This document shows positions 1 to 64,000 of a stretch of DNA of 64,000 nucleotides, one piece after another. The position numbers and the translations under genes were made by a program. The stretch lies in NCBI RefSeq assembly GCF_003674065.1, contig NZ_RDBE01000007.1, positions 1-64,000 of the forward strand. The letters run 5' to 3'. The notes beneath the pieces were generated by a model. That model made no database searches. It was not told where the DNA came from and saw only the letters and a program-made list of their open reading frames with translations. Source of the stretch: Nocardioides mangrovicus (lineage in GTDB: Bacteria > Actinomycetota > Actinomycetes > Propionibacteriales > Nocardioidaceae). Positions within the stretch are counted from its first letter, which is position 1. Every line of letters starts with the position of its first letter.

Positions 1-51
1 GGCGGCCTAACCAACTGTCACAGAATCGTGCAGCAGCCCCGTGCGTGTCTC

Positions 52-90
52 CTGGGTGCTCGGCGGACCGGCACCTCGCCGGTCACCCAG
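52..90. other. Hairpin downstream of the VanW-like gene
   Basis: CTGGGTG (52-58) can pair with CACCCAG (84-90), and ACCGGC (67-72) with GCCGGT (78-83), around a 5-base loop and an 8-base one-sided bulge. It lies about 75 bases past the stop of the leftward VanW-like gene and could end its transcript, but no T run is visible. Confidence 0.3.
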
Positions 91-132
91 GTCTGTTCGG
101 CCGTCGAGCGCTCGACCTGAGGAGGCGGCGCC

Positions 133-158
133 CAGCGCTGGGTCACAGCGCTGGGTCA
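133..158. repeat. Tandem duplication of a 13-base unit
   Basis: CAGCGCTGGGTCA occurs twice back to back just before the stop codon of the VanW-like gene. No gene was recognised in 1-163. Confidence 0.7.
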
Positions 159-163
159 CATCG

Positions 164-1060
164 CTAGATCACGTCGACGACCGGCACGTCCACGGGCACG
201 TACTTCACCAGCGCGCAGTTGCGCTTGAGCAGCTCCTCGCCGACCCGGTTGCCGGTGCGGCGGTCGATGACGTCGCGCCAGATCTCGTTGCTGCGGAAGA
301 CCTCGCCGTCGCGCCGGCGCAAGAACACCTCGTCGCGGGCGTGGACGGAGTAGGAGCGCCGCGGGGCGGTGTCGGTGCGCAGCTCGCCCTCGAGGTAGCG
401 CCGGCCGATGCCGGTGCTGATGACGAAGGTCGTGTCGGTGTCGTTGCGCACGACCAGGTCGACGTAGTTCCACACGATCGAGCAGCCCACGCCCCAGGGC
501 AGGACCCGTCCGTTGTCGGGGAAGGGGTCGAAGCTGTGCTCGGAACGCTCGACGATGGTGAGCTCGGAGTGCATGAACATCCAGACCAGCAGGTTGGCCA
601 GCTGGCAGATGCCGCCGCCGACGCCGGCGTGGGCCTCGCCGTTGGAGAGCTTCATGCCGTCGACGAAGCCGCGGCGCTTGGTGCAGTTGCCCACGACCTT
701 GTTGAACGAGAAGGTCTCGCCGGGGCGGATGACGACGCCGTCGACCAGCTCGGCGGCCAGGCGCAGGTTGGTCACCTTGTTGTGCTGCAGCCACATGTCG
801 GCCTGGCCGAGCTGTCGCAGCAGCAGCGACTTGTGCTGCTTGACCCGGTAGGTGGTCTCCGGGGCCGGGCGCCGCGTCGCCCAGGCGGTGCCGGAGCGCA
901 GCCAGGCGGCGCGACGGCGCGCCTGGTGGTAGCGCACCGCGACCGGGTAGAGCCACGGGTGCCGCTGGGTCAGCCGCGGCCGGGCGGCGACCCGCTCGGG
1001 CAGCCGCGGCGGCGACGTCCGCGGTGCGAACGTGGCGGCGTCGAGTGCGATCATGGCCAT
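164..1060 (-). CDS. VanW family protein
   Basis: The 298-residue product carries the VanW-type block GVGGGICQLANLL at residues 146-158, preceded by a VVGNCTKRRGF segment. VanW domains occur in vancomycin-resistance clusters and in many unrelated cell-wall proteins, and their biochemical role is not settled. No clear signal peptide is seen; the first 55 residues are basic and contain no long hydrophobic stretch. The ATG at 1060 is preceded on the coding strand by AGGGGG about 10 bases upstream; a second ATG two codons in is possible. The gene is transcribed away from rpsP across a 296-base spacer. An association with vancomycin resistance is not implied, because no vanH/A/X-type genes are nearby. 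Confidence 0.85.
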   Translation of the reverse strand: MAMIALDAATFAPRTSPPRLPERVAARPRLTQRHPWLYPVAVRYHQARRRAAWLRSGTAWATRRPAPETTYRVKQHKSLLLRQLGQADMWLQHNKVTNLRLAAELVDGVVIRPGETFSFNKVVGNCTKRRGFVDGMKLSNGEAHAGVGGGICQLANLLVWMFMHSELTIVERSEHSFDPFPDNGRVLPWGVGCSIVWNYVDLVVRNDTDTTFVISTGIGRRYLEGELRTDTAPRRSYSVHARDEVFLRRRDGEVFRSNEIWRDVIDRRTGNRVGEELLKRNCALVKYVPVDVPVVDVI

Positions 1061-1113
1061 CTGTGCAGAACCCCCTGCGACCTACGTCCCCCGGTAGGTC
1101 TCAGTCCGAGACG

Positions 1114-1134
1114 GTAACGACGTTTCGTCGGTAC
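1114..1134. promoter_or_regulatory. Imperfect 21-base palindrome between vanW-like gene and rpsP
   Basis: The arms GTA-N-CGACG and CGTCG-N-TAC flank a central TTT. A second inverted repeat, GTCTC(N5)GAGAC, lies next to it at 1098-1112. Both sit 40-75 bases upstream of the VanW-like start and look like operator sites; the binding protein is unknown. Confidence 0.4.
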
Positions 1135-1220
1135 ATGTCCGGCAAGTGGGGTGGTGTGTCCGCGGTGTCCGAAAATGTCTGACCGAACGGACGAATTTCG
1201 GCCGGCCGCGTGGCGTCTGG

Positions 1221-1226
1221 CAGAAT
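1221..1226 (+). promoter_or_regulatory. Candidate -10 box for rpsP
   Basis: CAGAAT fits the loose actinobacterial NANNNT pattern and lies about 130 bases before the rpsP start. No convincing -35 box was seen. The rest of the 1061-1356 spacer shows no gene. Confidence 0.25.
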
Positions 1227-1356
1227 ACGCAGGCGTCCTGACCTGCCGGTCCCTCTCAACCGGTCCGCGTCAGGCCCATCGAGCACGTCGAGGCCGGCCC
1301 CACCGGCCCACGCGTCGCTCATCATCTACGTGACACGCAAGGAGAGGTCCACACAC

Positions 1357-1932
1357 GTGGCCGTCAAGATCCGTCTGAAGCGCATGGGCAAGATCCGTCA
1401 GCCGTACTTCCGGGTGGTCGTCGTCGACTCCCGCAAGAAGCGCGACGGCAGGGTGATCGAGGAGATCGGCAAGTACCACCCCAAGCAGGAGCCTTCGTTC
1501 ATCGAGGTCGAGTCCGAGCGGGCGCAGTACTGGCTGGGCGTCGGCGCGCAGCCGAGCGAGGCCGTCGAGGCCATCCTCAAGATCACCGGCGACTGGCAGA
1601 AGTTCAAGGGCCTGCCCGGTGCCGAAGGCACGCTGCGGGTGGCTGAGCCCAAGCGCGACAAGGCCGAACTGTTCGGCGAGGCGCTCAAGGCCTCCGACGA
1701 GCCCAAGGCCGGCGCCACCACGGCGAAGAAGTCCGCGGCGAAGAAGGCCGAGGCGCCGGCGGAGACCGCCGCCGAGAAGGCCGCGACCGCCGAGGTCGAG
1801 GAGGCGGTCGAGGAGACCGGTCCCAACCCGGCCGACGCCGCCACCACCGAGGAGGCCGCCACCGAGTCCGGTGACGAGTCGTCCGACACCACCGCCGCCG
1901 AGGCGGCTGCCGACGAGAAGGCCGAGGCCTAG
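1357..1932 (+). CDS. rpsP: 30S ribosomal protein S16 with long acidic tail
   Basis: S16 is a 16S rRNA-binding protein needed early in 30S assembly. Residues 1-85 match the family, beginning [19 protein letters not shown]. The product is 191 residues, roughly twice the usual length, because of an Ala/Glu/Lys/Thr-rich low-complexity tail from about residue 115. GTG 1357 is chosen because GGAGAGG lies at 1341-1347 and the conserved N-terminus starts there; the frame stays open further upstream without homology. The stop overlaps the GTG of the KH-domain gene, so the two are translationally coupled at the head of the rpsP-khpA-rimM-trmD operon. Confidence 0.97.
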
Positions 1933-2180
1933 TGCCCATGCTCGCCGAGGCGCTGGAGCACCTGGTGCGGGGAGTCGTCGACAACCCTGACGAGGTCTCG
2001 GTCCGCGACAAGCGGCTGCGCCACGGCTCGCTGCTCGAGGTCCGGGTGCACCCCGACGACCTCGGCAAGGTGATCGGACGCGGCGGCCGCACGGCCACCG
2101 CGTTCCGCACCGTCGTCTCGGCGCTGGCCGGGCGCGACGGTGCCCGGATCGACTTCGTCGACGTCGACAAGGGTCGCTGA
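1932..2180 (+). CDS. khpA: KH-domain RNA-binding protein (KhpA family)
   Basis: This 82-residue protein consists almost entirely of one KH domain, with the GxxG-type loop seen as VIGRGGRTATAFR near residues 47-59. KhpA proteins bind RNA, often with KhpB/Jag, and the gene sits between rpsP and rimM in many Gram-positive genomes. GTG 1932 shares its G with the rpsP stop codon; ATG 1938 two codons later is an alternative start. It lies in the ribosome assembly operon upstream of rimM. Confidence 0.93.
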   Translation: MPMLAEALEHLVRGVVDNPDEVSVRDKRLRHGSLLEVRVHPDDLGKVIGRGGRTATAFRTVVSALAGRDGARIDFVDVDKGR

Positions 2181-2193
2181 GCTGCCTCTCGAG

Positions 2194-2700
2194 GTGTGCG
2201 TCGGCCGGATCGGCCGACCCCATGGCGTCCGCGGCGAGCTCGCCGTGGAGGTACGCACCGACGAGCCGGAACGCCGGTTTCTGCCCGGCGTCCGGCTCGT
2301 CGTGCGTGGACGTCACCCCGGCCTGCCGCCGGCGCTGACGCTGGCGGCGGTGCGCCGCCACCAGGACCGGCTGCTGGTGGGCTTCGAGGAGGTCGCCGAC
2401 CGCACCGCGGCCGAGCCGCTGCGCGGGGCGATGCTCTACGCCGAGGTGGGCGAGGAGACGCCCGAGGACCCCGAGGAGTTCTACGACCACCAGCTGGTCG
2501 GCCTCGACGTCGTCGGCACCGACGGCGAGCGGCTGGGCCGGCTCGACCAGGTGCTGCACCACGGCGCGCAGGACCTGCTCGTGGTCGCCACCGACGACGG
2601 CGAGGTGCTGGTGCCGTTCGTCGAGGCGCTGGTGCCCACGGTCGACGTGGCCGGCGGCCGCCTCGTCGTCGACGACCGGCCGGGACTCTTCTCGGCATGA
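2194..2700 (+). CDS. rimM: 16S rRNA processing / ribosome maturation factor RimM
   Basis: RimM assists maturation of the 30S head and binds S19. The product starts [20 protein letters not shown], the typical N-terminal RimM strand, and carries the PRC-barrel half from about residue 95 ([11 protein letters not shown]). It is 168 residues, normal for the family. GTG 2194 is chosen because the conserved block begins there; the frame is open to 2140, but the additional residues lack homology. The stop TGA overlaps the trmD ATG by four bases, so the two genes are tightly coupled. Confidence 0.95.
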
Positions 2701-3848
2701 GGATCGACGTCGTCACCGTCTTCCCCGACTACCTGCGCCCACTGGAGCTCTCGCTGCCCGGACGCGCCCGGGAGAAGGGCCTCATCGAGGTCGAGGTGCA
2801 CGACCTGCGCACCTGGACCCACGACGTGCACCGCACCGTCGACGATGCCCCGTACGGCGGCGGGGCCGGCATGGTGATGAAGCCCGAACCGTGGGGTGAG
2901 GCGCTCGACGCCGTGGCGCCCGACGGCGCGACGCTGGTGGTCCCGACTCCGGCGGGGGAGCCGTTCCACCAGCGGCTGGCCGCCGAGCTCGCCACCCGGG
3001 AGCAGCTGGTGTTCGCCTGCGGCCGCTACGAGGGCATCGACGCCCGGGTGGCCGCCGACGCCGCCCGCCGGCTCGAGGTGCGCGAGGTCTCGCTGGGCGA
3101 CTACGTCCTCAACGGGGGAGAGGTCGCCGCGCTGGCCGTGATCGAGGCGGTCGTACGGCTGCTGCCCGGTGTGCTGGGCAACGCGGCGTCGCTGGCCGAG
3201 GAGTCGCACGGCGAGGACGGTCTGCTGGAGTACCCGGTCTTTACCCGGCCGGTGGCCTGGCGCGACCTCGCGGTGCCCGACGTGCTGCTCTCCGGCGACC
3301 ACGCCCGCATCGCCTCCTGGCGGGCCGAGGAGTCGCGGCGGCGGACGGTCGCGCGGCGCCCTGACCTGCTGACCGCCGACGTCGGCGGCTGGCGGATCGA
3401 GCCGGCCGCGCCGGCCGATGCCGCCGAGCTGCTGGTGCTCCAGCTGGCCTGCTGGGTGCCCGAGGCGCTGGTCAACGACGACCTCGGCATCCCGCCGCTG
3501 CACGAGGGACTGGCGCAGGTGCAGGCCGCGATCGCGACCGGTGGCGTCCGTGTGGTGCGCTCCGGCGGCCGTCTGGTCGGCTCGGTGCGCGGCCGCCTGG
3601 ACGGCGAGACCTGGGAGATCGGCCGGCTCATGGTGGCCCCCGACCTGCGCGGTGTGGGCCTGGGACGGCTGCTGCTCGAGCACGCGGAGTCGCTCGCGCC
3701 GACGCAGGCCACCACGTACCGCCTCTTCACCGGCGTGGCCAGCGAGGCCAACCTGCGGCGCTACCGCCGCGCGGGCTACCGACGCCGCTCGGTGGGCACC
3801 GGCAGGTCCGGACCGGTCACGCTGGAGAAGCCGATTACCGCCCGGTGA
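2697..3848 (+). CDS. trmD: tRNA (guanine-N1-)-methyltransferase TrmD fused to a GNAT acetyltransferase domain
   Basis: TrmD methylates N1 of G37 in tRNA with S-adenosylmethionine to prevent frameshifting. Residues 1-228 hold the canonical trefoil-knot enzyme, with [13 protein letters not shown] at 50-62, [10 protein letters not shown] at 109-118 and the knot loop [11 protein letters not shown] at 132-142. The reading frame then continues without a stop into a GNAT-like domain (about 230-383) containing the acetyl-CoA loop RGVGLG at 318-323 and a typical C-terminal strand pattern. Total length is 383 residues against about 230-270 for a plain TrmD. The ATG at 2697 overlaps the rimM stop. The acetyltransferase substrate is unknown; a role linked to translation is only an inference from the fusion. 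Confidence 0.95.
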
Positions 3849-4025
3849 GGCGGGTGTGGCAGACTTTTCCACTGGCCTGATCGGCCGAAATGGCCCCGTC
3901 CAGCGGGTGCCTGCGTCGGACTCCTGCCACAGGGGGTGTCTACGCCGCCGGCCACCTCGATCCGGTCCACATCTTCACAACCCCTACCGACGATTGACCT
4001 GTGGCAGTCGCCTGCGGAGACTCCC

Positions 4026-4376
4026 ATGACCAACGTCATCGACGCGCTCAACGCCGACGCCATCCGTACCGACGTCCCCGCCTTCCGTGCGGGCGACACC
4101 GTCAAGGTCCACGTGAAGGTCGTCGAGGGCAACCGCTCCCGCGTCCAGGTCTTCCAGGGCGTCGTGATCCGCATCCACGGGTCCGGCATCGGCCGCACAT
4201 TCACGGTGCGCAAGGTCTCCTTCGGCGTGGGGGTGGAGCGCACCTTCCCGCTGAACTCGCCGATCTTCGAGCAGATCGAGATCGTCACCCGCGGTGACGT
4301 GCGGCGCGCGAAGCTGTACTACCTGCGCAACCTGCGCGGCAAGGCTGCCAAGATCCGCGAGCGTCGCGAGGCCTGA
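4026..4376 (+). CDS. rplS: 50S ribosomal protein L19
   Basis: L19 sits at the 30S-50S interface. The 116-residue product matches the family throughout, for example [18 protein letters not shown] near residues 20-37 and [20 protein letters not shown] at the end. The ATG at 4026 has GGAGA at 4016-4020; the frame is open for 30 codons upstream but without homology. It follows trmD after a 177-base gap that probably holds its own promoter or leader; no clear promoter boxes could be assigned. Confidence 0.97.
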
Positions 4377-4399
4377 CCCACCCGGCGCGGGGCAGCACG

Positions 4400-4405
4400 T
4401 AGGCT
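4400..4405 (+). promoter_or_regulatory. -10 box of a leaderless lepB transcript
   Basis: TAGGCT is followed by 7 bases and then the GTG at 4413. This is the spacing expected if transcription starts at the start codon. Confidence 0.5.
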
Positions 4406-4412
4406 CGCGGGC

Positions 4413-5126
4413 GTGGCGACGACGACGGGCCGATCACGGTCTGACTCCTCCGGTCGGGGACGCCGGGAGCGCAAGCAGCTCCCGCTGTGGCAGGAGACGA
4501 TCCTGCTGCTGGTCATCGCCCTCGGGCTGGCGGTGCTCATCAAGGCCTTCTTCGTGCAGGCCTTCTACATCCCCTCTCCCTCGATGGAGCCGCAGTTCGT
4601 CAAGAACGACCGGATCCTGGTGCAGAAGGTCTCCTACTGGACCCACCCGCCGCGCCGCGGCGACATCATCGTCTTCAAGGACCCGCCGGACTCCCACTGG
4701 CTGGAGTCCAGCGACATCGGCCCCAGCACCGGTCTGAAGAAGGTCATGGAGGTCATCGGCCTCTACCCGGCCGGCGGCCACCTGGTCAAGCGCGTCATCG
4801 GCGTCGGCGGCGACGAGGTGAAGTGCTGCGACACCCAGGGCCGGGTCACCGTCAACGGTCACGCGCTGAACGAGAAGAACTACCTGCCCAAGGGCACCGT
4901 GCCCTCGCTGGACAAGTTCGACGTCAAGGTGCCCAAGGGACACCTCTGGGTGATGGGCGACAACCGCGGCGACTCGGCCGACTCGCGCGCCCACATGGGC
5001 CAGCCCGGCGGCGGGTTCATTGCCGACGACCTCGTGGTGGGCCGCGTCTTCGCGCTGGTGTGGCCGGCCAGCCGCTTCGAGATCATCCACCGGCCCCAGA
5101 CGTTCGCCTCCGTCCCCAACCCATGA
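4413..5126 (+). CDS. lepB: Signal peptidase I
   Basis: Type I signal peptidase cleaves signal peptides from exported proteins at the outer face of the membrane. The 237-residue product has a basic cytoplasmic N-terminus, one membrane segment (about 28-50), the catalytic serine in PSPSMEP (Ser57), the catalytic lysine in GHLVKRVIG (Lys126) and the box GDNRGDSADSR at 182-192. The GTG start lacks a Shine-Dalgarno but has a TANNNT box 7 bases upstream, which fits a leaderless transcript. The stop overlaps the rnhB ATG by four bases. The order rplS-lepB-rnhB is conserved in actinobacteria. Confidence 0.97.
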   Translation: MATTTGRSRSDSSGRGRRERKQLPLWQETILLLVIALGLAVLIKAFFVQAFYIPSPSMEPQFVKNDRILVQKVSYWTHPPRRGDIIVFKDPPDSHWLESSDIGPSTGLKKVMEVIGLYPAGGHLVKRVIGVGGDEVKCCDTQGRVTVNGHALNEKNYLPKGTVPSLDKFDVKVPKGHLWVMGDNRGDSADSRAHMGQPGGGFIADDLVVGRVFALVWPASRFEIIHRPQTFASVPNP

Positions 5127-5818
5127 CGACCCTGCCCAAGGGCGTCACCGTGCGGCGCGACGCCGGCCTCTACGGCTACGAGCGCGCGCTGCGACGGGTC
5201 GGGATGACCCACGTGGCGGGCGTCGACGAGGCCGGCCGCGGTGCCTGCGCCGGACCGCTGGTGGCCGGCGCGGTGATCCTGCCCGACGGCAAGGCCGGCC
5301 AGGTGCCGGGACTGGCCGACTCGAAGCTGCTCACCGCCAAGGCCCGCGAGCGCTGCTACGACCAGGTGGTGCGCCGTGCCCTGGCCTGGTCGGTGGTCGT
5401 CGTCGAGCCCGCCGAGTGCGACCGGCTCGGCATGCACGTGGCCAACATCGAGGCGCTGCGCCGAGCCCTCGCCCGCCTCGCGGTGCGCCCGTCGTACGTG
5501 CTCACCGACGGCTTCCCGGTCGACGGTCTCGAGGTGCCCGGCCTGGCGATGTGGAAGGGCGACAAGATGACCGCCTGCATCGCCGCGGCGTCGGTGGTCG
5601 CCAAGGTCACCCGCGACCGCATGATGCTGGCCGAGCACGAGCGCTGGCCCGCCTACGACTTCGACGTGCACAAGGGCTACTGCACCGACCTGCACCAGGC
5701 AGCGCTCGACGAGCACGGCCCCTGCCCGATCCACCGCTACCGGTTCGTCAACGTCCGTCGCGCGGCCGGGCTGCCGGAGCTGCCCGAGACCCTGACTCTG
5801 GAGGAGGTGCCCTCGTGA
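5123..5818 (+). CDS. rnhB: Ribonuclease HII
   Basis: RNase HII removes ribonucleotides and RNA primers from RNA-DNA hybrids. The active-site strand GVDEAGRGACAGP (Asp35, Glu36) and the later block GDKMTACIAAASVVAKVTRD are present. The length of 231 residues is typical. The ATG overlaps the lepB stop, and the TGA overlaps the GTG of the next gene, so the three form one coupled unit. The frame is open far upstream inside lepB, but homology begins at this ATG. Confidence 0.96.
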   Translation: MTTLPKGVTVRRDAGLYGYERALRRVGMTHVAGVDEAGRGACAGPLVAGAVILPDGKAGQVPGLADSKLLTAKARERCYDQVVRRALAWSVVVVEPAECDRLGMHVANIEALRRALARLAVRPSYVLTDGFPVDGLEVPGLAMWKGDKMTACIAAASVVAKVTRDRMMLAEHERWPAYDFDVHKGYCTDLHQAALDEHGPCPIHRYRFVNVRRAAGLPELPETLTLEEVPS

Positions 5819-6123
5819 GTGCCGAGGACCTGGAGAAGTACGAGACCGAGATGGAGCTGACGCTCTACCGGGAGTACCGCGACGTCGTCGGCATCTTCAA
5901 GTACGTGGTCGAGACCGACCGCCGCTTCTACCTGTGCAACCAGGTCGACGTGAAGGCACGCACGGAGACCGGCGACGTCTTCTTCGAGGTGACCATGACC
6001 GACTGCTGGGTCTGGGACATGTACCGCCCGGCCCGGTTCGCCCGCGGGGTGAAGGTGCTGACCTTCAAGGACGTCAACGTCGAGGAGCTGGCGACGAGCG
6101 ACTTCGAGCCGCCGAAGCCGTAG
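5815..6123 (+). CDS. DUF2469 family protein
   Basis: This 102-residue, acidic protein belongs to a small family found in actinobacteria immediately after rnhB (Rv2901c-like context). Visible features are the LEKYETEMELTLYREYRDVV segment and the aromatic DCWVWDMYRPARF. The function is not known. The GTG start overlaps the rnhB stop (GTGA). The gene ends the rplS-side run and faces a leftward sensor kinase gene across a long palindrome. Confidence 0.92.
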   Translation: MSAEDLEKYETEMELTLYREYRDVVGIFKYVVETDRRFYLCNQVDVKARTETGDVFFEVTMTDCWVWDMYRPARFARGVKVLTFKDVNVEELATSDFEPPKP

Positions 6124-6134
6124 GGCCGCTCGCA

Positions 6135-6221
6135 CCGCCAAAGTCCCGCACTTGCGCAGTTGTGCGCGGGGCATGTCGGACATGGGTGGTCGAGGTCCCG
6201 GCAAGTGTGGGATTTCGGCGG
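6135..6221. terminator. Long inverted repeat between converging genes, probable bidirectional terminator
   Basis: Arms 6135-6155 and 6201-6221 are 21 bases each and pair at 18 positions (CCGCC...CACTTGC against GCAAGTG...GGCGG). The 45-base loop contains a smaller palindrome, CATGTC/GACATG. It separates the DUF2469 gene from the converging kinase gene. Confidence 0.6.
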
Positions 6222-6225
6222 CCCC

Positions 6226-7170
6226 TCACAGGTCCGCCCGCACCGACCAACCCCCGCCACGAGGCCCGGCGACCAACGTCCCGCCGTGCTCCTCAACCCG
6301 TTCCCGCAGGCCCCGCAGACCCTGGCCGGTTCCCTGGATGCGGGTGGCGTCGCCGCGTGGGGGGTCGTTGAGCACCTCAACCTGCAGCCTCCGGCCGGCT
6401 CCGCACAGCAGCACGCGCACCGGCGCGCCGGGGGCATGGCGCAGTGCGTTGGTGAGCGACTCGCGCACCACTTGGAAGCCGAGGGCGGCCGCCGCCGCGG
6501 GCACGCCGTCGCGGTCGCCCTCGAACCGGCAGCTCACCTGCATCCCCATGCGGGCGGCGCGGGCGACGAGCTCCTCGACCAGGTCGAGGTCGGGGGCGAC
6601 GACGGGCGCACCGCCGAGGAGGTCGACCAGCCGGTGCAGGTCGGCGCGACCCTGCTGCGCGGCGTCGTCGATGATGCCGAGCACCTCGCCGCCGGCGTCG
6701 GGGTCGAGCTGCACCAGCCGCTGCCCGGCGGCGGCCTGGACGACCATGACGCTGAGGGAGTGACCGATGATGTCGTGCAGCTCGGCGGCGATGCGAGCCC
6801 GCTCGTTGCGCACGGCGAGGTGGGCGAACAGCTCGCGCTCCTCCTCCAGCTCGCGCCCGCGCAGCTCCAGCTCCTCGGCGGTCTCGCGGCGCAGCCGGAA
6901 GGCGGTGCCGGCGAGGAAGCCGGGGATCGTCAGCATCGCCAGCCCGATGTCGTGCTCGTCGAGGATCAGGTACATCGAGGCCAGCCATGCCAGGCAGGCA
7001 GCACCTGCGGTCCAGGCCTCGCGGCCGCTGTAGCTGCTCGCGGCGAGTGCCACGAGCGCCGTGGCCGGCAGGATGGCGACGGTCGGCACGTCGGCGTCGA
7101 GCAGCGCGAGGGCGAGGTAGGCCGCGGCGCCGAGCAGCAGGGTCGCGAGGACCACCGGCCGGCGCCGCAC
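6226..7170 (-). CDS. Sensor histidine kinase, NarL-partner type (HisKA_3)
   Basis: Residues 10-95 hold about four membrane segments. The dimerisation helix ARIAAELHDIIGHSLS carries the phospho-accepting His132. The ATPase part shows the N box RESLTNALRHA (Asn241) and the G box TGQGLRGLRER (281-291). The length of 314 residues is usual. GTG 7170 is chosen because it lies 4 bases after the stop of the upstream kinase-like gene; the open frame extends to 7299, but only into that gene. The likely partner is the response regulator at 9021. The signal sensed is unknown. Confidence 0.88.
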   Translation of the reverse strand: MRRRPVVLATLLLGAAAYLALALLDADVPTVAILPATALVALAASSYSGREAWTAGAACLAWLASMYLILDEHDIGLAMLTIPGFLAGTAFRLRRETAEELELRGRELEEERELFAHLAVRNERARIAAELHDIIGHSLSVMVVQAAAGQRLVQLDPDAGGEVLGIIDDAAQQGRADLHRLVDLLGGAPVVAPDLDLVEELVARAARMGMQVSCRFEGDRDGVPAAAAALGFQVVRESLTNALRHAPGAPVRVLLCGAGRRLQVEVLNDPPRGDATRIQGTGQGLRGLRERVEEHGGTLVAGPRGGGWSVRADL

Positions 7171-7174
7171 GGGC

Positions 7175-8308
7175 TCAGGCTCCGACCGGCAGCTGCGCGA
7201 CGACGCGGGCCCGCCCGCGGCCGAGCTTGACGGTGAGGTTGCCGTGCTGCAGACGGACGCGTTCCCGGGCCCGGGCCACCGCGGCGCGCACATCGGCACC
7301 CGCGACCAGCCGGCCGCTCACCGTCAGCTCCAGGGCGTCGGCCCCGAAGTGCAGTCCCACCTCGACCGGCGTGGTGGGGTCGTCGGCCAGCACGCCGAGC
7401 AGGTGCTCGACCACGCGGTAGGTCGACAGCTCGACGCTGGCGGGAAGGCTGCGCGGGGCGCCCACCACGACCAGGCGGCCGTGGCCGCGCGCGTGACGCG
7501 CCAAGAGGGCGTCGAGGCTGGCCACCGACGGCGCCGGCGCCAGCGCCACGACCTGGCCGTCGGGCGCGCCGCGCAGCCGGCCGACGATCTCCCGCATCTC
7601 GGCCAGCACCTGCCGGCTGCCCGTCTCGATGGTGGCGAGCCGTGCGGCGACGGCCTCGGATCCCTCGACCGGCTCGCGGGCGGCCTGCGAGAGCTGTCGC
7701 AGCCGCGTGTCGAGCAGTGCGTCGAGCTCGGCGGAGAGCCGGGCACGATCGCTGCTGACCTCGATCGAGGCCCGGGCGTCGCGCAGGTCGGCCAGCTCAG
7801 CGTTGCGCGCCTCCAGCTCCCGTGCGAGCCCGCTGCGCTGGTGCACGATGCGCCCGATGCCCCAGATGCCGACGCCGAGGAGCAGCACTACCGGGATCAG
7901 CGACGGACCCGCCGCGGAGTCGTGCGCCAGCACCAGGGCGCCGAGCACCTCGGCGCCGGCCAGCCCCGCCAACGAACGCCGCACGCCGTCGCGGGTGCCG
8001 ACGAGGTAGCAGAACGTCCAGGCCAGCGGGAGGCCCGAGCCGCAGCGGGCGATCCAGCCGAACGCCAGGATGTGCAGCGCCATGACGGCCGCGGCCACCG
8101 TCGTCGCTAGCAGCGGCGAGCGACGCCAGACGAGCAGCGGTGCCACCACGGCGAGGGACGCCGGCAGCATCCACCAGGAGTGGCTGTCGACCCGGATGTC
8201 GCCGCCGGTGTCGTGGACGTTCTCCACCGCGAGCACCACGGCGAGGGCGGCGAGCACCAGCGTCAGGACGACGTCGGACCGGCGGATGCTGTCGGCGTTC
8301 CTGGCCAT
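7175..8308 (-). CDS. Degenerate sensor-kinase-like membrane protein
   Basis: The 377-residue product has an N-terminal membrane region (about 12-155, four to five segments), a coiled-coil-like stretch (158-185) and a region aligning with HisKA_3 kinases. The expected RARIARELHD motif reads RARLSAELDALLD, so the phospho-accepting His is Asp195. The N box is replaced by RVVEHLLGVLAD without the Asn, and no G box is seen. It is therefore unlikely to autophosphorylate. It lies between an intact kinase gene and a paralogue of its own membrane half and may act as a sensor or heterodimer partner. Start ATG 8308. Confidence 0.8.
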   Translation of the reverse strand: MARNADSIRRSDVVLTLVLAALAVVLAVENVHDTGGDIRVDSHSWWMLPASLAVVAPLLVWRRSPLLATTVAAAVMALHILAFGWIARCGSGLPLAWTFCYLVGTRDGVRRSLAGLAGAEVLGALVLAHDSAAGPSLIPVVLLLGVGIWGIGRIVHQRSGLARELEARNAELADLRDARASIEVSSDRARLSAELDALLDTRLRQLSQAAREPVEGSEAVAARLATIETGSRQVLAEMREIVGRLRGAPDGQVVALAPAPSVASLDALLARHARGHGRLVVVGAPRSLPASVELSTYRVVEHLLGVLADDPTTPVEVGLHFGADALELTVSGRLVAGADVRAAVARARERVRLQHGNLTVKLGRGRARVVAQLPVGA

Positions 8309-8324
8309 GTCGTTCTCCTCGGCG

Positions 8325-8861
8325 TCAGGCGCGGGTGCCGACGACCGCGGTGTCCTGCGCCGCCGCCGGCTCGACCGCGTCGAACCGGTGGGCGACGTAG
8401 ACGCCGACGCACCACACCGCCACGCCGAGAACAGCGGTGACCGGCAGGACGCCGAGCCCTGCGGCGGAGTCTCGCACGAGGACGACGGCCTGGAGAACGG
8501 CTGTCAGGACCAGTGCGACCAGCGACTGCGCGCGGTTGCGGACCAGTCGGCCCGCGCTGTAGGCGAGCACCAGCGAGAGCGGCAGCCCCGCCCCGCAGCG
8601 CACCAGCCAGCCGAAGGCGAGCACGTGCACCGCCATGGCGACGATGCTGGTGAGCACCACCGCCGTCAGGTTGATCCGCCGAAACAGCACCGGCACGGTC
8701 GCCAGCAAGAACACCGGGACCAGCAGCCAGGAGGTCGAGTCGATCCTGGTCTTGTCGTCCGCCCCGCCCATGTTCTCGACCATCAGCCAGATCCCCAGGC
8801 CGCTGGTGATCACGGCCAGCACGGCATCGCTGGGACGGATCCTTCCGAGCACCTTCTCCAT
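8325..8861 (-). CDS. Membrane protein, paralogue of the sensor half of the neighbouring kinase-like gene
   Basis: The 178-residue product aligns with residues 8-155 of the protein encoded at 7175-8308. Shared blocks include VENM against VENV, RIDSTSW against RVDSHSW, and HVLAFGWLVRCGAGLPL against HILAFGWIARCGSGLPL. It has four to five membrane segments and no kinase domain, so it is either a truncated duplicate or a stand-alone sensor subunit. ATG 8861 is preceded by GGGAG with 6 bases between; ATG 8876 upstream lacks a comparable site. The gap to the next gene is 16 bases, so the three leftward genes probably form one operon. Confidence 0.75.
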   Translation of the reverse strand: MEKVLGRIRPSDAVLAVITSGLGIWLMVENMGGADDKTRIDSTSWLLVPVFLLATVPVLFRRINLTAVVLTSIVAMAVHVLAFGWLVRCGAGLPLSLVLAYSAGRLVRNRAQSLVALVLTAVLQAVVLVRDSAAGLGVLPVTAVLGVAVWCVGVYVAHRFDAVEPAAAQDTAVVGTRA

Positions 8862-8950
8862 GTCTGTCTCCCTCATCCCCGACGAGGGCCAGCCCCTCGA
8901 CGTGCCTCGACGCTAGGAACGCGGTGGGGTCGTCGACATCGTGCTGGAGT

Positions 8951-9007
8951 GCCGTTCCGGCGCGGCGGGATCCTTCTCGAGGAGGACCCCGGGCGGGCCG
9001 GAACGGC
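8951..9007. promoter_or_regulatory. Perfect 11-base inverted repeat upstream of the response regulator
   Basis: GCCGTTCCGGC (8951-8961) and GCCGGAACGGC (8997-9007) are exact reverse complements separated by 35 bases in the divergent spacer (8862-9020). The right arm ends 13 bases before the regulator GTG. A role as a pair of sites for the response regulator is an inference. Confidence 0.45.
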
Positions 9008-9020
9008 GGAGAATGACGCC

Positions 9021-9680
9021 GTGACCATCCGCGTGCTGATCGCCGACGACCAGCAGCTGCTGCGCACCGGCTTCCGCGCGATCCTCGACTTCGAGCCCGA
9101 CATCGAGGTGGTCGGCGAGGCCGAGGACGGGCTCGACGTCGTGCGCCGGGCGGCGGCGCTACGGCCCGACGTGGTGCTGATGGACATCCGGATGCCGCAC
9201 CTGGACGGGCTCGCGGCCACCGAGCAGATCCTGGCCACCGACGAACCGCCGCGAGTGGTCGTGCTGACCACCTTCGACCTCAACGAGTACGTCTACCGCG
9301 CCCTGCGAGCCGGGGCGAGCGGCTTCCTCCTGAAGGACGCGCCGTCCTCGCGGCTGCTGGCCGCGGTGCGCGCGGCGGCCGGCGGCGAGGAGCTGATCGA
9401 GCCCTCGATCACGCGCCGCCTGGTGGCCAGCTTCGCCCCGGCCGAGCCGGTCGCGCCGTGCGAGGACGCCGTCGACGTCCTCGGGCTGACCGACCGCGAG
9501 CTCGACGTGCTGCGGCTGGTCGCGCGCGGGCTCTCCAACGCCGAGATCGCCGCGGAGTTGGTGGTGGCCGAGACCACAGTCAAGACGCACGTCGGCCGGA
9601 TCCTGATGAAGCTCGACGTCCGCGACCGCGTGCAGGCGGTCGTCATGGCCTACGAGACCGGCTTCGTGGCCCCCGGCTGA
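9021..9680 (+). CDS. Two-component response regulator, NarL/FixJ family
   Basis: The receiver domain (residues 1-120) has the acidic pair Asp9-Asp10, the phosphorylated Asp55 in VVLMDIRMP, the switch Thr in VVLTT, and Lys105 in FLLKDAP. The LuxR-type DNA-binding domain follows (about 150-212, with LTDRELDVLRLVARGLSN and TVKTHVGRILMKLDV). The length of 219 residues is typical. GTG 9021 has GGAG about 9 bases upstream. It is divergent from the three sensor genes and is presumably their output regulator. Confidence 0.92.
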   Translation: MTIRVLIADDQQLLRTGFRAILDFEPDIEVVGEAEDGLDVVRRAAALRPDVVLMDIRMPHLDGLAATEQILATDEPPRVVVLTTFDLNEYVYRALRAGASGFLLKDAPSSRLLAAVRAAAGGEELIEPSITRRLVASFAPAEPVAPCEDAVDVLGLTDRELDVLRLVARGLSNAEIAAELVVAETTVKTHVGRILMKLDVRDRVQAVVMAYETGFVAPG

Positions 9681-9776
9681 GGCAGTTTCGCGTCCACAGG
9701 CGCCCGAACGGCGCAGTTCTCCACAGCCGCCTCACTCGTTCTCGATCCGGCCGCGCCGCGCGACGAGCCTGTCCGC

Positions 9777-10136
9777 ATGACCACTCACAACCGCCGGCTC
9801 GGCACCTACGGCGAGAACTGCGCGACGGCCCACCTGCTGCGGCTGGGCATGGAGGTGCTGGACCGCAACTGGCGGTGCGACCTGGGCGAGCTCGACCTGG
9901 TGCTGCGCGAGGGCGGCACCGCCGTCTTCTGCGAGGTCAAGACCCGCACCAGCACCGCCTTCGGCGACCCGCTCGAGGCGGTCACGCCGGTCAAGGCGCA
10001 GCGACTACGCCACCTGGCCGATCGCTGGCTGGAGGTGCACCACGTGCGCCCGCGCGACGTCCGCATCGACCTGGTGGGCGTGCTGCTCGGCCCGGCCGGC
10101 CGCACCACCATCGAGCACGTGAGGGGAGCCTGCTGA
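9777..10136 (+). CDS. yraN: UPF0102 family protein YraN, putative nuclease fold
   Basis: This 119-residue protein has the family's endonuclease-like fold signature: GELDLVLREGGTAVFCEVKTR contains the D-x(n)-EVK pattern of restriction-endonuclease-like proteins. YraN genes neighbour rnhB, comM and dprA in many bacteria, and the same order is seen here. The biochemical activity is not established. The stop TGA shares a base with the comM ATG (TGATG). Confidence 0.93.
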   Translation: MTTHNRRLGTYGENCATAHLLRLGMEVLDRNWRCDLGELDLVLREGGTAVFCEVKTRTSTAFGDPLEAVTPVKAQRLRHLADRWLEVHHVRPRDVRIDLVGVLLGPAGRTTIEHVRGAC

Positions 10137-11779
10137 TGGCCGTCGCCACCACGCACACGGTCACCCTCGACGGGGCCACGGGCTACGTCATCGACGTCCA
10201 GACCGACGTCGCCTCGGGCACCGTCTCCGTCGACGTCGTCGGCCGCCCCGACGTCGCCATCAACGAGGCAATCGCCCGGTGCCGCTCGGCGGTGCTCAAC
10301 GACGACCTCGACTGGCCGAGCAGCCGCCGCGTGACGATCCTGCTCAGCCCCGCCGACCTGCCCAAGCGCGGACCGCACTTCGATCTCGCCATCGCCATCG
10401 GCGTGCTCGCCGCCAACCGCGCGATCAAGCCCGAGCACCTGGCCGACGTCGTGCTCATCGGCGAGCTCACCCTCGACGGCCGGCTGCGGGCGGTGCCCGG
10501 AGCGCTGCCGATGGTGATGGCTGCGAGCCGCCGCGGCATCCGGCGGGTCATCGTGCCCGAACCGCAGGCGGCAGAAGCCCAGATGGTGCCCGGCACCGAG
10601 GTCTACGGCGTGCGCTCGCTTCGCCAGGCCATCGCCGTACTCACTGGCGCGGCCGAGATCCCCGAGGCGCCCGAGGTCGATCCGCTGCCCGGGCAGGCGC
10701 TGCTGCGCTGGCGCGGCGAGGAGCGGCTCGAGGGCCTCGACCTGGCCGACGTCCGTGGCATGCCGGACGCGCGTTACGCACTCGAGGTCGCCGCCGCCGG
10801 GGGACACCACCTGCTGCTCACCGGTCCCAAGGGTGCGGGCAAGACGACGCTGGCCGAGCGGCTGCCGGGCCTGCTGCCCGACCTCGAGCTGGCCGAGTCG
10901 CTGGAGGTCACCGCGCTGCACTCGCTGGCCGGATCGCTCGCGCCGGGCGCGCCGATCATCGACCGACCACCGTTCATCGCACCGCACCACTCCGCCAGCA
11001 GGGCTAGCATCGTCGGTGGCGGCACCGGCCGGGTGCGCCCGGGTGAGGTGAGCAAGGCCCACCTCGGCATCCTCTTCCTGGACGAGTTCCCGCTGCTGAG
11101 CTCCGACATCGTCGAGTCGCTGCGCGAGCCGTTGGAGAGCGGCGACATCACCATCGCCCGCGGCGCAGAGTTCGCCGTCTTCCCGGCGCGCGCGATGGTG
11201 GTACTGGCGGCGAACCCGTGCCCCTGTGGCAACTACAGCGTCACCCACTCCACGAACCGGTGCACCTGCCCTCGACCCAAGCGCGACGCGTACCGGGCCA
11301 AGCTCGAGGGTCCGGTGGCCGACCGGATCGACATCCATCGCAAGATCATGCCGACGCGGACGGGCAGCGACGGCCGCAGCGAACCGACCGAACAGGTGAG
11401 GCGCCGCGTCATGCTGGCCCGCAGCCGGCAGTCCGCCCGCTACCTCGACACCCACTGGCGGCTCAACCGCGACGTCCCGGGACCGGCACTGACCGAGCGC
11501 TGGCCGCTCAGCCCGGCAGCGCGGCTGCGGCTCGACGAGCTCGTCTACACCCAGGGGACGATCACCCAGCGCGGCGCCGCTCGGGTGCACCGGCTCGCCT
11601 GGACGGTGGCCGACCTGCGAGGCGTCGAGCAGCCCGGCACCGAGGAGCTCGACGTGGCCCTCCGGCTGCGGACCGGCGAGCCGCTGCTGATGAGCTCGTT
11701 GCCGCGGCAGCGGCCCGTCCCGCTGGGAGAGGCCGCCGAGCCGTCGTTGGCGCTCGTCGACGGCGAGGCCTCGGCATGA
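10136..11779 (+). CDS. comM: YifB/ComM family Mg-chelatase-like AAA ATPase
   Basis: ComM is a hexameric helicase that promotes branch migration during transformation-linked recombination. The product is 547 residues with an N-terminal ChlI domain (1-170), Walker A GPKGAGKT at 230-237, Walker B LFLDEFP at 313-319 and a C-terminal Mg-chelatase domain. The cysteine cluster NPCPCGNY plus CTCPRP is also present, as usual in the family. It is coupled to yraN upstream and to dprA downstream (ATGA overlap), giving a DNA uptake/recombination operon of three genes. Confidence 0.95.
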   Translation: MAVATTHTVTLDGATGYVIDVQTDVASGTVSVDVVGRPDVAINEAIARCRSAVLNDDLDWPSSRRVTILLSPADLPKRGPHFDLAIAIGVLAANRAIKPEHLADVVLIGELTLDGRLRAVPGALPMVMAASRRGIRRVIVPEPQAAEAQMVPGTEVYGVRSLRQAIAVLTGAAEIPEAPEVDPLPGQALLRWRGEERLEGLDLADVRGMPDARYALEVAAAGGHHLLLTGPKGAGKTTLAERLPGLLPDLELAESLEVTALHSLAGSLAPGAPIIDRPPFIAPHHSASRASIVGGGTGRVRPGEVSKAHLGILFLDEFPLLSSDIVESLREPLESGDITIARGAEFAVFPARAMVVLAANPCPCGNYSVTHSTNRCTCPRPKRDAYRAKLEGPVADRIDIHRKIMPTRTGSDGRSEPTEQVRRRVMLARSRQSARYLDTHWRLNRDVPGPALTERWPLSPAARLRLDELVYTQGTITQRGAARVHRLAWTVADLRGVEQPGTEELDVALRLRTGEPLLMSSLPRQRPVPLGEAAEPSLALVDGEASA

Positions 11780-12936
11780 GCGCGGGGAGCGCTCCGTCGC
11801 GGGCGGAGCGGTTGGCCCGGGTGGCGCTGTGCCGCCTGACGGAGCCGGCCAACCCGGAGCTCGCCCGCAGAGTGGCCGCCGGCGGGGCCGAGGCCCTCTA
11901 CGAGGAGCTGCGCTCGCCGCGGGGGTCGTCGGCGCCGGAGGCCGCCGCCGACGTCGCCGCCCGGCTGGCCGACCTCGATCCGGCCGGCGACCTGCGTCGC
12001 GCCGAGCAGGTCGGCGCCCGGTTCGTGATCCCCGGCGACGACGAGTGGCCCGAGCAGCTCGACCCGCTGACCGCGGCCGAGCCGGTCGGCCACCAGGGCG
12101 GCGCACCGATCGGGCTGTGGGTGCGTGGGCGGCTGCACCTGGCCGAGACCATGGCACGGGCCGTCGCCGTCGTCGGGGCACGCAGTGCCACCACCTACGG
12201 CGGCGACGTCGCCGTCGAGATCGCCGCCGGCGTCAGCGAGGCCGGCTACACGGTGGTCTCGGGGGGTGCGTTCGGCATCGACCTGGCCGCGCACCGCGGA
12301 GCGCTGGCCAGCCATCGGCCCACGGTGGCGGTGATGGCCTGCGGCCCCGACCGCGTCTACCCGCTCGACCATCGCGAGCTGATCGACCACATCGCCCGGA
12401 CCGGGCTCGTCGTCAGCGACCTGGCCCCGGGCTGCACCCCCACCAAGTGGCGGTTCCTGGCCCGCAACCGCATCATCGCCGGGTTGAGCCTGGGCACCGT
12501 GGTCGTGGAGGCGGCCACCCGCAGCGGCGCGGCGAACACGGCGAGCTGGACCGAGAGCCTGCACCGGCCGGTCATGGGGGTCCCCGGTCCGATCACCAGT
12601 GCGCAGTCCGAGGGGGTGCACCGGTTGATCCGCACCCGCGGCGCGCTGCTGGTCACCCGCGCGGCCGAGGTGCTCGAGGTGGTGGCGCCGATGGGGGAGC
12701 ACCTGATGCCGGACGTGGTCGGCGAGGTCCGCCCCACCGACGGCCTGCGCCTGCTCGACCAGCAGGTGCTCGACGCCGTCCCGATCTCGGTCGCCGCCGA
12801 CCTCGACCAGATCACCCGCCACGCCGGCCTGGCCGCCTCGTCGGTCGAGCTCGCACTGGGACGGCTGGCCGACCTGGGCCACGTACGTCTCGATCAGGGC
12901 CGCTGGCGCAAGGCGCCGCGGTGCAGGTCGGCGTGA
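11776..12936 (+). CDS. dprA: DNA-processing protein DprA/Smf
   Basis: DprA binds incoming single-stranded DNA and loads RecA. The 386-residue product has the Rossmann-like core with VVGARSATTYG, the block SGGAFGIDLAAHRGAL, and FLARNRIIAGLS. A C-terminal winged-helix part starts near residue 330 (VAADLDQITRHAGLAASSVE). Most DprA proteins read GMARGID at the second block; here it is GGAFGID, which is common in actinobacteria. The ATG overlaps the comM stop. Confidence 0.95.
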   Translation: MSAGSAPSRAERLARVALCRLTEPANPELARRVAAGGAEALYEELRSPRGSSAPEAAADVAARLADLDPAGDLRRAEQVGARFVIPGDDEWPEQLDPLTAAEPVGHQGGAPIGLWVRGRLHLAETMARAVAVVGARSATTYGGDVAVEIAAGVSEAGYTVVSGGAFGIDLAAHRGALASHRPTVAVMACGPDRVYPLDHRELIDHIARTGLVVSDLAPGCTPTKWRFLARNRIIAGLSLGTVVVEAATRSGAANTASWTESLHRPVMGVPGPITSAQSEGVHRLIRTRGALLVTRAAEVLEVVAPMGEHLMPDVVGEVRPTDGLRLLDQQVLDAVPISVAADLDQITRHAGLAASSVELALGRLADLGHVRLDQGRWRKAPRCRSA

Positions 12937-13022
12937 GCCACGAGGAACGCCTCGGCGGGCGGGGTTGTCCACAGGTGGCGCTCGCAGGGTTACCAGCCAC
13001 CCCTCCGGGTAGGTAGAACGTC

Positions 13023-13580
13023 ATGGTGCGCACGACGGTCCTGGCCTCGGCGGCGGCAGCGGCCGTCACCACCGCCGCCCTGGCCGGCTGCGGCGGCGGC
13101 GACAGTCCGAAGCCCGCACCGTTCACGCCCTCGGCGGCCGCCTCCGCCTCGGCCTCCCCGAGCGGAGCACCGACGATGCCCGCCGAGGCGCAGGGCACCA
13201 GCCCGGAGTCGGCGGAGGCGTTCGTGCGGTACTACATGGCGATCTACAGCTACTCGGCCCGCACAGGCGATACCGCTCCGATGAAGCGGCTAGTAACGGA
13301 CGAATGCCGATCGTGCTCTAACTCGATCGCTCTTATTGACAAGACCTATGCGTCGGGCGGGCACGCAGAGGGCCGCGGCTACTCCGTAAGCAAACTGACC
13401 GGGAAGAGATCTGGACCTGGATCCGTAATTCTCGAAGGGACTGTCACCCAGTACGGCCAGCAGTTCCTGGCCTCAGCGTCGGCGACCCCCACCAGCTTTC
13501 CCCGTGGCACCTTCCGGGCTCGATTTGAGTTGGCGAACACAGAGGATGTCTGGCACCTGAATGGACTGTTTTTGCTGTGA
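13023..13580 (+). CDS. DUF6318-like secreted lipoprotein, mosaic composition
   Basis: The 185-residue product has a lipoprotein signal with lipobox ALAGC (Cys23), a Ser/Ala/Pro-rich linker, and a globular domain (about 65-185) beginning EAFVRYYMAIYSYSARTGD. That domain resembles actinobacterial DUF6318 lipoproteins; the family name is from memory of the pattern. From about base 13280 the DNA becomes visibly richer in A and T (for example codons TAT, ATT, TTT, AAA) than the first 260 bases of the same gene, and this continues into the next gene. The stop overlaps the GTG at 13577, so the pair is coupled. Function unknown. Confidence 0.75.
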   Translation: MVRTTVLASAAAAAVTTAALAGCGGGDSPKPAPFTPSAAASASASPSGAPTMPAEAQGTSPESAEAFVRYYMAIYSYSARTGDTAPMKRLVTDECRSCSNSIALIDKTYASGGHAEGRGYSVSKLTGKRSGPGSVILEGTVTQYGQQFLASASATPTSFPRGTFRARFELANTEDVWHLNGLFLL

Positions 13581-13861
13581 GATCTCTTCTAGTGGGCGTC
13601 ATCGCCATTGCTTCTATTGGACTATTTCCGGGCAGCGCCGTTGCGCGCAGTTGTCATGGTCAATCGACCTCGAGCCACAATGGCTTCAACGTCGGCTATG
13701 TGTGCCAATCCTCGGGCTCGGGAAGCGGGGGCACCTCCACCCACCCCGTCGTCCACGAGGCTCCGGCCCAGCCCGACGCCGGGGCGGGAACGGGCGCCTG
13801 CGCGGCGGTCGAGACCGAGGTGGCCGACGCCTGCCAGGCCGATCCGCGCCACCGCAGGTGA
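13577..13861 (+). CDS. N-terminal part of a secreted protein, frame broken after residue 90
   Basis: The 94-residue product starts with a signal peptide (about 1-24, cleavage near AVA-RSC) followed by a Ser/Gly/Thr linker and a CAAVETEVADAC segment. The frame ends at TGA 13859-13861. Similar proteins in related genomes continue as one chain through a PPPQVT-like junction, and here that junction is found in another frame (see 13858-14298). The first 150 bases are AT-richer than the chromosome, like the end of the preceding lipoprotein gene. The break may be a real mutation or a sequencing error. Confidence 0.6.
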   Translation: MRSLLVGVIAIASIGLFPGSAVARSCHGQSTSSHNGFNVGYVCQSSGSGSGGTSTHPVVHEAPAQPDAGAGTGACAAVETEVADACQADPRHRR

Positions 13862-14298
13862 CCGCGCCGCTCGTGGGGGAGGCCTTCCAGCACGTGCCGG
13901 TGCCGCACCTGGCCTCGCTCACCCAGCCGACGGGCAAGACCCTGGTCAACTTCGCCACGATCTTCTACGTCCAGGCCGCCTCCTTCGACACCGCGCTGAC
14001 CCTGCTCGGGCAGCAGGTGACCCTCCACGTGCGGCCGGTGTCCTACGCCTGGGACCACGGTGACGGCGTCGTGACCACCACGACCGGTCCGGGAGCGCCG
14101 TATCCGCGCAAGGACGTCGTGTACCGCTACCAGAAGGCGACGACCACGGTCCGCCACCACGTCAGCGTCACGTGGGCAGCCACGTTCCAGGTGAACGGGG
14201 GGCCGGCGGCCGACGTGCCGGGCACGGTCACCACCACGGGGCCGGACACGGCCTTGCGCGTCGTCGAGGCGACGCCGGTGCTGGTCGGCGACCAGTAG
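13858..14298 (+). CDS. C-terminal part of the secreted protein, PKD-like domain, in a shifted frame
   Basis: This 146-codon stretch begins at GTG 13858, which overlaps the preceding TGA (GTGA). It encodes [18 protein letters not shown], then [21 protein letters not shown], then a PKD-like segment around [18 protein letters not shown] and [18 protein letters not shown]. It has no signal peptide of its own, so as a separate gene it would make a cytoplasmic product, which is implausible for this fold. A frameshifted single secreted protein is the better reading. Composition here is back to normal high GC. Confidence 0.6.
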
Positions 14299-14328
14299 CG
14301 GCTCCCGCGATCGGTCGGTCCCTGTTAC

Positions 14329-14334
14329 TACAGT
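14329..14334 (+). promoter_or_regulatory. -10 box of a leaderless xerC transcript
   Basis: TACAGT is followed by 7 bases and GTG 14342. There is no Shine-Dalgarno before either candidate GTG. Confidence 0.5.
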
Positions 14335-14341
14335 GACGGAT

Positions 14342-15280
14342 GTGACCGAGCAGCCGGAGGGCGTCGACCTGCCCGAGCCGATGGCGGCGGCCCTGGCCAG
14401 CTACGAACGGCATCTGGTCTCCGAACGCGACCTGACCCCCCACTCGGTCCGGGCCTATGTCGGCGACGTCCGGGCGATGCTGGAGCACGCGAGCGCCCTG
14501 GGCCACGCGGACCTGCGCGGCATCGACACCCGAGCCCTGCGCAGCTGGCTGGCCAAGCAGCAGACCCTGGGCAAGGCGCGCACGACGATCGCGCGACGGG
14601 CGACAGCGGTGCGGGTGTTCACCGCCTGGGCGCTGCGCACCGGGCTGATCGAGACCGACCCCGGTGCGCACCTGGGCACTCCGCGCGCTCACCGCACCCT
14701 GCCGCCGGCGCTGGACCAGCAGGAGGCGCGCAGCCTGCTGGAGAACGCGGCCACCGCTTGCGACGACGGCAGCGAGGTCGGCATCCGCGACGCCGCGATG
14801 CTCGAGCTGCTCTACGCCACCGGCATCCGGGTGGGGGAGCTGTGCGGGCTCGACGTCGACGACCTCGACCGGCACCGCAGGGTGGTGCGGGTGCTGGGCA
14901 AGGGACGCAAGGAGCGGACGGTTCCGTTCGGTCTGCCGGCCGACCGCGCGCTGGAGCACTGGCTGCTCGGCGGACGGCCCGGGCTGGCGGTGAGCGGCTC
15001 GGGTCCGGCGCTGTTCCTGGGCGCCCGCGGCCGCAGGATCGACCAGCGAGCGGTGCGGACGATGGTGCACCAGCGCCTGGCCGACGTGCCCGGGGCGCCC
15101 GACCTGGGTCCCCACGGGCTGCGCCACACCGCGGCCACGCACCTGCTCGAGGGTGGCGCGGACCTGCGCACGGTCCAGGAGCTGCTCGGCCACGCCTCGC
15201 TGTCGACGACGCAGATCTACACCCACGTCAGCAACGAGCGGTTGCGGGCGGCCTACCGGCTGGCTCACCCCCGGGCCTGA
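14342..15280 (+). CDS. xerC: Tyrosine recombinase XerC
   Basis: XerC acts with XerD at dif to resolve chromosome dimers. The 312-residue product has the SAM-like N-terminal domain (14-105) and the catalytic domain with Arg163 (TGIRVGEL), His258 and Arg261 ([12 protein letters not shown]), His284 ([10 protein letters not shown]) and Tyr293 (QIYTHV). GTG 14342 is preferred over the in-frame GTG 14333 because of the TACAGT box exactly placed for leaderless initiation. The gene sits between dprA and rpsB as in other actinobacteria. Its last 16 bases overlap the end of the converging LysR gene. Confidence 0.93.
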
Positions 15281-16179
15281 TCGCGCTCCTGGTCCGGCGA
15301 GCGCAGCAGGTCGAGCACGAGGGCCAGCGGTGGCCACTGCTCGCGCCCGCGGCGCACCACGGTCCGCGCGCGCAGCTCGAGGTCCGGTTCGCGCACGGGG
15401 AGGACGGCGACCCGGTCGCCGTCGCGATCGAGCGGGAGCAGGCCCACGCCGAGTCCGGCGAGCACCATGTCGGCCACGAGGTCGAGGCTGTCGGCGCGGT
15501 GGGTGATGCGCGGGGCGAACCCGGCCAGCGAGCACGCGACCCGCAGCACCTCGTCGTCGGCGGTGTTGCGCGAGTTCACGATCCACTCGCTGTCCCGGAA
15601 GGCCGAGACGGTCGCGGCGGCATCGGTCGCCTGCGCGGCGACACCGGCGCGGTCGGCCGGCACCCCGAGCCCCCAGGGCGTCGCGTAGAGCGAGCCGGTG
15701 CTGGTGGTCGGGTCACTCGCCGCGGGCGCCAGGTTGTAGTCGTAGCCGATCACCAGGTCCACCTCGTCGGCGTCCAAGAGCGCCACGGCCTCGTTCGGCT
15801 CGTGCTCGCGCACCACCAGCCGCACGTCGGGATGCTCGTCGGCCAGCCGGGTCACCACCGGCAGCACCCGCCGTCGGATGGCCGAGGCGAACGCGGCCAC
15901 GCGTACGACGCCGGCCGGTGCGGCGCGGGGGTCCAGGTCGGCCCGGGCCGCCTCCAGGGCGGCGAGCACCGTCACCGCGTGCTCGGCCAGGCGCCGGCCC
16001 GCCGGGGTGAGCCGGACCCGACGGCCGTCGGGCTCGAGCAGCTCGACGCCGGCTTCGCGGGCCAGCACGCCGAGCTGCTGGGAGATCGTCGAGGTGGTGG
16101 TGTGCATCGACGCGGCGACCTCGCGCATCGACCCCAGCCGCGACAGCTCGAGCAGCATCTCCAGGCGGCGCGGATCCAC
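15265..16179 (-). CDS. LysR family transcriptional regulator
   Basis: The 304-residue product has a winged-helix N-terminus ([25 protein letters not shown] within 4-30, then [13 protein letters not shown]) and a substrate-binding domain from about residue 90 ([19 protein letters not shown]). It is divergent from the EamA transporter gene at 16264 with an 84-base spacer, the classic arrangement in which the LysR protein controls the neighbouring exporter. GTG 16179 is the start; an AACAAT box lies 6 bases upstream, so the mRNA may be leaderless. Effector unknown. Confidence 0.87.
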
Positions 16180-16263
16180 TCGCTCATTGTTCGCCGCACC
16201 TGGATGAATAGTCCAGTTTTCTCACGTGGACGCGGACGGTGTGATCCGAGCAGAATCATCGCC

Positions 16264-17286
16264 GTGAGCACCAGGTCGAGCCGCGTCGGCACCTCGATGG
16301 CGGTGGCCTCGATGTCGTGCGTGCAGCTCGGGCTTGCGCTGGCGGTGGGCCTGTTCGGCACGGTCGGTCCGCTCGGTGCGGCGTGGCTCCGGTTGGCCTG
16401 GGCCGGCCTGATCCTGCTGCTGGTCGTCCGGCCGCGCAGGAGCCGAGTGAGCCGGCGGGGGCTGCTGGTCGGCTCGGCGCTGGGGTGCGCGACCGCCGGC
16501 GTGACCACGCTGTTCATGGAGGCGGTCGCGAGGATCCCGCTGGGCACGGCGAGCGCGCTGGAGTTCCTCGGCCCCCTCGGGGTCGCGGTCGCCCGCAGTC
16601 GCGGTCGCGGCGCGCTGGCGTGGCCGGCCTCGGCGGCCGTCGGCGTCGTCCTGCTGACCGAGCCGTGGCGCGACCTGGCCGCGGGGTCGGGGGCCGACCT
16701 GGTCGGGGTCGGCTTCGCCCTCGCCGCGGCCGGGTGCTGGGCCGCGTACATCCTGCTCACCCAGGCGGTCGGCGACGAGCTGAGCGGCCTGACCGGCCTG
16801 GCCGTGTCGCTGCCGGTGGCCGGGGTCATCAGCACCCTGGTGGTCGCGGTGGCCGACCCGGGCCTCTGGTCGCACCTCGACGCGCGGGTGGTGCTGCTCG
16901 GCCTGGGCCTCGCGGTGCTCCTGCCCGTCGTGCCGTTCACGCTCGAGCTGCTGGCCCTGCGCCGGCTGACCACCTCGGCCTTCGGCACGCTGATGTGTCT
17001 CGAGCCGGCCATCGCGACCCTCGTCGGGCTGGTCGTCCTGCACCAGGTGCCCGGGCTGTGGCCCGCGGTGGGCGTGGCGTTCGTCGTCGCCGCCGGCCTC
17101 GGCGCCGAGCGTCACGGGGCGCGTGCGCCAGCGCCGACCGTGGCGCCCGCGGCAGCCGCGAGTCCTGCTCCCGTCGCGGTGGAGGACCCGCGCACGGGTG
17201 CCGCCCTGGTCGCCGACGTCGCGCCCGCCTGGAGCGGCAGCAGCCGCACGGGCTCGCCACCGACCAGCAGCAGCGGGTCGAGGTAG
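16264..17286 (+). CDS. EamA family transporter (RhtA-like)
   Basis: The 340-residue product has about ten hydrophobic helices in two EamA repeats (about 12-125 and 140-275). The block RIPLGTASALEFLGPLGVA and the late block SAFGTLMCLEPAIATLVGL are typical of the RhtA amino-acid/metabolite exporters. A hydrophilic Ala/Pro/Ser tail from about residue 282 has no homology, and its DNA overlaps the end of the M23 peptidase gene on the other strand by 175 bases. GTG 16264 is taken as start; in-frame ATGs lie 10-16 codons later. Substrate unknown; probably controlled by the divergent LysR protein. Confidence 0.85.
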   Translation: MSTRSSRVGTSMAVASMSCVQLGLALAVGLFGTVGPLGAAWLRLAWAGLILLLVVRPRRSRVSRRGLLVGSALGCATAGVTTLFMEAVARIPLGTASALEFLGPLGVAVARSRGRGALAWPASAAVGVVLLTEPWRDLAAGSGADLVGVGFALAAAGCWAAYILLTQAVGDELSGLTGLAVSLPVAGVISTLVVAVADPGLWSHLDARVVLLGLGLAVLLPVVPFTLELLALRRLTTSAFGTLMCLEPAIATLVGLVVLHQVPGLWPAVGVAFVVAAGLGAERHGARAPAPTVAPAAAASPAPVAVEDPRTGAALVADVAPAWSGSSRTGSPPTSSSGSR

Positions 17287-17768
17287 GTCGAGCCCTGCAG
17301 CAGGCCCCAGTGCAGGCACGCCCGCGGAGCGCAGTGCGAGGCCAGCAGCTGCAGGGTGCCGATCGGCTGACCGCGGGCCACGGTGTCGCCGACGTGCACC
17401 AGGGCGGTGACCGGCTCGTAGGTGGTGCGCACGGCGCCGTGGTCCACGACGACCACGCCGCGCCCGCCCAGCCCGCTGGCGAACGTGACGGTGCCGGCCA
17501 GCGACGTACGGACGGCCTGGCCGAGACGCCCCTGCAGGTCGACGCCGCGGTGACCGCGGCCGTAGGGGGAGTCCGGGGGATCGAAGCCGCGCACCACCGC
17601 CGGTCGCGGATCGAGCGGCCAGGCCCCCTGCCCCACGGGCACCGGACCCGGGCCGGGGGCGGCGGTGCTGGCGGTGGTGCTGGCGGTGGTGCTGGCGGCG
17701 GTGCTGGCGGCGGTGCTGGTGCTCAGCAGCAGGAGCACCAGAGGAAACAGTAGAGCGGCGAACGACAT
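17112..17768 (-). CDS. Secreted M23 (LytM-like) metallopeptidase domain protein
   Basis: The 218-residue product has a signal peptide (MSFAALLFPLVLLLLSTSTA), a Thr/Ala/Ser repeat linker and a LytM domain (about 55-175). The domain carries the zinc-ligand motif GHRGVDLQG and the late CLHWGL block; the HxH form is reduced to LHW, so activity is uncertain. Such proteins bind or cleave peptidoglycan peptides. ATG 17768 starts a proper signal peptide; a start 20 codons upstream would precede it with a Pro-rich stretch. It lies just upstream of and opposite to rpsB, a common actinobacterial position. The last 58 codons are antisense to the EamA gene. Confidence 0.82.
   Translation of the reverse strand: MSFAALLFPLVLLLLSTSTAASTAASTTASTTASTAAPGPGPVPVGQGAWPLDPRPAVVRGFDPPDSPYGRGHRGVDLQGRLGQAVRTSLAGTVTFASGLGGRGVVVVDHGAVRTTYEPVTALVHVGDTVARGQPIGTLQLLASHCAPRACLHWGLLQGSTYLDPLLLVGGEPVRLLPLQAGATSATRAAPVRGSSTATGAGLAAAAGATVGAGARAP
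17661..17720. repeat. Five tandem 12-base units inside the M23 gene
   Basis: Units such as GGCGGTGCTGGC and GGTGGTGCTGGC repeat five times and encode the T-A-S-T linker after the signal peptide. Copy number could vary by slippage. Confidence 0.8.
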
Positions 17769-17856
17769 GGCGCCAGGCTCACCCGCGGGCGGCGGGGCCG
17801 CCAGCGCGGTACGCGGAACTGTGGACAACCCTGTGGGTAAGTGCGCCTGTGGACGA

Positions 17857-17886
17857 TTGGTGACCCCGGGCCGCAGGGCCTAGACT
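17857..17886 (+). promoter_or_regulatory. Promoter of rpsB-tsf
   Basis: TTGGTG (17857-17862), an 18-base spacer and TAGACT (17881-17886) fit a sigma-A-type promoter. The resulting leader of about 205 bases before rpsB is long enough to hold an autoregulatory structure; none was recognised. Confidence 0.5.
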
Positions 17887-18097
17887 GACCGCAGCAGCTC
17901 AGCGATGGGCTGACTTCGCACGTCCGTCTCCGCGCGCCACTGCACGCGGGCGACGACCCCGAGGTCCCAGACCAGCAGCACCGGTGTGGGCGGGGCCGCG
18001 TTCGGACGTCAGGGCAGGCCGGCACCCGCCGTCGCCTGCGACAACCGAAACCGGTGTGCCACCAGGCGCGCCACGAGAAGAAGGAACGACCCAGCTC

Positions 18098-19228
18098 ATG
18101 GCAGTCGTCACCATGCGCCAGCTCCTCGAGAGCGGCGTCCACTTCGGGCACCAGACCCGTCGCTGGAACCCGAAGATGAAGCGCTTCATCATGACCGAGC
18201 GCAACGGCATCTACATCATCGACCTGCAGCAGTCGCTGTCCTACATCGACGCCGGCTTCGCCTTCGTCAAGGACACCGTCGCGCGCGGCGGCACGATCAT
18301 GTTCGTCGGCACCAAGAAGCAGGCCCAGGAGGCGATCGCCGAGCAGGCGACGCGCGTGGGCATGCCCTTCGTCAACCAGCGCTGGCTGGGCGGCATGCTG
18401 ACCAACTTCTCCACCGTGCACCAGCGGATCAACCGCCTCAAGGAGCTCGACGAGGTCGACTTCGACAACGTCGCCGGCTCGGGTCGCACGAAGAAGGAGC
18501 TCCTGCAGATGAAGCGGGAGCGCGACAAGCTCGACAAGACCCTGGGCGGCATCCGCGAGATGGCGCGCACGCCGTCGGCGGTGTGGGTGGTCGACACCAA
18601 GAAGGAGCACCTCGCCGTCGAGGAGGCCCGCAAGCTCCGGATCCCGATCATCGGCATCCTCGACACCAACTGCGACCCCGACGAGGTCGACTACCCGATC
18701 CCGGGCAACGACGACGCGATTCGCGCCGTCAGCCTGCTCACCCGCGTCGTCGCCGACGCCGTGGCCGAGGGCCTGATCGCCCGCTCGGGTGCGCGCTCCG
18801 GTGAGGGCGAGGCCGAGTCCGTGGGTGCCGGCGAGCCGCTGGCCGACTGGGAGCGCGACCTGCTCGGGGGCGAGGCCGAGAAGGCCGGCGCCGCCGCGAC
18901 CGGCGACGCTGCCGCCGAGACCCCGGCGGCCGAGGCCACCGGTGCGTCCGCCGAGGCCACCGAGGCCCCTGCTGCTCCCGTCGAGGAGCCGGTGGCCACC
19001 GACGCCGCGGTCGAGGAGGAGGGCCCCTACGGCGCCGACTCCGCCAAGGCCGACGAGGACGGCAACGGTCCCGACGGGTTCGAGGTCAAGGGCAACGCCC
19101 AGTCCATGAAGTTCCACGCCCCCAGCAGCCCCTGGTACGACCGCACCAAGGCCGAGGTCTGGTTCAAGACCGCCGAGGCTGCCGAGGCCGCCGGGTTCGT
19201 GAACGCCGAAGCCAAGAAGGAGGACTGA
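18098..19228 (+). CDS. rpsB: 30S ribosomal protein S2 with acidic linker and C-terminal sunset-like domain
   Basis: Residues 1-230 are canonical S2 ([46 protein letters not shown]). A linker rich in Ala, Glu and Thr follows (about 240-310), then a compact C-terminal segment, [13 protein letters not shown] with [13 protein letters not shown] and AEAAEAAGF. This pattern is known from actinobacterial proteins as the sunset domain. The total of 376 residues compares with about 250-280 for usual S2. ATG 18098 has AGAAGGAACG upstream; the frame is open earlier without homology. tsf follows after 3 bases. Confidence 0.96.
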
Positions 19229-19231
19229 TCG

Positions 19232-20889
<1,658 letters not shown>

Positions 20890-20937
20890 GGAGAGCGCTC
20901 GACCGTAGGCAAACCGAGGCGAAGGCAAGGAGAGACG

Positions 20938-21495
20938 TTGATCAACGACACGCTCAACGAGGCCGACCAGAAGATGAAGAAGTCGGTCGAGGCGACCCGC
21001 GAGGAGCTCGCCGCCATCCGTGCCGGCCGTGCGCACCCCAGCATGTTCGCCAAGATCACCGCCGAGTACTACGGCACGCCCACGCCGCTGCAGCAGCTGG
21101 CCGGGTTCACCGCTCCCGAGGCGCGCGTGATCTTGGTGCAGCCCTACGACGTCACTGCGATGCCGGCCATCGAGCGGGCGATCCGCGACTCCGACCTGGG
21201 CGTGAACCCCTCCAACGACGGCAAGCTGATCCGCTGCGTCTTCCCCGAGCTGACCGAGGAGCGACGCAAGGAGTACACCAAGATCGCCCGGGCAAAGGCC
21301 GAGGACGGCCGGGTCTCGGTGCGCAACATCCGTCGGACCGCCAAGCAGTCGCTGGAGAAGCTCGAGAAGGACGGCGAGGTCGGCAAGGACGACGTCACCG
21401 GCGCCGAGAAGCGCCTCGACGGCGTCACCAAGACTCACACCGACGAGATCGACGAGATGCTCAAGAACAAGGAAGCCGAGCTGCTCGAGGTCTGA
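20938..21495 (+). CDS. frr: Ribosome recycling factor, TTG start
   Basis: RRF splits post-termination ribosomes with EF-G. The 185-residue product is full length, with EELAAIRAGRAHPSMF, ILVQPYDVTAMPAIERAIRDSDLGVNP (about 66-92), and the C-terminal helix ending EIDEMLKNKEAELLEV. The start codon is TTG at 20938, supported by AAGGAGAG four bases upstream and by the conserved INDTLNEAD N-terminus. The stop shares a base with the cdsA ATG (TGATG). Confidence 0.96.
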   Translation: MINDTLNEADQKMKKSVEATREELAAIRAGRAHPSMFAKITAEYYGTPTPLQQLAGFTAPEARVILVQPYDVTAMPAIERAIRDSDLGVNPSNDGKLIRCVFPELTEERRKEYTKIARAKAEDGRVSVRNIRRTAKQSLEKLEKDGEVGKDDVTGAEKRLDGVTKTHTDEIDEMLKNKEAELLEV

Positions 21496-22367
21496 TGGCT
21501 GACACCAGCCCGCCGGTCGCCGCCCCGCCGCCCGCCAAGGACCCCGGCCGGGCCGGCCGCAACCTCCCCGCGGCGATCGCCTCGGGCGTCACCCTCGGCG
21601 TCTTGATCATCGTCTCCCTGGTGTTCTGGAAGCCGGGGTTCATGATCATCGTCGCGGCGGCGGTGGTCGTGGCGATCTGGGAGCTGCACCGCGGCCTGCT
21701 GGCCAAGCAGATCGACCTGCCGCGCGAGCCGCTGATGCTCGGCGGCGTCGTCATGGTCGTCGTCGCGTTCCTGTTCGGCACCGACCCGCTGGTCACCGCG
21801 ACCGCCGTGACCGGCCTGGTCACGATGCTGCTGATCCTGCGCCGCGGGGTGGCGGGCTTCGTGGCCACCGCCTCGGCCTCGATCCTCACCTTGTTCTACG
21901 TGCCGTTCCTCGGCTCCTTCGTCGCCCTGCTGCTGGCCGAGGACGGCCACGACGGCTCCGACGGCGTCAAGGGCATCGTCACCTTCATCGTCGTCACCAT
22001 CGCCTCCGACATCGGCGGCTACATCGCCGGCGTGCTGTTCGGCCGGCACCAGATGGCGCCGGTCATCTCGCCCAAGAAGTCCTGGGAGGGCTTCGCCGGC
22101 TCCACGATCGGCTGCATCGCGGCCGGCGTGCTGCTGGTGACGATCTACCTCGACGGCGAGGCGTGGGTCGGGGTGCTCCTCGGCATCGTCGCCGTCGTCA
22201 TGGCGACGCTCGGCGACCTGGTCGAGTCGGTCATGAAGCGCGACCTCGGCATCAAGGACATGTCGCAGGTCATCCCCGGCCACGGCGGGCTGATGGACCG
22301 GCTGGACTCGCTGCTGGCCACCATCGCCCCGGTGTGGCTGATCCTGCACTACCTCGTGTTCCGGTGA
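21495..22367 (+). CDS. cdsA: Phosphatidate cytidylyltransferase (CDP-diacylglycerol synthase)
   Basis: CdsA makes CDP-diacylglycerol, the precursor of anionic phospholipids, in the membrane. The 290-residue product has about eight membrane segments and the family signature LGDLVESVMKRDLGIKD followed by SQVIPGHGGLMDRLDS near the C-terminus. The Pro-rich N-terminal 20 residues are cytoplasmic. It is coupled to frr and followed after 9 bases by a histidine phosphatase gene. Confidence 0.95.
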   Translation: MADTSPPVAAPPPAKDPGRAGRNLPAAIASGVTLGVLIIVSLVFWKPGFMIIVAAAVVVAIWELHRGLLAKQIDLPREPLMLGGVVMVVVAFLFGTDPLVTATAVTGLVTMLLILRRGVAGFVATASASILTLFYVPFLGSFVALLLAEDGHDGSDGVKGIVTFIVVTIASDIGGYIAGVLFGRHQMAPVISPKKSWEGFAGSTIGCIAAGVLLVTIYLDGEAWVGVLLGIVAVVMATLGDLVESVMKRDLGIKDMSQVIPGHGGLMDRLDSLLATIAPVWLILHYLVFR

Positions 22368-22376
22368 CCCCGGCTG

Positions 22377-23156
22377 ATGGCTGAGCGGTACGTCCACCTG
22401 GTGCGGCACGGGCCGCCGCTGATCGACCACCAGACGGCGGCCTCGCAGTGGCACCTGGATCCTGACGGCGCCGAGGCGGTCCTCGAGCTGCGCAGGTCTG
22501 GGCGACTGCCCAAGCGGGCGGCCTGGTTCTGCTCACCGGAACCGAAGGCGCGTGAGACCGCGCGGCTGCTCACCGACGGAGCCGTCACCGTTGTCGACGA
22601 CCTCCGCGAGCAGGTGCGTCTGCACGCGGGCTGGATCGAGGACATGGACGCGGTCCGCCGCCGCGCGTTCGAGGAGCCCGACAGCCCCGCGTACGAGGGC
22701 TGGGAGCCACTGGCGGTGACGCGACGCCGTGCGACCGCGGCGGTCCGTCGGCTGATGCGCGACCATCCCCAGGACGACCTGGTGATCGTCGGCCACGGCA
22801 CCTGCCTGAGTCTGCTCGTCGCGGAGCTGACCGGTAGCACCCCGAACGCGTCCGCACCCGAGGCGATGGCCATGCCCGACGTCGTCACCGTGCGGCTGGA
22901 GTCCAGCGCCCAGCCCGGTCCGCTCACGCTGCCGGTGGTGCTGGTGGTGGCGCTGGTCGTCAGCCTGATCGACGTCGTGGTCTGGCTGGTCACCGGCCGC
23001 CCCGGCCTGGTCGTGGCGCCGGCCCTGGTCGTCGCCGGGCTGGTGGCCGCGCCACGCCAGACCCGCGACGTCGGGGTCTCGCTGGTGGTGGTCGTGCTGC
23101 TGGCGGCGTTCCTGGATCTGGGGTGGCTCAACTTCATCCCGAGGCTGCGTGGGTAA
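22377..23156 (+). CDS. Histidine phosphatase domain fused to a C-terminal membrane anchor
   Basis: Residues 1-175 are a phosphoglycerate-mutase-like phosphatase, with the RHG motif HLVRHGPP (catalytic His11), SPEPKARETARLL, and the second His in VIVGHGTCLS (His140). The chain continues into three hydrophobic segments (about 182-206, 209-224, 232-249), which would anchor the enzyme to the membrane. Cytosolic members of the family lack these. Its position directly after cdsA suggests a lipid-phosphate or envelope substrate, but this is inference. ATG 22377 follows the cdsA stop by 9 bases. The converging glpK gene lies beyond a 238-base spacer. Confidence 0.82.
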   Translation: MAERYVHLVRHGPPLIDHQTAASQWHLDPDGAEAVLELRRSGRLPKRAAWFCSPEPKARETARLLTDGAVTVVDDLREQVRLHAGWIEDMDAVRRRAFEEPDSPAYEGWEPLAVTRRRATAAVRRLMRDHPQDDLVIVGHGTCLSLLVAELTGSTPNASAPEAMAMPDVVTVRLESSAQPGPLTLPVVLVVALVVSLIDVVVWLVTGRPGLVVAPALVVAGLVAAPRQTRDVGVSLVVVVLLAAFLDLGWLNFIPRLRG

Positions 23157-23290
23157 GAAGCTGGGTCTTTCGGGTCGTTGAGGCGTCGGGTTCCCGCGCG
23201 TGTGGGCCGGCGAGGCGTCTCGTTCCCCACGTTTCAGACCAACCCGCTGTGGTCGCGCGCCGCGGGTTCGTTGCGGTCAGTGGTGGTCTC

Positions 23291-23365
23291 GCCGAGGCGT
23301 CGCAAACCCGCAGTCCCGGGTGGCGCTTCGCGCGGCGCGCGCCTGCAGGTTTCCGACGCCTCGGC
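23291..23365. terminator. Long hairpin between converging genes, with related repeats around it
   Basis: Arms 23291-23313 and 23343-23365 pair at 21 of 23 positions (GCCGAGGCGTCG...GCAG against CTGC...CGACGCCTCGGC) with a 29-base loop. The unit GAGGCGTC also recurs upstream at about 23180 and 23212. It can act as a bidirectional terminator for the phosphatase gene and the converging glycerol kinase gene. The rest of 23157-23394 shows no gene. Confidence 0.65.
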
Positions 23366-23394
23366 TCCTGTCCGCTTGGCTCGCAGGGCTCGCT

Positions 23395-24888
23395 TCAGCG
23401 GACCCAGTCGTACGTCCGCTCCACCGCTCGTTCCCAGTTCTCCCGCTCGCGGCGGCGCAGGTCGTCGGGCATGGCCGGCTCCCAGCGGGCGGCGCGGTGC
23501 CAGTTGTTCCGGAGCACCTCCAGGTCGGGCCAGTAGCCGACGGCCAGGCCCGCGGCGTAGGCGGCGCCCAGCGAGACCGACTCGAGCACGAGGGGTCGCT
23601 CGACGGGGACGTCGAGGACGTCGGCGACGAACTGCATGAGCAGGTGGTTGGCGGTCATGCCGCCGTCGACCTTCAGCCGCTGGATCGGCACCGGGGCCAC
23701 CGCGGTCATGGCGTCGACGACCTCGGCGGTCTGCCAGCCGGTGGCCTCGAGCACGGCCCGCGCAAGGTGGCCCTTGGTGACGAACGAGGTGAGCCCGACG
23801 ATGATCCCGCGGGCGTCGGGCTGCCAGCGCGGCGCGTAGAGCCCGGAGAAGGCGGGCACGATGTAGCAGCCGCCGTTGTCGGCCACGCTGCGCGCCAGGG
23901 TCTCGATCTCGGGCGCCGATCGGATCATCTCCAGGCTGTCGCGGAACCACTGCACCAGCGAGCCGGTCATGGCGATCGAGCCCTCGACGGCGTACGTCGG
24001 CGCCTCCTCGCCGATGGCGTAGGCGACGGTGGGCAGCAGCCCGTTCGACGGGGTGGGCCGCTGGGTGCCGGTGTTGAGCAGCAGGAACGACCCGGTGCCG
24101 TACGTGAACTTGGCCTCGCCCTCGGCGAAGCACGTCTGCCCGAACAGGGCCGCCTGCTGGTCGCCGAACGCGCCGCCGATGGGCACGCCGGGCGCGGCCG
24201 CGGTGCACTCGGCGTAGACCGCCACGTTGGGCCGGATCTCGGGCAGCAACGCGCGGGGGATGTCCAGGGCGGCGAGCAGCCGGTCGTCCCAGGCCAGCCG
24301 GTCGATGTCCATGAGCATGGTGCGGCTGGCGTTGGTGACGTCGGTGACGTGGACGCCGCCGATCGGGCCACCGGTCAGCTTCCAGATCAGCCAGGACTCC
24401 ATCGTCCCGAACAAGACGTCCCCGGCCTCGGCCCGCTCCTGCAGCCCGGGCACGCGGTCCAGCAGCCACCGCAGCCGGGGGGCCGCGAAGTAGCCTGCCG
24501 GGCTGAGCCCGCAGACCTCCTCGAACAGCGCGGCGGTGGGACCGGCGTTGAGCTCGGCGACCAGGGGGGCGGTGCGGGTGTCCTGCCAGGTGATGGCCGG
24601 GTGGGCCGGCTCGCCCGTGCGACGGTCCCAGACCACGGCGGTCTCTCGCTGGTTGGCGATCCCGATCGCCGCGACGTCGGCCACCGCGAGACCGGCCGAG
24701 CGCAGCGCCTCGGGAACGACGCGCTCGACGTTGCGCCAGATCTCCAGGGCGTCGTGCTCGACCCAGCCCGGCTGGGGGTAGTGCTGACGGTGCTCGTGCT
24801 GGGCCACCGACACCATCCGCCCGGCGTGGTCGAAGAGCACGCAGCGGGTCGACGTGGTGCCCTGGTCGATGGCGGCGACCACCTTCAC
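23395..24888 (-). CDS. glpK: Glycerol kinase (first of two)
   Basis: This FGGY kinase phosphorylates glycerol to glycerol-3-phosphate. The 497-residue product is full length, with [19 protein letters not shown] (5-23), [23 protein letters not shown], and the C-terminal FGGY-type block [19 protein letters not shown] 24888 begins 7 bases after the stop of the IclR gene, so the two are one operon. The frame is open further upstream inside the IclR gene but without homology. It differs substantially from the second glycerol kinase at 26620, for example in the C-terminal third. The two may serve different regulation or substrates. Confidence 0.93.
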
Positions 24889-24895
24889 CGCGACG

Positions 24896-25645
24896 TCACC
24901 ACCGGTGCGCCAGCTGCTGGCTGATCGCACGGCCCGCGGCGACGACCTGCTGCACCACCGCCGGCCGGGGAGCATGTGAGGTGTCGAGCAGCTGCTGCTG
25001 CGGGCCGACGACACCGACCGCCGCGACGACCACCCCGCCGACGTCGCGCACGGGCGCAGCCACACCGCCGATGCCCGGCTGGTGCTCGCCCGCCTCCACC
25101 GCCCAGCCGCGACGTCGGACCTCGCCCAGCTCGGCGGTGAGGGCCGCGGCCTCGACCAACGACGCCGAGGTGTAGGCCACCAAGGAGAGCGCCCGCACCG
25201 GCCCGACGCCAGGGGCCAGGGCCAACAAGACCTTGCCCAGGGCGGTGGCGTGCACCGGCTGGTGCTCGCCGATGCGTAGCGTCTGCGGGCTGTCGTCAGG
25301 ACGGAAGACGTGGTCGAGCAGCACCAGGGCGTCGAAGCCGTCCGGCACGGCCAGGTGCACCTCCAGGCGTAGCCGGGCGGCCAGCCGGTCCGACCAGTTG
25401 GTGGCCAGCGAGCGCAGCTCGTGGCGGTCGAGCCCGTGCCCGACCCGTCCCAGCCGGTCGCCGACCGAGTAGCGCCCCGTGTCGGGGTCCTGCTGCACGA
25501 AACCGACGTCGACCAGGGTGCGCACCAGCCCGTGCACCGTCGGTTTCGGCAGGTCCATCGCGCGGGCGATCTCGGTCAGCCCCAGAGGAGCGGCATCGAC
25601 CAGCTCGATGATCGCGGCCGCTCGCTCGACCGACTGGATGGGCAC
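24896..25645 (-). CDS. IclR family regulator, probable glycerol operon regulator
   Basis: The 249-residue product has the IclR winged helix ([22 protein letters not shown] and [19 protein letters not shown], residues 5-45) and the effector domain with [13 protein letters not shown] and [14 protein letters not shown]. It is divergent from glpF-glpK-glpD and upstream of a glpK on its own strand, matching the GylR-type arrangement of Streptomyces, where the ligand is glycerol-3-phosphate. GTG 25645 has a TAGTGT box 7 bases upstream (25653-25658, minus strand) and no Shine-Dalgarno, so it is probably leaderless. Palindromes at 25670-25691 are likely its operator. Confidence 0.88.
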
Positions 25646-25652
25646 GAAAAGG

Positions 25653-25658
25653 ACACTA
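25653..25658 (-). promoter_or_regulatory. -10 box of the leaderless iclR-type gene
   Basis: TAGTGT on the minus strand lies 7 bases before the GTG at 25645. Confidence 0.5.
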
Positions 25659-25669
25659 GAACGCGGTGT

Positions 25670-25691
25670 TCGACATTGTCGACCGGTCGAC
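25670..25691. promoter_or_regulatory. Overlapping palindromes, probable IclR-type operator
   Basis: TCGAC-ATT-GTCGA (25670-25682) overlaps the perfect 14-base palindrome GTCGACCGGTCGAC (25678-25691). Both lie in the 116-base spacer between the IclR gene and glpF, 12 bases upstream of the iclR -10 box, so binding would control both directions. Confidence 0.55.
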
Positions 25692-25761
25692 GTTGCCGGA
25701 GGTGGCGTGGGTCACAAGGCTGCTGCCCAACGACGCAATGCGGCGTCTGGAAGGAGCAAGC

Positions 25762-26583
25762 GTGAAGAAGAACCCCCTGGTGGGTGAGCTCTGTGCGGAG
25801 TTCGCCGGCACCATGATCCTGATCCTGTTCGGTTGCGGCGTCGTGGCCCAGGTGGTGACCAACAAGGACGGCGCGCTCGGCGACCACGACTCCATCTCCT
25901 GGGCCTGGGGCCTGGCGGTGACGATGGGCATCTTCGTCTCGGCGCGCATCTCCGGTGCCCACCTCAACCCCGCGGTGACACTCGCGCTCGCGGCCTTCAA
26001 GGGCTTCGAGTGGCGCAAGGTGGCGCCGTACATGGCCGCCCAGACGGCCGGCGCCTTCATCGCCGCGCTGATCGTGCGCGTGGTCTACGCCGACCTGATC
26101 GGCGCCTACGACCCCGGTCACACCGTCAAGAGCCAGGGCATCTTCTCCACCCTGCCGGGCAACGGCGACGACATCGTCGGCATCCCCACCGCGTTCCTCG
26201 ACCAGGTCGTGGGCACCGCGATCCTCGTCTTCGTCGTCTTCGCGCTGACCACGCCGTGGAACAACCCCCCACTGGCCAACGTGGGCCCCCTCTTCGTCGG
26301 GCTCCTGGTGGTGGCCATCGGCATGGCCTTCGGCGCCAACGCCGGCTACGCCATCAACCCGGCCCGCGACTTCGGACCCCGGCTGGCCTCCTTCATCACC
26401 GGCTACGGCAGTGCCTGGCAGGACCAGCGCGGCACGGTCTACTTCTGGCTACCCATCGTCGCTCCGCTCCTCGGCGGTCTGATCGGAGGCGGCCTGTTCA
26501 AGGTGCTCATCGAGAACCACCTGACCGACCCCGAGGCAGAGATCGACGACACCCGCGTCGCCGAGCCCATCGCCAACGACTGA
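25762..26583 (+). CDS. glpF: Glycerol uptake facilitator (aquaglyceroporin)
   Basis: MIP-family channel for glycerol diffusion. The 273-residue product has six membrane helices and both half-helix signatures, GAHLNPAVT (first NPA) and GYAINPARDFGPR (second). The Asp after the second NPAR is the usual mark of glycerol-conducting members. GTG 25762 is chosen because of AAGGAG at 25751-25756; the frame is open to GTG 25666, which would start inside the operator region. glpK and glpD follow. Confidence 0.95.
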   Translation: MKKNPLVGELCAEFAGTMILILFGCGVVAQVVTNKDGALGDHDSISWAWGLAVTMGIFVSARISGAHLNPAVTLALAAFKGFEWRKVAPYMAAQTAGAFIAALIVRVVYADLIGAYDPGHTVKSQGIFSTLPGNGDDIVGIPTAFLDQVVGTAILVFVVFALTTPWNNPPLANVGPLFVGLLVVAIGMAFGANAGYAINPARDFGPRLASFITGYGSAWQDQRGTVYFWLPIVAPLLGGLIGGGLFKVLIENHLTDPEAEIDDTRVAEPIAND

Positions 26584-26619
26584 CCACCCCCGCCTCACCA
26601 TCCGTCAAAGGAGACACCC

Positions 26620-28137
<1,518 letters not shown>

Positions 28138-28180
28138 CCGAGATTCCGACCAGCCACATCTACGAGGAGGAAGTTCTCCC

Positions 28181-29899
28181 ATGCAACCTGTCGCTCTCTC
28201 GCCTCAGTACCGCGACGAGGCGCTCGCAGCGATGGCCTCCGAGGAGCTCGACGTCCTCGTGGTCGGGGGCGGTGTCGTGGGCGCGGGCAGCGCCCTCGAC
28301 GCCGCCACCCGGGGCCTGAAGGTCGGCCTGGTCGAGGCCCGTGACCTCGCCTCGGGCACCTCGAGCCGCTCCAGCAAGCTGGTCCACGGTGGCCTGCGCT
28401 ACCTGGAGATGCTCGACTTCGGCCTGGTGGCCGAGGCGCTCAAGGAGCGGGGACTGCTGCTGCAGGAGCTCGCGCCGCACCTGGTGCGGCCGGTGCCGTT
28501 CCTCTACCCGCTGCAGCACCGGTTCTGGGAGCGCTTCTACGCCGGCAGCGGTGTCGCCCTCTACGACGTGCTCAGCCGCATGGCGGGCAAGACCGGGGTG
28601 CCGATGCACAAGCACCTGACGCGGCGCGGTGCGCTGAAGCTGGTGCCCTCGCTGCGCAAGGACGCGCTGGTCGGGGCCTTGCAGTACTACGACGCCCAGG
28701 TCGACGACGCCCGCCACACGATGTTCGTCGCGCGCACCGCGGCAGCGTACGGAGCGCACGTGGCCATCCGTGCCCGCGTCACCGAGCTGGTGCGCGAGGG
28801 TGAGCGCGTGGTCGGCGCGGTGGTGCACGACCTGGAGAACGACCGCACCTTCACCGTGCGGGCGCGCCAGGTGGTCAACGCCACCGGTGTGTGGACCGAC
28901 GAGACCCAGGCGCTGGGCGGGCAGCGCGGTGAGTTCCACGTCCGCGCCAGCAAGGGCATCCACCTGGTGGTGCCCAAGGACCGCATCCGCAGCCGCGTCG
29001 GGCTGATCCTGCGCACCGAGAAGTCGGTGCTGTTCGTCATCCCGTGGGGCCGGCACTGGCTGATCGGCACCACCGACACCGACTGGACGCTGGACAAGGC
29101 GCACCCCGCCGCCAGCGAGGCCGACATCGACTACCTGCTCGAGCACGTCAACTCGGTGCTCGAGACCCCGCTCACGCGCGACGACGTCGAGGGCGTCTAC
29201 GCCGGGCTGCGGCCGCTGCTGGAGGGGGAGTCCGAGGCCACCTCGAAGCTCTCCCGCGAGCACGCCGTCGGTCACCCCGCCCCCGGTCTGGTGGTGATCG
29301 CCGGCGGCAAGTACACGACGTACCGCGTGATGGCCAAGGACGCCATCGACGAGGCGGTGTTCGGCATGGAGACCCACGACCGCCGCTCGGTCCCGCGCTC
29401 GGTCACCGAGCACGTGCCGCTGCTCGGGGCCGAGGGCTACGCCGCGCTGACCAACCAGGTCGGGCTGCTGGCCGAGCGGTCGGGGCTGCACCCGGTGCGT
29501 ATCGAGCACCTGCTCAACCGCTACGGCTCGCTCATCGACGAACTGCTGGCGCTGGTCGCCGCCGACCCCGACCTGGGCGAGCCGCTCTCCGACGGCTCGG
29601 ACTACCTCAAGGTCGAGATCGTCTACGCCGCCTCCCACGAGGGCGCGCTCCACATCGACGACGCCCTCACTCGGCGCACCCGGCTCTCCATCGAGTCCTT
29701 CGACCGCGGCCTGAACTCCGTCGAGGAGGCGGCGCGGCTGATGGGCGGGGTGCTGGGCTGGAGCGAGGACCAGACCAAGGTCGAGATCGAGCACTACCGC
29801 AAGCGGGTCGAGGCCGAGCGGGAGAGCCAGCAGATGCCCGACGACGCCACCGCCGACGCCGCGCGGCTGGGAGCGCCGGACCTCGTGCCGCTGAGCTGA
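28181..29899 (+). CDS. glpD: Aerobic glycerol-3-phosphate dehydrogenase
   Basis: Membrane-associated FAD enzyme that oxidises glycerol-3-phosphate to dihydroxyacetone phosphate and passes electrons to quinone. The 572-residue product has the FAD-binding start DVLVVGGGVVGAGSALDAAT (24-43), SSRSSKLVHGGLRYLE (about 62-77), and the block IAGGKYTTYRVMAKDA. ATG 28181 has AGGAGG at 28165-28170. It completes the glycerol pathway encoded by glpF-glpK-glpD and ends 4 bases from the converging nagA gene. Confidence 0.96.
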   Translation: MQPVALSPQYRDEALAAMASEELDVLVVGGGVVGAGSALDAATRGLKVGLVEARDLASGTSSRSSKLVHGGLRYLEMLDFGLVAEALKERGLLLQELAPHLVRPVPFLYPLQHRFWERFYAGSGVALYDVLSRMAGKTGVPMHKHLTRRGALKLVPSLRKDALVGALQYYDAQVDDARHTMFVARTAAAYGAHVAIRARVTELVREGERVVGAVVHDLENDRTFTVRARQVVNATGVWTDETQALGGQRGEFHVRASKGIHLVVPKDRIRSRVGLILRTEKSVLFVIPWGRHWLIGTTDTDWTLDKAHPAASEADIDYLLEHVNSVLETPLTRDDVEGVYAGLRPLLEGESEATSKLSREHAVGHPAPGLVVIAGGKYTTYRVMAKDAIDEAVFGMETHDRRSVPRSVTEHVPLLGAEGYAALTNQVGLLAERSGLHPVRIEHLLNRYGSLIDELLALVAADPDLGEPLSDGSDYLKVEIVYAASHEGALHIDDALTRRTRLSIESFDRGLNSVEEAARLMGGVLGWSEDQTKVEIEHYRKRVEAERESQQMPDDATADAARLGAPDLVPLS

Positions 29900-29909
29900 G
29901 GCCTCAGCT
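29894..29909. other. 16-base perfect palindrome across two converging stop codons
   Basis: AGCTGAGGCCTCAGCT contains the glpD stop (TGA) and, on the other strand, the nagA stop. It can form a 6-base stem in either transcript, but there is no T run. Confidence 0.4.
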
Positions 29910-31028
29910 GGTGCGCACCCAGCGGCCGCGGTGCATGACGCGCTTGACGGCCAACGCGTCGTCGAGCACGACCAGGTCGGCCCGGAAGCCGGGTCGCAAG
30001 GCGCCCACGTGCTCGAGGCCCAGCATGGTGGCGGGAGTGAGGGTGGCCGCGCGGACGGCGTCCTCGAGCGTCAGCCCGGCCTCGGTGACGGCGTACTGCA
30101 CGGCGCGGGCCAGGGTGAGCGTGGAGCCGGCGATCGTGCCGTCGGCCAGCCGGGCCTCGCCGTCGCGGACGGCCACCCGCATCGGGCCGAGCTCGTAGTC
30201 GCCGTCGGCCGCGGCTGCGGCGGCCATGGCGTCGGTGACCAGTGCGTAGCGGTGGGGCTTGGCGTTGGCGGCCAGCCGGATCACCGCCGGGTGCAGGTGG
30301 ACGCCGTCGGCGATGAGCTCGACGTAGGTGTCGGGGTGCTCGAGCAGGGCGGCGACGGGCCCCGGGGAGCGGTGCTTGAGCCCGCGCATCGCGTTGAACA
30401 GGTGGGTGCCCACGCCGGCGCCGGCGTCCAGGGCGGCCCGGACCACCTCGTAGGAGGCGTCGGTGTGGCCGACGGCGGCGACCACGCCGGCCGCGGTGAG
30501 GCGGCGGACGGCGTCCAGCCCGCCGTCGAGCTCGGGGGCGAGGGTGACCATGCGGACGTGCCCGTCGCCGGCCTCGAGAACCGCGTCGACGTGGTCGGGC
30601 TTGGGCACCTCCAGCAGCGCCGGGTCGTGGGCGCCCGCGTGCTCGGGGCTCAGCCACGGCCCCTCGAGGTGGACGCCGGCCAGCCGGCCGCCGGCGCTGA
30701 GCGCGGCCAGCTCACGGACCGCGCGCAGGTGGGCCGCGGGCGCCATCGTGACGAGGCTGGCCACCATGGTCGTGGTGCCGTGCGCCAGGTGCGCGGCGAC
30801 GACGCGCTCCGCCGCTTCGGCGGTGCCCTCGTCGAAGGAGGCGCCGCCGCCACCGTGCACGTGGACGTCGACGAACCCGGGCACCACCGTGGCGGCGGGC
30901 AGCTCGACGTCGGCCGGGCGCGGCGGGGCGCCCGCGCCGACGTCGACCAGCCGCTCGTCCTCCACGTGCACCCACCCCGGCGCGAAGACCCGCGCCGGGG
31001 TGACGATGCGACCTGCAGCCAGGATCAT
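29904..31028 (-). CDS. nagA: N-acetylglucosamine-6-phosphate deacetylase
   Basis: NagA converts GlcNAc-6-phosphate to glucosamine-6-phosphate and acetate. The 374-residue amidohydrolase has the metal motif VDVHVHGG (His56, His58), HLEGPW with Glu122, His188 in GHTDA, His209 in GTHLFNAM, and the catalytic Asp266 in VTDAM. It is the last gene of the leftward gntR-EIIC-nagA operon, starting 10 bases after the EIIC stop. Confidence 0.95.
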   Translation of the reverse strand: MILAAGRIVTPARVFAPGWVHVEDERLVDVGAGAPPRPADVELPAATVVPGFVDVHVHGGGGASFDEGTAEAAERVVAAHLAHGTTTMVASLVTMAPAAHLRAVRELAALSAGGRLAGVHLEGPWLSPEHAGAHDPALLEVPKPDHVDAVLEAGDGHVRMVTLAPELDGGLDAVRRLTAAGVVAAVGHTDASYEVVRAALDAGAGVGTHLFNAMRGLKHRSPGPVAALLEHPDTYVELIADGVHLHPAVIRLAANAKPHRYALVTDAMAAAAAADGDYELGPMRVAVRDGEARLADGTIAGSTLTLARAVQYAVTEAGLTLEDAVRAATLTPATMLGLEHVGALRPGFRADLVVLDDALAVKRVMHRGRWVRTS

Positions 31029-31038
31029 GCGGCGGCGA

Positions 31039-32276
<1,238 letters not shown>

Positions 32277-32280
<4 letters not shown>

Positions 32281-33074
32281 GCTGTTCCTTCTTCCGAGTG
32301 GTGCTGGTCGGGCCGGGCGGCGTCGGTGCTGCCGAGCTCAGTGCTGCCGAGCGACATGTGCAGCTGGTAGCGGTCGCCCCGGTAGCGGGAGACGACGTAC
32401 TCCAGCGGCGTTCCGGCCGCGCGGGAGACGCGGCGGAAGACCAGGAGGGGGGTGCCGACCGGGCAGTCCAGCCGGCGGGCGGTGGGGGAGTCGGCCGACT
32501 CGCCCCACAGCGTCTGCTCCGCGCCGTCGATGGGCAGCCCGTAGACCTCGCGGAACACCTCATAGAGCGAGCCGCCGAGCTGCTGGCGGTCCAGACCCGG
32601 CAGCAGGTGCACCGGGTACCAGCCGTTCTCCAGCGCGATGGGCTGGTCGTCGGCCAGCCGGACGCGGTCCAGCCGCCAGGCCAGGCCGTCACCGCCGAGG
32701 TCGAGGGCCTTGGCGACGTCGGTGGGCGGCCGGTCGGCCTCGACGCCGACCAGCTGCGTCGACGGCGTCAGCCCGCGGCGGCGCATGTCCTGGCTGAAGG
32801 AGGCCAGGTGCAGGTTGCTCTCCAGCCGCGGCCGGGAGACGAAGGTGCCCTTGCCGTGGATCCGGTGCAGCAGGCCGTCGGCCACGAGGCTCTCGATGGC
32901 CTTGCGGACGGTGGCGCGCGAGACGTCGTAGGCGCTCATCAGCTCGCGCTCGGACGGGATGGCGACGTCGGGTCCGAGCTCATGGGCCGCGAGCTCGGCG
33001 AGCACGTCGGAGAGCTGGGCGTGCTTGGGGCGCGGGCCGTCGGTGATGATCGTGCGCGAGACCGGGTCGACCAC
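32277..33074 (-). CDS. GntR/HutC family regulator, DasR-like
   Basis: The 265-residue product has a GntR winged helix (PKHAQLSDVLAELAAHELG, PSERELMSAYDVSRATVRKA, HRIHGKGTFVSRPR) and a UTRA effector domain from about residue 90. DasR of Streptomyces is the same type and responds to glucosamine-6-phosphate. GTG 33074 is chosen because GGAGG lies 9 bases upstream and the alignment begins there; the frame is open to 33158. It is divergent from the SIS gene across direct and inverted ACTGGTAC repeats that are probably its operators, and cotranslated with EIIC. Confidence 0.9.
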
Positions 33075-33092
33075 TGGCAGCCACCTCCACCC

Positions 33093-33133
33093 ACTGGTAG
33101 GTTTCTCACTGGTACGGTCTGGTACGGACCAGT
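33093..33133. promoter_or_regulatory. Cluster of DasR-type (dre-like) half sites
   Basis: ACTGGTA occurs at 33093 and 33108, and CTGGTACGGACCAG at 33119-33132 is a perfect inverted repeat of CTGGT/ACCAG. The dre consensus known from Streptomyces (ACTGGTCTAGACCACT) has the same half site. The cluster lies in the 84-base spacer between the GntR gene and the SIS gene. Confidence 0.6.
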
Positions 33134-33158
33134 CAGAGCATGGTGTGAGGGAGAGCAC

Positions 33159-34220
33159 GTGTCAAGCACCCGGTCGGCGACCCAGATGCTGCGCGAGATG
33201 GAGGAGCAGCCCGACGCCGTGCGTCGCACGCTCGAGGCCCTGCTGCCGTTGCGCAGCGAGGTGGCCGGTCTGTTCGCGGGCCGGCGGCGGGTGCTGTTCG
33301 TGGCTCGCGGCTCCAGCGACAACGCCGCGATCTACGGCCGCTACCTGCTCGAGACCCACGCCGGGGTGGTGGGCGGCCTGGCCGCGCCGAGCGTCGCGAC
33401 GCACTACCGCAGCGAGCTCGACCTCACCGACACCCTGGTCGTCAGCGTCTCCCAGTCCGGGGCCACCGAGGAGATCGTGGCGACCCAGGACTGGGCGCGC
33501 AGCTGCGGCGGCGCCACGGTGGCGGTGGCCAACGTGGCCGACTCGCCCCTGGTGCGCGCCGCCGACCTGGCGCTGGTGACCGCCGCTGGTCCCGAGCTCG
33601 CCGTCCCGGCCACCAAGTCCTACCTGGCCCAGCTGGTCGCGATGGCCGTGGTCGCCACCGCCCTCGCGCCCGCACCGACCGCGCTCGACGGCGAGCTGGG
33701 CCTGGTCGCCGGCGAGGTCGAGCGGCTGCTGGAGCAGCGCTCGGGCGTCGAGGAGGCCGCCCGCCAGCTGGCCACGACGGCGTACACCGTCGTCTCCGGT
33801 CGCGGCCTGATGATGGGCACGGCGCTGGAGACCGCGCTGAAGCTCGAGGAGACCTGCCTACGCCCGGTGCGCGGCTACTCCTACGCCGACCTGCGCCACG
33901 GCCCGATCTCCGTGGTGACCGCCGGCATGACCGCCGTGCTCGTCGCCGCCCCCGACGGCCCGATGCTCGCGCCGATGACCGAGCTGGCCGGCGACCTCGC
34001 CGCGCGTGGCGCCACCACCATCGGCATCGGCGGCGACGCCGGGTTCGCCGGCGCGTGCTCCCTGGCGGTCGCCGGGCCGGACCTGCCCGAGGCCGTCGCG
34101 CCGATGGGCGCCATCGTCGCCTCGCAGCTCGTGGTCGAGGCCCTGGCCCGTGAGCTCGGGCTCGACCCCGACAACCCGCGGGGGTTGGCGAAGGTGACGA
34201 CGACCGATCCCGCGAGCTGA
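33159..34220 (+). CDS. SIS-domain protein, probable glucosamine-6-phosphate deaminase (NagB-II type)
   Basis: The 353-residue product has two SIS domains, FVARGSSDNAAIYGRYLLE (about 48-66) with SVSQSGATEEIV, and SGRGLMMGTALETALKLEE with EPVRG-like RPVRGYSYADLRHGP. It ends DPDNPRGLAKVTTTD, as in the isomerase part of GlmS. The glutaminase domain of GlmS is absent, so deamination/isomerisation of glucosamine-6-phosphate to fructose-6-phosphate is likely. No other nagB is present in the cluster. GTG 33159 has GAGGGAGAG upstream. It heads the rightward SIS-EIIB-EIIA operon. Confidence 0.85.
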   Translation: MSSTRSATQMLREMEEQPDAVRRTLEALLPLRSEVAGLFAGRRRVLFVARGSSDNAAIYGRYLLETHAGVVGGLAAPSVATHYRSELDLTDTLVVSVSQSGATEEIVATQDWARSCGGATVAVANVADSPLVRAADLALVTAAGPELAVPATKSYLAQLVAMAVVATALAPAPTALDGELGLVAGEVERLLEQRSGVEEAARQLATTAYTVVSGRGLMMGTALETALKLEETCLRPVRGYSYADLRHGPISVVTAGMTAVLVAAPDGPMLAPMTELAGDLAARGATTIGIGGDAGFAGACSLAVAGPDLPEAVAPMGAIVASQLVVEALARELGLDPDNPRGLAKVTTTDPAS

Positions 34221-34251
34221 CCGCAATGTGAACGGAACCGAGGAGGACACC

Positions 34252-34485
34252 ATGGCAACCAAGGCGGAGCAGATCCTGGCCGGGCTGGGCGGCGCGGACA
34301 ACATCGTCGAGATCGAGCCGTGCATCACCCGGCTGCGCACCGAGGTGGAGGACGGCGCCAAGGTCGACGAGGCCGCGCTCAAGGCCGCCGGTGCTCACGG
34401 CGTCGTGCTGTCGGGCAACGTGGTGCAGGTCGTGGTCGGTCCCGAGGCCGACACGCTGGCCGAAGACATCGAGGACCTGATGTAG
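34252..34485 (+). CDS. PTS subunit EIIB, glucose/GlcNAc type
   Basis: This 77-residue EIIB domain carries the phosphorylated cysteine in IEPCITRLR (Cys24). ATG 34252 is chosen because AGGAGG lies at 34241-34246; an in-frame GTG at 34228 lacks such a site. It relays phosphate from EIIA to the sugar brought in by EIIC (31039). Confidence 0.93.
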   Translation: MATKAEQILAGLGGADNIVEIEPCITRLRTEVEDGAKVDEAALKAAGAHGVVLSGNVVQVVVGPEADTLAEDIEDLM

Positions 34486-34929
34486 ATGGACGTCCTCGCG
34501 CCCTGCCCGGGCCGGCTGCTGCCGCTCACGCAGACCCCCGACCCGGTCTTCGCCGGCGAGATGGTGGGTCCCGGCGTCGCGATCGACCCCGACCCCGGAC
34601 CGACCACTGTCGTCTCGCCCATCGCCGGCCGGGTCGTGAAGATCCACCCGCACGCGTTCGTGGTGCTCGGCGAGGGCGGCGTCGGGGTGCTCGTGCACCT
34701 CGGCATCGACACCGTGAAGCTCGACGGCCAGGGCTTCGAAATGCTCGCTCAGCAGGGCGCGAACGTCGTCGCGGGCGAGCCGATGGTGCGCTGGGACCCC
34801 GCGACCATCACCGGCGACGGCATCTCCACGATGGTGCCGGTCGTCGTCATGGATCGGCCGAAGGGGTCGGTCCCGGCGCCCGACGAGCGGCACGTCGTGC
34901 CCGGAGATGTCCTGTTCGAGGTGGTCTGA
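34486..34929 (+). CDS. PTS subunit EIIA, glucose type
   Basis: The 147-residue EIIA-Glc/Crr-type protein has the phosphorylated His71 in GVLVHLGIDTVKLDG and the partner His56 in KIHPHAFVVL. The ATG follows the EIIB stop directly, without a gap. Together with EIIB and EIIC it makes a complete split GlcNAc-type permease; HPr and EI are not encoded in the window. Confidence 0.93.
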   Translation: MDVLAPCPGRLLPLTQTPDPVFAGEMVGPGVAIDPDPGPTTVVSPIAGRVVKIHPHAFVVLGEGGVGVLVHLGIDTVKLDGQGFEMLAQQGANVVAGEPMVRWDPATITGDGISTMVPVVVMDRPKGSVPAPDERHVVPGDVLFEVV

Positions 34930-34971
34930 GCGGCTAGACAGCCCGCCGGGCGGTGGGCAGGGTAGTCGGTC

Positions 34972-35310
34972 ATGGCCAGCTACCACGGCGTCGACACGCC
35001 GGCGCTGCAGACTCGCACGCTGATCGGCGGTGCGCTCATCGGGCTGGTCGTCGGCATCGGCCTGGCCTTCCTGGCCGCCGTGCTCGGGGTCGCCTTCATC
35101 GTGGGGCACCCCCAGCTCTCGGCCTCGCAGCGCAACGTCGTGTTCCTGGCCCCGTTCGCCGGCGGCATGGTGCTCGCGCTGGTCACCCTCGTCGTGCCCG
35201 TCGTCCGCCGCTTGGGCGGCGGCGTGCTGGTCGGGGTGATGGTCGGCGCCGCCGCGACGGTCGCCGTCGTCGGCGGTGTGCTGGCCGGCACCGCCGCCCA
35301 GTCGCTCTGA
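34972..35310 (+). CDS. Hypothetical small membrane protein
   Basis: The 112-residue product has three hydrophobic segments (about 17-43, 57-77, 84-107) and no recognised family. ATG 34972 lies 42 bases after EIIA; no clear Shine-Dalgarno is visible. It is followed by rlmN and may be unrelated to the PTS genes. Confidence 0.65.
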
Positions 35311-35351
35311 CTCACGCCGAGGCGCCACCAGGTGGGACAATCGGTCACGCG

Positions 35352-36476
35352 ATGACCGATGCACCCAAGACCCTGCCCCTGGTGATGGAGGAGCCGCGCG
35401 GCCGCGGCAAGCCGCCGCGCCACCTGGCCGACCTCGACCTCGCCGGGCGACAGGCGCTGCTCGCCGAGCACGGCCTACCCGGCTTCCGAGCGAAGCAGCT
35501 CAGCCACCACTACTTCGCGCGGCTGGTCGACGACCCCGAGCAGATGACCGACCTCCCGGCGGGCGCCCGCAGCGAGCTGGCGGCCGCGCTGCTGCCGAGC
35601 CTGATGACGCCGCTGCGCACGCTGGAGGCCGACGCCGGCACCACCCGCAAGACGCTCTGGCGCCTCTTCGACGGCTCGCTCGTGGAGTCGGTGCTGATGC
35701 GCTACCCCGACCGGGCCACCATGTGCGTCTCCTCCCAGGCCGGCTGCGGCATGGCCTGCCCGTTCTGCGCGACCGGCCAGGGCGGGCTGCAGCGCAACAT
35801 GTCCACCGCCGAGATCGTCGAGCAGGTCGTCGCCGGTGCGCGCGCGTTGGCCCGCGACGAGGTCCCCGGCGGCGTCGGGCGCGTCTCCAACGTCGTCTTC
35901 ATGGGCATGGGCGAGCCGCTGGCCAACTACAAGGCGGTCGTCGGCGCCGTCCGCCGGCTCACCTCGCCCGCGCCGGAGGGCCTGGGCATGTCGGCGCGCG
36001 GCGTCACCGTCTCCACCGTCGGGCTGGTGCCGCGGATCCGGCAGCTGGCCGAGGAGGGCATCCCGGTCACGCTCGCGCTGAGCCTGCACGCCCCCGACGA
36101 CGAGCTGCGCAACGAGCTCGTGCCGATCAACAACCGCTCCTCGGTGGCCGAGACCGTCGACGCGGCCCACCACTACTTCGCCACGACGAAGCGGCGGGTC
36201 TCGATCGAGTACGCCATGATGCGCGGCATCAACGACCAGGCCCACCGCGCCGACTTGCTCGCCGACGTGCTGCTCGCCCACGGGGCCGGCTGGGTGCACG
36301 TCAACCTGATCCCGCTCAACCCGACCCCCGGCTCCAGGTGGACCGCCTCGGACCCCGCCGACGAGCGGGAGTTCGTCCGCCGTCTCGAGGCCCGTGGCAT
36401 CCCGACCACCGTCCGCGACACTCGCGGCCGCGAGATCGACGGCGCCTGCGGCCAGCTGGCGGCGACCGAGGGCTGA
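35352..36476 (+). CDS. rlmN: 23S rRNA (A2503-C2) / tRNA (A37-C2) methyltransferase RlmN
   Basis: Radical-SAM enzyme that methylates A2503 of 23S rRNA. The 374-residue product has the CxxxCxxC cluster motif [11 protein letters not shown] (Cys132, 136, 139), [13 protein letters not shown], and the C-terminal methyl-carrier cysteine in GACGQL. ATG 35352 is the first start consistent with homology; the frame is open far upstream. It converges with the gene ending at 36484 with a 7-base gap. Confidence 0.95.
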
Positions 36477-36483
36477 TGCTCGG

Positions 36484-36930
36484 CTAGCGCCCCACGCCGC
36501 AGTCGAAGGCCTGCTGCACCACCACGACCAGGGGTAGCAGCTCGGCGGGCACGGGGGCGGCGTTGACGACGTCGCCGTGGGTGACGGTACGGCCGCTGAG
36601 CTCGGCCAGGACGGTCGCGGAGTCGACGTCGCGCTCGGCGAGCTCGCGTGCGGTCACCGGCGCGAGGGCGGTGGGGCCGTCGTCGGCCTCGGCGAGCCGG
36701 ACACCGACGCGGCAGGCGGCCAGGGCCACGACCAGGCCCGTGGCCGAGCCGAGGTCGGGCAGCAGGATGCGGTCGCCGGGGGCCCAGCCGTGGCCCAGGA
36801 ACGACTCCGCCACCCGAGCCGAACCGGCGTCGAGCGCGCCCAGGGTGATGTCGAGCCCGGGCAGCGTGATGGACGCCTGCGGCGCGAGGTCGGCGGCGGC
36901 GTCGAGGAGGTAGGGGACGGCCAGGCTCAA
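36484..36930 (-). CDS. Short protein resembling the N-terminal part of acyl-adenylate synthetases
   Basis: The 148-residue product reads LDITLGALDAGSARVAESFLGHGWAPGDRILL followed by a GLVVALAACRVGVRLAEAD block (about 27-85). This matches the first subdomain of ANL enzymes (TIGR03089-like) but lacks the ATP-binding loop and the whole C-terminal half, so it cannot be a complete ligase. TTG 36930 lies 7 bases after the stop of the phosphoesterase gene and is the most economical start. A second protein of similar size and pattern is encoded at 43860. Function unknown. Confidence 0.55.
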   Translation of the reverse strand: MSLAVPYLLDAAADLAPQASITLPGLDITLGALDAGSARVAESFLGHGWAPGDRILLPDLGSATGLVVALAACRVGVRLAEADDGPTALAPVTARELAERDVDSATVLAELSGRTVTHGDVVNAAPVPAELLPLVVVVQQAFDCGVGR

Positions 36931-36937
36931 CGGTTTC

Positions 36938-38650
36938 TCATCGGGGGTCTGCGACCAAGAGTTCCACGTTGCGGTCCGCGGCGGCACCCCGCCGGTTCGT
37001 GGTGCGCTCCTGCCAGTCGTTGGCGCCGAGCTCGCGGGAGAGCCCGGCCAGCCGCACCGGGTCGCCCAGCGAGCCCGCGTACGCCGACGGTGCGGTGAGC
37101 GGGCCGGCGTGGTCGAGCACGGTGGCGAAGATCGAGAGGGTGCCGTCGCGGTTGTCGGCCACCTCCAGCACTCGCGACTGCATCGGGAAGTCGATGTGCG
37201 AGGCGGTGTTGACCTCCCAGAAGCCACCGCCGCTGCCGGTGTGGGCGGTGACCGCGTTGACGTGGGTGTGGCCGTTGACCCAGGCCACGACGCTGCGGTG
37301 CGCGAGCAGCAGGTCGACCACCTGGGGTCCCAGCACGCGCGGCTGCAGGTCGCCCCCGGTGCCGACGAGCGGGTTCGACATCGTGGCGCTCGTGTGGTGG
37401 CTGGCGACCACGACGATGCGCCCGGCCGAGGCGGCGAGCACCTGGGTCAACCAGGCGAACTGGGTGGCGTCCAGAGAGCCGTCGGCCTCGCCGTTCGGGT
37501 TGACGGTGTCCAGGACCACGAACCGGAACGCTTCGTGGTCGAAGGTGTAGTAGCCCAGGCCGGTGGCGCGGTTGGTGCGGGTGAAGCCGTGCCCGACCGG
37601 GAGTCCCGTGGTGTGGAAGTGCTCCTCGATCCACTGCGCCCGCGAGAGCGTGCGGCGTTTCGGGTCGGGAGTGACGAGCTTCGCCCAGGGCCCGGGAACG
37701 ACGGCGCCCAGCAGCGCCGAGGCATCGCCGGTCGCGGCCGCCCGCTCCAGGTCGGCCGGGCTGATGCCGGCCGGTGGCGAGATCACCTTCAGCGGACCCG
37801 TGGCCAGCGCACTGACCGGGACGGTGTGCGGGAAGTTGCCCTGGGTGAGCTGGTCGTGGTTGCCGAACGCCGCGTACCACGGCACGTCCAGCCCGTGGGC
37901 GGTGAACGGCCGGCGGGCTGCCGAGGTCAGCCCCGTCACGGTCGGGAAGCCGTACACCGTGTGCGCCTGGTCGGCGCTGTGGCCGGCGGGTGCGCCGTCG
38001 GGGTGCCAGTAGTGGACGTCGTAGGTCACCGGGTCGGAGTCCATGACGCCCTCGTAGCGGGTGAGGTCGCCCGAGTCGGGCCGTACGGTGCCGCCGTCGA
38101 GGACGTCGATGTTCCAGCGGATCTCGTTGTACTGGCTGTTGTCGGAGTTGTCGCCGGTCTGCAGCGCGAAGGCCACCGGCCGTCCGGTCACGGGGCCGGC
38201 GGACACCGCGTTGACCGCCCGCACCATCGCCTCGGTGACCTGGGCGCTCAGCAGCTCCTGCGGCCGGTGGGCGGAGCTGAAGATGCCGGTCGGGTCGTCG
38301 CCGTCGTCGTAGCGGTCCAGCCACTCCAGCCGGGCCGGGGACTGGTGGTCCACGACGTGCACGTCGCTGAGCTGCACGAAGGTCAGCAGCCCGCGCCGTC
38401 GCTTCGCGCGGCTCGTCGACGCGGCGGTGCCGAGGTCGGTGCGCACCAGGTGCGGCTCGCCGGGCCCCTGACGCAGCGGCGCGTAGCCGCCGACGCCGGG
38501 CACGCCGCGCAGGTAGGTGCGGTTCAGGGTCGTCTGCGCCGCTGCCGCCTCGGCCGCGGGCAGGCTCAGCCCACCGGCGACCGCGGCCGCCGAGAGCGCG
38601 CCGGCACCGGCGAGCAGGTGACGTCGAGAGAGGTCCACGACAGCATCCAA
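36938..38650 (-). CDS. Tat-exported metallophosphoesterase, TIGR03767-like
   Basis: The 570-residue product starts with a twin-arginine signal ([20 protein letters not shown], Arg9-Arg10). It carries calcineurin-like metal motifs in order: [43 protein letters not shown] and NGHTHVN. This arrangement with a long insert matches the actinobacterial TIGR03767 family, whose substrate is not known. It probably acts outside the membrane as a phosphodiesterase. The small gene downstream starts 7 bases after its stop. Confidence 0.88.
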
Positions 38651-38689
38651 CGACCGCGACGGGCCCCGGTCACGCTCCGGCCGATGAGT

Positions 38690-39436
38690 TCACCCGGCGT
38701 TCAGCAGATGGACCGCGAGCGCGAGTCCGGCCAGCCCGACGAGGATGCGCAGCGGGCGCTCAGGCAGCACCCGGACGGCGGCCGGGCCCAGCGCACCACC
38801 GAGCAGCGCGCCGACCGCCATCGGCAGCGCGGCGCCCCAGTGCACCGGTCCGAGGACCGCGTAGCCGATCGCGGCGACGCCGTTGGCCGCGCCCGTGCCG
38901 ACGTTCTTCACCGCGTTGCTCACCGCGAGCGGCTCCACGGTGCTCAGCGAGACCACCGCCAGCAGGATCACGCCGACGCCGGCGCCGAAGTAGCCGCCGT
39001 AGACACCGACCACCGCCAGCAGCGGCAGCCACCACCACGTGGCCGGCCGCAGCTGCGAGCCCTCCCAGCGGGCCCAGCGCCGGATGGGGTCGCGCGCCAT
39101 CAGCAGCACCGAGCCGAGCGCGACCAGCCAGGGCACCACCGCCTCGAAGGCCGACGCGGGGGTGGAGAGCAGGAGCAGCGCTCCGACCGCGCCGCCGACG
39201 GCGCTCGCGGCCGCGAGCTCGACCAGGCGCCGGCGTTGCCCGTGCAGCTCGCGGCGCCCGCCCCACATCGAGCCCGCGGTGGTGGCGGTCATGGCGACGG
39301 CGTTCGTGACGTTGGCGGCCAGCGGTCCGATCCCGGTGGCCAGGAGCGCGGGATAGCTGACCAGCGACGCCAGCCCGGCGGTGGAGCCGACCAGGCCGGC
39401 CCCGACGCCGGCCAACAGCAGCCACGCCCAGGTCAT
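38690..39436 (-). CDS. TauE/SafE family membrane transporter
   Basis: The 248-residue product has seven to eight helices in two repeats, with AGVGAGLVGSTAGLASLVSYPALL at the start of the first and VYGGYFGAGVGVILLAVVSL at the start of the second. Members export or import sulfur compounds or other anions; the substrate here is unknown. The ATG overlaps the LOG stop by four bases, so the two genes are coupled. Confidence 0.88.
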   Translation of the reverse strand: MTWAWLLLAGVGAGLVGSTAGLASLVSYPALLATGIGPLAANVTNAVAMTATTAGSMWGGRRELHGQRRRLVELAAASAVGGAVGALLLLSTPASAFEAVVPWLVALGSVLLMARDPIRRWARWEGSQLRPATWWWLPLLAVVGVYGGYFGAGVGVILLAVVSLSTVEPLAVSNAVKNVGTGAANGVAAIGYAVLGPVHWGAALPMAVGALLGGALGPAAVRVLPERPLRILVGLAGLALAVHLLNAG

Positions 39437-40278
39437 GCCCCGAGGAGCGCGACGGCCTCGTCCACGTCGTCGGTCACGTGCACGATCATCCGCGACTCCC
39501 GCGCCAGGGCCTGCAGCAGGGGCGCGACCGGCAGCCGCTGCGTCCAGTGCTCGACGCCGAGCAGCACCATCGGCGCGACGTCGTCGGCCGCGGCGTAGTA
39601 GTTCTCGCAGGCGTCCTGGAACACCTCCTGCACGGTGCCGGCCGAGCCGGGGAGGAAGACGATGCCGGCGTTGCAGATGCGCAGCAGCACGTCCTCGCGC
39701 ACGGCGTTGTGGAAGTACTTCGCGATGGAGGTCGCGAAGACGTTCGGGGGCTCGTGGCCGTAGAACCAGGTCGGCACGCCGAGGTTCTCGCGGCCCTCGA
39801 CGCGCTCCACGACGGCCAACCCCGAGCGTGCCCACGCGGTGACGTCGTCGTAGCCGGGGCAGGCGGCGAGCTCGGCCAGCGCGTCGTCGAGGTGGTCGGG
39901 CACGTAGGCGCCGAGGTTCGCCGCCTCCATCGCCCCCGGCCCGCCGCCGGTGGCGACGGTGAAGGCGGCCCCCAGCGCGTGCCCGAGCCGGGCCGCCGTG
40001 GCGTAGTCGGTCGAGCCGCGGGGCACGGCGTGCGCGCCCATCACCCCGGCGATGCGGCGACCGGCGACGTAGGCCTCGAGCGCGTCGTCGATGCCGTGGT
40101 CGTGAAGCGCTGCGGCCAGCGTCCGCTCGCGGGCGCGGTCGCCCTGGTCCCAGGCGTAGACGCGGGCGTCGGGGGTGGCGGGGTAGCCACCCCCGAGTCC
40201 GGCGTACAGCTCGGCGGGGGAGTACAGCGTCGTGCGCTCGGGGTCGAACGGCAGGTCGTGTGCCGCAGCGGTCGCCAT
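39433..40278 (-). CDS. LOG family protein
   Basis: The product (281 residues from ATG 40278) has the Rossmann-type GGGPGAMEAANLGAYV block and the variant FLPGSAGTVQEVFQDACE in place of PGGxGTxxE. LOG proteins include cytokinin-activating phosphoribohydrolases acting on nucleoside monophosphates, and the same fold occurs in lysine-decarboxylase-like proteins. The variation in the second motif leaves activity uncertain. ATG 40278 has GGAG about 9 bases upstream; GTG 40305, which overlaps the RIO stop (GTGA), is the alternative. Confidence 0.82.
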   Translation of the reverse strand: MATAAAHDLPFDPERTTLYSPAELYAGLGGGYPATPDARVYAWDQGDRARERTLAAALHDHGIDDALEAYVAGRRIAGVMGAHAVPRGSTDYATAARLGHALGAAFTVATGGGPGAMEAANLGAYVPDHLDDALAELAACPGYDDVTAWARSGLAVVERVEGRENLGVPTWFYGHEPPNVFATSIAKYFHNAVREDVLLRICNAGIVFLPGSAGTVQEVFQDACENYYAAADDVAPMVLLGVEHWTQRLPVAPLLQALARESRMIVHVTDDVDEAVALLGA

Positions 40279-40301
40279 AGCGGCCACTCCAGCACACGAC
40301 C

Positions 40302-41123
40302 TCACCAGGCCGCGGCCAGGACCTCGCCGAAGAGGTCGTCCTCGCTCACCTCGAGCCCGCGCGCGGCGAACCAGGTGCAGACGTTGTGGCAGTCGCGCAT
40401 CAAGAACTCCGACGCGGCGGGGTTGGCCACCAGGTCGACCACCTGCGGCAGGTCGATCACCACGAGCCGCTCACCGGCCGCGAGGACGTTGTACGGCGAG
40501 AGGTCGCCGTGCGCGATCTGCTGCGAGGCCATCACCAGCATCGCCTCGCGCAGCTGCTCGAACCACGACGCCAGGAGCGCCGGCGTCGGACGCTGACGGG
40601 CCAGGCGGGGCGCCGGGTCGCCGGTGTCCGGGTCGAGCACGAGCTCCATGAGGATCTCGGTGCCGTCGATCTGCACCGGGTAGGGCACCGGGACGCCGAT
40701 GAGCCACAGCCGCTTGAGCGACTCCCACTCGGCGTTGGCCCACTGGCCGGCGGCCACCGCGCGTCCGTAAGCGGTTTTCTTGGCCATCGCGCGGGTGTCG
40801 CGGCTGCTGCGCACGCGGCGGCCCTCGGCGTAGGCCGACGACCGCTGGAAGTCGCGGTGGTCCTCGCCGCGGTAGCGCTTGGCGGCCATCACGGTGGCGC
40901 CGTCGGCGCCGGCCCGCTCGAGCAGGAAGACGTCGGCCTCCTTGCCGGTCTTGAGGACGCCGAGCTCCTCGTCGACGGCGGCGCGGTCGGTGACGACCCA
41001 GTCGGGCCGGGGCTCGGGACCGCGGCACAGCGGCTCGAGGTCCCAGTAGTTCGAGAGACGGACGTCGTCGTCGATGACGACCCAGTGCTGATCGAGAGGG
41101 GTGAGGGAGAACTGGTCAGGCAA
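40302..41123 (-). CDS. RIO-type serine/threonine kinase
   Basis: The product is 273 residues from TTG 41123. It has the RIO1-like lysine block VMAAKRYRG (Lys82), the catalytic loop IAHGDLSPYNVL (Asp207, Asn212) and the metal-binding VIDLPQVVD (Asp224). Archaeal and eukaryotic RIO1 act in small-subunit maturation; bacterial roles are not established. TTG 41123 has CTGGAG with 6 bases between and follows a short upstream ORF that it overlaps. TTG 41165 is an alternative but lies inside that ORF and has no ribosome site. The leader can fold into an inhibitory hairpin (41131-41199). Confidence 0.85.
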   Translation of the reverse strand: MPDQFSLTPLDQHWVVIDDDVRLSNYWDLEPLCRGPEPRPDWVVTDRAAVDEELGVLKTGKEADVFLLERAGADGATVMAAKRYRGEDHRDFQRSSAYAEGRRVRSSRDTRAMAKKTAYGRAVAAGQWANAEWESLKRLWLIGVPVPYPVQIDGTEILMELVLDPDTGDPAPRLARQRPTPALLASWFEQLREAMLVMASQQIAHGDLSPYNVLAAGERLVVIDLPQVVDLVANPAASEFLMRDCHNVCTWFAARGLEVSEDDLFGEVLAAAW

Positions 41124-41175
41124 CGAAGGCTCCAGGAGAGAAGTCGGGGTGGGCGCGCAGGCCAAAGGCAGTCAT
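41116..41175 (-). CDS. 19-codon upstream ORF in the RIO kinase leader
   Basis: ATG 41175 is preceded by the very strong site GGAGAGGAGGGG and opens the peptide MTAFGLRAHPDFSPGAFVA, ending in TGA 41118-41116. The stop lies 3 bases past the kinase TTG, so the frames overlap by 8 bases and the kinase is read in the +1 frame relative to it. The peptide has no membrane segment or known match. Its codons 12-15 form one arm of the leader hairpin. A leader peptide that controls kinase translation is the most likely role; an authentic small protein is possible. Confidence 0.6.
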   Translation of the reverse strand: MTAFGLRAHPDFSPGAFVA

Positions 41176-41199
41176 GGCGATTACCCCTCCTCTCCTGGA
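41131..41199 (-). promoter_or_regulatory. Leader hairpin masking two ribosome binding sites
   Basis: On the coding (minus) strand, TCCAGGAGAG (41199-41190) is an exact 10-base reverse complement of CTCTCCTGGA (41140-41131). The first arm contains the Shine-Dalgarno of the upstream ORF; the second includes most of the CTGGAG site of the RIO kinase. Pairing would hide both, and translation of the upstream ORF would open the second. Confidence 0.55.
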
Positions 41200-41254
41200 A
41201 CCGTGCAGACGTACGCGACGAGACTGACCCGGAGATCTGCCCCGCGCAACCGGA

Positions 41255-42223
41255 TTACTGGTGACCCGAGACCGCGTGCGGAGCGTAGCCCTCGCTCAGT
41301 CGTGACAGCTCGTCATCGGTGAGCTCGAGGTCGACGGCGGCCACGGCATCGGTGAGGTGCTCGGGCTTGGTGACGCCGACGATGGGCGAGGTGACCGCCG
41401 GCTGGGCCAGCAGCCACGCCAGCGCCACCTGGGCCGGGGCGACCTCGCGCTCGGCGGCGACCTCGAGAAGCGTCTCGACCACGCCGCGGTCCTCGTCGCG
41501 GTAGAGGCTGCGGCCGAACTCGTCGGTCTCGCTGCGCGTGGTGGCGGCGTCCCACGGGCGGGTGAGCCTGCCGCGGGCGAGCGGGCTCCACGGGATCACC
41601 CCGACGCCCTGGTCGAGGCACAGCGGGAGCATCTCCCGCTCCTCCTCGCGGTAGATCAGGTTGTAGTGGTCCTGCATCGAGACGAACCTGGTCCAGCCGT
41701 TGACCTCGGCCACGTGCTGGGCCTTGGCGAACTGCCAGGCCCACATCGAGGAGGCGCCGATGTAGCGGGCGCGGCCGGAGGTGACGACGTCGTGCAGCGC
41801 CTCCATCGTCTCCTCGATCGGCGTCTCGTCGTCCCACCGGTGGATCTGGTAGAGGTCGACGAAGTCGGTGCCGAGGCGGTCCAGGCTGGCGTCGATCTCC
41901 TGCAGGATCGCCTTGCGCGAGAGCCCGGCACCGTTGGGACCCGGTCGCATGCGGCCGTTGACCTTGGTCGCCAGCACGACGTCGTCGCGGTCGGCGTGCT
42001 TCCACAGCGCGCGGCCGGTGTACTCCTCGCTGGTACCGGCGGAGTACACGTTCGCGGTGTCGAAAAAGGTGATGCCGGCCTCGAGCGCGGCGGCGATGGT
42101 CTCCTCGGCGAAGGCCTCGTCCTTGGCCCACTCGCGGCCCAGGGAGGCGTCGCCCCAGCTCATGCAGCCCAGCGTGATCCGCGAGACCTGCAGCCCGGTG
42201 TTGCCCAGTCGTGCGTACTTCAC
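41255..42223 (-). CDS. Aldo/keto reductase
   Basis: The 322-residue (alpha/beta)8 oxidoreductase has the catalytic tetrad in FFDTANVYSAG (Asp55, Tyr60), VVLATKVNG (Lys87) and YQIHRWDDE (His128), and an NADPH-binding C-terminal part. It resembles the bacterial AKR11/YajO-like group with MSWGDASLGREW. GTG 42223 overlaps the stop of the upstream aldo/keto reductase (GTGA), so the pair is coupled. Substrate unknown. Confidence 0.92.
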   Translation of the reverse strand: MKYARLGNTGLQVSRITLGCMSWGDASLGREWAKDEAFAEETIAAALEAGITFFDTANVYSAGTSEEYTGRALWKHADRDDVVLATKVNGRMRPGPNGAGLSRKAILQEIDASLDRLGTDFVDLYQIHRWDDETPIEETMEALHDVVTSGRARYIGASSMWAWQFAKAQHVAEVNGWTRFVSMQDHYNLIYREEEREMLPLCLDQGVGVIPWSPLARGRLTRPWDAATTRSETDEFGRSLYRDEDRGVVETLLEVAAEREVAPAQVALAWLLAQPAVTSPIVGVTKPEHLTDAVAAVDLELTDDELSRLSEGYAPHAVSGHQ

Positions 42224-43083
42224 GCAGCGGCCTCCTTCTCGATGGCGGCGATCTCGTCGTCGGTCAGCTCGATGTCGGCGGCGGCCGTGTTGGCTTCGAG
42301 GTGGGCGACCTTCGAGGTGCCCGGGATCGGCAGCATCACCGGCGAGCGCTGCAGCAGCCAGGCGAGCGCGAGCTGGGACGGCGTGGCGTCGTGACGCTTC
42401 GCGGCCTCGGCCAGCACCCCGCCCAGCGAGCCGTCGGAGCCCAGCGGCGCCCACGGGATGAACGCGATGTCGTGCTGCTCGGTGTAGTCCAGCAGCGCCT
42501 CGGAGTCGCGCGCACCGATGTTGTAGCGGTTCTGCACCGAGACGATGGTGGCGCTCTGCTGGGCCTCCTCGAGCTCCTCGACGCTCACCTCGGAGAGCCC
42601 GATGTGGCGGATCTTGCCCTCGTCCTGCAGCGCCTTGAGCTCGCCGACCTGGTCGGCCAGCGGGTAGGTGTCGTCGATGCGGTGCAGCTGGAGCAGGTCG
42701 ATGCGCTCCAGGCCCAGTCGGCGCAGGCTCATCTCCACCTCCTGGCGCAGGTACGCGGGGGCGCCCACCGGCGTCCAGCTGTTCGGCCCGCCGCGGACGA
42801 GGCCCGCCTTGGTGGCCACGACGACGTCGTCGGGGTAGGGGTGGATGGCCTCCTTGATGATCTCCTCGGAGACGTAGGGGCCGTAGGAGTCGGCGGTGTC
42901 GATGAAGGTGATGCCGAGCTCGAGGGCACGCCGGACCACGCGCAGGCACTCGTCGCGGTCGGCCGGCTCGCCCCAGATCCCATCGCCGGTCAGGCGCATC
43001 GCGCCGAAGCCGAGACGGACCACGGGCAGGTCGCCGCCGAGCTGGTAGGTGCCGGAGGCCGCTGCGTTCGTTGCTGAGGTCAT
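42220..43083 (-). CDS. Aldo/keto reductase, oxidoreductase of the YdbC/AKR13-like group
   Basis: The 287-residue product shows Asp62 and Tyr67 in TFIDTADSYGPY, Lys92 in VVVATKAGL, and His134 in LQLHRIDDTYPL. It is distinct in sequence from its downstream neighbour, so the pair is not a recent duplication. ATG 43083 lies 48 bases from the divergent SIP gene. Substrate unknown. Confidence 0.92.
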   Translation of the reverse strand: MTSATNAAASGTYQLGGDLPVVRLGFGAMRLTGDGIWGEPADRDECLRVVRRALELGITFIDTADSYGPYVSEEIIKEAIHPYPDDVVVATKAGLVRGGPNSWTPVGAPAYLRQEVEMSLRRLGLERIDLLQLHRIDDTYPLADQVGELKALQDEGKIRHIGLSEVSVEELEEAQQSATIVSVQNRYNIGARDSEALLDYTEQHDIAFIPWAPLGSDGSLGGVLAEAAKRHDATPSQLALAWLLQRSPVMLPIPGTSKVAHLEANTAAADIELTDDEIAAIEKEAAA

Positions 43084-43119
43084 GTCAGGCGCAAGTCACG
43101 GCGGCGTGGAGATGTTCCC

Positions 43120-43125
43120 TACGGT
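43120..43125 (+). promoter_or_regulatory. -10 box of a leaderless SIP gene transcript
   Basis: TACGGT is followed by 6 bases and the GTG at 43132. Confidence 0.5.
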
Positions 43126-43131
43126 GGGGCC

Positions 43132-43863
43132 GTGCAGCTCACCGTCACCGCCACCAGCCGCGTCAGCCCCGATCTCGTCCGCGTGGAGTTCAGCGGCGAC
43201 CTCGCCTCCTTCGCCGAGAGCACCTTCACCGACAGGTACGTGAAGCTGCAGTTCCCCGATGCCGTCCGTACCTACACCGCGCTCGATCCCGACGTCGAGG
43301 CCGGCACGGTGGCGGTCGAGTTCGTCGTGCACGGCGACACCGGTGTGGCCGGTCCGTGGGCCGCGGCCGCCCAGCCCGGCGACGTGCTGGAGGTCCGTGG
43401 GCCCGGTGGGGCCTACGCCCCGGATCCGGCCGCCGATTGGCACCTGCTGGTGGGCGACGAGTCCGCGCTGCCGGCCATCCGCGCGGCCCTGCAGGCGCTG
43501 CCCGCCGAGGCCACCGCCCGGGCCTACGTCGAGATCGAGGGCCCCGGGCACGAGGCCGAGCTGCCGCGCGAGGTCACCTGGGTGCACCGCGGCTCGGGCG
43601 CCGCGGCGGCCATGGCCGCCGCCGAGCAGACCGAGCCTGCGCTGCTGACCGCGGTGCGAGAGGGGGAGTGGCTGCCCGGCCGGGTGCAGTGCTTCGTGCA
43701 CGGGGAGGCCCAGGTCGTGATGCACGCGCTGCGGCCCTTCCTGCTCGCCGAGAAGGGGCTGCCTCGCGAGGACGTCTCGGTCTCCGGCTACTGGCGCCGC
43801 GGCCGCACCGAGGAGGGCTTCCGGGACTGGAAGCGCGAGCTGCGGGAGGCTGAGGGGGCATGA
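43132..43863 (+). CDS. Siderophore-interacting protein (SIP) family, ferredoxin-reductase fold
   Basis: The 243-residue product has the FAD-binding barrel (YVKLQFPDAVRTYTALDPD, about 36-54), GDVLEVRGPGGAYAPDPAADWHLLVGDESALPA (about 83-115), and the C-terminal SVSGYWRRGRTEEGFRDWK. This last block is the family mark of ViuB/SIP flavoproteins that reduce ferric siderophores with NAD(P)H. The FAD motif is reduced relative to the usual RxYT/S, reading RTYTALDP. The GTG start fits a leaderless transcript. The stop overlaps the next ATG. No siderophore genes are near. Confidence 0.88.
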   Translation: MQLTVTATSRVSPDLVRVEFSGDLASFAESTFTDRYVKLQFPDAVRTYTALDPDVEAGTVAVEFVVHGDTGVAGPWAAAAQPGDVLEVRGPGGAYAPDPAADWHLLVGDESALPAIRAALQALPAEATARAYVEIEGPGHEAELPREVTWVHRGSGAAAAMAAAEQTEPALLTAVREGEWLPGRVQCFVHGEAQVVMHALRPFLLAEKGLPREDVSVSGYWRRGRTEEGFRDWKRELREAEGA

Positions 43864-44327
43864 GCGAGTGGGTCAACGCCTGCTACGTGCTGCTCGACCG
43901 GCCGGTGGTCGCCGGCCGGGCCGATGAGCCGGTGCTGGTCGAGGACCCGGTCAGCCACGCCCGGCTGCTCGAGGACGTCGCGGCAGTGGCCGGGGTCCTG
44001 CGGGCGCAGGGGGTCGGCGCCGGGGCACGGGCGATCGTCAGCGCCGACGGTCGTCGCGGTGTCACCGCCCTGCTGGCCGTGGCGCGGCTCGGGGGTGTGG
44101 TGGGCGAAGGGGTCCTGGTCGACGAGGACTCCGTGGGCGAGCTGGGGTGGGACGAGGCCCTGCGGCTCGGCCGCACCGACCCGGCCCCGGTCGCCGACCT
44201 GCCCCCGTCGGCCGACTGGGACGGCGTGCGCACAGCCGGCGACCTGGCCCGCGAGGTCGCGGCCCTGGTCACCCCGCTACCGGTGGCGAGCCTGCTGTCC
44301 GTGCTCCGCAGTAGCCTCCAGGTGTGA
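43860..44327 (+). CDS. Short TIGR03089-like protein, N-terminal fragment of an acyl-adenylate-synthetase fold
   Basis: The 155-residue product contains SHARLLEDVAAVAGVLRAQGVGAGARAIV and VTALLAVARLGGVVGEG (about 32-85), the opening pattern of ANL enzymes. It lacks the ATP loop and the catalytic C-terminal domain. It is coupled to the SIP gene (ATGA) and overlaps the aldehyde dehydrogenase start by four bases. It resembles in size and pattern the protein at 36484-36930. Function unknown; a regulatory or degenerate relic is possible. Confidence 0.5.
   Translation: MSEWVNACYVLLDRPVVAGRADEPVLVEDPVSHARLLEDVAAVAGVLRAQGVGAGARAIVSADGRRGVTALLAVARLGGVVGEGVLVDEDSVGELGWDEALRLGRTDPAPVADLPPSADWDGVRTAGDLAREVAALVTPLPVASLLSVLRSSLQV
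44312..44317 (+). promoter_or_regulatory. -10 box for a leaderless aldehyde dehydrogenase transcript
   Basis: TAGCCT lies 6 bases before GTG 44324, inside the end of the preceding gene. Confidence 0.45.
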
Positions 44328-45769
44328 GCGAGCACCGCGTCCCCAACCTCATCGCCGGCGAGCGGGTCCACGGCGACCAGCCCCTCGAGGTCACCCACCC
44401 CTACGACGACTCCCCGGCGGGCACCACCACCTACGCCACCCCCGATCAGGTCGAGCGCGCCGTGGCCCACGCCGCCGGTCTGGCCGGCGAGGGCGCGCGG
44501 CTCCCTGTGCACGCCCGCGCCGACGCGCTGACCGCGATCAGCGAGGCGATCAAGGCCAACGCCGACGAGCTGGCCGAGCTCATCACGGCCGAGAACGGCA
44601 AGCCGATGATGTGGTCGCGCGCGGAGGTGGGGCGTGCGGTCTCGGTGTTCCGGTGGGCCGCGGAGGAGACGCGGCAGCAGGGCGGCGAGGTGATGCGGCT
44701 CGACACCGACGCCGCCGCCGAGGGCCGGCTCGCCTACGTGCGCCATGTGCCGATCGGGCCCGTGCTGGCCATCAGCCCGTTCAACTTCCCGCTCAACCTC
44801 GTGGCCCACAAGGTGGCACCGGCCATCGCCGTCGGGGCGCCGGTGGTGCTCAAGCCGGCCCCGAAGACGCCGCTGTCGGGTCTGCGGCTCGGCGAGCTCA
44901 TCGCCGAGACCGACCTGCCGCCCGGCTTCGTGCAGGTGCTCAACGTGAAGAACGAGGAGGCCGGCTCGCTGGTCGACGACCCGCGCCTGCCCGTCGTCTC
45001 GTTCACCGGCTCGGGTCCGGTCGGCTACGCCATCCGCGACCAGGTGCCGGGCAAGCACGTCGTGCTCGAGCTGGGCGGCAACGCCGCGGTCTACGTCGCG
45101 AGCGACTACGCCTCGGAGGCCGACCTGGACTGGGCCTCGACCCGCATCGCGAACTTCTCCAACTACCAGGCCGGGCAGTCCTGCATCGGCGTCCAGCGGG
45201 TCTTCGCCGACGCCTCGCTCTACGAGGACCTCAAGGCCCGGGTGGTCGAGAAGGTCGCGGCCCTGGTCACCGGCGACCCACGCGATGAGAAGACGTTCGT
45301 CGGCCCGATGATCGAGGAGGCCGCCGCCGAGCGCGTGGAGCAGTGGGTCACCGCCGCGCAGGGGCTCGGCGCCAGCGTGCTCACCGGCGGGCACCGCGAC
45401 TTCACGACGTACGCCCCGACGGTGCTCGAGGGCGTCCCGCACGAGGCGAAGGCCTCGTGCGAGGAGGTGTTCGGGCCGGTGCTGCTGCTCGAGAGCGTCG
45501 AGGGCGACGAGGCCGGGCTGGCGGCGATCAACGACTCGAAGTTCGGGCTGCAGGCAGGCGTGTTCACCCACGACCTGCAGCTGGCCTTCCGCGCCCAGCG
45601 CGAGCTGGAGGTCGGCGGCGTCATCATCGGCGACGCCCCCTCCTACCGCGCCGACCAGATGCCCTACGGCGGGGTGAAGGACTCCGGCGTCGGCCGCGAG
45701 GGCATCCGCTACACGATGACCGACTTCACCTACGAGCGGGTCATGGTGCTCACCGGCCTCGACCTGTGA
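44324..45769 (+). CDS. NAD(P)-dependent aldehyde dehydrogenase
   Basis: The 481-residue product has the class signatures [24 protein letters not shown], the general base Glu249 in [12 protein letters not shown], and the catalytic Cys287 in [12 protein letters not shown]. It resembles the lactaldehyde/glyceraldehyde-type group, but the substrate cannot be read from sequence. GTG 44324 overlaps the upstream stop and also has its own TANNNT box, so it may be transcribed alone. The stop overlaps the dxr GTG. Confidence 0.93.
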
Positions 45770-46878
45770 CACCGGCGTCCGCCGGGCGCCGCGACGTCGT
45801 CGTCCTCGGCTCGACCGGCTCGGTCGGCACGCAGGCCCTCGACGTCGTCCGGGCCCATCCCGACCGGTTCCGGGTGGTCGGGCTCACCGCCGGCGGGTCG
45901 CACCCCGAGCTGTTCGAGCAGCAGGTGGCCGAGTTCGCACCCGCCTTCTCCGGGCTGGGGGAGGAGGCCAGCGTCGAGGCCGCCGAGATGGAGTGCCACA
46001 CGGTGCTCAACGCCATCACCGGCGCCGTCGGGCTGCGGCCGACCCTGGCCGCCCTGGACGCCGACAACGTGCTGGCGCTGGCCAACAAGGAGTCGCTGAT
46101 CATCGGCGGGCCGCTCGTCCTCGAGCGGGCCGCGCCGGACCAGATTGTGCCGGTCGACTCCGAGCACAGCGCCCTGGCGCAGTGCCTGCGCGGCGGCCGG
46201 GCCGAGGAGGTCCGCCGGCTGGTGCTGACCGCCAGCGGCGGGCCGTTCCGCGGACGTACGCGCGCCGAGCTGGCCGACGTCACGCCGGAGCAGGCGCTGG
46301 CCCACCCGACCTGGGACATGGGCCCGGTGGTCACCATCAACTCCGCCACCTTGGTCAACAAGGGCCTGGAGGTGATCGAGGCGCACCTGCTCTTCGGGAT
46401 CGCGATGGAGCGCATCGAGGTCGTCGTGCACCCCACCTCGGTCGTGCACTCGATGGTCGAGTTCACCGACGGCTCCACCCTGGCCCAGGCCTCGCCGCCG
46501 ACCATGCTGATCCCCATCGCCCTCGGTCTGGCCTGGCCCGAGCGCCTCGACCCCGTCGCCCCGCCCGTGGACTGGTTGACCGCCCAGACCTGGGAGTTCT
46601 TCCCGCTCGACGACGAGGCGTTCCCCGCGGTGGCGCTGGCCCGCCGCGCAGGCACCCTCGGCGGCACGGCTCCGGCGGTCTACAACGCCGCCAACGAGGT
46701 CTGCGTATCAGCCTTTCGGTCAGACAATCTGGGCTTCGCCGACATCGTGGACACGGTCGCGCGCGTGCTCGGCGAGCACGACGTAGCCTCCGACGACAGC
46801 GTCACCGTGGAGGACGTCCTGCAGGCCGATGCCTGGGCGAGGGAGCGGACGGTGACCATCCTGGGGGGACACTCATGA
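45766..46878 (+). CDS. dxr: 1-deoxy-D-xylulose-5-phosphate reductoisomerase
   Basis: Dxr makes methylerythritol phosphate with NADPH in the MEP isoprenoid pathway. The 370-residue product has the nucleotide-binding start [48 protein letters not shown] and the block [23 protein letters not shown]. It is coupled by four-base overlaps to the aldehyde dehydrogenase gene before and the protease gene after. The dxr-rseP-ispG order is the conserved actinobacterial one. Confidence 0.96.
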
Positions 46879-48134
46879 CCGTGCTGCTCTACATCCTTGG
46901 CGTCGTCGTCTTCGTCGTCGGCATCGCCGCCTCGATCGGGCTGCACGAGATGGGACACATGATCCCGGCGAAGCTGTTCGGGGTGAAGGTCACCCAGTAC
47001 TTCGTCGGCTTCGGTCCGACGATCTGGTCGCGCCGCCGGGGTGAGACCGAGTACGGCTTCAAGTGGATCCCGCTCGGCGGCTACGTGAAGATGGTCGGGA
47101 TGCTGCCCCCGGCCAAGGGCGACGACGAGCACGTGCTCCGCAAGACCAACACCGGCATGTTCACCCAGCTCATCTCCGACGCCCGCAGCGCCGAGTACGA
47201 GCTGGTCGAGCCGGGCGACGAGGAGCGGTTGTTCTACCGCAAGGCGTGGTGGAAGAAGCTGATCGTGATGTCCGGCGGTCCGCTGGTCAACGTGGCCATC
47301 GCCTTCATCCTCTTCGGCAGCGTGTTCGCGATCCGCGGGGTGCCCGAGGGCTTCACCCAGGACGTCGGCGGCGTCTCGGCCTGCTCGGCACAGCTGTGCG
47401 CCACCGGGCAGACCAGCACCCCCGCGCAGGCGGCCGGCTTCAAGGCCGGCGACCGGGTGGTCTCCTTCGACGGCACGAAGCTCTCCGGCTGGGACCAGCT
47501 GGTGCCCTTGATCAAGAAGTCGGCCGGCAAGACCGTCTCGATCGGCGTCGTGCGCGACGGGCGCTCGCTCACGCTCACCCCGACCATCGCCGCGCTGCCG
47601 GGTTCGAAGGACGTCGGCTTCCTCGGCCTCGCGCCCACCGCGCAGTACGTGCGTAAGGGTCCGATCTACACCGCCGACCAGATGGGCACCTACACCAAGG
47701 ACACGGTCGTCGCCGTGCTGCACCTGCCGGTGCGCGTCTACGGCGTGGCCAAAACGGTGCTGGGCCTGCAGCCGCGCCAGGCCGACAGCCCGGTCAGCCT
47801 GGTCGGTGCCGGCCGGTGGGCCGGCGAGACCACCTCCGAGCACGGCATGGCGGTGGCCGACCGCATCCAGTTCCTGGTGCTCCTGCTGGCCTCGGTGAAC
47901 CTGTTCCTCGGCATGTTCAACTTCGTGCCACTGCTGCCCCTGGACGGCGGCCACATCGCCGGCGCGCTCTACGAGGCGGCCCGCCGCGCCTGGGCCAAGC
48001 TCTTCCGGCGTCCCGACCCGGGCTTCTTCGACGTCGCGAAGCTGCTCCCGGTGGCCTACGGGGTGGCGGGGGTCTTCGTGCTGATGACGATCCTGCTGGT
48101 CTACGCCGACATCGTGGACCCGGTGCGGATCTGA
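46875..48134 (+). CDS. rseP: Site-2 intramembrane metalloprotease (RseP/Rip1 type, M50)
   Basis: This zinc protease cleaves membrane-bound anti-sigma factors and other substrates inside the membrane. The 419-residue product has the metal motif GLHEMGHM (His24, Glu25, His28), a PDZ domain (about 165-260, [16 protein letters not shown]), and the third-ligand block [14 protein letters not shown] in the last membrane part. The counterpart in M. tuberculosis is Rip1 (Rv2869c), located in the same order between dxr and ispG. A hairpin begins at its stop codon. Confidence 0.95.
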
Positions 48135-48160
48135 CAAGCCTGAGCCTGCGAAGGCTTGTC
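48133..48160 (+). terminator. Hairpin directly at the rseP stop
   Basis: GACAAGCC (48133-48140) and GGCTTGTC (48153-48160) form a perfect 8-base stem with a 12-base loop. A second stem, TGCGGCT/AGCCGCA, follows at 48181-48203. No T run is present. Confidence 0.5.
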
Positions 48161-48222
48161 GATGGTGGTTGAGCAGCGACTGCGGCTGAGGGACGAAGCC
48201 GCAACGGAGCGTGCCGAAACGC
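48161..48222. repeat. Copy of a Nocardioides-type interspersed repeat
   Basis: The stretch with GGTGGTTGAGCAGCGACTGC and GCCGAAACGCGG resembles the TGGTTGAGCAGC...CGAAACC units scattered in genomes of this group. It lies between rseP and ispG. Related pieces occur at 49477-49766. Confidence 0.45.
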
Positions 48223-48270
48223 GGTGAGGTGGGCGCCGACGCCCGGAAGGGCACACCAACCGTCGCGAAG

Positions 48271-48276
48271 TAACCT
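48271..48276 (+). promoter_or_regulatory. -10 box of a leaderless ispG transcript
   Basis: TAACCT is followed by 7 bases and the ATG at 48284, with no Shine-Dalgarno between. Confidence 0.55.
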
Positions 48277-48283
48277 CGACACC

Positions 48284-49435
<1,152 letters not shown>

Positions 49436-49476
49436 CTCAGGGGCCGGTGGACGCTGGCTGCGGAGGTCGCCCCGCG

Positions 49477-49766
49477 ACCGTCTCGAAACCAAGCCCGGAA
49501 CATTCTGGTCGGGTCGGTCGGCGCAGCTCGGCGGGAGGCTCCCGGGCTGCCGGTTGGTGGTGGTCGCGGTCCTTGGCTGGCTACGCCGGGTGGGGTCGGC
49601 GGGCCGCTGCGGTCGGCGTCCGGGTTGCGGGCGGCGCGCGGGGCGGTGGCTGGCGCTGGTGGTGGGGTGGTTTCGACGCGCCCGCTCGCAGGGCTCGTGG
49701 AGCTGCTCAACCACTGGGGCGGCGCTGGTTGAGGCGGTGCGCTAGCACCGTCTCGAAACCAAGCCC
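49477..49766. repeat. Interspersed repeat cluster upstream of the HNH gene
   Basis: ACCGTCTCGAAACCAAGCCC occurs exactly at 49477-49496 and again at 49747-49766. Between the copies, GTTTCGACGCGCCCGCTCGC and GAGCTGCTCAACCACTGG at 49670-49718 are reverse-oriented parts of the same repeat family. The 427-base spacer 49436-49862 otherwise holds G/T-rich sequence without a gene and the SOS-like site at its end. Confidence 0.6.
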
Positions 49767-49839
49767 CACCCCGGATCGAAAGATTCACGAAACAAGCCTT
49801 GACCAGCACAAACACCGCTGTTGGCCCTTGCTCATGCGT

Positions 49840-49856
49840 TCGAACAGATGTACGAT
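49840..49856 (+). promoter_or_regulatory. SOS-box-like operator overlapping the -10 of the HNH gene
   Basis: TCGAAC-AGAT-GTACGA (49840-49855) differs at one base from the actinobacterial LexA site TCGAAC(N4)GTTCGA. It overlaps TACGAT (49851-49856), which is a TANNNT -10 placed 6 bases before the ATG at 49863. Confidence 0.55.
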
Positions 49857-49862
49857 TCAAAT

Positions 49863-51263
49863 ATGAGCGCGGCCCCCGTCGAGACCCTTCCCGAGACCAC
49901 CTCGGGCATCCTCGACCGCGCCCGGGCTGCTCACCAGACCGAACTCGCTGCCGCCGCGGACCTCCTCGCCGCCGCCGCAGCCTGGGGCGAGGCCCACCCC
50001 TGCCCCACCGGGACCCCGCCCGCCGGGTGGGGTGCGCCCGACCTGCACGGCGAAGGCCTCGTGCCCTTGGCCGGTGACGGCGCACCGCTGGTGGCGGAGT
50101 TCGCGCCCGCCGAGCTCGGCGCCCACCTGGGGCTGACCACCGACGCCGCCGCCCGCCTCATCGGCGAAGGCCTGGAACTCAAGCACCGGCTGACCCGGCT
50201 GTGGCAGCTCGTCACCGGCACCCACCACCTCAACGACCGCCTCGCCGGCGCCCGACGCCTGCCCGCGTGGCGGGCCCGCCGCGCCGCAGCCGCCACCATG
50301 GGCCTCGATGCCCACACCGCGAACCTGGTCGACCGGTGGCTGGCCCACCTCGCCGTGGTCAACCCGAACCGCCTCACGACGACCGCGATCGAACAGACCG
50401 TGGCCTGCTTCCGCGACCACGCCGACCCGGACCGGGCCGAGGCCAAAGCCCAAGCCGACGCCGAACACCGCCACGTCACGTTGACGCCGCGCCACCGCAA
50501 CCCCGACTACGGGCAAGGCCCGGTGGGAGGGCACGTCACCGAAGTGGTGATGCTCCTCGACACCCCTGATGCGGTCCGGTTCGACAACACCGTCGCCCAC
50601 CTGGCCACCAGCCTCGGCGTTCTCGGCGACACCAACCCCCTCGAGATCCGCCGCGCCACCGCCGTCGGCCTCCTCGCCGACCCCCAACACGCCCTCGACC
50701 TCCTCGCTGCCGCCTCCGGCGGACGCGACGCCGACACCCGGCCCAGAACAAGCGGCTCAGCGACCTTGTATCTGCACCTCGACGCCGCTGACCCCCGGCT
50801 CGTGGAGTCCGAACGTCACGGCACCCTCGCGATCAGCACCGTCCGCGACTGGCTCAATCGGCTCAACCTCGGCGGCGGCCGGGTCACGATCCGCCCCGTC
50901 ATCGACCTCAGCAGCTCTAACCCCGCCAGCTCCGACCTCTACGCCCAAGCCGTCGACGCCCACGACCCACCGGAGTCGATGCGTGAGGCCGCCGTCCTAC
51001 GCGACGCGTGCTGCCTGTTCCCCGGCTGCACCCGCGACTCCCGCCACGCCGACCTCGACCACCGCGTCCCCTACGTGCCAACCGACGCCGGTGGTCCACC
51101 CGGGCAAACCTCGCTGGACAACCTCGGCCCGCTGTGCCGACGCCACCACCGCCTCAAAACCCACCACCACTGGCACTGGCAACGCACCAACGACCACACC
51201 ATCACCTGGACCACACCCGACGGCACCGTCATCCACACCCTCACCCAACGCCGACACCACTGA
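49863..51263 (+). CDS. DUF222 domain protein with C-terminal HNH endonuclease domain
   Basis: The 466-residue product has a DUF222/13E12-type helical N-terminal region (about 20-330) and an HNH nuclease domain (about 390-450) with CLFPGCTRDSRHADLDHRVP and NLGPLCRRHHRLKTHH. Such genes are multicopy in actinobacteria and resemble the REP13E12 proteins of Mycobacterium. ATG 49863 is chosen for the leaderless -10 at the right distance; ATG 49848 would lie within the operator. The gene and its repeats interrupt the ispG-GNAT neighbourhood conserved elsewhere. Confidence 0.85.
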   Translation: MSAAPVETLPETTSGILDRARAAHQTELAAAADLLAAAAAWGEAHPCPTGTPPAGWGAPDLHGEGLVPLAGDGAPLVAEFAPAELGAHLGLTTDAAARLIGEGLELKHRLTRLWQLVTGTHHLNDRLAGARRLPAWRARRAAAATMGLDAHTANLVDRWLAHLAVVNPNRLTTTAIEQTVACFRDHADPDRAEAKAQADAEHRHVTLTPRHRNPDYGQGPVGGHVTEVVMLLDTPDAVRFDNTVAHLATSLGVLGDTNPLEIRRATAVGLLADPQHALDLLAAASGGRDADTRPRTSGSATLYLHLDAADPRLVESERHGTLAISTVRDWLNRLNLGGGRVTIRPVIDLSSSNPASSDLYAQAVDAHDPPESMREAAVLRDACCLFPGCTRDSRHADLDHRVPYVPTDAGGPPGQTSLDNLGPLCRRHHRLKTHHHWHWQRTNDHTITWTTPDGTVIHTLTQRRHH

Positions 51264-51318
51264 GCCCTGCGTCCGGCCGCACCAGGTGACGGTGCGAGCC
51301 CCGGTGGTCGGAGTCGCC

Positions 51319-51324
51319 TAGGGT
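51319..51324 (+). promoter_or_regulatory. -10 box of a leaderless GNAT transcript
   Basis: TAGGGT is followed by 6 bases and the GTG at 51331. Confidence 0.5.
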
Positions 51325-51330
51325 TCAGGT

Positions 51331-52176
51331 GTGCTCCGGACCCAGTCCGGGTTGCGCGTGCTGGGCGCGCAGGATCTCCCCGAGGTCCTCGACCTGCTGG
51401 CCGCCGACCCGGTGCGCAACGTCTTCGTGGACTACCGCGCGCGTCTGACCCGGCTCGAGCCGCGGTGGCTGGGCGGTGAGATCTGGGGCTGGTTCCGCGA
51501 CGGTCGGCTGGCCTCGGTGTGCCACGCCGCGGCGAACCTGGTGCCCGCGATGGCCGACGAGGAGGCGCTGGACGCCTTCGCCGGGCGGGCGCGCAAGCGG
51601 GGCCGGACGTGCTCGACGATCGTCGGCCCACGCGACCAGGTCGAGGTGCTCTGGGACCGGCTCAGTTCGCACTGGGGGCCCGCCCGGGAGCTGCGCTGGC
51701 AGCAGCCGCACCTGGAGATCAGCGGTTCGTCCGACGTCGAGGCCGACCCGCTGGTGCGGCGCTCGGAGGCCAGCGACATCGAGACGCTGTACCCGGCGTG
51801 CGTGGCGATGTACACCGAGGAGGTCGGCGTCTCCCCGGAGTGGGACGGCGGCCGCGACCTGTACCGCGCCCGCGTGGCGCAGCTGGTCAGCCGCGGCTGG
51901 TCGTTCGCACGCTACGAGGAGGGCCGGGTCGTGTTCAAGGCCGAGATCGCCTGCTCGACGCCGCACGCCTGCCAGGTGCAGGGCGTCTACGTCGCCCCCG
52001 ACCGCCGTGGCGAGGGACTGGCCACCCGGGGCATGGCGGCCGTCGTGGAGCTGGCCCGCCGCGAGATCGCGCCGGTCGTCTCGTTGTACGTCAACGGTCA
52101 CAACACCGCGGCGCGGACCGCCTACGACCGGGCCGGGTTCCGGCAGACCGAAACCTTCGCGACGGTGATGTTCTGA
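51331..52176 (+). CDS. GNAT acetyltransferase with DUF4081-type N-terminal domain
   Basis: The 281-residue product has an N-terminal domain (LDLLAADPVRNVFVDYRA, about 21-38; IWGWFRDGRLASVCH) and a C-terminal GNAT domain with the acetyl-CoA loop VYVAPDRRGEGLATRGMAA (about 223-241) and SLYVNGHNTAARTAYDRAGF. It corresponds to Rv2867c, which follows ispG in mycobacteria. The substrate is unknown. The stop shares a base with the next ATG. Confidence 0.9.
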   Translation: MLRTQSGLRVLGAQDLPEVLDLLAADPVRNVFVDYRARLTRLEPRWLGGEIWGWFRDGRLASVCHAAANLVPAMADEEALDAFAGRARKRGRTCSTIVGPRDQVEVLWDRLSSHWGPARELRWQQPHLEISGSSDVEADPLVRRSEASDIETLYPACVAMYTEEVGVSPEWDGGRDLYRARVAQLVSRGWSFARYEEGRVVFKAEIACSTPHACQVQGVYVAPDRRGEGLATRGMAAVVELARREIAPVVSLYVNGHNTAARTAYDRAGFRQTETFATVMF

Positions 52177-52529
52177 TGCGCGAGGCACGCATCCTGGCCG
52201 CCATCCTGGGCGGTTCCGGCGTGATCCACCTGCTGCGACCGGAGACGTTCGAGCCGTTGATGCCGGACGTCGTGCCCGCCCACCGCGAGGTGATCCTCGG
52301 CTCCGGCGTGCTGGAGCTGGCCTGCGCCGCCGGTCTGCTGACCCGTCGGTTCCGCCGCCCGGCCGGGTGGGCGAGCGCGGCGCTGCTGGTCGGCGTCTTC
52401 CCCGCGAACCTCAAGATGGCCGACGACGCGCGCCGCAGCTCCAGCACCGGCTTCAAGGCCGCGGCGTACGGCCGGCTGCCGCTGCAGGTGCCGCTCATCC
52501 GGATGGCGCTGCGAGCCGCGCGGAGCTGA
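52176..52529 (+). CDS. DoxX-like small membrane protein
   Basis: The 117-residue product has the DoxX-like pattern [27 protein letters not shown], then [14 protein letters not shown] and [21 protein letters not shown], with three to four membrane helices. It begins on the last base of the acetyltransferase stop. Function unknown. Confidence 0.78.
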
Positions 52530-52567
52530 GCACGACACCGCGTCGAAAACGGGTACCCGCCGGCTAC

Positions 52568-52573
52568 TAACCT
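52568..52573 (+). promoter_or_regulatory. -10 box of a leaderless proS transcript
   Basis: TAACCT is followed by 8 bases and the ATG at 52582, with no Shine-Dalgarno between. Confidence 0.45.
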
Positions 52574-52581
52574 CACCTGTC

Positions 52582-54363
52582 ATGACGATCCTGCGGATGT
52601 CGACGCTGTTCGTCCGGACCCTGCGCGAGGACCCGGCCGACGCGGAGGTGCCCAGCCACCGGCTGCTGGTCCGCGCCGGCTACGTACGCCGCGCGGCGCC
52701 GGGCATCTACTCCTGGCTGCCGCTGGGGCTGCGGGTGGTGCGACGGATCGAGAACATCATCCGCGAGGAGATGGACGCGATGGGCGCCCAGGAGCTGCTG
52801 TTCCCGGCGCTGCTGCCCAAGGAGCCCTACGACGCATCGGGTCGCTGGACCTCCTACGGCGACGGCATCTTCCGGCTCAAGGACCGCAAGGGCAACGACC
52901 TGCTGCTCGGGCCCACCCACGAGGAGATGTTCACCCTCGCGGTGAAGGACATGTACTCCTCCTACAAGGACCTGCCCGTCCTGCTGTACCAGATCCAGAC
53001 CAAGTACCGCGACGAGCCGCGGCCCCGTGCGGGCGTGCTGCGCGGGCGTGAGTTCGTGATGAAGGACGCCTACTCCTTCGACGTGGACGACGCCGGGCTC
53101 GAGGTCTCCTACCAGGCCTTCCGCGACGCCTACGTGCGCATCTTCGACCGGCTCGGCTTCGACTACGTCATCGTCAAGGCCCACAGCGGCGCCATGGGCG
53201 GCTCGGCGTCGGAGGAGTTCCTGGCCAAGGCGGCGGTGGGGGAGGACACCTACGTCCACTGCACCACCTGCGACTACGCCGCCAACGTCGAGGCGGTCAC
53301 CGTGAGCCCGCCCGCAGCGGTGGCGTACGACGGGCTGCCCGCGGCGCACGTCGAGGAGACCCCCGACACCCCGACCATCGAGACGCTGGTCGACCATGCG
53401 AACGCCGCCCATCCGCGCACCGACGGCCGGGACTGGCGGGCCTCGGACACCCTGAAGAACATCGTGTTCTCCGTGCGCTACCCCGACGGCCGCTCGGAGG
53501 CGATCGCCTTCGGCGTGCCCGGCGACCGCGACGTCGACGTCGCCCGCGTGGAGGCGTTCCTCGGCGAGGGCGCGGTGTTCGAGCCCTACAGCGAGGAGGA
53601 GTTCGCGGCCCAGCCGAGCCTGGCGAAGGGCTACATCGGTCCGGGCGCGCTGGGCGCCGACGAGCCCGCCGGCATCCGCTACCTGCTGGACCCACGGGTG
53701 GCCGAGGGCACGGCCTGGGTGACCGGCGCCGACGAGCCCGGTCGGCACGTCTTCGACCTCGTGGCCGGTCGCGACTTCACCGGCGACGGCGTGGTCGAGG
53801 TGGCCGACGTGCGCGACGGCGACCCGTGCCCGGTCGACGGCGACGAGGGCGGCGTCCTGGTCTCCGCCCGCGGCATCGAGATGGGCCACATCTTCGCCCT
53901 CGGCCGCCTCTACGCCGAGGCGCTGGGCCTGCAGGTGCTCGACGAGAACGGCAAGCTCGTCACCGTCACGATGGGCTCCTACGGCATCGGCCCCACCCGG
54001 GCGGTGGCGGCCATCGCCGAGAACACCCTCGACGACCTCGGGCTGTGCTGGCCGCGCAACGTCGCGCCGGCCGACATCCACGTCGTCGCCACGGGCAAGG
54101 ACGAAGCGGTGTTCGCCGCGGCAGAGGAGCTGGTCCGCGAGCTCCACGCCGCCGGCGTGGAGGTGCTCTACGACGACCGGCCCAAGGTCAGCCCCGGGGT
54201 GAAGTTCAAGGACGCCGAGCTGATCGGCGTGCCCACGATCGTCACCGTCGGCCGCGGCCTGGCCGAGGGCGTCGTCGAGTTGCGCGACCGAGCCTCCGAC
54301 GAGCGGAGCCAGGTGCCGGTCGCCGAGGCGGCCGCGCACCTGGTCTCGCTCGTGCTGCGGTGA
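52582..54363 (+). CDS. proS: Prolyl-tRNA synthetase, bacterial type with editing insert
   Basis: ProRS charges tRNA-Pro. The 593-residue product has class II motif 1 ([22 protein letters not shown]), motif 2 with [25 protein letters not shown] (about 137-161), the INS editing domain (about 220-400), motif 3 ([16 protein letters not shown], about 469-484), and the anticodon-binding domain at the end. Gene context upstream of rimP-nusA matches other actinobacteria. Ends 3 bases before the converging small secreted-protein gene. Confidence 0.96.
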
Positions 54364-54366
54364 GGA

Positions 54367-54756
54367 TCAGACGCAGCGGGGCCAGCAGCTGGGGCCGGGG
54401 CTGAGGCGGAAGTAGTAGACCGGCCCCAGGTCCTTGACGGCCGAGCGCGGGGGAGCGCCGTTGCGCCCGTCCTGAAGGGTCCACAGCTCCTTCTTGTTCT
54501 TGTCCAGGGCCGTCAGGTAGGCGCCACCGGTCTGGCTGTTGACCACGAGGTGGTCGCCGTTCTGGCCGTAGATCGGGTAGGTGCCGTACGCCTTCCACTT
54601 GTAGGTGATGCTGCTGCCCTGGCTGTTGGAGTAGACGCAGCCGTAGTACGTCGGGCAGGTCGCCGCGGCCTGCGCCGCCGACGTCAGGGCCGGCGCGGAT
54701 AGCAGTCCGACCAGCGCGGTGAGCAGGGTCGTCGCGGTGATGAGGTGTCTCTTCAT
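54367..54756 (-). CDS. Small secreted protein of unknown function
   Basis: The 129-residue product has a signal peptide (1-31, with cleavage near AQAAA), then CPTYYGCVYSNSQGSSITYKW and a Cys-Pro pair at the end (SCWPRC), giving four cysteines that could form two disulfides. No family was recognised. ATG 54756 has GGAGGAACG directly upstream. The gene looks like an insertion between proS and the downstream genes. Confidence 0.72.
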   Translation of the reverse strand: MKRHLITATTLLTALVGLLSAPALTSAAQAAATCPTYYGCVYSNSQGSSITYKWKAYGTYPIYGQNGDHLVVNSQTGGAYLTALDKNKKELWTLQDGRNGAPPRSAVKDLGPVYYFRLSPGPSCWPRCV

Positions 54757-54901
54757 CGTTCCTCCGAGATCGGCCGGTGATCGGCACCGGCCTGGGTATG
54801 CAGACCACGATGGCCGGTGCCGGCGGGCGGCGGCGGAGGTTTCGGATCAGGCCGAACAGTCGGTGTGGGTCCCGTCGGCTCGCTGTGCCACGCTCTGCGC
54901 C

Positions 54902-56137
54902 GTGGAGCCGTTCGCCGACCTCGCCTTCGCCGAGACCGGCCGGTTCCGCGCCTTCGAGGTCGTCGCCCCCGGGTTTGCCGGCTGCTGGCCCGACGCCGCG
55001 GCGGCGCCCTTCGCCGGCATCGAGGCGCCGCCGGTCTCGGGGCGTACCGGGGTGGGCCGGGCGGTGGCCGACTGGGATCTGGAGTCCGGGACGGTGGTGC
55101 TGCGCGTGGGCGGTCGCCGACCACGGCGGCGCCGGTTCGACCCCGCGGGGGTGACCACGCTCGGGTTCGCGCTCTGCGAGCGGCAGGCCACGGCGCTGGT
55201 GCGACGTGCGGACGGCTGGCTGCCGCTGGTCACCCTGCGCGACCCGCAGCTGCCGGCGGACGAGCTGTCCTGGACGGCACCACCCGGCTCGGTGACTGGT
55301 CCGTTCGGGATGGCCGGGCGTCGCGACCCGCACCTGGTGCAGCACGCCGACGGCACCGCGTACGTCGAGGACGGGCGGGTGTTCATGACCTGGACCTGCG
55401 CCGGGCTGGGCTTCTTCGCCCAGGCGCACTGGGGCGTGTTCGCGCTCGACCCGGAGCGGCCCGGTGAGATGGAGCAGGTGGCGCAGGTCTACGGCCGCCG
55501 CGACGGCCGGGTGGTGGGCGACCACGCCGGGCAGCTGGTGCGCGACGGCGATCGATGGCTGGTGATGGTGTCCTCGTGGGGCGACTTCCCCGAGAGCGGC
55601 GTGCAGGTGCGCCACGCCGTCACCGACGCCGACCTGCTGCACGGCGTCCACGTGCTGGAGACGAGCCTGACGCCGCTGCCGACGTCGCTGGCGACCTGGG
55701 ACCCCTGCTTCACCCGCACCGACGACGGCTGGCTGGTGGCCTACGTCGAGAGCCGCTCGCAGCGGCCCTTCCGCTTCCACCCGGTGCTCGCGCGCACCAC
55801 CGCGGACCTGCCGTGGGAGGGGCTGCGCGAGGTCGGCGCGGCCGAGGAGCTCACCCAGTGCGAGGGTCCGGTGCTGGTGCGCCGCCACGACCGCCTCTGG
55901 CTGCTGGCGGCCGACGCGGCCGCGCGGACCTACCGGGTGTGGGACGACGCGATGCGCCCAGCGGGCACGCTCGACGCGCCGTTCGGCACCAACATCCCGC
56001 ACCCCCAGCTGCTCGAGAGCGACGGCCGCTGGCGGCTGCTCACCTTCGACGGCAGCTCGACGGCAGGACAGCGTCGGCGCTCGGTGATGGGATACGGAGG
56101 GCACGGCGACGTCGTCGTGATGGAGGAGGGCCGATGA
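54902..56137 (+). CDS. Five-bladed beta-propeller protein, GH43/GH32-like fold suspected
   Basis: The 411-residue product has repeated W/F-containing strands such as MAGRRDPHLVQHADGTAYV, VFMTWTCAGLGFFAQAHWGVF, RWLVMVSSWGDFPESGV and WDPCFTRTDDGWLVAYVES. The Arg-Asp-Pro and repeated Asp/Glu positions recall glycoside hydrolase clan propellers, but no family signature is complete. No signal peptide is seen, so it is probably cytoplasmic. GTG 54902 is the first start with plausible content; upstream sequence in frame lacks similarity. It is coupled to the HAD gene (ATGA-type overlap). Confidence 0.55.
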   Translation: MEPFADLAFAETGRFRAFEVVAPGFAGCWPDAAAAPFAGIEAPPVSGRTGVGRAVADWDLESGTVVLRVGGRRPRRRRFDPAGVTTLGFALCERQATALVRRADGWLPLVTLRDPQLPADELSWTAPPGSVTGPFGMAGRRDPHLVQHADGTAYVEDGRVFMTWTCAGLGFFAQAHWGVFALDPERPGEMEQVAQVYGRRDGRVVGDHAGQLVRDGDRWLVMVSSWGDFPESGVQVRHAVTDADLLHGVHVLETSLTPLPTSLATWDPCFTRTDDGWLVAYVESRSQRPFRFHPVLARTTADLPWEGLREVGAAEELTQCEGPVLVRRHDRLWLLAADAAARTYRVWDDAMRPAGTLDAPFGTNIPHPQLLESDGRWRLLTFDGSSTAGQRRRSVMGYGGHGDVVVMEEGR

Positions 56138-56823
56138 GCATCGAGGCGGTCGTCTTCGACTGGGGCGGCACGCTCACGCCCTGGCACGACATCGACTTCG
56201 AGGCCGAGGCGCAGGCGCTCGCACGGGCCGTGGTCGGCGGCGGTGACGACGCCGCCGGCCTGCTGCGCGCGGCGGCCGACACGGTGTGGGGCCGCTCGCG
56301 CGACCAGCAGCGCAGCGCGACGGTGGCCGACCTGTTCGTCGAGGCCGGCCTCGAGCACGACCCCGACCTGCTCGTCCACTACCGCGAGTTCTGGGAGCCG
56401 CACACGCTGACCGACCCCGAGGCGGCGCCGATGTTCCGCACCCTGCGCGAGCGCGGTCTCAAGGTCGGCGTGCTCTCCAACACCGTCTGGCCACGCGAGT
56501 GGCACGAGGCGTTCTTCGCCCGCGACGGGGTGCTCGACCTCATCGACGGCGCCGTCTACACCAGCGAGGTGCCGTGGACCAAGCCCGCGCCGGAGGCGTT
56601 CCGCGCGGCGCTCGACGCCATCGGCGTCGCCGACCCGGCCCGCTGCGTGTTCGTCGGCGACCGGCTCTTCGACGACGTCTGGGGCGCGCACCACGCCGGG
56701 TTGCGGGCCGTCCACATCCCGCACAGCACGATCCCGGCCAACCAGGTCGGTCACACCGAGGGCGAGCCCGATGCGGTCGCGCACTCGCTGGCGCAGATCC
56801 CCGACCTGGTGGAGCAGCTCTAG
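56134..56823 (+). CDS. HAD superfamily hydrolase
   Basis: The 229-residue product has the HAD motif I VVFDWGGTL (nucleophile Asp9; the second acidic residue is Gly), motif II VLSNT, motif III Lys in WTKPAPEAF, and motif IV VFVGDRLFDDVWGA. The DWGGT form is common in subfamily IA proteins and weakens prediction of plain phosphatase activity. It is coupled to the propeller gene. Its last three bases overlap the end of the converging DUF4439 gene. Confidence 0.88.
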   Translation: MSIEAVVFDWGGTLTPWHDIDFEAEAQALARAVVGGGDDAAGLLRAAADTVWGRSRDQQRSATVADLFVEAGLEHDPDLLVHYREFWEPHTLTDPEAAPMFRTLRERGLKVGVLSNTVWPREWHEAFFARDGVLDLIDGAVYTSEVPWTKPAPEAFRAALDAIGVADPARCVFVGDRLFDDVWGAHHAGLRAVHIPHSTIPANQVGHTEGEPDAVAHSLAQIPDLVEQL

Positions 56824-57278
56824 TCCGACGCCTTGGCGCCCAGGCCGCTCGTCCCGGGCCAGGTCTCCGGTCGGCCGCCGAAGGTGAGCTGCCGCACGGC
56901 GCAGGACTGCATCGCGACCACGGCCAGCCGCCGGTTCTCACCGGAGGTGCTGGCCACCAGCGTGCCGTAGGTGTCGGCGATGCGGCGCTCGATGGTCAGC
57001 GCGGCCCGGACGATCTGCTGCTGGTCGGCGGCGGCGTTGGGCAGCACGTACGAGGGGGAGGCGGCCACGGGCGTGGCGCCGGCGGCGGTGATGCGGGCGA
57101 CGAGGTCGTCGCGCTGGGTGCGGTGCCAGGTGAAGGCGTCGTCGAGCTGGCCGAACAGCGTCGGTTGGGCGCCCTCGGAGGTCTGCGCGACCAGGACGGT
57201 GAACACGTAGCAGGCGGCGTGCTCGCCGGCCAGCGTGTCCTGCAGGGCCTGCGTGGTGTCGCTCGGGGAGTCAGCCAC
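56820..57278 (-). CDS. DUF4439 ferritin-like domain protein
   Basis: The 152-residue product begins VADSPSDTTQALQDTLAGEHAACYVF and contains an Ala-rich four-helix ferritin-like pattern with EHAACYVF and WHRTQRDDLVARI. GTG 57278 overlaps the end of the lipoprotein gene upstream by 8 bases. Genes of this kind lie beside rimP in mycobacteria (Rv2843-Rv2844 region). Function unknown. Confidence 0.8.
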   Translation of the reverse strand: MADSPSDTTQALQDTLAGEHAACYVFTVLVAQTSEGAQPTLFGQLDDAFTWHRTQRDDLVARITAAGATPVAASPSYVLPNAAADQQQIVRAALTIERRIADTYGTLVASTSGENRRLAVVAMQSCAVRQLTFGGRPETWPGTSGLGAKASD

Positions 57279-57789
57279 GGGGCAGCACCTCCAGCCGCTG
57301 GCCGTAGGCGCAGCCCATGCTGGCCAGCAGCCGGGCGAAGGCGCCGGACTCGGCGCGACCGGCGGCGTCGAGGCAGGCCTGCTGCAGGGCGGTGGTCTGC
57401 TGGCGCACCTGCGCCAGCGCGGCGGCGCGGTCGGCGCCCACGGTGGCCGGCGTGGGGCTCGCGGGCTGCAGCCGGTTGGCCGAGACCGCGCCACGCAGCG
57501 TCGTCAGGTGGCTGCGCTGCACCGCCAGCAGCGGCGCCAGCGGCAGACCCGCGAAGCTGCGCCGGGTGCGCACCAGCAGGTCGTCGACGGCGCGGAGCCG
57601 CGTGACGAGGTCGGAGACGATGGCCTCGTCGGTGTCCAGCGACGCCGTGGCCGACGGGCTCGACGACCCGGCCGGGGTCGTCGCCGGGGTCGTCGCCGAG
57701 GTCGCCGTCCGGGCCGTCGAGCACCCGGTGGCGCCGACCAGGACCGCCCCCGCCAGTGCCGTACGACGGGTCAGCGGCAGGGCAGGCAC
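57271..57789 (-). CDS. Secreted lipoprotein with coiled-coil-like domain
   Basis: The 172-residue product has a lipoprotein signal (TRRTALAGAVLVGATGC, Cys23 as lipid site), a Thr/Ser/Pro linker, and a helical Ala-rich domain (LVTRLRAVDDLLVRTRRSF, ALAQVRQQTTALQQACLDAAG). It is coupled to the DUF4439 gene, suggesting a complex. GTG 57789 has a TAGGAT box 6 bases upstream on the minus strand (57796-57801), fitting a leaderless transcript. It is divergent from rimP. Confidence 0.75.
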   Translation of the reverse strand: MPALPLTRRTALAGAVLVGATGCSTARTATSATTPATTPAGSSSPSATASLDTDEAIVSDLVTRLRAVDDLLVRTRRSFAGLPLAPLLAVQRSHLTTLRGAVSANRLQPASPTPATVGADRAAALAQVRQQTTALQQACLDAAGRAESGAFARLLASMGCAYGQRLEVLPRG

Positions 57790-57795
57790 CCGGCG

Positions 57796-57826
57796 ATCCT
57801 AGATCGGGAGAAACACCTACTAGGGT
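57796..57826. promoter_or_regulatory. Divergent promoters of the lipoprotein gene and rimP
   Basis: TAGGAT on the minus strand (57796-57801) serves the leaderless lipoprotein gene. TAGGGT at 57821-57826 on the plus strand is a -10 candidate for rimP, whose ATG is 48 bases downstream. Confidence 0.45.
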
Positions 57827-57873
57827 GGACGCACCGCAGCAACCACAACACAACAGCAGGAGGTCGGATCCTC

Positions 57874-58350
57874 ATGGTCGGCCAGGAATCGACCCAGCCC
57901 CGGGACCGTCTGGTCGAGCTGTTGGGCGCGCCGCTGGCCGCCGCCGGGCTCGACCTGGAGGACGTGGGCCTCACCACCGCCGGGAAGCGGCGGGTGCTGC
58001 GGGTCGCGGTCGACAAGGACGGCGGCGTGAGCATGGACGAGGTGGCTGAGGCGACCCGCGAGGTCTCGCGCGTGCTGGACGAGTCCGACGCGATGGGCGA
58101 GTCGCCGTACACCCTCGAGGTGGGCTCGCCCGGCGTGGACCACCCGCTGACGCTGCCGCGCCATTGGCGGCGCAACCACGACAGGCTGGTCAAGCTCACC
58201 CTCGCCGACGGTGAGTCGCTCACCGGCCGGGTCCTGGCCAGCGACGAGCAGAGCGCGACCCTCGACGTCGGCGGCCAGGAGCGGGTGGTGGCGCTGCCCG
58301 AGGTGGCCAAGGCCCGGGTCCAGGTCGAGTTCAACCGCAAGAAGGAGTGA
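57874..58350 (+). CDS. rimP: Ribosome maturation factor RimP
   Basis: RimP assists 30S assembly. The 158-residue product has the N-terminal domain (LLGAPLAAAGLDLEDVGL), VAVDKDGGVSMDEVAEATREVS and LEVGSPGVDHPLTLPRHWRR, followed by the SH3-like C-terminal part. ATG 57874 has AGGAGG 11 bases upstream. It heads the rimP-nusA-ylxR-infB-rbfA operon; nusA begins 6 bases after its stop. Confidence 0.95.
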   Translation: MVGQESTQPRDRLVELLGAPLAAAGLDLEDVGLTTAGKRRVLRVAVDKDGGVSMDEVAEATREVSRVLDESDAMGESPYTLEVGSPGVDHPLTLPRHWRRNHDRLVKLTLADGESLTGRVLASDEQSATLDVGGQERVVALPEVAKARVQVEFNRKKE

Positions 58351-58356
58351 GGCGAC

Positions 58357-59349
58357 GTGGACATCGACATGACGCTGCTGCGCAGTCTGGAGCGCGAGAA
58401 GGAGATCTCCTTCGACGTGCTGGTCGAGGCCATCGAGCAGGCCCTGCTCACCGCCTACCAGCGCACCCCCGGCGCGGCCGAGCAGGCCCGCGTGGTGCTG
58501 GACCGCAAGAGCGGACACGTCACGGTGCTGGCGGCGGAGACCGACGACGAGGGCACCCGGATCGGGGAGTACGAGGACACCCCCGACGGCTTCGGCCGCA
58601 TCGCGGCCACCACCGCGAAGCAGATCATGCTGCAGCGGCTGCGCGACGCCGAGGACGAGCGCAAGTTCGGTGAGTTCTCCGGCAAGGAGGGCGACATCGT
58701 CTCCGGCGTGGTCCAGCAGGGCCGCAACCCCGACGACGTGCTGGTCGACCTCGGCACCCTCGAGGCGCTGCTGCCGGCCGGCGAGCGGGTGCCGGGGGAG
58801 GACTACTCCCACGGCACGCGGATCCGGGCGCTGGTGGTCACCGTGCGCAAGGGGCTGCGCGGGCCCCAGGTGATGCTCTCGCGTACCCACCCCAACCTGG
58901 TGCGCAAGCTGTTCGCGCTGGAGGTGCCCGAGATCGCCGACGGCACCGTCGAGATCGCGGCGGTGGCCCGCGAGGCCGGTCACCGCACCAAGATCGCGGT
59001 GCACTCGACCGTGCCCGGCGTCAACGCCAAGGGCGCCTGCATCGGTCCGATGGGCCAGCGGGTGCGGGCGGTGATGAACGAGCTCCACGGCGAGAAGATC
59101 GACATCATCGACTGGGCCGAGGAGCCGGCCGCGTTCGTCGGCAACGCGCTGAGCCCGGCGCGTGTCACCGAGGTACAGGTGGTCGACGCCGAGGCCCGGG
59201 CCGCGCGCGTGATCGTCCCGGACTTCCAGCTCTCGCTCGCCATCGGCAAGGAGGGCCAGAACGCCCGGCTCGCCGCCCGGTTGACCGGCTGGCGCATCGA
59301 CATCCGTCCCGACGAGGAGCCGGAGGCGGCGCCGGGACCGGTCGCGTGA
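58357..59349 (+). CDS. nusA: Transcription termination/antitermination factor NusA
   Basis: NusA binds RNA polymerase and RNA at pauses, hairpins and rrn leaders. The 330-residue product has the N-terminal RNAP-binding domain, an S1 domain ([23 protein letters not shown]), and two KH domains ([18 protein letters not shown] and [19 protein letters not shown]). The C-terminal acidic repeats of E. coli NusA are absent, as usual in actinobacteria. GTG start. The stop overlaps the hydrolase GTG. Confidence 0.96.
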
Positions 59350-60134
59350 GCACCGGCGCGCTGGTCCTCTCCGGCTCCAGCGGCCGGGTCGAGGAGGAGC
59401 GGTGCGCGCTGCTGCGCCGCCACGGGGTCGAGGCGCGGTCGATGCGCTGGTTCGGGGGGCCAGGCCAGCCGCCCGGCATCTGCGAGGTGCCGCTGGAGAC
59501 CTTCACGCCACAGCTCGACCAGCTCAGCCGCAGCTGCGACCGGCTCGTGGTGATGGGGGTGTCCAAGGGTGCGGAGGCGGCGCTGCTGCTGGCGCTGCGC
59601 GACCCGCGGATCGACGCCGTCGTCGCGTTCGCACCGACGTCGGTGGTGTGGGCCAACGTCGGGGCCGGTCTCGACGGCCAGGTGCGCCCGCAGCGCTCGT
59701 CGTGGACCTGGCAGGGCGAGCCGCTGCCGTTCGTGGCCTACGACGAGCAGGTCGAGCCCGGCTACGAGACACCCGGCGGGCTGCCCTCGTTCCGCCGGGT
59801 CTACGAGCAGAGCCTGCGCACCCACGCCGACGCCGCGCGGGCCGCGCGCATCCCGGTCGAGGACCTCGAGGCCGACCTGGTGCTCGTGGCCGGCGGCGAC
59901 GACCGGATGTGGCCCTCGGTGGACTTCGCGCTGCAGCTGGTGGCCGCGGCACCGCACGCACGGCTGGTGACCGACGCCGACGCCGGGCACCGCACCGTCC
60001 TGCCCGGCGAGGTGCCGCCCCCGCCCAGCACGGTCAGCGACCACGGCGGCCGCCGCTGGGCCGACGTCCGGCTGGGGGAGCGGGCCTGGCCCGAGATCGC
60101 AGGCGTGCTCGAGATTCACAGCTCACCCACGTGA
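59346..60134 (+). CDS. Alpha/beta hydrolase, BAAT C-terminal/dienelactone-hydrolase-like
   Basis: The 262-residue product has the nucleophile elbow [13 protein letters not shown], the acid in [10 protein letters not shown], and the His in [13 protein letters not shown], with an Ile/Val-rich core sheet. This triad layout fits BAAT_C acyl-CoA thioesterase/acyltransferase-like proteins. The gene is unusual in position: it interrupts nusA-ylxR and is coupled to nusA by a GTGA overlap. Substrate unknown. Confidence 0.78.
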
Positions 60135-60237
60135 ACCCGACCTTCCCCACCCGAGCTCCGGTGGGGGAGCGACGGTTCACCACGGCACCGTGAGGAACCG
60201 TCGCCGGCGCCGGTTCGGCCCACGACCGCCGACGCGT

Positions 60238-60243
60238 TAGAGT
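60238..60243 (+). promoter_or_regulatory. -10 box of a leaderless ylxR transcript
   Basis: TAGAGT is followed by 8 bases and the GTG at 60252. It gives ylxR-infB an internal promoter. Confidence 0.4.
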
Positions 60244-60251
60244 GGTCGGCG

Positions 60252-60554
60252 GTGGTCACGTCTGCTGTCGTCCGCACCTGTGTGGGTTGCCGTCGACGTG
60301 ACTCCCGGCGTCAGCTGCTGCGGGTGGTCGCAGGAGCGGGGCCCGACGGCCGCCCGGCCGTCGTCCCCGATCCGCGTGGCACCGCACCTGGCCGAGGGGC
60401 GCACCTGCACCCCACGACCGACTGTCTGACGCTCGCCGAGCGCCGACGGGCGTTCCCCCGGGCCCTGCGAGTGGAGGGCGCGATGGACCTCGCGGCGCTG
60501 CGGATGTACCTCAACCGAGCAGAACCGACACAGAACTGGAGCACCAGCTCATGA
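60252..60554 (+). CDS. ylxR: YlxR (RnpM-like) RNA-binding protein
   Basis: The 100-residue product has the YlxR core [20 protein letters not shown] and the GRGAHLHPTTDCLTLA block. Members bind RNA, and RnpM of B. subtilis modulates RNase P. It lies between nusA and infB, as in nearly all Gram-positive bacteria. GTG 60252 is the first start; infB follows after 84 bases. Confidence 0.92.
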   Translation: MVTSAVVRTCVGCRRRDSRRQLLRVVAGAGPDGRPAVVPDPRGTAPGRGAHLHPTTDCLTLAERRRAFPRALRVEGAMDLAALRMYLNRAEPTQNWSTSS

Positions 60555-60638
60555 GCCTGCGATGAGAACGTCGCGATGAGCGTGCAACCCGACTAATCGG
60601 TCCGTCGTCCCTCCTGGGCTTCGGACCAGGAGGAATCA

Positions 60639-63587
60639 GTGGCACCCAGCAAGATGCGAGTCTCCGAGCTCGCCAAGGAGTACGGCGTCAAGAGCGCCGA
60701 GGTCATCACCATGCTCACCGACATGGGTGAGTACGTGAAGGCCGCCTCGTCCAGCGTCGAGCCCCCCGTGGTCAAGCGCTTCCAGGACACCTACGGCGCC
60801 GAGCTGTCGGCCAAGATGGAGGCCGCCGCGGCCAAGAAGGCCGCGAAGAAGGCCCCGGCCAAGAAGGCCGCGCCCGCCGCCGACGCGTCGGCCGAGGCTG
60901 CGGCCCCCGCGCCCGCCGACACCCCCGCCGAGACCCCCGCCGAGGCGCCGGCACCCGCCGCCGAGGCGCCGTCGGAGGCTGCCGCCCCGGCGCCCGCCGC
61001 CAGCGCGTCCGGCCCGCGTCCGGGCCCGCGGCCCGGCCCGCGCGAGGAGACGGCCGCCGCCCAGCCCGCGGCCGAGCCGATCGCCGAGCCCGAGCCGGCG
61101 GCCCCTGCCGCCTCCGCCGCCCAGGCCGCCCAGGCGCCCGACGTCCCCGAGCAGCCCGCGGCCCGTGCGGCCTCGCCGGGCCCGCGCCCCTCGGCGCCGG
61201 GTCCGCGGCCGGTCGGCAAGCCCGGTGGCGCGAACCGTCCCGGCGCTCCGCGTCCGGGCAACAACCCGTTCTCCAGCACCCAGGGCATGGGACGTCGTCC
61301 CTCCGCGCCGGCCCCCGGCGGTCCGGGTGCGCCCGGCGGTGCCGGTGGCGCCGGCGGTGCCGGCAGCGACCAGCGCCCGCCCCGCCCGCAGGGCGGTCGC
61401 GACGGCATGCCGCGCCCGAACCCCGCGATGATGCCGAAGTCCCCGGCCGCCTTCGGTGGCGGTCCGGGCGGTCGAGCCGGTGGACCCGGTGGCCCGGGCC
61501 GCGGTGGCCCCGGTGGTGGCCCCGGTGGTGGCCCCGGTGGCAACCGTGGCGGTGCGCCCGGTCGTGGCGGTTTCGGCGGCCCTCCCGGTGGTGGCCTCGG
61601 TGGCCCCGGCGGCGGTCGCCCGGGCGGTCCGGGTCGTGGTCGTCCCGGTGGCCGCGGCACCACGCAGGGTGCCTTCGGCCGCCCCGGCGGTCCCTCGCGG
61701 CGTGGCCGCAAGTCCAAGCGGGCGCGTCGCCAGGAGTTCGAGGCCATGGAGGCCCCGACGATCGGCGGCGTGCGGGTCCGCAAGGGCTCCGGCGAGACCG
61801 TCCGGCTGGCCCGTGGCGCCTCGCTGACCGACTTCGCCGAGAAGATCGGCGTCGACGCCGCCTCGCTGGTGCAGATGCTGTTCAGCCTCGGCGAGATGGT
61901 CACGGCCACCGAGTCGGTCAACGACGAGACGCTGGAGCTGCTGGGCGAGGAGCTGAACTACATCGTCGAGGTCGTCTCCCCCGAGGACGAGGACCGCGAG
62001 CTGCTCGAGGGCTTCGACCTCGAGTTCGGCGCCGACGAGGGCGACGAGGAGGACCTGGAGGTGCGGCCGCCGGTCGTCACCGTCATGGGTCACGTCGACC
62101 ACGGCAAGACCAAGCTCCTCGACGCGCTACGCGACGCCGACCAGGTGGCCTCCGAGGCCGGTGGCATCACCCAGCACATCGGCGCCTACCAGGTGCACAC
62201 CGAGGTCGACGGCGACGACCGTCGCATCACCTTCATCGACACCCCCGGTCACGAGGCGTTCACCGCCATGCGTGCCCGCGGCTCGCAGTCCTCGGACATC
62301 GCGGTGCTGGTGGTCGCGGCCGACGACGGCGTCATGCCGCAGACGGTCGAGGCGCTCAACCACGCCAAGGCCGCCGGGGTGCCGATCGTGGTGGCGGTCA
62401 ACAAGATCGACAAGCCCGACGCCGACCCGACGAAGGTGCGCGGCCAGCTCACCGAGTACGGCCTGGTGCCCGAGGAGTACGGCGGCGACGCGATGTTCGT
62501 CGACGTCTCGGCCAAGTCGGGGCTCAACCTCGACAAGCTGCTCGAGTCCATCGTGCTCACCGCCGACGCCTCGCTCGACCTTCGCGCCAACCCGCACCAG
62601 GACGCCCAGGGCCTCGTGGTCGAGGCGCACCTGGACCGCGGTCGCGGCCCGACGGCCACCGTGCTCATCCAGCGCGGCACGCTGCGCGTGGGCGACTCGA
62701 TCGTCGCCGGCCCGGCCCACGGCCGGGTGCGGGCGATGCTCGACGAGTACGGCAACAACATCGAGGAGGCGACCCCGTCGCGTCCGGCGATGGTCCTCGG
62801 CCTCACCGCCGTCCCGGGCGCCGGTCAGAACCTGATCGTCGTCGAGGACGACCGGATGGCGCGCCAGATCGCGGAGAAGCGCGAGTCGCGCGAGCGGGCG
62901 GCCATGCAGGCCAAGCGCCGCGTGCGTCGCACGCTCGAGGACTTCATGGCCTCGATGGAGAAGGGTGCGAGCCAGGAGCTCAACTTGATCCTCAAGGGCG
63001 ACGTGTCCGGCTCCGTGGAGGCGCTGGAGGACTCGCTGGCGAAGATCGACGTCGGCGACGAGGTCAGCATCCGCATCATCGACCGCGGCGTCGGTGCCAT
63101 CACCGAGACCAACGTCGACCTGGCCGCGGCCTCCGACGCGATCATCATCGGCTTCAACGTCCGCCCGCAGGGCAAGGCGACCGAGATGGCCGACCGCGAG
63201 GGCGTCGAGATCCGCTACTACTCGGTGATCTACCAGGCCATCGAGGAGATCGAGGCGGCTCTGAAGGGCATGCTCAAGCCGGAGTTCGAGGAGTCGGTGC
63301 TGGGGCAGGCGGAGATCCGTGCGATCTTCCGCAGCTCCAAGATCGGCAACATCGCCGGCTGCATGGTCACCAGCGGCGTCATCCGGCGCAACGCGCAGGT
63401 GCGGCTCATCCGCGACGGTGCCGTCGTCGTGGAGAACACCGAGCTGTCCTCGCTGCGGCGGGAGAAGGACGACGCCTCCGAGGTCCGCGAGGGCTTCGAG
63501 TGCGGCCTGGTGCTCCGGGGCTACAACGACATCAAGGAAGGCGATGTCGTGGAGGCCTTCGAGCTCAAGGAGATCCCGCGCAGCTGA
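60639..63587 (+). CDS. infB: Translation initiation factor IF-2 with large Ala/Pro/Gly-rich N-terminal region
   Basis: IF2 is the GTPase that places initiator tRNA on the 30S subunit. The 982-residue product has the IF2-N start [22 protein letters not shown], a very Ala/Pro/Gly-rich segment (about 65-365), a second IF2-N unit near 390-435, and the G domain with GHVDHGKT (484-491), DTPGHEAF and NKIDKPDAD. Domains II-IV follow and end FELKEIPRS. The GTG start has AGGAGGAA upstream. The Gly-rich part (61440-61700) consists of short GGP/GGR repeats. rbfA begins on the last base of its stop. Confidence 0.96.
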
Positions 63588-64000
63588 TGAGCAGCCCTCG
63601 TGTCCGCAAGATCGCCGACCGGATCAAGGTGATCGTGGCGGAGATGCTCGAGCGGCGGATCAAGGATCCGCGGTTGGGCTTCGTCACGGTCACCGACGTC
63701 CGGGTCTCCGGCGACACCCAGCAGGCCTCGGTGTTCTACACGGTCCTCGGCGAGCAGGAGGACCTGGCGGGCACCGCGGCCGCGCTGGAGTCGGCCAAGG
63801 GGCTGATCCGCTCCGAGGTCGGCAAGCAGCTGGGCATGCGGCACGTGCCGACGCTGGAGTTCATCCACGACGCCCTGCCCGAGACCGCGCGCCACATCGA
63901 CGAGGTGCTGGCGCGCGCCCGGGAGATCGACGACCAGGTCAGCGCCACCGCCACCGGAGCGGCGTACGCCGGCGAGGCCGACCCGTACCGCAAGCCGCGC
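63587..64000 (+). CDS. rbfA: Ribosome-binding factor A, 3' end beyond the window
   Basis: RbfA binds the 30S subunit and is required for 16S 5'-end maturation. The visible 138 residues hold the KH-like fold, with [39 protein letters not shown] and [22 protein letters not shown] represented. The ATG shares a base with the infB stop (TGATGAG). No stop is reached before position 64000, so the gene is cut by the window edge. Its C-terminus begins a low-complexity tail ([20 protein letters not shown]). Confidence 0.92.

Follow-up and report, generated by a model that had tools for sequence, protein, structure and literature searches.

A conserved leader-ORF hairpin upstream of actinomycete RIO1-like kinase genes as a candidate translational switch

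The window, the whole 64,000-nucleotide stretch of Nocardioides mangrovicus DNA that was analysed, carries on its minus strand a gene for a RIO1-like kinase (40302..41123) that begins with a TTG at 41123-41121. The protein matches Pfam RIO1 (PF01163; E 3.3e-30, 105.5 bits against a cut-off of 22), and its top matches in PDB are Rio1 kinases (E about 7e-14). It also matches the NCBIfam PA4780-family RIO1-like kinase model at E 2.8e-50, yet below the model cut-off, and scores under the curated cut-off of both RIO1-like NCBIfam models. Judged from these matches, the gene is a real RIO1-domain kinase. We know of no settled role for RIO kinases in bacteria, and no paper on PA4780, which lends its name to the nearest NCBIfam model, was found in the open-access PMC literature. 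Directly 3' of the kinase and on the same strand lies a gene for a SLOG/LOG-like protein (39433-40275; PF18306, 27.2 bits, just over the cut-off). Two tandem aldo/keto-reductase-like ORFs, named by eye from their translations, occupy 41255-43083 of that strand, 5' of a leader that precedes the kinase and is set off by a short intergenic stretch with no sigma-70-like promoter in a consensus scan.

This leader comprises, in minus-strand order, a 5' hairpin arm (41202-41184), a small ORF, a 3' hairpin arm (41149-41128) and the kinase TTG at 41123. The 5' arm, placed by sequence, fold and an arm-swap test on relatives, holds in its inner part the Shine-Dalgarno (SD) sequence GGAGGGG of the leader ORF (41184..41190). 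The ORF itself (41116..41175) runs from an ATG at 41175 to a TGA at 41116, encodes MTAFGLRAHPDFSPGAFVA in 19 codons plus stop, and is recognized from its sequence and from relatives. In the predicted fold, CCCC and UUCUCUCC of the 3' arm pair with the leader SD, and UGGAGCC pairs with GGUUCCA; the same arm includes the kinase SD, TGGAG (41130..41134), and relatives have a GGAG-like site in the same place. The preliminary description had proposed an exact 10-base reverse complement between TCCAGGAGAG (41199-41190) and CTCTCCTGGA (41140-41131), a 19-codon ORF with its SD in the first arm and the kinase SD in the second, and an ORF stop overlapping the kinase start. All of this is present in the sequence: the leader ORF is out of frame with the kinase, and the overlap, TTGCCTGA, is 8 nt long. 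Inspected by eye, the helix is longer, with 13 contiguous pairs, one of them G-U (41202-41190 with 41140-41128). Folding of 41215-41090 gave -45.8 kcal/mol (z -2.55; 3 of 200 shuffles as low), with both SDs within one predicted hairpin.

A simple consensus scan of 41050-41450 returned neither a sigma-70-like promoter nor an intrinsic-terminator-like site, and there was no Rfam match at gathering score in the window or in 20 of 153 loci. Perfect 10-base inverted repeats with a spacer of 3-60 occur 28 times in the 64-kb window. The repeat at the kinase is thus unremarkable by itself and, since it is 1 of 28, relatives were compared.

The kinase was matched in 21 of the 24 genomes of the window's genus. 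These genus loci, together with the best 80 of at least 567 confirmed loci in genome contigs, gave 101 loci, 90 of them distinct, from Nocardioides, Marmoricola, Gordonia, Kribbella, Nonomuraea, Streptosporangium, Actinomadura and others. Every one of the 90 has an SD-preceded small ORF 49-76 nt before the kinase start, with its stop 8-56 nt inside the kinase gene. The 8-nt overlap of the window is the extreme; the other 89 loci overlap by 23-56 nt. For the first assignment, only leaders in a single frame were accepted, apart from that of L030, kinase starts were sought up to the leader stop, ribosome-site motifs were widened to GGAA and CGAG, and the leaders of L017 and L046 were re-picked by hand. 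Reassignment with neither frame filter nor upper bound returned identical kinase starts in 90/90 loci; without the frame filter, leaders occurred in the usual frame only in 88/90, in another only in one and in both in one. At four loci (L070, L082, L087 and L098) a weak ACGAG replaces the usual GGAG before the kinase start, and these may lean more on coupling. Thinning left 76 loci, 62 in an N group, to which the window belongs, and 14 in an S group of Kribbella/Streptosporangiales; as the sequences are related, locus counts are not independent events.

The placement of the leader stop is highly regular. A leader-frame stop lies within 60 nt after the kinase start in 76/76 thinned and 90/90 distinct loci. 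Over the following seven 60-nt stretches, that frame contains a stop in 3-13% of the 76 loci per stretch. In the third frame, 27/76 loci have a stop within the first 60 nt, and in the kinase body about 11% show a leader-frame stop within 60 nt. The stop distances themselves vary widely among these related loci. Taken as a pattern in sequence, stop placement is the strongest sign that the leader ORF is translated and that the position of its end matters.

The encoded peptide is a different matter. N-group leaders begin M-x-x-T-V-x-G-L/V-P/S-A-D, and S-group leaders read MAITALRHVRISPTSLFRSTPVVFRVRTL or close variants. With 7 of the 90 loci left out because they had no anchor, pN/pS was 1.09 in the N group (42 pairs), that is, no codon-level constraint, and 0.63 in the S group (20 pairs; 0.35 over the first five codons), a weak constraint that the third frame shares at 0.63. 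Hence, we claim no conserved functional peptide. The MTAFGLRAHPDFSPGAFVA form, whose conservation the preliminary description had put forward for testing, turned out to be an outlier among relatives that share a loose M..TV.GL..D start. The kinase frame through the leader (41171-41124 of the window, minus strand) shows conservation in the N group too (pN/pS 0.57). That signal resembles coding, but in 19/76 loci a stop interrupts the kinase frame within the leader.

The 0.57 value also bears on a programmed +1 frameshift, in which the leader would hold the true start and ribosomes would shift into the kinase frame, giving the kinase a longer N-terminus. The kinase does lie in the +1 frame relative to the leader in 89/90 distinct loci, and the filter-free count of 88/90 with that frame alone agrees with such a shift. 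However, L030 has a different frame relation, as do L105, L116 and L125 (with start distances of 56, 65 and 65), the codons that precede the leader stop are of 21 kinds in 76 loci, the leader of 28 loci described below stops 34-76 nt short of the kinase, and the kinase has its own SD and start. We therefore regard frameshifting as very improbable.

RNAalifold returned no consensus structure for the whole set or for the N group (59 of 62 loci used, halves aligned separately; L020, L030 and L041 left out) because the helices slide in register; the 14 S loci alone gave a consensus of -28.7 kcal/mol with a small covariation term. As alignments yielded no consensus fold, duplex energies of each locus's own arms were compared with those of arms swapped between loci (5000 permutations, n = 76). 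The outer pairing, between the 5' arm and the kinase-SD region, was -13.23 for own and -11.13 for swapped arms, and the inner pairing, between the leader SD and the segment before the kinase SD, -13.68 and -12.12; for both, 0 of 5000 permutations were as good. Two control pairings were flat (4804/5000 and 4050/5000, n = 76). Own arms also beat swapped arms within the 62-locus N group; in the 14-locus S group co-variation was not significant (597/5000 and 1535/5000). Relatives thus share the features first noted in the window, as the preliminary description had asked to be checked: a small ORF that overlaps the kinase start (90 distinct loci) and two arms that pair (arm swaps, 76 loci). Compared in this way, the relatives turn a weak observation on a lone repeat into a strong one.

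Synonymous recoding of the ORF lowered the predicted pairing of the leader SD from a native 0.87 to 0.70 in the N group (n = 62, p 5e-11) and from 0.84 to 0.67 in the S group (n = 14, p 0.005), and left the total energy of the N group unchanged (-45.2 vs -45.1, p 0.59). The kinase SD is predicted to be paired at 0.76 (N) and 0.96 (S). In the N group this equals the value obtained with a shuffled 5' segment (0.76 vs 0.76, p 0.91), and an excess over the shuffled segment is seen in the S group only. Structure and nucleotides conserved with no clear codon-level constraint, as in the N group, are what a protein-binding site would also produce, with the kinase itself or a ribosomal protein as ligand and the small ORF incidental. 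That explanation gives no part to the tightly placed leader-frame stop, and between relatives the helices slide in register and do not keep a single fold; we consider it improbable.

A class-wide kinase search matched 69 of 393 genomes, 63 of them strongly, and 52 of the 63 strong regions were analysed, a few of which duplicate earlier loci (for example L145 and L032). These 52 comprise 22 overlapping leaders (21 found by script and L132 by eye), 28 with a second layout, chosen by hand after viewing, and two, L112 and L144, with no recognisable leader. L144 has the most distant kinase, at 41% identity. Overlaps of other sizes appear here as well: 4 nt in L116, 67 nt in L105 and 82 nt in L125. 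In the second layout the leader ORF has 16-30 codons and ends 34-76 nt before the kinase start. An element lying between the leader ORF and the kinase (element 2) is predicted to pair with the ORF end better in own than in swapped combinations (-21.6 and -19.0; 0/5000, n = 28). It is also predicted to pair with the kinase SD and start (-19.3 vs -11.9 when shuffled, in 28/28 loci), and the two predicted pairings share at least 5 bases in 28/28. The pairing of element 2 with the kinase site does not co-vary (2025/5000, n = 28), and the control pairing of ORF end with kinase site is mildly in excess (73/5000). As modelled, the second layout fits a competing-hairpin attenuator.

The association of leader and kinase was examined with a leader model built from sequence only, scoring 60 candidates per genome under strict filters. 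Exactly one strong leader match (E up to 1.7e-5) was found in 33 of 58 relatives; 23 of these matches lie just upstream of the located kinase, and the other 10 are in genomes without a located kinase. Among the 23 checkable matches, none at E up to 1.7e-5 was found apart from a known kinase. Within the genus, 20 of the 21 congeners with the kinase have a leader match (the exception is G021), as do 0 of the 3 congeners without it. A chance origin, or phylogenetic inertia, can appeal to GC-rich leaders that fold readily, to the commonness of short ORFs, to the 28 similar perfect repeats in the window and to kinship that inflates counts. It leaves unexplained the stop placement, the advantage of own over swapped arms with flat controls, and the linkage to the kinase, and is extremely unlikely.

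A tree of 128 kinase proteins requires five layout changes among three states. Within it, the Gordonia kinases (L033 and L045) nest inside the window's genus and have the same overlapping leader, which suggests that leader and kinase were transferred together. In the same tree, L083, from a record labelled Streptomyces spiroverticillatus, has its kinase and leader placed among Nocardioides.

Predicted folds of the ribosome-free leader leave the kinase site unpaired at 0.00 in the window, 0.22 in the N group and 0.06 in the S group. When a ribosome is placed on the ORF in static folds, the kinase SD of the window remains paired at every position short of covering it (unpaired at most 0.24 and 0.06 in two models), and the N group rises from 0.22 to 0.30 at most. 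The S group alone opens, from 0.06 to 0.60 at codon 12 in one model and to about 0.4 in the other; the kinase site of the second layout does not open in such folds. We propose that, with no ribosome on the leader, both sites would be largely closed and little kinase would be made. A ribosome starting on the leader ORF would unwind the hairpin through the kinase SD and start, would stop just past the kinase start (23-56 nt in relatives, 8 nt in the window) and would thereby keep the kinase site open for a new ribosome, a form of unfolding coupling; in the window, the terminating ribosome might instead restart at the kinase. Slow or stalled ribosomes early in the leader could hold the hairpin open longer, as has been proposed for toiL-topAI, and in other actinomycetes a non-overlapping ORF with two competing hairpins would do the same task. 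Coupling through the leader, as suggested in the preliminary description, stands in kind, in that the overlap fits coupling by RNA unfolding of the MS2 coat-lysis type.

The overlap seen in 90/90 distinct loci could also act with the opposite sign. Leader ribosomes crossing the kinase SD and start would then block initiation and lower kinase output, which would rise when the leader is not translated or when ribosomes stall before the kinase site. The pairing of the second layout has that sign: element 1 would be covered by a ribosome that has reached the ORF end, and element 2 would then be free to pair with the kinase site. In the overlapping layout, however, the kinase site is predicted to be closed without a ribosome, so loss of leader translation should not open it, and blocking does not need a stop just inside the kinase gene. 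On this evidence we consider repression by overlap rather unlikely.

The component claims of the coupling mechanism differ in strength. The leader is almost certainly conserved and selected, as judged from its recurrence across loci, and its ORF is very probably translated, as the stop placement indicates. It probably controls kinase translation through SD masking. That leader-ORF ribosomes raise kinase output in the overlapping layout is a proposition we hold with even confidence, and stalling as the signal is a tentative idea. On balance, we favour the reading that the window carries one copy of a conserved cis-acting leader-ORF translational switch on actinomycete RIO1-like kinases. A broader and speculative extension, to which we give little credence as a joint claim, is that a dedicated ribosome-state sensor governs actinomycete RIO kinases, has been rebuilt more than once (giving both layouts) and moves with the kinase between lineages, such that poorly starting, slowed or stalled leader ribosomes would change the hairpin and hence kinase synthesis. 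If true, bacterial RIO kinases would thereby be linked to the production or repair of ribosomes, as are their relatives in eukaryotes and archaea. If the leader reads ribosome traffic, it would provide an initial way into the timing and purpose of kinase synthesis, and a connection to ribosome status that can be tested. The occurrence of two layouts on one gene family is a natural experiment on the evolutionary rebuilding of leader-ORF switches.

The kind of device is known, and no description of a leader of RIO kinases was found in the open-access PMC literature; the RIO-kinase leader family appears to be undescribed in open-access papers. The regulated product shares the RIO1 domain with the PA4780-family and Rio1 kinases, for neither of which did we find such a leader described in open-access papers. 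The ermC attenuator has four pairing elements. The second layout resembles erm-type attenuators in that the ORF end and the downstream ribosome site are predicted alternative partners of one element, and differs from ermC in having three elements and no known stalling peptide or drug.

A parallel to the overlapping leader is toiL-topAI of E. coli, for which opening of the topAI site by ribosomes that stall in toiL has been proposed (PMC12121999). Both systems have a short upstream ORF in a hairpin that includes the next gene's ribosome site, and in both, ribosomes on the ORF are proposed to decide whether that site opens (PMC12121999). Gene, peptide and bacteria are different, the SD of the RIO leader is predicted to be masked too, the RIO leader ORF of the overlapping layout extends into the regulated gene, and a response to stalling or antibiotics is hypothetical here. 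In MS2 coat-lysis, a ribosome terminating inside the downstream gene, at a spacing of -50 nt, can hold the site unfolded and uncovered (PMC12548453). In both cases the upstream frame enters the downstream gene before it stops (at -50 nt in MS2 and 8-56 nt in the RIO loci), whereas the RIO system has a short leader in place of a full gene, is bacterial and is predicted from sequence. PMC12548453 also lists a -8 spacing as enriched among overlapping gene pairs, and the window's TTGCCTGA, being a -8 spacing, therefore matches that enriched class. By analogy, the overlapping layout fits an unfolding coupling of the MS2 type, perhaps with stalling of the toiL type on top.
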